From Spartobacteria bacterium (GTDB taxonomy: Bacteria > Verrucomicrobiota > Verrucomicrobiia > Chthoniobacterales > UBA6821), in the NCBI GenBank assembly GCA_947471565.1, contig CANIVT010000007.1:70909-103815 (forward strand): a DNA stretch of 32,907 nucleotides, written 5' to 3'. Positions within the stretch are counted from its first letter, which is position 1, and the number at the start of each line of letters is the position of its first letter. Below, one piece after another: positions 1-32,907 of this stretch. The notes beneath the pieces are model-generated. The model had not been told where the DNA came from and made no database searches. It saw only the letters and a program-made list of their open reading frames with translations. The translations under genes and the position numbers were made by a program.

Positions 1-116
1 GCGTCAGGACATCGATCCCGAGTCACCATGCCGTGTCAAAATGAAAGTGAGGGAAAGTGTGTGTTTCGCTCACAAACCCGTTGCCGCTGGGCTCCGGGAC
101 GTCTAGAGGATGTAAC

Positions 117-1301
117 GTGAATCTATTTCTTCTCACCGCCCTGCTGCTGAGCGCTGCGGTTGAGTCGATGGGGGCCCAGTCGTCCCAGCCTGTTCCGGTT
201 CCCTTCCCCACCCCTTCTTCAGCCCTCTCTCAAGCCACGTCACCGCTCAGAATCGACCTGCAGGCGATATCGACCAATGCGGCGACAACCTCCGGATTCC
301 GCATCATTACTGCCTCGGATGCCATCGAGATTCCCGTGGCCTCGGTCTCTCCTGATGCGGAGACCTCCTGCCACGCACTCACCGTGGTCTTCGATGACAA
401 TGGTGATGGGGGACCGGTCGTCGAGTGGATCGCCGGATCGGGCGAGCGCACGCTCCTGAGTGCCGGCCTAGGAACCGTGGGCACGGGCAGCGGCATCGAA
501 TTGCGCACACTCCTCCTGCCTCAAAACCTGACGCTTCCTGGAGGAACCGTCAGAGTCTCCTTCACCGGACGCTTTTCCAGACTCCGGGTGATCGAATTGC
601 GCCCCTGTGCGGAACTGTCCATCGCCGCCCCGTTCGGCATCGAGCATCCCGTCCTGCTGACCGGAACGGGCCATACCCTCTCCGAGCAGGAAGCCTCCGG
701 AGGGGATGCTCCCCTGCTCCGAGGGGATGCCACCAAGGGAAACATTGTCCGCGCCGAATTGGCGGCTGCACCCCTTCCGATCGGGGAAAGCACCTCAGTG
801 GAAATCGTCGTACCAATGGCGGCTGGAGCAGCGGAATCCTTCATCAAAGCGGAAGTCTCGGGCCTTGATCCTGCCTCGCGGATCGAGCTTGCGGTCAATG
901 GAATCCCGCTGGGACCCCTCGGCCTGGAGGCTTTCCCCCTGGATGATCCCGGCACTCTAAGGTCCCCCGCCGGACGCCTTCTAAGGGCGGGATGGAGGGC
1001 GGGTTCACTCTTTGTCCCCGCAGGACTCTGGAAGCAGGGCGATAACTCCGTCGTCTTTTCTCTGATCAAAGCAGGAGGCGAAGCCTGGGCTCCCGTGCGC
1101 CTGCGCAACGCCGTGGCGGAAATCCTCTTCGCTCCGACGAATCCAGCGTCCCTCACGGGAAACAGCTCCACCAATGCCTCGGCTACCCCGGAACCGCTTT
1201 CCAACGGGAGCGTCTACGGGAATCCTTCCCCCTCGCTGTTCCATGCCACGCTTCCGACTCCGCCCGCCCCAGCCGATCCGGCGACATCCTTCGGCCCTTG
1301 A
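117..1301 (+). CDS. Unrecognised exported protein, first gene of the T2SS operon
   Basis: I do not recognise a named family. The GTG at 117 is preferred because AGAGGA (105-110) lies six bases upstream and translation then begins directly with a signal peptide: a hydrophobic run (residues 2-14), then cleavage probably after ESMGA (residue 20). An in-frame ATG at 57 would add 20 residues that do not look like a signal peptide. The mature protein is about 374 aa, with two cysteines (about 85 and 164) that could form a disulfide, and alternating short hydrophobic stretches suggesting beta-sandwich domains. A segment around residues 320-340 (LFVPAGLWKQGDNSVVFSL) resembles a jelly-roll strand pair (inference). 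The last 50 residues are rich in Pro, Ser, Thr and Asn. It ends 37 bases before gspG, so a periplasmic or surface accessory or substrate role for the secretion system is plausible but unproven. Confidence 0.75.
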   Translation: MNLFLLTALLLSAAVESMGAQSSQPVPVPFPTPSSALSQATSPLRIDLQAISTNAATTSGFRIITASDAIEIPVASVSPDAETSCHALTVVFDDNGDGGPVVEWIAGSGERTLLSAGLGTVGTGSGIELRTLLLPQNLTLPGGTVRVSFTGRFSRLRVIELRPCAELSIAAPFGIEHPVLLTGTGHTLSEQEASGGDAPLLRGDATKGNIVRAELAAAPLPIGESTSVEIVVPMAAGAAESFIKAEVSGLDPASRIELAVNGIPLGPLGLEAFPLDDPGTLRSPAGRLLRAGWRAGSLFVPAGLWKQGDNSVVFSLIKAGGEAWAPVRLRNAVAEILFAPTNPASLTGNSSTNASATPEPLSNGSVYGNPSPSLFHATLPTPPAPADPATSFGP

Positions 1302-1338
1302 CCTCGGATCTAACTTGGAGGACATCTTCTGAATCGCG

Positions 1339-1800
1339 ATGCATCACCTCACACCTGACTTTTCCTCCGGATTTTCCCGTCGCCGCCGGCGTTCCTCGCT
1401 TTCCGGTTATACCCTCTTTGAGATCATGCTGGTGCTCGGCATCATCGCCGTGCTTGTCGGTTCGGCGATCTACATGCTCTCGGGCAACCTCGACATCGCC
1501 AAGGAACAGCGGGCGAAATCTGATCTGCAAGCCATTTCCATCCAACTGCAGACCTACGAACTGCTCAACTTCCGCAAGCCCACAACCGAACAGGGACTCA
1601 AGGCGCTTGTCCAGATGCCAACCTCCGAACCAAAGCCCCAGCATTGGAGAAAACTCTGGAAGGACGAGAGTGTGCCGAGGGATCCGTGGGACAACGAGTA
1701 TGTCTATCGCAATCCAGGCAAATACAAAACGGATGGCTTCGATCTCTATTCACTGGGGCGCAATGGCAAGGATGGAGATCCTGAAAATATCGGCAGGTAG
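1339..1800 (+). CDS. gspG: Type II secretion major pseudopilin GspG
   Basis: This is the major pseudopilin, which polymerises into the periplasmic pseudopilus that pushes substrates through the secretin. The 153-aa protein has a 23-residue basic leader (RRRRR at 14-18) ending in Gly, then the class III signal YTLFEIMLVLGII with the conserved Glu at mature position 5. The C-terminal half carries the GspG signature: DPWDNEYVYRNPGKY followed by DLYSLGRNGKDG, the calcium-binding region of the family. Length matches typical GspG. An in-frame TGA at 1330-1332 restricts the start, so ATG 1339 is the only good choice. TTGGAGGA at 1315-1322 lies rather far upstream. Its 3' end overlaps gspH. Confidence 0.95.
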   Translation: MHHLTPDFSSGFSRRRRRSSLSGYTLFEIMLVLGIIAVLVGSAIYMLSGNLDIAKEQRAKSDLQAISIQLQTYELLNFRKPTTEQGLKALVQMPTSEPKPQHWRKLWKDESVPRDPWDNEYVYRNPGKYKTDGFDLYSLGRNGKDGDPENIGR

Positions 1801-2233
1801 GCCTTCCCTTTCCCAAGAAGGATTCACCCTTCTGGAGATCATCATCGTTCTGGGGTTGGTAGCCATCCTTACCGCCGCCGCCCTGCCTTATTTGATGGAT
1901 TCCTTCAGTCTGGGAGAAGGAGAAAGGGTCGCCTCCTCGATTACGGAACGGGTGGCCGCCGAGCGCACCCGTGCCATGCGGAGCGGCGAGGGTTCCCGCC
2001 TGGCCCTTCGGACGAATTCCTTTGCCGGCATTCCCCTCCCACCGGGATGGACGCTCCAGGTTCGCGGACTCAATGACAGCGCCTTGCGTGATCCGGAACG
2101 CGACCGGACATGGACGATCAATGCCGCCGGAATCTGCGAGCCGTTGACCCTCCGCCTTGGAAACGGCACACGGCAGCTGGTGCTCTCCTTTGATCCGCTC
2201 ACGGGCCAAGTTCTCCCCGACGATCATGACTAA
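1763..2233 (+). CDS. gspH: Type II secretion minor pseudopilin GspH
   Basis: Minor pseudopilin of the pseudopilus. From ATG 1763 the protein is 156 aa with a 20-residue leader ending QEG, then FTLLEIIIVLGLVAILTAAA with the conserved Glu at +5. The rest fits GspH: an amphipathic helix with GEGERVASSITERVAAERTRA, then a beta-rich C-terminal domain with few landmark residues. GGGG at 1755-1758 sits four bases before ATG 1763; ATG 1772, which would shorten the leader by three residues, is an alternative. The gene overlaps gspG by 38 bases and its stop overlaps the gspI start, so the genes are translationally coupled. The reading frame stays open far upstream, but that part is only the shadow of gspG. 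Confidence 0.88.
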   Translation: MARMEILKISAGRPSLSQEGFTLLEIIIVLGLVAILTAAALPYLMDSFSLGEGERVASSITERVAAERTRAMRSGEGSRLALRTNSFAGIPLPPGWTLQVRGLNDSALRDPERDRTWTINAAGICEPLTLRLGNGTRQLVLSFDPLTGQVLPDDHD

Positions 2234-2612
2234 GAGATGCACCACGGGAAGACAGGAGGGCTTCACCCTGCTGGAAGTTCTGCTGGCGCTGGGCGTCTTT
2301 GCCTTGGCTGCGGTGGGCTTGGTGGTTGCCATCGATACGGCATTGCGGGCCGCGTTGACGGTGAGGGAACGCTCGATGGCGCGCCGGGAACTCGAATCGC
2401 GCCTCGCCTACTGCCTGGCCGATCCTCCCGGACCTGCAAAACGGGTTCTAACGCCAGAGCAGAACCATGGGGTCAGGGTCGAGGAGACCCTTGTTTCATG
2501 GCCTATGAAAGACGGGACGGGAAAGGAAGTCGCCGGAATGAAGAAACTGACCATCCTTACCGGCGCAGGCGCCTCGGCGGAAAAAGCCGAGATCCTGCTC
2601 TACCGCCCATGA
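2226..2612 (+). CDS. gspI: Type II secretion minor pseudopilin GspI
   Basis: Minor pseudopilin that in known systems forms the tip complex with GspJ and GspK. The 128-aa protein has a short leader (MTKRCTTGRQEG), then FTLLEVLLALGVFALAAVGL with Glu at +5. GspI-like features include the small size, the helix continuing as DTALRAALTVRERSMARRELESR, and a short C-terminal beta domain. ATG 2226 is chosen because it gives a standard leader and overlaps the gspH stop by eight bases. The end forms an ATGA overlap with gspJ. Confidence 0.9.
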   Translation: MTKRCTTGRQEGFTLLEVLLALGVFALAAVGLVVAIDTALRAALTVRERSMARRELESRLAYCLADPPGPAKRVLTPEQNHGVRVEETLVSWPMKDGTGKEVAGMKKLTILTGAGASAEKAEILLYRP

Positions 2613-3268
2613 ATCCCCTGGCGAAAGAAAGGCTGCATGCATCGCGGGCATTCACCCTCGTCGAGGTGGTGCTCGCCATGGGGATTCTCGCGCTTCTCGC
2701 CACGGCCGTCTACGCGGTCACCTCCTCGGCCATTGGAGCCTCGCGTGCCGCCATGGATCAGCAACTCGTCCTTCGTCGCGCCGATGCCTTCATCACGGTC
2801 GTCCGAGATGCCCTGCTCAATCTCCCCGCGGAGGGATCGGTCTCACTCGAAATCGGTAAAAGTGCTTCAGGAAGTCCGGAGCAAAGACTTCTTCTCTCGA
2901 AGGCACGCAATCTTTTTGGACTTCCGAGCCTGGGAGGCGGATCCCTCGTCCTTGCCGCAAGACCGATGGCCGACGGATCGCGCGTCCTCACCCTGCTGCG
3001 ACTTCCACCAGGCCTCCGGGATGACCAGCGTGAGAAGGCTCTCTCCGTACGCGGCGTGCCGCTTTTACCCGGGGCGATCTCACCTCAGTGGACTTTTTTT
3101 AGCGGCGGCACGTGGAGGGAGGAGTGGCCCGCCGGAAGCCCCCGACCCCAATTAATCCGCCTGAAGGTTCAACTCCGGGAGATTCCTGACCCGATTGAAA
3201 CACTGTTCTACCTGCCGCCCTTGGGGGCAGCACAAGGCGCGACACCACAGCCCACACCCTCCTCATGA
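2609..3268 (+). CDS. gspJ: Type II secretion minor pseudopilin GspJ
   Basis: Minor pseudopilin of the tip complex. The 219-aa protein starts MNPLAKERLHASRA and continues FTLVEVVLAMGILALLATAV, so the residue before the prepilin-peptidase cut is Ala instead of the usual Gly. Glu at +5 is kept. Length and position between gspI and gspK support GspJ. The C-terminal domain is beta-rich, ending in ETLFYLPPL and a Pro/Thr tail. The start ATG at 2609 shares ATGA with the gspI stop, and its own stop shares ATGA with gspK. The same frame is open upstream of 2609, but that portion is a shadow of gspI. Confidence 0.88.
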   Translation: MNPLAKERLHASRAFTLVEVVLAMGILALLATAVYAVTSSAIGASRAAMDQQLVLRRADAFITVVRDALLNLPAEGSVSLEIGKSASGSPEQRLLLSKARNLFGLPSLGGGSLVLAARPMADGSRVLTLLRLPPGLRDDQREKALSVRGVPLLPGAISPQWTFFSGGTWREEWPAGSPRPQLIRLKVQLREIPDPIETLFYLPPLGAAQGATPQPTPSS

Positions 3269-4227
3269 TCACGCGACGCATGATGATCACACGGAGGAAA
3301 TCAGGGAAGGGCATGGCCCTGCCGATGGTGCTTTGGACCATCGCCCTGCTGGGCGGGATCACGATCCTCCTTGCCGGAATCATCTCGGGATGGACGGACG
3401 AGGAAACACGGGCGGGAAAGCTCCTGCGGGCGCGCGCGCAGGCCCTCTCGGGCGTTGCCGTGGCGATGAATCCTGCGGTTTCACCCGGGGATCCCCTTCT
3501 CAAGAGTAGCAATGCCGATGGCTCGGAGGGCTACACGGTGACGCTTGGTGATGACTCAGGCCTCATCAATCCCAATGCGTTTCTCGGTGGCGAGGGTCCC
3601 GAGCGACGAGATCTTCTGAAGCGACTTTTCACCATCTGGGGTCTTAAAACAGAGCAAGCTGACAGTGCCGCCGACGGGCTCTATGACTGGCAGAATTCCT
3701 CCCCCTTCCGCTCACTTCACGGCGCCAAGGCCCAGGATTACGAAGCCGTGGGGCGGGCAGGGCTTCCGCCCGGAGCTCCCTTCACCTCCCCCGAGGAGAT
3801 GACTCTGGTGCTCGGTTTTGATCCGGTTGCGGAGGCCAAGCCGAACTGGCAACACTTCTTCACGACCTCTTGGCAGGGAAAGGTGAATCTCCTCCATGCC
3901 CCCAAGCAGGTGCTGATCGATTTTGTCGGCCTCACACCCTCTCAGTCCGATGCCTGGATCACGCTCAGGAACGGGAAGGACGGCATCGAGGGAACGACCG
4001 ATGACCTGAAGGTGAAGGATCTGGATCAGGCCGCCTCGCTGATCGGTGCGTCCGGAGGTCAGAAAACTGTTCTGAAAGCGACCAGCGACGTGACCGGAAG
4101 CGTCCGGAGGATCGAGAGCACCGGCTTCTGCAACGGGGTCAAACGCGTCATTACCGTCATCGCGGCGACCGGAACTCAGGAAAATCCCCAATCCGCGGTC
4201 AGTGTGCTAGGGTGGAGCGAGCGATGA
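3265..4227 (+). CDS. gspK: Type II secretion minor pseudopilin GspK
   Basis: Largest pseudopilin, expected to cap the pseudopilus tip with GspI and GspJ. The 320-aa protein has the GspK-type N-terminus: basic leader ending GKG, then MALPMVLWTIALLGGITILL, which lacks the Phe at +1 of the other pseudopilins. The segment DDSGLINPNAF (about residues 97-107) matches the family pattern of an acidic-Gly turn before INxN, and the large inserted helical domain follows. The start is uncertain because the MITRR coding stretch is duplicated (ATGs at 3265, 3280 and 3283). ATG 3265 gives the ATGA overlap with gspJ, while ATG 3283 gives a 10-residue leader. Confidence 0.9.
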   Translation: MITRRMMITRRKSGKGMALPMVLWTIALLGGITILLAGIISGWTDEETRAGKLLRARAQALSGVAVAMNPAVSPGDPLLKSSNADGSEGYTVTLGDDSGLINPNAFLGGEGPERRDLLKRLFTIWGLKTEQADSAADGLYDWQNSSPFRSLHGAKAQDYEAVGRAGLPPGAPFTSPEEMTLVLGFDPVAEAKPNWQHFFTTSWQGKVNLLHAPKQVLIDFVGLTPSQSDAWITLRNGKDGIEGTTDDLKVKDLDQAASLIGASGGQKTVLKATSDVTGSVRRIESTGFCNGVKRVITVIAATGTQENPQSAVSVLGWSER

Positions 4228-5537
4228 GCCCGATAGTCGACGAACATCCCGCGGAATCCTCCGCTCCGGACAAACCTTCCGGAGCCAGGGAGAAGTCATC
4301 CCGCGGCGGCTTTCTGGTGGAACGCCCCGGTGCTGAGAAGGGATCCTGGGAGCAATGGCTCATCGAATCGGACCGTCCGGTGCGTCTTTTGAGAGAGCCC
4401 TTGCCCCTGTCAGCACGGCAAAACAAAAAACTCAAAAGAATCGTCTGCTTGCCGTCTCAGGCCCTTCATGATTGGCCGCTCTGGATTGCTGGGAATGGCG
4501 ACAAGCTGGCCCTTGCCAGGTTGGAGCTTTCGGGACGTCACCTGATCAAGCGAGGCATGGAGCAGTCACTCGGTCTGTTTCCAGTGAGTGCGGACAAGGA
4601 CCGCCAACTCGTGCTGGCGATCTGTCCTGAGGAACCCTTTTCAGAGGAGTCACTGCCGTCAGACTGGAAAGAGGCAGGATCCTTCGATCTCCCCGTCCGG
4701 ACTCTCAGCGACGAGAAAACAGACCTGCTTGTCTGGGCCGAATGGGGGCGGATTCATGCCTGTTTCCTGATCGACGGGAAGCCCGTCTGGTTCTGCCCCA
4801 TGGACGAGAAAAATCTTGGGGGACTCCTGCTCAGAACTGCCCTCAGACTTCAGGCGGAGGGAATTATTCGTCAGATCCCCAGAACCATCCTGCTGGCAGG
4901 GATGTCCGCAGCAAGCCGCGAATCAATCCGAATCCGCCTAGCCACGGTTTTTCCCTCGGCGCGCCTAACCCTGAGCGAAAATCTACCTCCACCCCGAGTT
5001 CCCTTGGATTCTCTGGATCTTCCTCCGGCGGCGGTACGGGAGCAACGGATTGCCGAGGAGAAAAAGAATCGTCTGCTCTCCTACGCCATGGTCGGCGCCA
5101 TCATTTACACCCTACTTCTGCTCTGGGGAAGCGGTGACCTGATGATCCACCGAATGGAACTATCCCGAATCAGGAAAGCGATCGCCGCCGTGGCTCAACC
5201 TGCCTCGGAGGCCAAGGCCGACTCCGACCGTTGGAAGGCGCTGAGAGGAGCGGTTGATCCCTCGTTCTATGCACTTGATCTGCTGGCGGCCGTCGCCACT
5301 CCCACTGAGGGAGGAAAGGTCCGTCTCACCCGCTTCACGATGGAGTCCGGAAAGCTCCAGGTCTCCGGTGAGGCAACCGACGTGACGCAGGCTTACGCCT
5401 TCGAGGAACAGCTCAAGAAAAACCCCGCCCTCCAGGCCTACGAATGGACGGTGGGACAGCCTCAACTGGCGGGTAAAAACAGCGTCCGCTTTGACATGGA
5501 GGGATCGCGATCCGATGCGAACACTGGCCCCAAGTGA
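4224..5537 (+). CDS. gspL: GspL-like (PilM/PilN-type) T2SS inner-membrane protein
   Basis: Probable GspL, the bitopic protein that links the cytoplasmic ATPase GspE to the periplasmic assembly parts. The 437-aa protein has a long cytoplasmic region (residues 1-284) with an actin-like pattern of alternating beta strands, one membrane segment at about 286-303 (YAMVGAIIYTLLLLWG), and a periplasmic region whose end (about 365-428) resembles the PilN/GspL ferredoxin-like fold. GGAG at 4214-4217 is six bases before ATG 4224, which also overlaps the gspK stop as ATGA. A GTG at 4212 is the weaker alternative. Sequence similarity to classical GspL is low by eye, so the name rests on topology, size and operon position. 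Confidence 0.78.
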   Translation: MSPIVDEHPAESSAPDKPSGAREKSSRGGFLVERPGAEKGSWEQWLIESDRPVRLLREPLPLSARQNKKLKRIVCLPSQALHDWPLWIAGNGDKLALARLELSGRHLIKRGMEQSLGLFPVSADKDRQLVLAICPEEPFSEESLPSDWKEAGSFDLPVRTLSDEKTDLLVWAEWGRIHACFLIDGKPVWFCPMDEKNLGGLLLRTALRLQAEGIIRQIPRTILLAGMSAASRESIRIRLATVFPSARLTLSENLPPPRVPLDSLDLPPAAVREQRIAEEKKNRLLSYAMVGAIIYTLLLLWGSGDLMIHRMELSRIRKAIAAVAQPASEAKADSDRWKALRGAVDPSFYALDLLAAVATPTEGGKVRLTRFTMESGKLQVSGEATDVTQAYAFEEQLKKNPALQAYEWTVGQPQLAGKNSVRFDMEGSRSDANTGPK

Positions 5538-6054
5538 GAAACGGCTTCTGCTGATCCTGTGCGGCGCGCTCTTCCTCGCGCTGAACATGCTCGGCCTGCG
5601 CTCCTTCCTGCAGACCAGGACGAAGCTCCGGCAGTCAATCGTCACCGCGCGGGCCGAACTCTCCGAGGACAAGAGCTGGGTCTCCCTTGCCGATACCCTC
5701 GCGCCCGCCGACCGGTGGATCTCCGCTCATCCGATGCCAGCGCTAGCCGCCGATCAGGCCAGTGCGGCGCTCCTGAAATCGGAGCGCGAAGAGGCCGAGA
5801 AAGCAGGACTGAAAATCGAGGAGGAAAACCTCCTTCCCCCTCAGGGTAATCCCTACGGATCCTCGGTTAGCGTCTCCGCCAAGCTTTCAGGACCCTTCCA
5901 GTCGATGGTGAAGTTTCTCTTCGCCATCCAGTCCCCCGATGCCTGGAGGCGGGTTGAGAAATTGACATTACGGAGTGACGCCCAGCCTCCGAATGTTCTC
6001 GCCGAACTCGAACTCCGGCAGGATTTCCAATCGTCAAATCCCTCCCAGCCATGA
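5515..6054 (+). CDS. gspM: GspM-like T2SS inner-membrane protein
   Basis: Probable GspM, the partner of GspL in the inner-membrane platform. The 179-aa protein has a short cytoplasmic tail (MRTLAPSEKR), one membrane helix at about residues 11-28 (LLLILCGALFLALNMLGL), a coiled-coil-like stretch and a periplasmic C-terminal domain. This is the size and topology of GspM and PilO. The start ATG lies inside the 3' end of the GspL-like gene, with GGAGGG at 5498-5503 about 11 bases upstream. Its stop forms ATGA with the next gene. Primary sequence is poorly conserved in this family, so PilO-like is equally acceptable. Confidence 0.72.
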   Translation: MRTLAPSEKRLLLILCGALFLALNMLGLRSFLQTRTKLRQSIVTARAELSEDKSWVSLADTLAPADRWISAHPMPALAADQASAALLKSEREEAEKAGLKIEEENLLPPQGNPYGSSVSVSAKLSGPFQSMVKFLFAIQSPDAWRRVEKLTLRSDAQPPNVLAELELRQDFQSSNPSQP

Positions 6055-6644
6055 GACCATCTCGTCACACAGTCTGGTTCACTGCTTTGGTTGCCGCATT
6101 CCTTCTGCCATCGTTCGGCATCGCGGCGGAACAAGCCCCTTGGGAGATCCCTAGGAACCTTTCCTCCTTTGAATCCCTGCTGAAGCGCTCTCCCTTCACC
6201 CTGCCGACCGCCGAGGAGAGCTCCCCCCTGTCGGAGCGGTTTGCCATGACGGGGATCGCGAGCATTGCGGGAGAAGATCAGGTCTTTGTCTTCGACCGCA
6301 CCGACCAAAGTCGATTTCTTCTCACCGCCAAGCCGAATGAGAAGAACATGTCCCTCGTCTCTGTCGTCCGTCAGGATAACTCCCCTCTCAAAGCTAGCAT
6401 CCGTGTCGGCAATGAAACCGGCACCATCGGATTCCTCGAAGCATCCCAGCAACCTGCCCAGCCCCAGGGCCCGCCAGCCCCGGGATCACCAGCTGCGGCA
6501 AACGCCACTGGCAACCAGCAGACCGTAAAACTTCCGTCCCTCCCCCCGCTGCCGCAACTTCCTGCTGGCCCCGGAGCCCCCGGCCGCAGGATCATTCGTC
6601 GTCCTGTCGTCGCTCCGCCCCAGCAGGCTCAGCCCACACCATGA
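6051..6644 (+). CDS. Periplasmic GspC/PilP-like protein
   Basis: An exported 197-aa protein with an N-terminal hydrophobic segment (about residues 8-25, then a likely signal peptidase site near IAA-EQ). A small beta domain at about 60-127 begins FAMTGIASIAGEDQVFVFD and ends GTIGFLEAS, the arrangement of the homology region of GspC and PilP, which contacts the N0 domain of the secretin. The last 65 residues are Pro/Ala/Gln-rich. It lies between gspM-like and gspD with ATGA overlaps on both sides, the place where a secretin-docking clamp protein is expected. Unlike classical GspC, no PDZ domain is visible and the N-terminal segment may be cleaved, so I give no firm symbol. Confidence 0.7.
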   Translation: MRPSRHTVWFTALVAAFLLPSFGIAAEQAPWEIPRNLSSFESLLKRSPFTLPTAEESSPLSERFAMTGIASIAGEDQVFVFDRTDQSRFLLTAKPNEKNMSLVSVVRQDNSPLKASIRVGNETGTIGFLEASQQPAQPQGPPAPGSPAAANATGNQQTVKLPSLPPLPQLPAGPGAPGRRIIRRPVVAPPQQAQPTP

Positions 6645-8863
6645 AGCTCCCCACCTTTCCCTCAGCGTTCCCACTAGCCGTTCTTCTCATCGCGGCACTC
6701 GTGAGCCCGTCTAGGGCTCAAGATCCCTCAGTGACACCGGCCCAGCAGACTGCAACTCCAGCCTCCGAGAATGTCTCGATGCAGTTCCCTCACGCATCGG
6801 TTCTGGACATCCTTTCCTTCTACGAAAAATTAACCGGCAAACGGATCATCCGGGACTCCAACCTTCAGGGACCCGAGATCTCCATCATGGTGAGCGATCA
6901 GATCCCTCGCGGTGAGGCTGTCTCGCTCATCGAAAGCTCCCTCCTGCTCAACGGATACACCTTCGTCCCGGTTGACACAAAGACCGTCAAGATCTTGGGT
7001 CCTAGCCGTCCTCCACGTAGCGAAGGCCTGCCCCTCTACCGCGAGGAATCTGAATTGCCTGCAAATGGCGACAAGATCGTGAGCTTCTACAAACCGCTGA
7101 AGTTCCTCTCCCCTCAGGAAGCCATCTCGATTCTGCAAGGCGTGGTGCAGCTCAATGCCTACGGATCGCTTGTTGCCATCCCCAACACCTCCGCACTGGT
7201 GATCACCGATAAGACTCCGATTATCCGCAAGGCTCTTGCCCTGCTGGAGGTCGTCGACCATGAACCGAACCAGATCATCACCGAATTCATTCCCCTACAG
7301 AGAGCCAATGCGGAAAAAGTCGTGGAAACCTTGGGCCAGATGTTCGGAAGCGGTGGGTCCGGAGGTGGAGCACCTCCCCCGCAGGGGCAACAGGGAGCAG
7401 TCGTTTCCGGCGGGGGCGAGGCACACCTCCTGAGCGGCAAGGCTCAATTCATTGCTGACAAGAGGACGAATCGGCTCCTGGTTGTGGTCAGGGCTGAAAA
7501 CTACAAATACCTCCGCGAACTCATCGCGAAACTGGACCAACCGGTGGAGTCTGACCAACCGCTGGTCCGCCCCCTGAACTACCTCCCCGTCTCCGATGTC
7601 TTCCCGGTGCTGGTGGATCTCCTCAAGGGGAAGGATGACTCGACCAATTCCACCGCTACCACTCAAACGACCCAGCAAACCCAGCAGCAGAACCAGAATC
7701 AGTCAGGATCCACAACAACCCAGTCCCAAACGGGAGCCATCGCGAATTCCCCCGACAAACTCTCCGAGGTAGCCAAGGAGAATCCGCCGCAGTCCGCACG
7801 CATCGGCTCCACCAGCATTGTGGCCGACCCCGGAGCCAACAGCATCATCATCTACGGCCCCCCCGAGACAAAGACCAAGGCCGGGCAGATCATCGACCTT
7901 CTGGATCAGCGACCGAAGCAGGTCTATCTGGCAGCCGTCATCGGCCAACTCCAGCTCACTGAGGGAATCGACTACGGCGCCACCTGGTTTGCCAAGATCA
8001 ACACCACCGGCGGCAGCAATAACCTGCTTGGGGCAGCCGTCAGCAGCTCGATCGCCAACTCGCTCAACAGCCTAGTGGCCAATGGCGTCTCCAATGCGAT
8101 CAGTAGTTTTCCATCATCCCTGACTGGCCTCACTGTCTACGGAACCGTGGCTCAGGGCATTAGCACGTATGCCCGCTTCCTTGAGACCACCGGAAAGTTC
8201 CGAACCCTCTCGCGACCGGTCGTCTACACAAGCAACAACAAGAAGGCCACCATCTTCAATGGCCAGAATGTCCCGATCCCGGGTACCAGCACCTACAACA
8301 CGGTGGGTGCTGTCGGAACCAATTCCCTCAACAATGTCACCTCCACGGTCCAGTACCAACCCGTCGTCTTAAAGTTGGAGATCATTCCGCTCATCAACTC
8401 CGACAAGGAGGTCAACCTCATCATTGCCCAGCACAACGACAAACTCGGGGATTATGTGAATGTGGGAGGCAATCAGGTGCCAAACATCCTGACCCAGGAA
8501 CTCACCACGACGGTCCGAGTTCCTAACGGATCAACCATTGTTCTGGGAGGACTCATCACGGATGACAAGACAGTCGACGAGCAGGGCATCCCCTTCCTGA
8601 ATCGGATTCCGGTTATTGGCGCTCTCGCAGGAGGCCGCTCCAACAAGGTCAGAAAGCGCAGTGAACTCGTGATCATGATTCAGCCGATCGTGGTCGATTC
8701 CAACGAGGTCATGGAAAAGGCAAGCCGCGCCGAGGGAGGGGAATCCGACCTAGGGCGCCGTGCCGAAGGACTCAAGAACAAGCTCACGCCGACACCGACA
8801 CCGGTCCAGAAGAAACCTTGGTTCAAGAAGATGTTCGAACCCAAGAAACTGGAGAACTTCTAA
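6641..8863 (+). CDS. gspD: Type II secretion secretin GspD
   Basis: Outer-membrane secretin, the multimeric gate through which folded substrates leave the cell. The 740-aa protein has a signal peptide (cleavage likely after SRA, residue 26), an N0 domain (about 45-119), and N1-N3 domains marked by repeated patterns such as NTSALVITD, TNRLLVVV and ANSIIIYG. A Gln/Ser/Thr/Asn-rich linker (about 330-365) sits between N-domains. The C-terminal secretin domain shows VPNGSTIVLGGLI and IPFLNRIPVIGALAGG (about 627-668), the classic signature before the last beta strand RSELVIMIQPIVV. It ends with a Lys-rich tail after the secretin domain. The start shares ATGA with the previous gene. Confidence 0.95.
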   Translation: MKLPTFPSAFPLAVLLIAALVSPSRAQDPSVTPAQQTATPASENVSMQFPHASVLDILSFYEKLTGKRIIRDSNLQGPEISIMVSDQIPRGEAVSLIESSLLLNGYTFVPVDTKTVKILGPSRPPRSEGLPLYREESELPANGDKIVSFYKPLKFLSPQEAISILQGVVQLNAYGSLVAIPNTSALVITDKTPIIRKALALLEVVDHEPNQIITEFIPLQRANAEKVVETLGQMFGSGGSGGGAPPPQGQQGAVVSGGGEAHLLSGKAQFIADKRTNRLLVVVRAENYKYLRELIAKLDQPVESDQPLVRPLNYLPVSDVFPVLVDLLKGKDDSTNSTATTQTTQQTQQQNQNQSGSTTTQSQTGAIANSPDKLSEVAKENPPQSARIGSTSIVADPGANSIIIYGPPETKTKAGQIIDLLDQRPKQVYLAAVIGQLQLTEGIDYGATWFAKINTTGGSNNLLGAAVSSSIANSLNSLVANGVSNAISSFPSSLTGLTVYGTVAQGISTYARFLETTGKFRTLSRPVVYTSNNKKATIFNGQNVPIPGTSTYNTVGAVGTNSLNNVTSTVQYQPVVLKLEIIPLINSDKEVNLIIAQHNDKLGDYVNVGGNQVPNILTQELTTTVRVPNGSTIVLGGLITDDKTVDEQGIPFLNRIPVIGALAGGRSNKVRKRSELVIMIQPIVVDSNEVMEKASRAEGGESDLGRRAEGLKNKLTPTPTPVQKKPWFKKMFEPKKLENF

Positions 8864-8880
8864 GTCCCAGCGTCCTCAAG

Positions 8881-10629
8881 ATGAGCGATCCAGATCCCAT
8901 GAGTGCGGGGACGGAAAGCGGCCTCGTACCGCTGCTCCTGCGTGCTGCATCCCAGGCGGGATGCCACGACGAGACACCCCTGCGGGAGGCCATGTCCAGG
9001 GCGGCCTTCGCCCAGCAATCGCTGGTCGGGGCGATCCTCAGCACGGGTCTCGTGCCCGAAAATGATTTTCTCTCCACGCTAGCCCGCCTCCTTGACCTCC
9101 CTTGGCGCAATGAAGAGGAAATCAGTACTCCTGAGAACCTACGCCAACTGTTTCCTGCGCGACTGGCACTCGGTTTTCAAATCCTCCCGGAAGCTTTTCC
9201 CTCGGACGATGATCAAACGGATAAACTCCGCATCCTGATCTGGGATCCGTTCGACCATGCCGCCTGGCAGGCCTTGGCCCATCATCATGAGGGGTCCGTG
9301 GAACTCGTCATGACCACGCGGAGGCGACTCATCGAGGCCGTGAAGTCTGCCTACGGAGTCGGAGCAGAGACCTTTGAAGAACTGCTTGAGGGGCGTGATG
9401 AGGAGATCCAGATCCAGCGCGAGGAAGTGAATGTCCTCGATGACGAGGATCCCGAAGCCTCAGTCATGAAGTTCGTGAACCAGATCCTCCGCGAGGGTCT
9501 CCAACAGGGGGCGACCGACATTCACTTCGAACCTCTCGGACATGACCTCCGCATCCGCTACCGCATCGACGGGGTTCTGCACGAAGCTCCGGTCCCCCCC
9601 AGAATCAAGCTCCTGCAGGACTCGGTCACATCCCGTCTCAAGATTATGGCCTCGCTCGATATCGCCGAGCGGCGCCTCCCTCAGGACGGACGCATCGCCC
9701 TGGAGCACAAGGGTCGCCCCATCGACGTGCGTGTCGCCACGATTCCGTGCGTCCACGGAGAGAATGTCAGCCTCCGTCTTCTCGGAGCAGAGCGTTTCGA
9801 CTTTGCCCGACTGGGACTGGAACCTGCCGTCGAAAAGACCATCCGCTCCCTGATCTCCATGCCCAATGGTATCGTTCTGGTCACCGGACCAACCGGCTGC
9901 GGCAAGAGCACCTCACTTTACACCTTCCTTAGTTCGCTGAATGTCACCGAGCGGCGCATCGTCACGATCGAGGATCCCGTGGAACACAAAATCGACGGCG
10001 TGATCCAGATCGCAGTAAAGCCGGAGATCGACCTGACCTTCGCCAACGCCCTGCGCAGCATCCTGCGCGGCGATCCCAATGTTGTCATGATCGGTGAGAT
10101 GCGTGATCGCGAGACGGTCGAGATCGCGATCCGGGCAGCCCAGACGGGCCACCTTGTCTTCAGCACGCTTCATACCAATGACGCCGTGGGCGGTATCACA
10201 CGACTGCTCGACATGGGAGTAGAACCTTTCCTGGTGGGTTCCTCCGTCCGCGCCTTCCTGGCTCAGCGGCTTGTGCGCAAACTCTGCCCTTACTGCTCCA
10301 AACCCACCGAGATGACCCGTCAGGAGTTAGAGGGCATCGGCTTCCCGATGGAACTTGGCGACGGCCTTCGTCAACCCGTTGGCTGCCAGCACTGCCGCCA
10401 AAGCGGCTACTCAGGACGACTCGCCATCATGGAGATCTGTCTCATGACCCCGACCCTTCAGGACCTGATCCAGCGGAGGGCCACCGGCACGGAACTCGCG
10501 GAACAGGCCGCCCGCAACGGAATGATCCCTCTACGACGCGACGGCTGGCGGAAGGCCTCCATGGGCCTCACCTCCGTCGAGGAAGTCCTTCGAGTTACTG
10601 CCAGCGATCTTGCGGTGTTGGACGAGTAA
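8881..10629 (+). CDS. gspE: Type II secretion ATPase GspE
   Basis: Cytoplasmic hexameric ATPase that powers pseudopilus assembly. The 582-aa protein has an N1E-like domain and then the full secretion ATPase core: Walker A GPTGCGKST (336-344), Asp box VTIEDPVEHKI (361-371), Walker B VVMIGEMRD (401-409, Met where most relatives have Ile), and His box AAQTGHLVFSTLHTND (419-434). A zinc-binding pair CPYC (469-472) and CQHC (502-505) is separated by 29 residues, as in T2SS GspE. ATG 8881 is chosen for lying 17 bases after gspD; the frame is open further upstream and ATG 8899 is possible. PilB is the main alternative, but the operon favours GspE. Confidence 0.95.
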   Translation: MSDPDPMSAGTESGLVPLLLRAASQAGCHDETPLREAMSRAAFAQQSLVGAILSTGLVPENDFLSTLARLLDLPWRNEEEISTPENLRQLFPARLALGFQILPEAFPSDDDQTDKLRILIWDPFDHAAWQALAHHHEGSVELVMTTRRRLIEAVKSAYGVGAETFEELLEGRDEEIQIQREEVNVLDDEDPEASVMKFVNQILREGLQQGATDIHFEPLGHDLRIRYRIDGVLHEAPVPPRIKLLQDSVTSRLKIMASLDIAERRLPQDGRIALEHKGRPIDVRVATIPCVHGENVSLRLLGAERFDFARLGLEPAVEKTIRSLISMPNGIVLVTGPTGCGKSTSLYTFLSSLNVTERRIVTIEDPVEHKIDGVIQIAVKPEIDLTFANALRSILRGDPNVVMIGEMRDRETVEIAIRAAQTGHLVFSTLHTNDAVGGITRLLDMGVEPFLVGSSVRAFLAQRLVRKLCPYCSKPTEMTRQELEGIGFPMELGDGLRQPVGCQHCRQSGYSGRLAIMEICLMTPTLQDLIQRRATGTELAEQAARNGMIPLRRDGWRKASMGLTSVEEVLRVTASDLAVLDE

Positions 10630-10635
10630 AATAGG

Positions 10636-10654
10636 AAAAACTGACACGCTGACA
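10636..10654. repeat. Phrase repeat (CTGACACGCTGACA type) after gspE
   Basis: A 19-base stretch that recurs at 31685-31703 with one mismatch. A looser version appears just after the stop of the giant adhesin gene (about 11668-11701, read on the minus strand). It starts seven bases after the gspE stop. No stem with a T-run is present, so it is not an obvious terminator. Confidence 0.6.
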
Positions 10655-10735
10655 TCCTGAGATCCTGAAAGTTGGGTAGTTTGTTTCGAGCTTACAGGCC
10701 GCTTGCCGTAGTGGTGAGGAATCAAGACAAGGACC

Positions 10736-11170
10736 TCAGATACGATAAAGGTTTTTTTCTTTGGCATGCCGCACGGCGGAGAGCGGGATTTTCCCATCAA
10801 ACGTCGCCAGCCTTCCCTTGTGCTTAACTGCCAAAGCCAACAAATACAGATCCGTCAGTTGCCGTGAATTGAGAATGAGATCACTCGAGAAAATCTCCTC
10901 ATCCCTAAGAGAAATCGAATCCCCCCAGAATTCATGATCCGTCTGCTCGCCAAAAAGCCTTAACTGATTGATCAGCTCATGCGGCGTAAACTGCATCTCT
11001 CGGCTGTAACTGGAATTGCTCATGATACGAACCACACCGTTTTCCGTGAGTGGACAACTTGCCCAACCCTCGTCGTGATGCTCGGACCACCATGAGTGCG
11101 CTCTTTCGTGAAACGTATGGTCGGGATCCAGGAGCGCAATGATGACATTGATATCAAGCAGGGACCTCAT
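10736..11170 (-). CDS. vapC: PIN-domain toxin, VapC type
   Basis: Probable toxin of a type II toxin-antitoxin pair; VapC proteins are Mg-dependent ribonucleases that usually cut tRNA or rRNA. The 144-aa protein keeps the acidic PIN residues: Asp6 in LLDINVIIALL, Glu43 in LTENGVVRI, Asp107 in LTDLYLLALAV and Asp125 in ATFDGKI. Length is typical. It follows the antitoxin gene by four bases on the same strand, so the two are co-transcribed. In known pairs the VapBC complex represses its own promoter, which would place the operator upstream of 11414. The target RNA cannot be inferred. Confidence 0.9.
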   Translation of the reverse strand: MRSLLDINVIIALLDPDHTFHERAHSWWSEHHDEGWASCPLTENGVVRIMSNSSYSREMQFTPHELINQLRLFGEQTDHEFWGDSISLRDEEIFSSDLILNSRQLTDLYLLALAVKHKGRLATFDGKIPLSAVRHAKEKNLYRI

Positions 11171-11174
11171 GGGC

Positions 11175-11414
11175 TCAAATCCCTTCCTGATCCATGATTT
11201 TGCGGATCCGGTCAGTCGTCACCACTTCCCCTCTCGATCGTACAAGTGGGACCCCCCCCCGGATCACCGGGGTTTTTTTGAGTTTTGACTTCGGATTGCT
11301 CAGTCCCCGGCGCGCAAGCAGCGAGATGATGCGACCCGCCGTGCTCCCTTCCCGCTCGGCAAGTTCCTTGGCCGCCAAGAGCACATCCTCTTCGATATCA
11401 AGCGTGGTTCTCAT
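11175..11414 (-). CDS. vapB: Ribbon-helix-helix antitoxin, VapB type
   Basis: Probable cognate antitoxin of the PIN toxin. The 79-aa protein begins MRTTLDIEEDVLLAAKELA, the ribbon-helix-helix pattern of one beta strand and two helices that binds operator DNA as a dimer. The C-terminal half, basic and probably unfolded until it wraps the toxin, would neutralise the PIN site. The coding sequence contains a run of nine Gs (C9 on the plus strand, 11252-11260) and a run of seven As (T7 on the plus strand, 11273-11279), unusual in a short gene and prone to slippage. Confidence 0.87.
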   Translation of the reverse strand: MRTTLDIEEDVLLAAKELAEREGSTAGRIISLLARRGLSNPKSKLKKTPVIRGGVPLVRSRGEVVTTDRIRKIMDQEGI

Positions 11415-11701
11415 GCATTAGATGCTAACTCATCAGATTGATTCTGTCAAAATGGGATGATGATATCACCCAGAACATGGCGATAACTGCTAAAGGGATA
11501 GAGGAGACTTACAAGAACGAGCCAAGAATAAGCCTAGCGCCCAAAGGCCCGCTTCTCCCGAGTCTCAGGAATCCTATTTTCTAGCCTTGTCCCCACTCCT
11601 ATCTGCCAACTACCAACTTCTCCAGTTCGGAAACTTTTACCCCCTCTTCGGACCATCACCGCATTCTGTTAGATTTTCGTCTTTTCAGATTGTCAGCTTT
11701 T
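11415..11701. other. Intergenic region between vapB and the giant adhesin gene
   Basis: About 290 bases without a convincing gene. The part near 11415-11460 should contain the vapBC promoter and operator. The part near 11595-11625 contains a stretch (ctatctgccaactaccaac) partly matching, in reverse complement, the sequence around 30495. The stretch 11668-11701, read on the minus strand, is a degenerate member of the CTGACA phrase family. No clear terminator hairpin was found for the giant gene. Confidence 0.5.
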
Positions 11702-14700
11702 TTAAAGCGATGCCTGCACAGGGGCAACTGAGGCATTAGCGGCCCTTTTTTCGTCATCATCACCGCCGCCATAACCAAGAATATCGATGGAAAAGATCGA
11801 TGGCTGTTGATCACCCTGATCATTGCGATCGTTTCTTGATGCGGAATTTTCAGCAGCACTGTTGCCCGCAGCAGCAGCGGCAGTAGATCCTGCAGGCGGA
11901 GCGGCCGGCGGCGGAGCGGCCGGTGGAGGTGCGGAGGGAGCGGCCGGTGGAGGAGCCCCAACGGTCACACCTCCAGCAAGGATGTTATCTGCATTGAGGA
12001 TCTTCTCCGCGGCGAGGTTCAGATTTCCAAGCGAGCGGATGCCGGCATCACCGGCGTCGATGTATCCAGTCGGAGCGATCAGATCGACATCACCCGCACG
12101 CACTCCGGCCACCGCCGCAAGTACACCGATTCCACCGCCGGTCGCCAATCCTGCGAGGTCGGTCTGCACATCACCGCTTTGGGGATCCAAAAGAACTCTG
12201 GTTGGTGGTGCGGTGGCCACGGTTTTGGCGGACGAGCCGGCTGCGATATTTCCGAGATTCGACCAGATCATGATATCACCTCCACGGAGCGTGAAGATAC
12301 GGCCAATGCCGATATCCACATTCTCCTTCGTATAGATGTTCACCGTGCCGCCGCTTTCCGTCACGATGCCGGGCGGAGTAAGGCTCTGGCTGACGGCAAA
12401 GGGAGAGAGTATGATTCCTCCACCCGGAGCCAGCATACTGATTGCCCCGCCGCTTTTCGTCCTGATATCGCGTGAATTGAGCACGATGGATCCCTCCTGT
12501 CCCGCAGGCAGGTAGGATGCGATGGCATCCTGACCATTCTTGTAGGTACGGTATGTGGGGGAATCGACATCATTGAAATCACGCCCTGATTCGCGAAGCA
12601 CGATATAGAATAGGGAGAGTGCAAGCCGGCTCTTCTCATCCGCAGTCAGCCAGAGATCATCTTTCAGTTCCTGCACGGACTGAAGGCTGGAGAGCTTGGA
12701 GGAGATCGAACTTTCCCAGTTCCCGAGAGCCACATTCTTCAAATCCTTGAAATAGTCACCCGCACCGGGCATCGCAGAAACCTTTTCAAAGAGTCCACTG
12801 GCGTTGAGACCGGCACCAGCAAGGGAACCCGGCAATGAGGCTCCTGCGACAGTGATCAATGATGCTCCCTCAAAGGGGAGTGCGGGATTTCTAGCATTGC
12901 CTATGCTGGTGATACCGACACCCGTACCGTCGCTTCTGACATCCCCCGTGCCGAGATCGATATTTCCTCCTGCGATCACTTGGAGCATTCCCGGACCACT
13001 GATTTGGATATCTCCACTGCGTGGCTGTGGGCGGGCATACTCAGGCGGAAGGCTTTTTAGATCCAGAATTGCAGCAAGCAGATCGGGATTATTGGCATCG
13101 TAGAGACGCATCTCCCCGCCTGCCGAGATAATGCTCACATCGGATCGCAAAAGATGCTGGATAGCGATGGCCACATCGTAGAGATCCCCACCCACCTTGA
13201 TCTCCGTCTTTTTCGGGGCAAAGAGTTCCACACCCGAGAGGCTTCCAGTGCCGGCAGTGATGCGGATTGGCTCGGGATTGTTGCGATGGAGCAGTGTCTG
13301 GTCATGCCGTGCCACCTTCCCTTGAAGGATTGCATTGATGCCAGTATAGGATGCGGTCTCGGTCAGCGCGGCCCCGACAGCCCCGAGGTAGGTAGTATCC
13401 GTTTGGAGATTGGCAAGTCCGCTGGGTAGTACCGGCTGAGATCGTGGTGCCATGAGCGACGGGATTGATTCAGGCGATGCATCGGAGACATTGATAACTG
13501 AACCGGACCACACAGTTCCGGGAATCTGACGGAAAACACCTCTGATGGAAGCGGCGGCAAGCATGTTCAGGGTGCCTTGAGGCGCAGGCGAGAGGGTCAA
13601 ATCGCCTTGGAGATTGATATCGCCTGATAGCGACGCAAGATTCATCGTGCCCGGAAGCAGGGAGGCCATCTGAGGCAGTATTCGAAATTGAGCATCCAAA
13701 GGATCTTTTTCGGCTATTAGCAACCAGGGTTGATAGACACCGGGTTTGGGATGAGCGGTTTCCGCGTTTCCCATGCCGCTATGATAGAGCCAAGTTGAGT
13801 AGGCCGAATCGTTCAGGATCTTTGTTCGCAGGGTCAGATTGCCCGCCAAAGCGGTGGCAGCGAAGGAGGCATCCTGCCCATAAGTGGAGAAATACGTTTT
13901 ATAGCGCAGGTCGTTATTGATGCCCGGGGGTAGTAGAAAGACATTGCCGACCGGCCCAAGTAGAGCGTCACCGCCAGCAGTAACCGAGAGGGATCCTTTG
14001 CCAAGGAAGAATGAGGTGGGGAGGATGGCATCCTTGAGGGATTCTTGGCGTTCGGGTGAACGGAATGAGGGGTCCTTTTTGACAATGGAGTGAAGGTAAT
14101 CCCCGTACACATCCCTTGTCGGGTTGGATACAATATCGCCGGAGGCCATGATCAAACCGTCCCCCCGCTCCGTGTAGTAGATGCCCGCATCCAGATTTCC
14201 TACGGCACGGAGAATCAGATCACCGCCGCCGGTTTCAACGAGGGTGCTTTCCCCCGGAGTCAGACGTCTTGCTCCATCCCTTCCGGCCATGCGCCCTTGG
14301 GTCGGGAGTGATGCATCAACATTGCTGATATTCCCTCCTGCCAACATCGTGATGTTCCCACCTCCAAGAGTGCCGATTCCTTGGAAGAAACTTGGAAAAT
14401 TCACCCACCAAGTTGTAGACAATGCCTCAGTATCTCCTCTCAGATTGATTGAGTTCCATGTCCCTTCCGGAGCGATTTCGGATCTTCTGGAGAGCCAATT
14501 CACTGGCAATTGACGCGAAGAATCGGCCGCAAATCTACCGGGAGAGTCGGGATCAGGTTGAAGGTGCTCAACGTTCGCCCCTGCCTTTAAGGAGATATTA
14601 CCTCCTCCATAGGAGTAAAGAGGCACGAACTGACTCTGTTGGGAACTGCCGAGAACCGTGCTATTTGCATTGAGTCGGCCTGAAGAATTAGCCAAACGGG

Positions 14701-17700
14701 GAGCGTCAAAGGAACCATTCAAATTCTGATCGGCATCAGGAGCGCCAGCAGTATAAATCGTAGAAAACTGATTCATCAGACGAATGCTGTCCGCCGAACT
14801 TACCCTAATGTCTCCAGTGCCGGTCCTAATAACTTGGAAGAACCCCTGGATCGCTCCAGCAGTTTGGGCTCTTCCCTGCTCATTTGCTGGAATGACCACA
14901 TTCCCAGTCAGTGATGTCTTTCCTATCCAGACGCTTCCAGCCCCCTCCCTCAGTGAGGTTTCAGAAGATGCCGACGCAAGATCTGCCCCAGCGCCGATCC
15001 CATAGGACCATGATTGGAAGTTCTGTGGAAGGGCATTATTGAGTGCGATAAGGTTGGCCGTGTAGGTGGCGTTTTGGAATCCATCACTGAGCGCTCCCTC
15101 AAAACGAATATCCCCGGACGTTCTGAGAGTCAGGAATCCCGGCGCACCATTCTCACCGACCCTGGAGGTAGAAAGATCCCAATCAGTATTAAGCGTTAGA
15201 TTTCCTGTCCGGTTAATGATTTCGACGCCGGGAGCGAGGTTCAGGATATTGTTGATTGTTGATTGTTGATTGGCTGTCAGGCGCGAGCGGATGGCATTCG
15301 CTGTATCTGAATTGTAGCCAGCGGCCCCGAAGAAACCCTGGGCATTGTCAAGTGCGAGTTGCTGAACATTCTGAGTGCCGGTATAGGGCAGTCCTTGGAC
15401 ATTGACTGGGATGGACTGAATCATGTCGGCAGTTGCTCCACTTATCTCATATAGCTGATACCCTTCCACCGCGATGCTGGATGCCCCCACGATGGTGGCA
15501 TCGAAGGAACCGATCTGAATGTCTGAGAGATCGGCAGTGATCGGGGCTCTCAGGTGAAGGGTTCCCCCGAACTGATCCAGGCGCGTCGCGGCGGCCGTCA
15601 CTCCTAGATCGATTGAAGAAGCCGTCTGGAGATCCAGAACCGCATCCCTGTTGATATCAAGGTAGGTGGTCCCATCCTCCGCACTCCGCTCCACCGCGGC
15701 TCCCGCACTAAGGAAGACCGATCCTCCCTTACCGGCATTATCATAAGTGTCGCCATGAACCGTCAGGGCTGAGTTTGGCATCAGGATCACGCTGCCTGAT
15801 GCTTGGAGGGCAATGTTTCCACCCGTCTTTCCGGACGCATCGATCACACCATCCGGGGTCACGGTGATACTACCGTTGTCGGTAGTCATGGTGACATTGC
15901 GGTTCACAAGAGAGTTGTCGATCGCCAAATCACCGGTGCGAACCCTCAGGTCAAACGACTTGGTAAATCCCGCGTCGGAAATACCAATCACTTCGCCCTC
16001 CCCAGTCCTTCCAAAACCAAGCTGCGAGATTGATGCAAGTTCACCAAGATCCAGCAGCAGCGATCCTCCTTCACCGCCAGAGCCGGCAAGAGCTTGAATC
16101 ACGGCTCCATTCTCCAAAGAAAGACGCCCCGCCTTCCTGCCTGATACGGTATCGGCAAGCGAAGGTGCAAGAATCGCCAATGACCCGGCCGAACCTTTCG
16201 CCGCGGCATTGAGCAGGAGTTTCCCCTTCTGTCCTATGATGACATCTCCGCCAGCAGATGAGAATTCCATGCTCCCGGCATCCGTGAACTGTGTGACGGA
16301 GTTGATCGTCCTGGAGGTGCCGCCGACATTGAGTGAGGCCACTCCTCCGGTTCCGATGATGAGGTCACCTGCTGTTGCCCGCGCAGCGAGTTCGCCGCTC
16401 GGCAGCATGATCGATGTATTGATGGAGAGAGTCGATCCCTCAAGTGTCAACTTGGACCCCAGCCCCGGGGTCACGGATGACTGGGTCACATATTCGGGAT
16501 CCGGTGCCAGCAAACGCATGCCACCCGACGAGGTGATCGTTGTCTTGGCACCCTGGACACCCGTGACAAAGGGAGTGGTGACAAAGAGGTCGGTCGTTTG
16601 GGATATCAGGATAGGGAGACCTCCCGACAAGGCTTGGAGATCTTGTTCCGAAAGAACATCCCGATTCAGATCTGCAATCGCCTCAGACGCCACCCCGTAG
16701 GTTTGCGCAAGTGTTTCCAGACTATCCCCGGCTATCGTGGTGTAAGTCATCGGCTTTGTGCCGGCATGGAGTTCCCCTTTTCCGCTTCCCGCCAGAACGC
16801 CGGAAGCGTTCAACGAAACGTAGGAAAAACCATCCAGGGAAAGATCGTTTTCCCCGACCAGAATCGTCCGGGCGTTCAGTTCAAGGGTTCCTGAAGGCGT
16901 GCGTGGCGATCCATCCTCGGTTTTAGCCCGCAAGGGTGCACCCGAAACACCCGCACTGTTCCCAAGAAGAATGGTCCCGGCATTCAGGGAAAGGATGCCA
17001 TCTCCAATTCCCGTGCCCAAAATGGTCGCGGCATTCAGTGCAATTGATTCGGTGCCAGCAAATCCGAAGACACCCTGCCCCCTGAATTCAATGGATCCGT
17101 AACTTGTAAGATTGACTTTCCTCGCCCCGGATAAATTGTCGAGCGGATTTCCCAGAAGGTTCAGAACACCGTCGCTCATGGTCCCGTCAAAGCCCATCGC
17201 AATACTTCCCGCTGCTATGCCATAGGCATCTGCGGAGAGCTCGGCACTCTGGGAGATGAATCCGCGCCCTGAGGAATCAAGGTTGATGGATCCACCGTTG
17301 ATGCGTACCCCATTGCCAATCTCGTAACCGGTAATGGGTGCCTCCTTGTCGGATTCCCTTCTGGTCACCGTAGCCGAGGAATCGGAACTGGTCCTTACCA
17401 CCGCACCATTACCTTCGAGGTTGATTGCGGAAGCTGCACCGGAGCCCATTGCAGAAATGGAAGCATTCTCCTTAAGAATAATTCCATCCTTCGCGACCAG
17501 GATAAGGTCAGCCGCCGTGAGGGGCGTTCCTGCATTGTCCAAAATGACCTTGGCGGATGCCGCGGTGACAGAGACTCCAGTCGAGGAAATATTCCTGAAT
17601 CCTCCTATCAGCAGACTCCCCGCATTCCAGGAACTCAAGGCCGCCGCATTCAGGGCGATTGTTCCGACAGAGGCAGCCCCCCCGATCTGGAAATCCCTTG

Positions 17701-20700
17701 AACTGCCGATATCGATGGAGGATCCCCGAGCTCCCGCCCACCCCGCTCCTTGAACGCCGCCGAGGAGATTCATCGCCCCCGTAGATTTGATCTCGAGGCG
17801 CCCGGCATCTTGCACCGGATTTGCCGAGGCCGTCTTAGGGAGTGACTCCGAGGCTTTCAGCAGTCGGTATTCCGCGCTCTGAGCCAGGAGCGCAGGGGAA
17901 GTGATCTCGTAAAGCTCTGTCACATCCTGGACAAGGCGTCCACCCCGCATGTCATTATAACGGATACCAGCCACCATGGCGGTACCGTTCGGCATCTGCA
18001 GACTTGAAGGATTCCTCTCTTGGGCCATGCCGGTCGGTGTGATCAGGAAGCCTCCGGGGAAAAGCGCATAACGCGCCGGCAGGAGCGTGTAGGTGCCGGG
18101 AGCGAGGCCTGATCCCCCTGCAAGGGTGATCCGGTCCCCTATTGCAAGCGAAGTCGAGAGATATCCGGGATCGCCACCCGTGCGCGAGCGGTCCGCAAAG
18201 TTCGCGACGGGTATGAATTCCGATCCGAACGAAGGAAGAATCGCGTAGCTTCCCGAGGAGGGCGCCGCGATATCCCGCGTTCCCTTAAGGCCACTGATCC
18301 ACTGGAAAGCCGCAAGCTCCCCACCTCCGCGCAGATCGATTGAGGAACCAGCGAGCGTGTTGACCGAGAGGGCGGAGAGATTCACCCCTTTGGAAGGCAA
18401 TCCCGCAGAGGCAATATCCACACCGGATGGGTCGATCCACTGTGTCCCGTTGATGATAATGCCATACGGTATGGTGACGCCTTCACCACTGAGAGGATCG
18501 ATAGCGGAGATGCTCACTTTGCCCGAAGAACCGAGCGTGAGGGTTTCCGTGACCGGAACAGAAATACCGACAACGATTCCTGCTCCGCTGACAGGATCCC
18601 TTGGTGAGGCACCCGTCCCGTCCCAACCGAGATTGATGGTTCCGAACGGAGCTTGCAGTGTGCCGTTCTGGGTGATCGTGGAGGCGTACAGATTCAACTC
18701 TCCTCTTGCCGAGAGGGGCAGGGGGAGAAGCCCTCCTGACTGCTCCACAAGGATAGATCCCTTTCCTCCGGTAGGATTATAGGCGGCGAAGGTCATGCGT
18801 GATGCAGTCACCGGGTGGATCTGGGCGGCACGAAGAATCAGGCTTCCTGCGATGTTGACCGCGCCATCTCCACGGATGATTCCTCCAGGTGCAAGGAAGG
18901 AAGCCGAGGAGAGATTTGCCAGGAGCAAATTGCCGATCTCGATCAGGCGGGCCTCGATTTGCAGGGAGCCATTTCCACCGGAAGGGCCTACATACGGGTC
19001 ACTATCACCACCGAAGGCCTTGCTCAGCTTTGTGTCACCCGGTGTTCTGGCTCCAACCATGGAACTTCCCAGCGCCGCATGGCCGGCTTTGAACGTCACG
19101 GGCGAATCGGCGCTTATTGTTCCCCCTGAAGCCACTCGGAGACTCCCGGGAAGAGTGATCGAGACGGGACCTGAGAATTCCACATTACCGCCGAGTGTCA
19201 GGTTCTCGAATCCTCCGGTATTTGCTGAATCAGCGGCCAAGTATCCCTTGGACGAGATCTTCGCATTCCGATCGGCTACGATCCTTGCGCCAAGACCCTG
19301 GAGGCCTTGGGTGATGATCAGGTTCACATCCCGGGGGTCGGCAATCTGCTCGGCGGGGTTGTTGAGGTTATAGAATCTCCCGGAACTGACCGAGAGAGTC
19401 CCTCCGAGGGCTGATGCGCCACCCGCCCTCCCGAGCAAGGTTCCCTGACTCTCCAACAACTGGCCGCCGGTGAGAGTGATGCTGCCACCGGAACTCTGAA
19501 CCGTCAGGTCTCCGCCACGGGCACGGGACAACCCCGAGGCGACAAATCGGTTAGCCGACGTACCCGAGACATCAAGCACTGATCCATTCTTGAGTTGGAG
19601 ATTTCCCTCCAAGTAAACATCCCCGCCTTCGAGGACCGCTCCCAGCCTACGCCCCAGTCCGAGCGGGTCGGGCATGAAGAGTGCGGTTCCTGCGGCACTG
19701 ATTCGCGCCCCACTTCCGATCTGCACCGTCGCGTAGGCCATGTCGGGATCAGAGCTGAGATTCTCCGGGAAGCGTACGTCACCCTTGATTGAGATCGCCC
19801 CACCCGGGACGGAAAGGGTTCCTGCCAGATTGATCAATTTCCCTTCCACAGAAAGCGAACCTGTGGTGGCGACCGGCGTTGTCGATGTCCTTGCAGGGAG
19901 AGCAATCGATGGGGAGAGATTGATGACAGCACCCTCGTCGATGGCGACCTTACCCCTCACCACATATCCGGGAGAAACGGTCGCCTTGGGATCCACCAAA
20001 CCTTGGGCGATAAGCTTCAGGTTAACAGCGGGTGATATCCCGGAGGGCATCTGCATCTCGCTGAAGCCGGTGGTGGAGCGGTAGAGAACGTTTCTTACCA
20101 CCGGATTCACCACCGCTCCGGAAGCGACGCGGATACCGGGGATCTCCTCATCGGCACTTCCCGATCCCGCCTCAAAGCCGATACCCTTGAGGTTGAAAAG
20201 AGAGAACCCACCGGCGCTGAAAAAGGAGGGGTTTAGCATCAGGATTCGACCGTCACCCGTAATACCACCGATCTGGATGGCCGGTGCCTTGATGGAGAGT
20301 TCTCCTGATCGGGAGCCAACCCCGCCAAAACCGCGAAGTTGCCCGGCCAGCATGAGGGAGCCATCGCGGATGGTCTTGACTTCAAGATCCTGACCACCCT
20401 CGATCAAGATACTTCCCCCTGAACCGACCTTAACCGAGGCATCCGACCCAACCCATGCACCCGCCGAGACATCGATCAGGCTCCCCCTCTCGATACCGAC
20501 ATCAAGCGCGGAGATGGAGACACTTCCACCGTCCAGCATCACCGTACCGGCCAGCGATCGATCCGTGAAATCATTGGCCACCAACCCCCTAGTGCTGAGA
20601 ATCGAGGAACTGCCAATTCTAATGATTCCCGTTGAGTCATATGCCTTAAAGCGGGACGAGTTGGCCCCGTCCAAGAGGATCAGATCGTCATAACTGACAT

Positions 20701-23680
20701 TGTAGGCGCTCAGGGAGATCCTGCCGCCGGGAGCCGATACCGTGCCATCGATGGCAAGGGAGGAAGCTAACAGATTCACGGATCCCGCAGGTCCAAGATC
20801 GAGGCTGACACCCCGGGGCAGCAGGATGGATCCGTCGTGATTGAGAATCGAGAGGTGGCCGAATCCACCACTCCCGAAGATTCCGGAATCGAGCCTGATC
20901 TGATTGATGACGCCGGAAGCGGATGACCCGGCTGATCCAATGACCAACTGCGGTGCATAGGGGGAGTCGGGAACAAGCGATGCACCTGAGTAAATCCTGC
21001 TTTGAAGGATCGCGAGATTCAGGGAAGCGGGATCGGGAAGATGCATATCCCCGGAGACAGAACGGAGTTGGCGGGCACCGGTCACGACTCCACCCCTCAT
21101 CGTTCCCTCCAGACTCATCCTCGGTGCTTGGATCGTGAGACTTCCTCCACTTCCCCCCTCATAGTAGGGGATTTCCGTCATGCTTCCCGCATTTTCAACA
21201 ACCCTTTCGTAAACCATGTCCGGCGTGGCCTTGGAGATATCGATGGGCAATCCATTGAAGAGCAATTTCGTGGTGGCGTATGTGGTTTCGCTAAACCTGA
21301 CCCAGCCTCCCGAGACATCCAGAACGGCACCCCTTCCTACATCCACGCGATCACCAGCCCGCAGGGCGATGCTTCCTCCATCCGCCGTCAACTCCCCTGC
21401 AGTCTTGCCGATGAGGCTCACGTAGCCTGCTGCGTTGCCCAACGGAGTTCCCACCCAATCCCTCCCTTCGTAGGTTCCAGTAATTCTAGTATCGATCGTG
21501 ATTTTCTTCCCGCGGAAAACACTCTCCCTCTGCAAGGGGAAGTCGGCCAATTCCGGCCCGCGCAACTCGATCGTCTGGAAATTCCTGGCCCCGTCGATCT
21601 CGGTTCCTGTGGAACCCGCGACACTGATCAGGCTTCCCGGATCCAGCGTGATTTTCCCTTCGGCAGAGGTGCCCACCGCACCGGTGACAAACATCCCGAA
21701 TTGCTGGGTAGCGGGGCGATACCAGTTTCCGGCAGTAATGCTGATCCCCGAGTCGAGTCGTGCCGGCACACTCGATGAATCACCCGTGGAGAGACGAGAC
21801 GGACGCGTCATGTCATAATAGATATTTTCGTTTGCCTCACCGGTTACCGGTTTGGCACCGGGAGCCAGTACGATGGAACCCCCTTCGGCCCTCACCGAGT
21901 TTCCCATCATTGCAATCACGGAGGAAAGTGAGACCTTGGTACCCGGCAAGGTTGCGGCACTCAATGCCTCGGGAAGGATCCTGATCACGCCCGCAGAACC
22001 CAGTAGAATACTTCCCGTGGTGCCACCCGGCAGGGTCTGGTCATACCAGTAGGGACTGAATCGGGTATAAGTGGGCACCACGGCGTTGTAGACCGCCTGC
22101 AGATCCACCCTGCCATTGAGTGTTACTGAGGTGGAACTCTCGATAACGCCGTTCTGCGTGAGATCCCGTCCGACCATCGCGGCATGGCCTCGGGGCATCT
22201 CGATCAGGCCGTTATTCACAACCGTACCGACCCGGGTTCCCGATTGGTCGGTGGAAAAGGTTTTGGCCGCGGTCCTGTCCGCATCATCCACAACACGACC
22301 TACATGGACATCCAACCCGCGAAGACTCGGATCCGATGAGGGGTGGGCATTCACCCCCACCTGAAGGCCCGCCGCAAGAATGGTCTGTCCATCGGGCGTG
22401 GAGATCGTGCCATCATTTTGCACACTCGGTCCCACCAGCATCACGCGCCCTCCAGTTCCATTGGGATTTGCGGTGGAGATCGAGGCGCCCTTTTCCACCT
22501 TCAGACCACCGATCGCAGAGGCGGTAATCGTAGTGCCGTTTCCCGGATCCCAGGATTCAGGATAATTCTGCGATGAGGAAAGTTTCAGAGCTGAGAAGAG
22601 GAACTGGTAATCGGTGTTGTTGAGCAGGCCACGCCCCTCGATCCCATTCATGGGATCGCCTGCAAAATAGGGGTTGATGGGGAGGGTGGAGGCAACCAAA
22701 GAGTGGATATTCACCTCGGAGCCGTTGTGGAACATGATCCCGTCCTGGTTGAGAATATAGACCTGTCCCCTCATGTTCTCGGTTCCCGGAGTTCTGCCCC
22801 CTGAGGTTATCCTCCCGTAGATGCTCGAGGGGGAAGCCGTGCCCGTGATCTTGTTGAAGGCGATCCACTTGCCTGCATCCGCACCGCCCCTGCTCTGGTC
22901 GAAGTTCACCGTGGTCCTGGGACCGACGTTGAAGTTCTTCCAGTAGAGATAGGCATTCTGTTCCGTCTGGGTGATCTCGACGTTGTGGTCTCCCGAGGAC
23001 TGAAGACCGGTCTTGTCCGCATTGATGGAAGCGCCCTTCCATGAGGTGGTCAGGGGCTTTCCGGCACCATCAAAACCATCGTGCGGGTGAAGCCAGTTTG
23101 CAGACAGACCATTCGGGATCACAGCCGACCCGTTGACTGTTTGCCCGTTGGGAAGGGTAGGATTACCGGATCGGGCGGCGGCCCTGGCAGTAGCTGCGGC
23201 ATTTTGTTGCATAGCCCGCATGGCACCGACGGCCGTGTCGGACCGCTCAATAGACTGACGTGCCAGTGCGGCCGTCATGGCGGCAGAAGCCGCTCCGGCA
23301 TTCTGGAGATTGGAGGCCGAGCCGCGACCGGCAGTTCCTGTGGCCGCCCCCCCTGTCGTACCCATCGTGATGGCCAGAAGAGGAGGCGAAGAGGTAAGGA
23401 AGAGGAGGGCGGAGAGAGCGCTTGCCGTGATGCGATAGCCTAGGGGTAGGCGTGGGAGAGAGGAGTGAATCGTCGAGCGTTGAGGGTCGAGGGTCGAGGG
23501 CTGGATGGGGTGAGGCAAAGTCGAGAGTCGAGAGTCGAGAGTCGAGGGGGGGGTACCCTCTTTGTAGTAGGAACTGAAGGAGGTCCCGATAGCCCTTGCT
23601 TCCAACTTCAAACTCACAACTCTCAACCTCTCTCTACAGAGACGGGAGAGATGCTTCAAATTGGGAAAAAGGCGCGTCAT
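11702..23680 (-). CDS. Giant filamentous haemagglutinin-type adhesin (TPS domain, DUF3739)
   Basis: A 3992-codon frame for a very large exported beta-helix protein, probably an adhesin of the two-partner secretion type. The most likely signal peptide core is at about residues 81-104 (SALSALLFLTSSPPLLA). After an Ala-rich stretch comes the TPS/haemagglutinin N-domain (about 188-370), with VYILNQDGIMFHNGSEVNIH and SLVAST. Thousands of residues of Gly/Ser/Asn-rich beta-helix repeats follow. A LysM-like segment lies at about 2311-2358. The C-terminal region (up to about 3900) has the DUF3739 pattern, for example GDVDLIAPTGYIDAGDAGIR, then a Pro/Ala-rich linker and an acidic Gly-rich tail. No ATG, GTG or TTG lies between the heptamer repeats and the signal peptide, so translation should start upstream: ATG 23680, or a GTG/TTG at about residues 19-22. 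No TpsB transporter is in the window. Confidence 0.9.
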   Translation of the reverse strand: MTRLFPNLKHLSRLCRERLRVVSLKLEARAIGTSFSSYYKEGTPPSTLDSRLSTLPHPIQPSTLDPQRSTIHSSLPRLPLGYRITASALSALLFLTSSPPLLAITMGTTGGAATGTAGRGSASNLQNAGAASAAMTAALARQSIERSDTAVGAMRAMQQNAAATARAAARSGNPTLPNGQTVNGSAVIPNGLSANWLHPHDGFDGAGKPLTTSWKGASINADKTGLQSSGDHNVEITQTEQNAYLYWKNFNVGPRTTVNFDQSRGGADAGKWIAFNKITGTASPSSIYGRITSGGRTPGTENMRGQVYILNQDGIMFHNGSEVNIHSLVASTLPINPYFAGDPMNGIEGRGLLNNTDYQFLFSALKLSSSQNYPESWDPGNGTTITASAIGGLKVEKGASISTANPNGTGGRVMLVGPSVQNDGTISTPDGQTILAAGLQVGVNAHPSSDPSLRGLDVHVGRVVDDADRTAAKTFSTDQSGTRVGTVVNNGLIEMPRGHAAMVGRDLTQNGVIESSTSVTLNGRVDLQAVYNAVVPTYTRFSPYWYDQTLPGGTTGSILLGSAGVIRILPEALSAATLPGTKVSLSSVIAMMGNSVRAEGGSIVLAPGAKPVTGEANENIYYDMTRPSRLSTGDSSSVPARLDSGISITAGNWYRPATQQFGMFVTGAVGTSAEGKITLDPGSLISVAGSTGTEIDGARNFQTIELRGPELADFPLQRESVFRGKKITIDTRITGTYEGRDWVGTPLGNAAGYVSLIGKTAGELTADGGSIALRAGDRVDVGRGAVLDVSGGWVRFSETTYATTKLLFNGLPIDISKATPDMVYERVVENAGSMTEIPYYEGGSGGSLTIQAPRMSLEGTMRGGVVTGARQLRSVSGDMHLPDPASLNLAILQSRIYSGASLVPDSPYAPQLVIGSAGSSASGVINQIRLDSGIFGSGGFGHLSILNHDGSILLPRGVSLDLGPAGSVNLLASSLAIDGTVSAPGGRISLSAYNVSYDDLILLDGANSSRFKAYDSTGIIRIGSSSILSTRGLVANDFTDRSLAGTVMLDGGSVSISALDVGIERGSLIDVSAGAWVGSDASVKVGSGGSILIEGGQDLEVKTIRDGSLMLAGQLRGFGGVGSRSGELSIKAPAIQIGGITGDGRILMLNPSFFSAGGFSLFNLKGIGFEAGSGSADEEIPGIRVASGAVVNPVVRNVLYRSTTGFSEMQMPSGISPAVNLKLIAQGLVDPKATVSPGYVVRGKVAIDEGAVINLSPSIALPARTSTTPVATTGSLSVEGKLINLAGTLSVPGGAISIKGDVRFPENLSSDPDMAYATVQIGSGARISAAGTALFMPDPLGLGRRLGAVLEGGDVYLEGNLQLKNGSVLDVSGTSANRFVASGLSRARGGDLTVQSSGGSITLTGGQLLESQGTLLGRAGGASALGGTLSVSSGRFYNLNNPAEQIADPRDVNLIITQGLQGLGARIVADRNAKISSKGYLAADSANTGGFENLTLGGNVEFSGPVSITLPGSLRVASGGTISADSPVTFKAGHAALGSSMVGARTPGDTKLSKAFGGDSDPYVGPSGGNGSLQIEARLIEIGNLLLANLSSASFLAPGGIIRGDGAVNIAGSLILRAAQIHPVTASRMTFAAYNPTGGKGSILVEQSGGLLPLPLSARGELNLYASTITQNGTLQAPFGTINLGWDGTGASPRDPVSGAGIVVGISVPVTETLTLGSSGKVSISAIDPLSGEGVTIPYGIIINGTQWIDPSGVDIASAGLPSKGVNLSALSVNTLAGSSIDLRGGGELAAFQWISGLKGTRDIAAPSSGSYAILPSFGSEFIPVANFADRSRTGGDPGYLSTSLAIGDRITLAGGSGLAPGTYTLLPARYALFPGGFLITPTGMAQERNPSSLQMPNGTAMVAGIRYNDMRGGRLVQDVTELYEITSPALLAQSAEYRLLKASESLPKTASANPVQDAGRLEIKSTGAMNLLGGVQGAGWAGARGSSIDIGSSRDFQIGGAASVGTIALNAAALSSWNAGSLLIGGFRNISSTGVSVTAASAKVILDNAGTPLTAADLILVAKDGIILKENASISAMGSGAASAINLEGNGAVVRTSSDSSATVTRRESDKEAPITGYEIGNGVRINGGSINLDSSGRGFISQSAELSADAYGIAAGSIAMGFDGTMSDGVLNLLGNPLDNLSGARKVNLTSYGSIEFRGQGVFGFAGTESIALNAATILGTGIGDGILSLNAGTILLGNSAGVSGAPLRAKTEDGSPRTPSGTLELNARTILVGENDLSLDGFSYVSLNASGVLAGSGKGELHAGTKPMTYTTIAGDSLETLAQTYGVASEAIADLNRDVLSEQDLQALSGGLPILISQTTDLFVTTPFVTGVQGAKTTITSSGGMRLLAPDPEYVTQSSVTPGLGSKLTLEGSTLSINTSIMLPSGELAARATAGDLIIGTGGVASLNVGGTSRTINSVTQFTDAGSMEFSSAGGDVIIGQKGKLLLNAAAKGSAGSLAILAPSLADTVSGRKAGRLSLENGAVIQALAGSGGEGGSLLLDLGELASISQLGFGRTGEGEVIGISDAGFTKSFDLRVRTGDLAIDNSLVNRNVTMTTDNGSITVTPDGVIDASGKTGGNIALQASGSVILMPNSALTVHGDTYDNAGKGGSVFLSAGAAVERSAEDGTTYLDINRDAVLDLQTASSIDLGVTAAATRLDQFGGTLHLRAPITADLSDIQIGSFDATIVGASSIAVEGYQLYEISGATADMIQSIPVNVQGLPYTGTQNVQQLALDNAQGFFGAAGYNSDTANAIRSRLTANQQSTINNILNLAPGVEIINRTGNLTLNTDWDLSTSRVGENGAPGFLTLRTSGDIRFEGALSDGFQNATYTANLIALNNALPQNFQSWSYGIGAGADLASASSETSLREGAGSVWIGKTSLTGNVVIPANEQGRAQTAGAIQGFFQVIRTGTGDIRVSSADSIRLMNQFSTIYTAGAPDADQNLNGSFDAPRLANSSGRLNANSTVLGSSQQSQFVPLYSYGGGNISLKAGANVEHLQPDPDSPGRFAADSSRQLPVNWLSRRSEIAPEGTWNSINLRGDTEALSTTWWVNFPSFFQGIGTLGGGNITMLAGGNISNVDASLPTQGRMAGRDGARRLTPGESTLVETGGGDLILRAVGNLDAGIYYTERGDGLIMASGDIVSNPTRDVYGDYLHSIVKKDPSFRSPERQESLKDAILPTSFFLGKGSLSVTAGGDALLGPVGNVFLLPPGINNDLRYKTYFSTYGQDASFAATALAGNLTLRTKILNDSAYSTWLYHSGMGNAETAHPKPGVYQPWLLIAEKDPLDAQFRILPQMASLLPGTMNLASLSGDINLQGDLTLSPAPQGTLNMLAAASIRGVFRQIPGTVWSGSVINVSDASPESIPSLMAPRSQPVLPSGLANLQTDTTYLGAVGAALTETASYTGINAILQGKVARHDQTLLHRNNPEPIRITAGTGSLSGVELFAPKKTEIKVGGDLYDVAIAIQHLLRSDVSIISAGGEMRLYDANNPDLLAAILDLKSLPPEYARPQPRSGDIQISGPGMLQVIAGGNIDLGTGDVRSDGTGVGITSIGNARNPALPFEGASLITVAGASLPGSLAGAGLNASGLFEKVSAMPGAGDYFKDLKNVALGNWESSISSKLSSLQSVQELKDDLWLTADEKSRLALSLFYIVLRESGRDFNDVDSPTYRTYKNGQDAIASYLPAGQEGSIVLNSRDIRTKSGGAISMLAPGGGIILSPFAVSQSLTPPGIVTESGGTVNIYTKENVDIGIGRIFTLRGGDIMIWSNLGNIAAGSSAKTVATAPPTRVLLDPQSGDVQTDLAGLATGGGIGVLAAVAGVRAGDVDLIAPTGYIDAGDAGIRSLGNLNLAAEKILNADNILAGGVTVGAPPPAAPSAPPPAAPPPAAPPAGSTAAAAAGNSAAENSASRNDRNDQGDQQPSIFSIDILGYGGGDDDEKRAANASVAPVQASL
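16600..16750 (-). other. LysM-like segment inside the giant adhesin
   Basis: Residues about 2311-2358 of the giant protein read MTYTTIAGDSLETLAQTYGV followed by a helix with ADLNRD and a closing GGLPILI. This fits the beta-alpha-alpha-beta LysM pattern (YTV-x-GDSL-x-x-IA, then a loop with N). LysM modules bind N-acetylglucosamine polymers such as peptidoglycan. The match is by eye. Confidence 0.65.
23473..23548. repeat. Heptanucleotide repeat array in the adhesin 5' coding region
   Basis: On the plus strand, four heptamers at 23473-23500 (tcgagcg, ttgaggg, tcgaggg, tcgaggg), about 20 bases of degenerate sequence, then four at 23521-23548 (tcgagag three times and tcgaggg). They are followed by a run of eight Gs at 23546-23553. 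All are read within the N-terminal part of the giant adhesin frame, giving peptides such as STLDSRLSTL. Unit length and G-run length are not multiples of three. Confidence 0.9.
23599..23626. repeat. Second heptamer-periodic tract in the adhesin 5' region
   Basis: Four consecutive degenerate heptamers on the plus strand: cttccaa, cttcaaa, ctcacaa, ctctcaa. The unit differs from the 23473-23548 array but the period is the same. It lies nearer the proposed ATG at 23680. Confidence 0.7.
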
Positions 23681-23713
23681 CAGAGTTTCTGATACTAGAA
23701 CAGAAACCCTCTG
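23681..23713. promoter_or_regulatory. Imperfect inverted repeat abutting the adhesin start codon
   Basis: Arms at 23681-23691 (cagagtttctg) and 23701-23713 (cagaaaccctctg) pair with a two-base bulge around a nine-base loop, immediately upstream of ATG 23680 on the minus strand. In the mRNA it could block ribosome access or mark a protein-binding site. The role is inferred only. The rest of 23714-23899 should contain the promoter, but no convincing -35/-10 pair stands out. Confidence 0.4.
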
Positions 23714-23899
23714 TCGGCGCGTTACAATTCCGACAAAAATCGACTCTTCATCAGAGACGGAGGATGCAATCTGTAGATTTTTATCACACCACCGATTGGT
23801 TAACCGGGGCTAGATCGGCAAAGACCCATTTAAGGACTGGCGAATGTCATGTTCGTTCAACAACGCATCGGATCATAGGTAAAGGGAGGACGTTGCCCT

Positions 23900-24643
23900 T
23901 TATCTTAGGATACTATCTACTTGTCGTGCCCCCAATTTCAGGATCATTTCCCGGTGAAATTTCTTCATTTGCTCATTCCATGTCCGCGGGTTGTTGGGGA
24001 AATTATTCCTCCACTCGTCGTAAAAATCGACATAGCTCTGTTGCATCCCTGCAACCGCCTGCTGAGCTTCTGGAGGCAGCTTGGACAATTCGGCTTGGTC
24101 CACTTTATAAAAAAGCGGCTCTTCAAGTATAACCCGGCCCGAAGAGGCGTCCTCATTCGATGTATCATTGGAATTGGATTGAGCGGTACCATCGGATGAG
24201 GACGATATGTTTTTTGTAGATCTTGATACTTCACCAGATTGTGGTGATTGGCTGCTTCGCTCATTTCCCGACACAAGGTTTTGGTCCATCCTGGAAAGAG
24301 GAGATGATTGGGCCACGGAAGGAGTCTGAATATCGACCATGTTTCCAGCAGAATTGACAACCCCTACACTTTTCTCTGGATTGGAATTACCAAGTCCATC
24401 TGGGAGTATAGCAACATGGAATTCACCACTGTCAGCCGTCCTCTCTGCACGATTTACTTGTGTGGACACCGCTGACACATTGTTTTCGTGAGTCTTCCTG
24501 GAAGGAACGATTGAACCAGAGCTTGTCTCATCAGACCTCAGGACATCCCAGCATAAAAGCAAAAGTGCCAAGGTCAAAAAACACCCCGTTCCACTTAGAA
24601 TAAAAACCAGTTTTTGATTTCTGACGAGTGGAGACACAATCAA
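23900..24643 (-). CDS. Unrecognised single-pass membrane protein, Ser/Asn-rich
   Basis: No family recognised. The 247-aa protein has a short N-terminal cytoplasmic tail (MIVSPLVRNQK), one hydrophobic helix at about residues 12-32 (LVFILSGTGCFLTLALLLLCW), then a low-complexity Ser/Asn/Thr-rich region to about residue 170 that looks disordered. A more structured C-terminus follows (about 172-247), rich in charged and aromatic residues: FYKVDQAELSKLPPEAQQAV, then NNFPNNPRTWNEQMKKFHRE. A type II membrane orientation with the C-terminus in the periplasm is likely. It lies 33 bases after the large PEP-CTERM gene and 219 bases before the giant adhesin, all on one strand, so a link to surface-protein export or anchoring is possible. 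Confidence 0.7.
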   Translation of the reverse strand: MIVSPLVRNQKLVFILSGTGCFLTLALLLLCWDVLRSDETSSGSIVPSRKTHENNVSAVSTQVNRAERTADSGEFHVAILPDGLGNSNPEKSVGVVNSAGNMVDIQTPSVAQSSPLSRMDQNLVSGNERSSQSPQSGEVSRSTKNISSSSDGTAQSNSNDTSNEDASSGRVILEEPLFYKVDQAELSKLPPEAQQAVAGMQQSYVDFYDEWRNNFPNNPRTWNEQMKKFHREMILKLGARQVDSILR

Positions 24644-24676
24644 GTCCTCTTGCAGGATGCCTTAATCCATCAAAAG

Positions 24677-27600
24677 CTAATAGTGATCAGGTGTCCGTCG
24701 GCGTAACCCATACATCAAATACAGGGCCGTCACCCCAAACACCATCAGGGTCCAGGTTTCCGGTTCAGGCACGGCCTGCACATCGACCGGAGCGGGATTG
24801 AAAACCGAGAGATCGGCTACGACAGGTTCGTTCAGAAGGTCCGTACTTGTGAAGGTGGCCGATCCGTCACCGAAGATACTGTTGTGATTGATGACCGCCC
24901 AGGAGGTTTTGGTGCTATTATCATATCCGAAGGCCCCCATGATCTTGGCTAATGCCACATTGAGTTGTGCTGCAGCAAGGAAATTAAGTTCCGCAAGAGT
25001 GTCCTCAGCCGCAGAGAGGATGCCGGCTTGCGCGGCAGTGAGCAGAAACGTATCAAAGCTTCCCTCAAAGCTCCTTCCATTCATCCCGCTGATTGCCGCA
25101 GTTTTGTTACTCCCTGCGATATTGCCGGCCACCGTATTCTTCCATGTTCTGGAGACAGGGTCATACCACTGGATCTGGTTCCTGATAGTGCTGTAGGAGG
25201 GATCCTTCATTGACATCACGATGGGATTAGTGGTGGTGCCGTGGAAATCCAACTGACCATTGATAATTTTGGCCTGGAGTGTCGGAATATTCGTCCCGTT
25301 GGATGCGGCAGTGCCTGCAAGGATCGAGAAGGATTTGCCAGTACCGATACCAGCACCAAAATCAGCAACTGACTGGCCATTTGTGTAGGTTTTTTGCAAT
25401 ACACCGGATGAAGAAAGGGCTACGGATCCCTTGATCGAGTCCTTGAAGGACAGACCCGAGTTGTCGAGCAGAAGACCCGCGACAGCATGAGTTCCAGTCG
25501 AGGAGAGGACGGCGTTGGTATTCAGATTGAAGCTGGCATTTTTCCCAGCGATGGTGACGATACCCCCGTTAGTCACTCCTGAGGCAAGAACGACTCTCCC
25601 TGAGGAGAGAGAGTTCGTTCCGGTAAAGCCAGACTGATTTCCGGAGAGCGTGGTGGTTCCCGTGCCCGTGGAGGAAATTGTTCCCCTGCCGGCAATAGCG
25701 TTGGAGATAGTCACAGCATTGCTCTGGGCGAACTGCAGGGTGCCGTTACCAGCGCCAAAGCTGACCGTTCCAGCCCCTAGGGAGATGGCATTCTGGAAAA
25801 CCCCGTTGGTGATTAGCACCAACCCTCTAGATCCCCTCTGGTCGGAGATGGTCACCCCATTTGCCGTAATGCGTCCCCCGGATCCGATCGTGAGGGTGCC
25901 GCTACCGTTTGTGGAGCCGCCGACTTGGAGTTTCCCCTGAACATTCCAAACTCCGTTATTGGTAACGGCCACGGACCCACTTCGGCTGCTATTAGCCCCT
26001 ATCACAGCACTGTTGGTGCTCGTGATGGTCTGACCGTTAATGCTATTGGATCCGGCCGCTATGTTTCCCGTCCAGGGATCCACCCCTAGGGCGGTAAACT
26101 TCAGGTAGAGACCCGTGGCATTGGTGATGAAACCGAAAGCCCCTCCCTCGAGCGCATTGGTGAACCCAGCGGTACTGATTGTGAAATCATTGGTGGAGAA
26201 TCCCGTGATCGAATTGGCCGCGGCAACCAACCATTGGCTGTTCTGATTATTGAGGAAGCTCGTCGTTCCACCAACAGCATTGAGAATGTTGAATTGGAGG
26301 GTAGAACCCGTGGTTAGGCCCGTCAGGTCCAGCGTGCCACGCACATCAAAGGAATCAAATCCTGTCCCGGGAAGTCCCGAGGCATTACCCAACTTCCAGT
26401 TTAGAATCCCACCTGCGGAGAACGTCACATCGCCGCTGACCGTGAGCTTGCCAACGGCACCATCCACGCCACCGGTGAGAATGCCTCCCGATGACAAGGA
26501 AACTCCTCCCACCGTACCGGATCCGGAAAGGGAGGATCCGGAAGCAATAGTGACCGTCCCCGATCCAAGGCTGTATCCGGAGGCGACCTGCAGAGCACCT
26601 GCGTTGAGGGCAGTGTTCCCGCTGAACGTTGATCCCATTCCGGCAATCGTGAGGGTGCCCGATCCGACCTTGGTCAGTGAACCGCTCCCGGAGAGCGTCC
26701 CCGCATTAGTCCAGCGGTTCGCCGCCGTATTAATGGTGGTCGCAGCATTGAAGGCCATGGCATTGGTCGTGGAGAGATTGGCGACGCCGGCGATCAGGGA
26801 GGAGGCACCAGAGACAGTCACCGCGCCAGAACCGAAAGCGTTATTATTGCCGATCACCACCGCTCCACTACTCAGGGTCGTGCCTCCACCATAGGAGTTG
26901 CTCCTGGCCAGTACCGTGGTGCCTGAGCCAGATTGGGTAACACCACCCCCTGCTCCGGCTATCGAGAAATCGATCGTCTGCGTCGCCGCCGAGTTGTTGG
27001 TGATGCCTCCAGTGATTGTAAGGGTCTGCGTACCGGCAAGAGTGTAGGAGCCGGCCGAGTTGCTGAAGGTAATGCTGGAGAGGTTTGTGACAGCGTTGTT
27101 GGTGATCGTGCCGCCCGAGCCCGTAATCCCGACGGCATAGCTGTTTGATGCAACCTGATTGCTCGTCCAGTTATTGGTGACATCCCAGTTGCCCGAACCT
27201 GCCGTCCAGTTCCAGGGTCCGGGGTAGGATCCGGGCGTGTTTGATAAAATACCTGAGATTGAAATGATCCCTCCCGATTGCATCACCATGCCGATGGCAG
27301 TCTGATTGATGTAAGATGATCCCGACTTGGTCCACTCTTGGATATCAAGACCTCCCGTCGCAAGTGGCGTGATGACCGACTGGGTAAAGGCGTTCCACGG
27401 AGATGCCTTGCCGGCATATCCGCCGAAAGAGGATGCAGAGTTGTCAACAATCGAAATTCCATAGGTGTTTGTTCCACTCGTGGCAGACGTTCTTGTTGCT
27501 CCACCTTCAGTGGACGTTACCATCAAGTTGTTGACTGCGGTAACAATCGACGAGTATTTGCTACTGCTTAAAGTCGTTGCACCGCCTGCAGTACTCTGGA

Positions 27601-27994
27601 GATCTCCTGCAGCATCTGCTTTACCTGTCCAGACATTTGCATTTGCGCTGTAACCGATCACACTCCAGTAGACATCGGCACTGGAGAACCAACTTGACCC
27701 ATAGGTCTGAGCTATAATGGAACTGGCACTGCTGAAATTGAGATTGAAACCGGATATTACGTTTGCCCGGGTTCCCAGGTTGATCAGCAGACTTTTGGTA
27801 GAGACCGAATCCGCAGAATAGAAACCAAGATAGAGGTTGTTGCTATCGCCGATGTTGTAGGTGTCAGCTCTGAGGGGAGATCCGTTCATCATCCATCCAG
27901 TCCACAGCAAGCAGGGGAGCAGAACCGAAAAACGGAACTTCTTCGAAAGGGAGAAGCTGTCCGTTTTTTTGTTCACTGGAGCTGATGAGGTCAT
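24677..27994 (-). CDS. PEP-CTERM protein with autotransporter-type strand repeats
   Basis: A 1105-aa exported protein, predicted to be anchored or sorted by an exosortase. After a basic n-region and a hydrophobic segment (about residues 20-43) comes a domain starting TYNIGDSNNLYLGFYSAD (about 45-250) that is nearly the same as the whole 249-aa neighbour. Next are Gly/Ser/Asn/Thr-rich beta-helix repeats of the autotransporter-associated type, such as GGTTLSSGAVVIGNNNAFGS and GNTALNAGALQVASGYSLGS. The end has the PEP-CTERM sorting signal: AVPEPETWTLM, a hydrophobic helix and RRR (1074-1105). No outer-membrane autotransporter barrel is present. No exosortase gene lies in the window. Confidence 0.92.
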   Translation of the reverse strand: MTSSAPVNKKTDSFSLSKKFRFSVLLPCLLWTGWMMNGSPLRADTYNIGDSNNLYLGFYSADSVSTKSLLINLGTRANVISGFNLNFSSASSIIAQTYGSSWFSSADVYWSVIGYSANANVWTGKADAAGDLQSTAGGATTLSSSKYSSIVTAVNNLMVTSTEGGATRTSATSGTNTYGISIVDNSASSFGGYAGKASPWNAFTQSVITPLATGGLDIQEWTKSGSSYINQTAIGMVMQSGGIISISGILSNTPGSYPGPWNWTAGSGNWDVTNNWTSNQVASNSYAVGITGSGGTITNNAVTNLSSITFSNSAGSYTLAGTQTLTITGGITNNSAATQTIDFSIAGAGGGVTQSGSGTTVLARSNSYGGGTTLSSGAVVIGNNNAFGSGAVTVSGASSLIAGVANLSTTNAMAFNAATTINTAANRWTNAGTLSGSGSLTKVGSGTLTIAGMGSTFSGNTALNAGALQVASGYSLGSGTVTIASGSSLSGSGTVGGVSLSSGGILTGGVDGAVGKLTVSGDVTFSAGGILNWKLGNASGLPGTGFDSFDVRGTLDLTGLTTGSTLQFNILNAVGGTTSFLNNQNSQWLVAAANSITGFSTNDFTISTAGFTNALEGGAFGFITNATGLYLKFTALGVDPWTGNIAAGSNSINGQTITSTNSAVIGANSSRSGSVAVTNNGVWNVQGKLQVGGSTNGSGTLTIGSGGRITANGVTISDQRGSRGLVLITNGVFQNAISLGAGTVSFGAGNGTLQFAQSNAVTISNAIAGRGTISSTGTGTTTLSGNQSGFTGTNSLSSGRVVLASGVTNGGIVTIAGKNASFNLNTNAVLSSTGTHAVAGLLLDNSGLSFKDSIKGSVALSSSGVLQKTYTNGQSVADFGAGIGTGKSFSILAGTAASNGTNIPTLQAKIINGQLDFHGTTTNPIVMSMKDPSYSTIRNQIQWYDPVSRTWKNTVAGNIAGSNKTAAISGMNGRSFEGSFDTFLLTAAQAGILSAAEDTLAELNFLAAAQLNVALAKIMGAFGYDNSTKTSWAVINHNSIFGDGSATFTSTDLLNEPVVADLSVFNPAPVDVQAVPEPETWTLMVFGVTALYLMYGLRRRTPDHY

Positions 27995-28032
27995 TTTCGG
28001 ATGGATGTTGAACTGTGAACCTTACACACAGA

Positions 28033-28060
28033 AAGGTGGAAGCCGTTCGGCCTCCACCTT
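28033..28060 (-). terminator. Candidate hairpin terminator after the small PEP-CTERM gene
   Basis: A 13-base stem with a two-base loop; read on the minus strand the only imperfection is one G-U pair. It begins 24 bases after the stop of the 249-aa PEP-CTERM gene. Only a short T run (TTT) follows, so termination may be partial. Confidence 0.65.
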
Positions 28061-28084
28061 CGTGCGATAAACTACGGATTAAGA

Positions 28085-28834
28085 TCAGGCTGCGGTTTTA
28101 CGCCGGTAGGCCACGATCAGAAGCAGTGCACCTACCCCCATCAGGGCATAAGTGCTCGGTTCAGGAACCACCGAGATCACCCCACCGCTCTGGGTGATCA
28201 CACCAATAGTGCTCTGGTTGATATAGGATGTTCCGGACTTGGTCCATTCCTGAATATCCAGCCCTCCCACTCCCAGCGGCGTGATGACCGACTGGGTGAA
28301 GGTATTCCAAGGAGATGGCTTGCCGGCATATCCGCTGAACGAGGAGGGAGAATTATCCACCACGGAAGCCTGATAGGTGTTACCCCCGCTTGTAATGGTA
28401 CCGAATGTAGCAGTTCCATTGACACTCTCTGTCATCAGGTTGTTAATTGCTGTAGCAATTGACGAGTACTTGCTGCTGCTCAATGTCGTGGCACCGCCTG
28501 CAGTGCTCTGGAGATCTCCTGCAGCATCTGCTTTACCCGCCCAGACATTCGCATTGGCACTGTAACCAATCACGCTCCAGTAGACATCGGAACTAGAAAA
28601 CCAACTTGATCCGTAAGTCTGAGCTATGATGGAACTGGCACTGCTGAAGTCGAGATTGAAACCGGATATGACATTCTGCCGGGTACCCAGATTGATCAGC
28701 AGGCTCTTCGTCGAGACCGCATCCGCTGAGTAAAATCCAAGATAAATGTTATTGCTATCGCCGATGTTGTAGGTAGCGGCCTGGGAGGCCGCTACACTTA
28801 GAGCAAAGGTTAATGATAGAAGTGTTTTTTTCAT
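28085..28834 (-). CDS. Small PEP-CTERM protein
   Basis: A 249-aa exported protein with a signal peptide (MKKTLLSLTFALSVAASQA, cleavage before ATYNIG), one domain of about 200 residues, and a PEP-CTERM sorting signal at 222-249 (VVPEPSTYALMGVGALLLIV then YRRK). By eye, the domain shares roughly four of five residues with residues 45-250 of the 1105-aa neighbour, and the DNA is also very similar. I know no function for the domain. It lies 35 bases downstream of the PstS-like gene and is followed by a hairpin, so it may end a two-gene transcript. Confidence 0.93.
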   Translation of the reverse strand: MKKTLLSLTFALSVAASQAATYNIGDSNNIYLGFYSADAVSTKSLLINLGTRQNVISGFNLDFSSASSIIAQTYGSSWFSSSDVYWSVIGYSANANVWAGKADAAGDLQSTAGGATTLSSSKYSSIATAINNLMTESVNGTATFGTITSGGNTYQASVVDNSPSSFSGYAGKPSPWNTFTQSVITPLGVGGLDIQEWTKSGTSYINQSTIGVITQSGGVISVVPEPSTYALMGVGALLLIVAYRRKTAA

Positions 28835-28869
28835 AATCTGAATTTATATTTGGTGTAAATGGCGATGGA

Positions 28870-30210
28870 TTATTGGTTCCAATCCTGCTTACCTCCATCC
28901 TCACTGCGATCGACCTTCATGTCTCCGAGAGCTATGTTGGGGGCCAAATCACCGTTGGTTGATGCAAGGGATTTGATTCTTGTTGCGAGCTGGTTCACAA
29001 GAACAGGAACGTTGGCGTTTCCACTCAACGTGCTGTCATATCCAATGAACTCATATCCCCAGTAAGGATACCTCCCGGTAGTGATGTTTGTGTATCCAGC
29101 ATCAAGGGTGGTAGCATTGGTCTGACTGTAGCAACGCCCCTCCACCCCATTGTACTTCAAGGGAACCAGTCCGCTTCCAACTAAGGGAAGTGTATCGGCG
29201 ACAGAGGAATAGCCGATCAGGTAATTAGCCGTAGCCCCAGCTGTTTCGCCCGTATCAGAAACTATATTTGAGAACCCACTTGGGATGGAGTTCGTCATGA
29301 ACCCAGCCATCGCACTTCCGGACGACTCACCATTGTTTCCAAGCGCCACTCCGATGCCTAGCAGTGTATTTGTCGGGTGTTTCTCAATCTTGGTCACATT
29401 ACCACCAGATGCCGTGACTTTCCACTGAACCACGGGAGTCAGTGTCCCGTACTTATTTACCGCATGGTTGATCACGCGAGATCCAGAGTCGATATTGCGC
29501 CCCATGGTCCATATCGTGATGTCTGCATCGGCATCAGCACCCGTGAGAAGCTGCCCTTTGATTAAACCTGATTCCAGGGCCTGTTGGGCATTACCCGTAG
29601 AGATATTTCTCTCAGGAAATGCCGTGTCAAATCCCTTGCTGGCGATGTAGGTGTAAGGCACCACTCCAATAGCAGTTGCAGTCAAGGATTTGTAAACCAA
29701 TCCGTCACTGGCTTTTACATTTGGCTTGAAGCGGGATGAACCTGGGAAGGTATCCATGAATCCGACAAGTCCCTTTTGAAGGGTCGTGTAGGTTCCGATG
29801 GCGAATGAGGTAGTATCCGGTGCAGTCAGGCCAAGGCGCTGGGCCATGGTGGTGTTTGTACCCAGAACCGTCTCAATCTTAGCCTTGTCGAAATAAGGAA
29901 CACGCTTGTTGTTGGTACCCGATGCCACCTGCTGGATTCCACCCTCAGAACCGGTCCAGGTCACGGCAATGTCAACAACGGCATTGTTGCTCAGAACGCA
30001 GTTGGTGAAGTAGAGACCGACGGCGCTGTCTGTGTTGGTTGCAGCACCGGAAGAGGCAAACAGCTTGTCACCATAGAGAGCGTAGAGGTTTTTGTTTGCG
30101 GCTTTACGGAATGCCGTGGCACCTGTGACGTAGATCACACTCTGCGCGGAGGCGGAGGCGATCGAGAGAGCGGCTACCGCCGCCATCAGGATTGATTTGG
30201 TGTGTTTCAT
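28870..30210 (-). CDS. Secreted PstS-like substrate-binding-fold protein
   Basis: A 446-aa protein with a signal peptide (MKHTKSILMAAVAALSIASA, cleavage likely after residue 22). The mature N-terminus VIYVTGATAFRKA (about 25-37) and the later TGSEGGIQ (86-93) resemble the first strand and the phosphate-loop region of PstS-type binding proteins (GxGSxxxxP and GSGGGIxQ). Total length is longer than typical PstS. No PEP-CTERM signal and no lipobox are visible; the C-terminus is hydrophilic and acidic (DMKVDRSEDGG). No ABC permease or ATPase genes are nearby, so a transport role is doubtful and phosphate or another ligand is only suggested. The leader just before ATG is A-rich without a Shine-Dalgarno site. 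Confidence 0.7.
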   Translation of the reverse strand: MKHTKSILMAAVAALSIASASAQSVIYVTGATAFRKAANKNLYALYGDKLFASSGAATNTDSAVGLYFTNCVLSNNAVVDIAVTWTGSEGGIQQVASGTNNKRVPYFDKAKIETVLGTNTTMAQRLGLTAPDTTSFAIGTYTTLQKGLVGFMDTFPGSSRFKPNVKASDGLVYKSLTATAIGVVPYTYIASKGFDTAFPERNISTGNAQQALESGLIKGQLLTGADADADITIWTMGRNIDSGSRVINHAVNKYGTLTPVVQWKVTASGGNVTKIEKHPTNTLLGIGVALGNNGESSGSAMAGFMTNSIPSGFSNIVSDTGETAGATANYLIGYSSVADTLPLVGSGLVPLKYNGVEGRCYSQTNATTLDAGYTNITTGRYPYWGYEFIGYDSTLSGNANVPVLVNQLATRIKSLASTNGDLAPNIALGDMKVDRSEDGGKQDWNQ

Positions 30211-30315
30211 GGTTTTTTTGGGTTTTTGTTTATTTTCTGAGTTTGGACTGAGTTTTTGTCTGACGTTGTTTGGTTTTTGACTGCTCGGAGAAATTTTCTT
30301 TTTTTGTTTCCGGGT

Positions 30316-30345
30316 GCCGCCTTCACCCTTGCGGGCTCCGGAGGC
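30316..30345 (-). promoter_or_regulatory. Candidate structured leader upstream of the PstS-like gene
   Basis: On the minus strand GCCTCC (30345-30340) can pair, with one mismatch, with GGCGGC (30321-30316). Between them CCC and GGG enclose a GCAA tetraloop (30335-30326). A-rich sequence follows toward the gene start about 105 bases away. It could be a 5' leader structure or a transcription attenuator. I do not recognise a known riboswitch. Confidence 0.35.
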
Positions 30346-30440
30346 TTATAAAATCAAAGTTTGCAGGTGATTGATTGGGGTTGGTGTCCTTGGAACTGTG
30401 GTGATCATCGTTTGGGATATCCAAATCGTCATGACCTTTA

Positions 30441-30458
30441 ATGTCACAAGTTCGTCAC
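30441..30458. promoter_or_regulatory. Pho-box-like direct repeat
   Basis: Two seven-base units, ATGTCAC (30441-30447) and TCGTCAC (30452-30458), are separated by AAGT. This is the 7+4+7 layout of PhoB sites (consensus CTGTCAT repeats with an 11-base period). It lies about 230 bases upstream of the PstS-like gene but points away from it, which weakens the call. Confidence 0.3.
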
Positions 30459-30555
30459 ATTAAGGGGCCCTTTCAGGCCCTCCTCTGATCCCGTTGCTAG
30501 TAGTTGGCAGATTGGGGAGATGGACCGATGTCAAGGGGCGAGAGACGAGGGGCGA

Positions 30556-30648
30556 GGGCATTCATTGGCCACAAGAGGCACAAGAGGCACAGAAAAGACG
30601 GGGGATGCTAAAGGGAAAGTCGAGGGACGAAGTGTCGAGGGTCGAGGG
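30556..30648. repeat. 93-base direct repeat, left copy
   Basis: Matches 31553-31645 at 89 of 93 positions by hand alignment. It contains the internal tandem agaggcacaagaggcac and ends in the tcgaggg heptamers also seen inside the giant adhesin gene. Confidence 0.92.
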
Positions 30649-30711
30649 AACCTGAACCAAGCTTCTGGGAGGGAGCTTCTAGAGAGCAGGAGGGTTGCAG
30701 GTTGCATTTTT

Positions 30712-30744
30712 CCACCAAGGAAACAGCCAAGGACGGGCTAAGGG
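30712..30744. repeat. 33-base direct repeat, left copy
   Basis: Begins ccaccaaggaaacagccaag and ends gctaaggg. It matches 31807-31839 with two mismatches. Confidence 0.9.
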
Positions 30745-30745
30745 A

Positions 30746-30770
30746 GCGCCTGGGGCGCGGTAGATTGAAG
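30746..30770. repeat. 25-base perfect direct repeat, left copy
   Basis: Begins gcgcctggggcgcggtag and ends attgaag. It is identical to 31430-31454 and lies 90 bases before the DUF433 gene. A shorter relative (gcgcctgtggcg) lies near 31530. Confidence 0.92.
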
Positions 30771-30860
30771 TCAAGGGACAGAACGGTTGATTGGGGAAGT
30801 CACGGGATTACACCCGAACCAGGCGTTGACGGGGGTTGGATCTGGGAGTATGAGTGAATC

Positions 30861-31085
30861 GTGCAATGCGTTGACCGAGTTACCGTGGATCCGGCCCAGT
30901 GCGGGGGACGCCCTTGCATCAGGGGTATGCGTATTCGCGTCAAGGATGTGCTCGAAATGTTGGCTGATGGAGCCTCGCAAGAGGAGATTCTGAAGGACTT
31001 CCCTGATCTTGAGGCCGAGGATATCCGTGCGGCGATCGCCTATGCCGCCCGGTACACCGATCACCCTGTCCTGACGGCTGCCTGA
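30861..31085 (+). CDS. DUF433 antitoxin-like protein
   Basis: A 74-aa protein of the DUF433 family: RVTVDPAQCGGRPCIRGMRI then VLEMLADGASQEEILKDFPD and IRAAIAYAA. The second part is a winged or helix-turn-helix fold, and such proteins act as antitoxins (VapB45 type) for DUF5615 PIN-like toxins. GTG 30861 is the start in the correct frame; GGGAG at 30844-30848 is 12 bases upstream, rather far. Three bases separate it from the toxin gene. Autoregulation of the operon is expected from relatives. Confidence 0.88.
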   Translation: MQCVDRVTVDPAQCGGRPCIRGMRIRVKDVLEMLADGASQEEILKDFPDLEAEDIRAAIAYAARYTDHPVLTAA

Positions 31086-31088
31086 CCG

Positions 31089-31424
31089 ATGCGCTTCCTG
31101 GTGGATGCGCAGTTGCCGCCCGCACTGGCACGCTGGCTCGGGGAAAAGGGATACTCAGCGACCGCGGTGAGGGATGCAGGTTTTCTAAAATCCGATGATG
31201 GGAGCATTCGTAACTTTGCTAGGGATGGCGGCTGGATCCTCATCACGAAGGACGAGGATTTTGCCGATGAGGAAATCGGATTCCATGCAGGACCATCCGT
31301 TGTCTGGCTCAGGATCGGCAATGCCACAAACAGAGTGCTCTTTGCGTGGCTGGACTCCATCCTCCCCGAGATCATCCACCAACTCGAATCAGGGCAAACC
31401 CTGATCGAAGTCCGCAAGCGTTAA
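31089..31424 (+). CDS. DUF5615 PIN-like toxin
   Basis: A 111-aa PIN-like protein (Mut7-C/VapC45 group), the likely ribonuclease toxin paired with the DUF433 protein. Features are Asp6 in MRFLVDAQLPPALARWL, the alternating SATAVRDAGF and DGSIRNFARDGGWILITKDEDF with Asp55 and Asp57, and a final VWLRIGNATN helix. Size is typical. The start ATG lies three bases after the antitoxin stop. The RNA target is unknown. Confidence 0.88.
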   Translation: MRFLVDAQLPPALARWLGEKGYSATAVRDAGFLKSDDGSIRNFARDGGWILITKDEDFADEEIGFHAGPSVVWLRIGNATNRVLFAWLDSILPEIIHQLESGQTLIEVRKR

Positions 31425-31429
31425 AGCAT

Positions 31430-31454
31430 GCGCCTGGGGCGCGGTAGATTGAAG
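31430..31454. repeat. 25-base perfect direct repeat, right copy
   Basis: Identical to 30746-30770. It starts five bases after the DUF5615 stop, so the two copies closely bracket the toxin-antitoxin cassette. Confidence 0.92.
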
Positions 31455-31509
31455 ACCGGAAGGCTAAAGGGGAAGAGCGCGACGCTGGTTAAAAGTGAAA
31501 GGTACGAAA

Positions 31510-31526
31510 GTGGGAAGGTGCCGAAG
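31510..31526. repeat. 17-base phrase repeat, first copy
   Basis: The phrase gtgggaaggtgccgaag is identical at 31768-31784. Both lie in GGTG-rich tracts with a 7 to 8-base period. Confidence 0.8.
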
Positions 31527-31552
31527 GAAGCGCCTGTGGCGTGAAGATCAGT

Positions 31553-31645
31553 GGGCATTCATTGGCCACAAGAGGCACAAGAGGCACAGAGAAGACGGTG
31601 GATGCTAAAGGGAAAGTCGAGGGACGAAGTGTCGAGCGTCGAGAG
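31553..31645. repeat. 93-base direct repeat, right copy
   Basis: Partner of 30556-30648 with four mismatches, same orientation. Differences fall in the aga(a/g)aag, cgg(g/t)gg and terminal heptamer positions. Confidence 0.92.
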
Positions 31646-31684
31646 CGGTTAGAAAGGCTGACACTCAGACACGCTGAAATTCTA

Positions 31685-31703
31685 AAAAACTGACGCGCTG
31701 ACA
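31685..31703. repeat. Phrase repeat (CTGACGCGCTGACA type)
   Basis: Differs from 10636-10654 at one base. A related phrase, ctgacactcagacacgctga, precedes it at about 31658-31677. Confidence 0.65.
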
Positions 31704-31767
31704 ACAATCGGCCTGAGGGAGATGAAAGAGAGACCGAAGAAGTTGGTAAAAGGTGTGAAGGTGATAG

Positions 31768-31784
31768 GTGGGAAGGTGCCGAAG
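31768..31784. repeat. 17-base phrase repeat, second copy
   Basis: Identical to 31510-31526. It is part of a longer tract at 31739-31784 built from GGT-starting units of 7 to 8 bases. Confidence 0.8.
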
Positions 31785-31806
31785 TGTGCTGCAGGCTGAA
31801 GTTGTA

Positions 31807-31839
31807 CCACCAAGGAAACTGCCAAGGACGGGCGAAGGG
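31807..31839. repeat. 33-base direct repeat, right copy
   Basis: Partner of 30712-30744 with two mismatches, same orientation. Confidence 0.9.
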
Positions 31840-31937
31840 CTGAAGGGGAAGTCGAGAGACGGAGCCTTCCGGAGGGGCAATGGCTTGGACGACAGTGCCG
31901 AAGGTACTGCGGTTAGGAAGGCCTAGTGGATCACTCT

Positions 31938-31953
31938 CTCAAGCTAGCTTGAG
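31938..31953. repeat. 16-base perfect palindrome
   Basis: The sequence ctcaagctagcttgag reads the same on both strands. It could be a dimeric protein-binding site. No gene starts close by on either strand, so no role is assigned. Confidence 0.6.
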
Positions 31954-32035
31954 GAGATGACACCTTAGGCATTCCAGCTACGACGCTCGGAGCCCATGCC
32001 ACTTGCTCCCACCCCTTGGATTCCACTTGGATGGC

Positions 32036-32120
32036 CCTTTGCTTCGATCGCTCCCGCGATCCGAAACCCTTGCGGGCTATGCGTCAGCGCAAAGGCTACG
32101 CCGTGCCCCAGGCACTCGGC
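32036..32120. other. Cluster of hairpins, candidate structured or REP-like element
   Basis: Several inverted repeats are nested within 85 bases: an outer pair cctttgc (32036-32042) and gcaaagg (32089-32095); ttcgatcgc (32043-32051) with gcgatccgaa (32056-32065); ccc-ttgc-ggg (32067-32076); and gccgtgcc (32100-32107) with ggcactcggc (32111-32120). The 13-mer acccttgcgggct at 32066-32078 also occurs at 30325-30337. Confidence 0.45.
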
Positions 32121-32202
32121 GTTGTGGTGAATATCCTTCTTTGTTGCTTGTTCTGCGTGAGCTTCCCTGCCTGCCCGCTCAAATCAATGAGGTTCCACCA
32201 AA

Positions 32203-32445
32203 CTAGAGATCCAACTTCCCCAACAATTCATCCATGGTCAATCCGTGATGGGCTGAAATACTTTTTAGGATTCCAGAAAGGGTTCCGGTCTTGATGGGGC
32301 GATGGTTTGGGATGACTTCCTTGTTGGGACCATCAACCTCAGTTGCAATACTGATATGTGAACCCCTCTGTCTAACCACTGCGTATCCCATGACCTTCAG
32401 TGCCTTGACCAGCTCAGATCCAAGGATATCGCGGGGAAGCTTCAT
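32203..32445 (-). CDS. hicA: HicA-type toxin
   Basis: Probable mRNA interferase of a HicAB pair. The 80-aa protein shows the double-stranded RNA-binding-like HicA pattern: GSELVKALKVMGYAVVRQRG then SHISI with the catalytic-type His30, and VIPNHRPIKTGTLSGILKSI. It follows the antitoxin gene with a four-base ATGA overlap on the minus strand, so the order is antitoxin first. The length is typical. Confidence 0.92.
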   Translation of the reverse strand: MKLPRDILGSELVKALKVMGYAVVRQRGSHISIATEVDGPNKEVIPNHRPIKTGTLSGILKSISAHHGLTMDELLGKLDL

Positions 32446-32657
32446 CGTGCCATCACTTCATCCCTGACAAAGTGAAGGCGGATGACTCTGGGTGATTCAG
32501 CTTCATCCTCGAAGTAGCACTCTACCGCTTCTTTCACCATGGATCGCACTTCTTCCATGGTCTCTCCCTGAGTATGGATGCCAAATCCAAGCGCCGAGGC
32601 GGTAAAGCCCCCCTCAGTCTCGTCTTCCCTGACCTCAAAGATGATCTCACTACTCAT
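32442..32657 (-). CDS. hicB: HicB-type antitoxin
   Basis: Probable antitoxin partner of HicA. The 71-aa protein has the partial RNase H-like HicB core: IIFEVREDETEGGFTASALG then GIHTQGETMEEVRSMVKEAV and ECYFEDE. It is of the short class and lacks a visible C-terminal DNA-binding domain, so operon control may differ from longer HicB proteins. The start ATG has no clear Shine-Dalgarno site. Confidence 0.88.
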   Translation of the reverse strand: MSSEIIFEVREDETEGGFTASALGFGIHTQGETMEEVRSMVKEAVECYFEDEAESPRVIRLHFVRDEVMAR

Positions 32658-32820
32658 GGGGAGCAGCTTAGCTCGAGCATCTTAATGCTGCAAGCAGGGG
32701 CTTGCCTTCCAAGCGCAAAACTCGGTGAGAGCCAACTCTCCTGACCTCGCTCCATCCAATGTGCTGAAATGCCACTAGTGTCCGGTTGAGAGGGTGATTG
32801 GTTTTTGTTTATTCTTCAAG

Positions 32821-32907
32821 ATGAGTGATTTGCGATCCAAAATGGATGCCACGCATTTGAACTTTGAGCGACGTTTTTTGAGGATACTCGGCCATGAACT
32901 CTGGCCG
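32821..32907 (+). CDS. Start of a gene cut by the right edge
   Basis: An open frame of 29 codons from ATG 32821 to the edge, beginning MSDLRSKMDATHLNFERRFL and ending LGHELWP. It is too short to identify. The sequence ctagtgtccggttgagag at 32776-32793 resembles the terminal repeats of some insertion sequences, so a transposase is one possibility, stated only as a guess. No strong ribosome-binding site is visible. Confidence 0.4.
   Translation, partial: MSDLRSKMDATHLNFERRFLRILGHELWP

What the first reader, a model, noticed from the sequence alone, without database searches (positions are those of the whole stretch)
23465..23680. Possible phase-variable contingency locus at the 5' end of the giant adhesin gene
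Heptanucleotide arrays (23473-23500 and 23521-23548), a G8/C8 tract (23546-23553) and another heptamer-periodic tract (23599-23626) all lie inside the reading frame, between the only ATG upstream and the signal peptide. Gain or loss of one heptamer or one C changes the frame and would switch off a 3992-codon surface protein. No ATG, GTG or TTG lies between the repeats and the signal peptide, so translation has to cross them. Simple-sequence repeats in adhesin genes are a known switching mechanism, but heptamers of this type in a TPS adhesin are not something I recognise.
Basis: partly seen in the sequence, partly recalled or inferred. Interest (0 to 1): 0.75.

Follow-up and report, generated by a model that had tools for sequence, protein, structure and literature searches.

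The report
Dispersed heptamer repeats in adhesin leader
The start of a giant surface-adhesin gene in an uncultured freshwater Verrucomicrobiota bacterium carries short 7-base repeats that could switch the gene off if they changed length, but the same repeats are scattered all over this genus's genomes and nothing yet shows that they act as a switch here.

Summary
In detail: 4 GTCGAGR heptamers plus G8 (23520-23553) and a second array (23472-23499, two perfect units) lie inside the 3,992-codon ORF of a two-partner-secretion (TPS/FHA) exoprotein. One claim is wrong: an in-frame TTG (23518-23516) lies after array 1 and G8. Comparison with congeneric genomes supports ATG 23680 as the start: a conserved box (TGTCGGAATTGTAAC) sits 43-47 nt before an ATG in 12 homologues, usually opening into the body. 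Gain or loss of 1 or 2 units, or of 1 or 2 C, truncates to 77-146 aa. So the switch geometry exists. But the heptamer is dispersed through this genus (of 83 arrays about 70 fall outside called genes; others lie in-frame in linkers of glycosyltransferases and other enzymes). The leader that carries it is nearly neutral as protein (dN about equal to dS), and the sister species has the same unit number (4) there, with a different unit variant. Best reading: a dispersed, stop-free heptamer tolerated in an unconstrained leader, giving contingency potential but unproven phase variation (about 25%). Heptamers in TPS adhesins are not new: H. influenzae hmw1A/hmw2A have them in the promoter and, in one strain, inside the ORF.

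The parts
23721..23735 (-). Conserved upstream box TGTCGGAATTGTAAC (putative activator site of the adhesin promoter)
   Evidence: Found upstream of 12 homologues, 43-47 nt before an ATG; exact only here in this genome, one other site with 1 mismatch
23692..23697 (-). Putative -10 element TAGTAT; a TAnnnT-like hexamer recurs at this spacing in most homologues; predicts a nearly leaderless mRNA
   Evidence: Homologue upstream regions compared by eye
23678..23680 (-). Probable start codon ATG of the adhesin
   Evidence: Conserved spacing to the box; opens into the body in 9 of the 12 homologues that have the box
23375..23680 (-). Long N-terminal leader (about 75 aa) plus signal peptide, nearly neutral at protein level
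   Evidence: Pooled dN about equal to dS, substitutions even over codon positions
23599..23626 (-). Degenerate heptamer-periodic tract (GTTGAGA-GTTGTGA-GTTTGAA-GTTGGAA), opposite orientation to arrays 1 and 2
   Evidence: Sequence; opposite-orientation neighbour found
23520..23547 (+). Heptamer array 1, (GTCGAGA)3 GTCGAGG
23546..23553 (+). G8 tract (C8 on the coding strand), overlaps the end of array 1; absent from sister species G003
23516..23518 (-). In-frame TTG (codon 55), possible alternative start that bypasses array 1 and G8
23472..23499 (+). Heptamer array 2, GTCGAGC GTTGAGG GTCGAGG GTCGAGG
11702..23680 (-). Giant TPS/FHA exoprotein, 3,992 aa (PF05860 TPS, TIGR01901, DUF3739)

Best explanation
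The repeats are copies of a dispersed heptamer (GTCGAGR / YCTCGAC) that this freshwater Chthoniobacterales genus carries through its genomes. Three units span seven codons, so one array reads as the same seven-residue cycle in all three frames of a strand, without stops on either strand (LDSRLST or VESRESR types); it can therefore sit inside genes if the total length keeps the frame. Here it sits in a long N-terminal leader between a start codon just downstream of a conserved promoter and the signal peptide of a TPS adhesin, a stretch whose amino-acid sequence is hardly constrained. Translation from ATG 23680 most likely reads through the arrays. A change of unit number or C-run length would truncate the protein, so the site is a potential contingency locus, but it is more likely tolerated repeat turnover than a selected fast switch. 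Shown: position, dispersal, in-frame occurrence in other genes, frame consequences, conserved box-to-ATG geometry. Inferred: start codon use, neutrality as the reason for tolerance, low switching rate.
For: Dispersal: 23 exact two-unit matches in this genome against 4 for the reversed control pattern; present in 12 of 16 genus members (with 1 mismatch); with three units, in 11 of 13 genus members sampled but rare in the rest of the order (matches in 4 of 38 genera in all). Census of 83 arrays genus-wide: 70 outside called genes and 13 inside, the adhesin leader itself being among the 70 because the caller cannot see its weak coding signal. In-frame copies interrupt GT4 glycosyltransferases between or within their Pfam domains, a DegT aminotransferase, an epimerase, and possibly a YidC N-terminal extension; one GT linker differs by 40 codons between G000 and G004, frame kept. 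Start: box 43-47 nt before an ATG in 12 homologues, open into the body in 9. Leader neutrality: pooled NG86 dN 0.27, dS 0.26, codon-position changes 21/21/17, against dN 0.43, dS 2.5 in the downstream region. Sister G003 has four units at the same place, homogenised to CTCGACC instead of CTCGACT, still in frame. Orthologous array L032/L082 has the same four positions in both species. Truncation by one unit.
Against: Different homogenised unit variants in G000 and G003 imply unit turnover, hence some mutability. A contingency role and a dispersed origin are not exclusive. Even codon-position changes and dN about equal to dS would also fit an untranslated leader. No strain-level data, so the slippage rate is unknown.
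Confidence: 0.58

Rival explanations
1. Active phase-variable contingency locus: slipped-strand mispairing in the heptamers or C8 switches the giant adhesin on and off at high rate, and selection keeps the repeats for that purpose.
For: Repeats in frame before the signal peptide; changes of 1 or 2 units truncate to 77-146 aa, a change of 3 restores. Four uninterrupted heptamers pass the >2-unit screening threshold used for H. influenzae (PMC2651432). Sister species keeps an array at the same place with a different unit variant. TPS adhesins are known phase-variable targets (PMC8262952).
Against: Short arrays; same count in the sister species; the heptamer is genome-wide and mostly outside genes; C8 is absent in G003 and C8/G8 occurs at about 47 sites in the genome; leaders of the other genus homologues lack a comparable period-7 signal.
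Confidence: 0.25
2. The leader is a 5' UTR or upstream ORF and the adhesin starts downstream (TTG 23518 or a non-AUG codon), so array 1 and C8 do not affect the reading frame.
For: dN about equal to dS and even codon-position changes in the leader; in G001 and G005 the first ORF ends at a TGA next to or overlapping a new ATG that opens the body, so fusion to the leader is not essential; in-frame TTG at 23518.
Against: 9 of the 12 homologues with the box keep an open frame from the box-spaced ATG into the body; no Shine-Dalgarno-like sequence before TTG 23518; sister G003 stays in frame across the array.
Confidence: 0.2
3. The repeats act on transcription or mRNA (as the hmw heptamers do), not on the reading frame.
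For: Precedent in H. influenzae, where heptamer number changes hmw1A expression (PMC8262952).
Against: The conserved box and putative -10 lie upstream of the ATG and the repeats downstream of it; the leader RNA folds no better than shuffles (z -0.64).
Confidence: 0.06
4. Assembly or consensus error in the repeats of a metagenome-assembled genome.
For: The genome looks like a MAG (46 contigs, unnamed; its named relatives are MAGs); homopolymer and repeat calls are error-prone.
Against: The frame is intact across both arrays, and the sister species, assembled separately, has the same kind of array in frame.
Confidence: 0.04

Closest known systems
Haemophilus influenzae hmw1A/hmw2A heptanucleotide repeats
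   Same: TPS exoprotein genes with tandem 7-bp repeats at or near the 5' end; in strain PittAA a heptamer tract lies inside the hmw1a ORF and a frameshift there is consistent with repeat-length change (PMC2651432)
   Different: hmw tracts have about 13-38 units and usually lie in the promoter region (PMC8262952, PMC2651432); here 4 and 2 perfect units, in the ORF before the signal peptide, and the unit is dispersed through the genome
TAACTGA dispersed heptamer repeats of Beggiatoaceae, Cyanobacteria and Bacteroidetes
   Same: Short direct heptamer arrays at many loci, mostly intergenic, some inside ORFs, tolerated mainly at protein periphery (PMC4679880)
   Different: Different unit; TAACTGA has stops in all frames of one orientation, whereas GTCGAGR is stop-free in all six; no bias to start codons shown here
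Rickettsia palindromic elements inserted in frame in protein genes
   Same: Repeat DNA tolerated in frame inside coding sequences (my own knowledge; literature searched, not read)
   Different: Those are longer palindromic elements, not heptamer arrays

Membership tests
SSR-mediated translational contingency locus | Uninterrupted SSR inside the 5' part of an ORF, unit length not a multiple of 3 | tested here: met
   Four GTCGAGR units at 23520-23547 in the ORF; off-frame products 77-146 aa
SSR-mediated translational contingency locus | Translation starts upstream of the repeats | tested here: inconclusive
   Box-to-ATG spacing and open frames support it; in-frame TTG 23518 leaves an alternative for array 1
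SSR-mediated translational contingency locus | Unit number varies between strains or within a population | not testable with these tools
   One genome per species held; no reads. Between sister species the count is the same (4) with different unit variants
SSR-mediated translational contingency locus | Reversible on/off switching of expression | not testable with these tools
   Needs cultures or reporters
SSR-mediated translational contingency locus | Repeat concentrated in switchable surface genes rather than dispersed (a criterion added here, not a formal definition) | tested here: not met
   About 70 of 83 arrays lie outside called genes, others in enzymes
HMW-type promoter heptamer system | Heptamers between or overlapping promoter elements, modulating transcription | tested here: not met
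   Repeats lie downstream of the putative promoter and start
Two-partner secretion exoprotein | TPS secretion domain at the N terminus and a TpsB partner in the genome | tested here: met
   PF05860 E 5e-15 and TIGR01901; ShlB-type TpsB at G000:C7:52047-52964
Dispersed heptamer direct repeats (TAACTGA-like) | Many short arrays of one heptamer across a genome, mostly intergenic | tested here: met
Dispersed heptamer direct repeats (TAACTGA-like) | Unit TAACTGA | tested here: not met
   Unit is GTCGAGR

The most novel reading that the evidence does not exclude
A six-frame-open dispersed heptamer seeds adhesin leaders and enzyme linkers of one bacterial genus in frame, creating a genome-wide set of slippable sites in surface-polysaccharide and adhesin genes, with adhesin leaders acting as expendable, recombining cassettes that host the switch.
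Probability: 0.12. Interest if true: 0.72.

Novelty: new variant of a known kind. Interest (0 to 1): 0.45.

Why it matters
If the arrays slip in nature, this would be a contingency locus in a free-living, uncultured group for which a limited open-access search found no described case, and it would show how a dispersed repeat becomes a switch. Even without switching, a heptamer with no stop in any frame that settles in frame in leaders and glycosyltransferase linkers is a useful case of repeat DNA reshaping proteins, and it warns against calling every in-ORF repeat a phase-variable locus.

Tried and rejected
RNA structure of the leader: nothing beyond shuffles. G8 as a special mark: rejected, about 47 sites genome-wide. 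Inverted-pair element: 13 of 79 arrays have an opposite-orientation neighbour within 250 nt and 19 a same-orientation one, so clustering but no consistent inverted architecture. Regulon of the upstream box: only one other near match in the genome, not followed up. Orthologues of the repeat-bearing GT in the genus: only G004 has one at the threshold used, so no empty site could be shown. Papers on Verrucomicrobia phase variation or TPS in Verrucomicrobia: nothing on this system among the titles found. Cyanobacterial STRR heptamers: no paper in the library for the terms tried.
Full report
WHAT IS THERE. The window is G000:C7:70909-103815, from a 2.28-Mb genome in 46 contigs. Its nearest named relatives are Spartobacteria/Chthoniobacterales metagenome-assembled genomes, several apparently from lakes. 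The ORF 23680-11702 (-) is a 3,992-aa TPS/FHA exoprotein (PF05860, DUF3739, TIGR01901). A TpsB partner of the ShlB family lies on the same contig at C7:52047-52964, and a second giant paralogue at about C7:57-69 kb. The lag-7 periodicity far exceeds shuffles.

IS IT TRANSLATED. Sixteen N-terminal homologues (this one included) were lined up from the same genus. In twelve of them a box like TGTCGGAATTGTAAC lies 43-47 nt before an ATG. A TAnnnT-like hexamer, judged by eye, recurs about 23-25 nt after the box in most of them, which puts the ATG close to the predicted transcription start. In nine of the twelve that ATG reads open into the body. In G001 and G005a the first ORF ends at a TGA next to or overlapping a new ATG that opens the body, and in G015 the in-frame ATG lies 8 nt further on. 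This supports ATG 23680 as the start. The leader is nearly neutral at protein level: G000/G003 NG86 dN 0.33, dS 0.54 with changes 11/14/12 by codon position; G004a/G013 pre-signal leader dN 0.21, dS 0.10; pooled dN 0.27, dS 0.26. The downstream region of G000/G003 gives dN 0.43, dS 2.5. A UTR would look the same, so the start is probable, not proven.

WHAT THE REPEAT IS. GTCGAGRGTCGAGR occurs 23 times in this genome (reversed control 4) and in 12 of 16 genus members. With three units it is found in 11 of 13 genus members sampled but in few other genomes of the order; G092 has a long array of about 13 units. A rough gene-caller census of 83 arrays puts 70 outside called genes and 13 inside. It misses genes with weak coding signal, such as this leader and the GT at L065:1516-2907, so the in-gene share is a lower bound. 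In-frame copies sit in GT4 glycosyltransferases between or within their domains, in a DegT aminotransferase and in an epimerase. The unit is stop-free in all six frames. In the GT shared by G000 and G004 the linker differs by 40 codons with the frame kept, and the arrays differ in orientation.

DOES IT SWITCH. Adding or removing 1 or 2 units, or 1 or 2 C, truncates the protein to 77-146 aa; a change of 3 restores it. In sister species G003 (rpoB 95.2% identical) array 1 also has four units, CTCGACC instead of CTCGACT, and the C8 is absent. Same count with homogenised but different units suggests turnover with retained frame. Another orthologous array (L032/L082) shows the same four units with one base changed. 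In H. influenzae more than two heptamer units was the screening threshold (PMC2651432), but the known switching hmw tracts have many more units. Mutability rises with unit number (PMC5953494). No reads or conspecific genomes were available, so switching is neither shown nor excluded.

HISTORY OF THE SEGMENT. By rpoB, G000-G003 and G004-G013 are sister pairs, about 86% identical across. Promoter-leader DNA follows these pairs: G000-G003 73% over 220 nt, G004a-G013 85% over 369 nt. The bodies do not: the TPS region of G000 is 87% identical to G004a but 49% to G003, and G003 is 77% identical to G013. G000 and G004a are about 89-90% identical over the body DNA, with about 98-100% over some 2.4 kb, too similar for genomes with 87% rpoB. 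Upstream genes also pair by body class. So the leader segment has a different history from both flanks; recombination is the likely cause, its direction is open, and chimeric assembly was not excluded.

COMPARISON WITH WHAT IS KNOWN. It would work like a translational contingency locus if it slips, but membership cannot be granted: length variation and switching were not testable. It is not an HMW-type promoter system, because the repeats lie in the ORF. It resembles the dispersed TAACTGA heptamers in distribution (PMC4679880), with a different, stop-free unit.

VERDICT. A real and well-placed repeat, best read as a dispersed heptamer tolerated in an unconstrained leader, with contingency potential. 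The phase-variation reading keeps about 25%.

Noticed in passing
window 11702-23680; L107 (G004), L080 (G003), L109 (G013): The promoter-leader segment follows the species tree while body and upstream genes fall into two trans-species classes; G000 and G004a share about 2.4 kb at 98-100% DNA identity although rpoB is only 87% identical.
   Followed up: partly
L065 1516-2907, L065 5362-6792, L075 1335-2615, L084 1307-2578, L127 1910-3076, L146 2114-3043: GTCGAGR arrays in frame in linkers of GT4 glycosyltransferases, several at about the same place before the C-terminal domain.
   Followed up: partly
L008 (G001) and L016 (G005) adhesin leaders: The box-spaced leader ORF stops at a TGA next to or overlapping an ATG that opens the body, suggesting reinitiation or broken leaders.
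   Followed up: partly
window 23721-23735; L086 (G000:C13:62245-62259): The conserved box TGTCGGAATTGTAAC has only one other near match in the genome; that site was not examined.
   Followed up: no
window 15248-15272: A second perfect heptamer run, CAATCAA x3.6, lies in the coding body; the aligned G004a sequence lacks the periodicity.
   Followed up: partly
window 30570-30660 and 31567-31650: Two near-identical intergenic stretches with CACAAGAGG nonamers followed by GTCGAG heptamers, about 1 kb apart.
   Followed up: no
G092:C41:24604-24694: Array of about 13 perfect GTCGAGG units in another family of the order.
   Followed up: no
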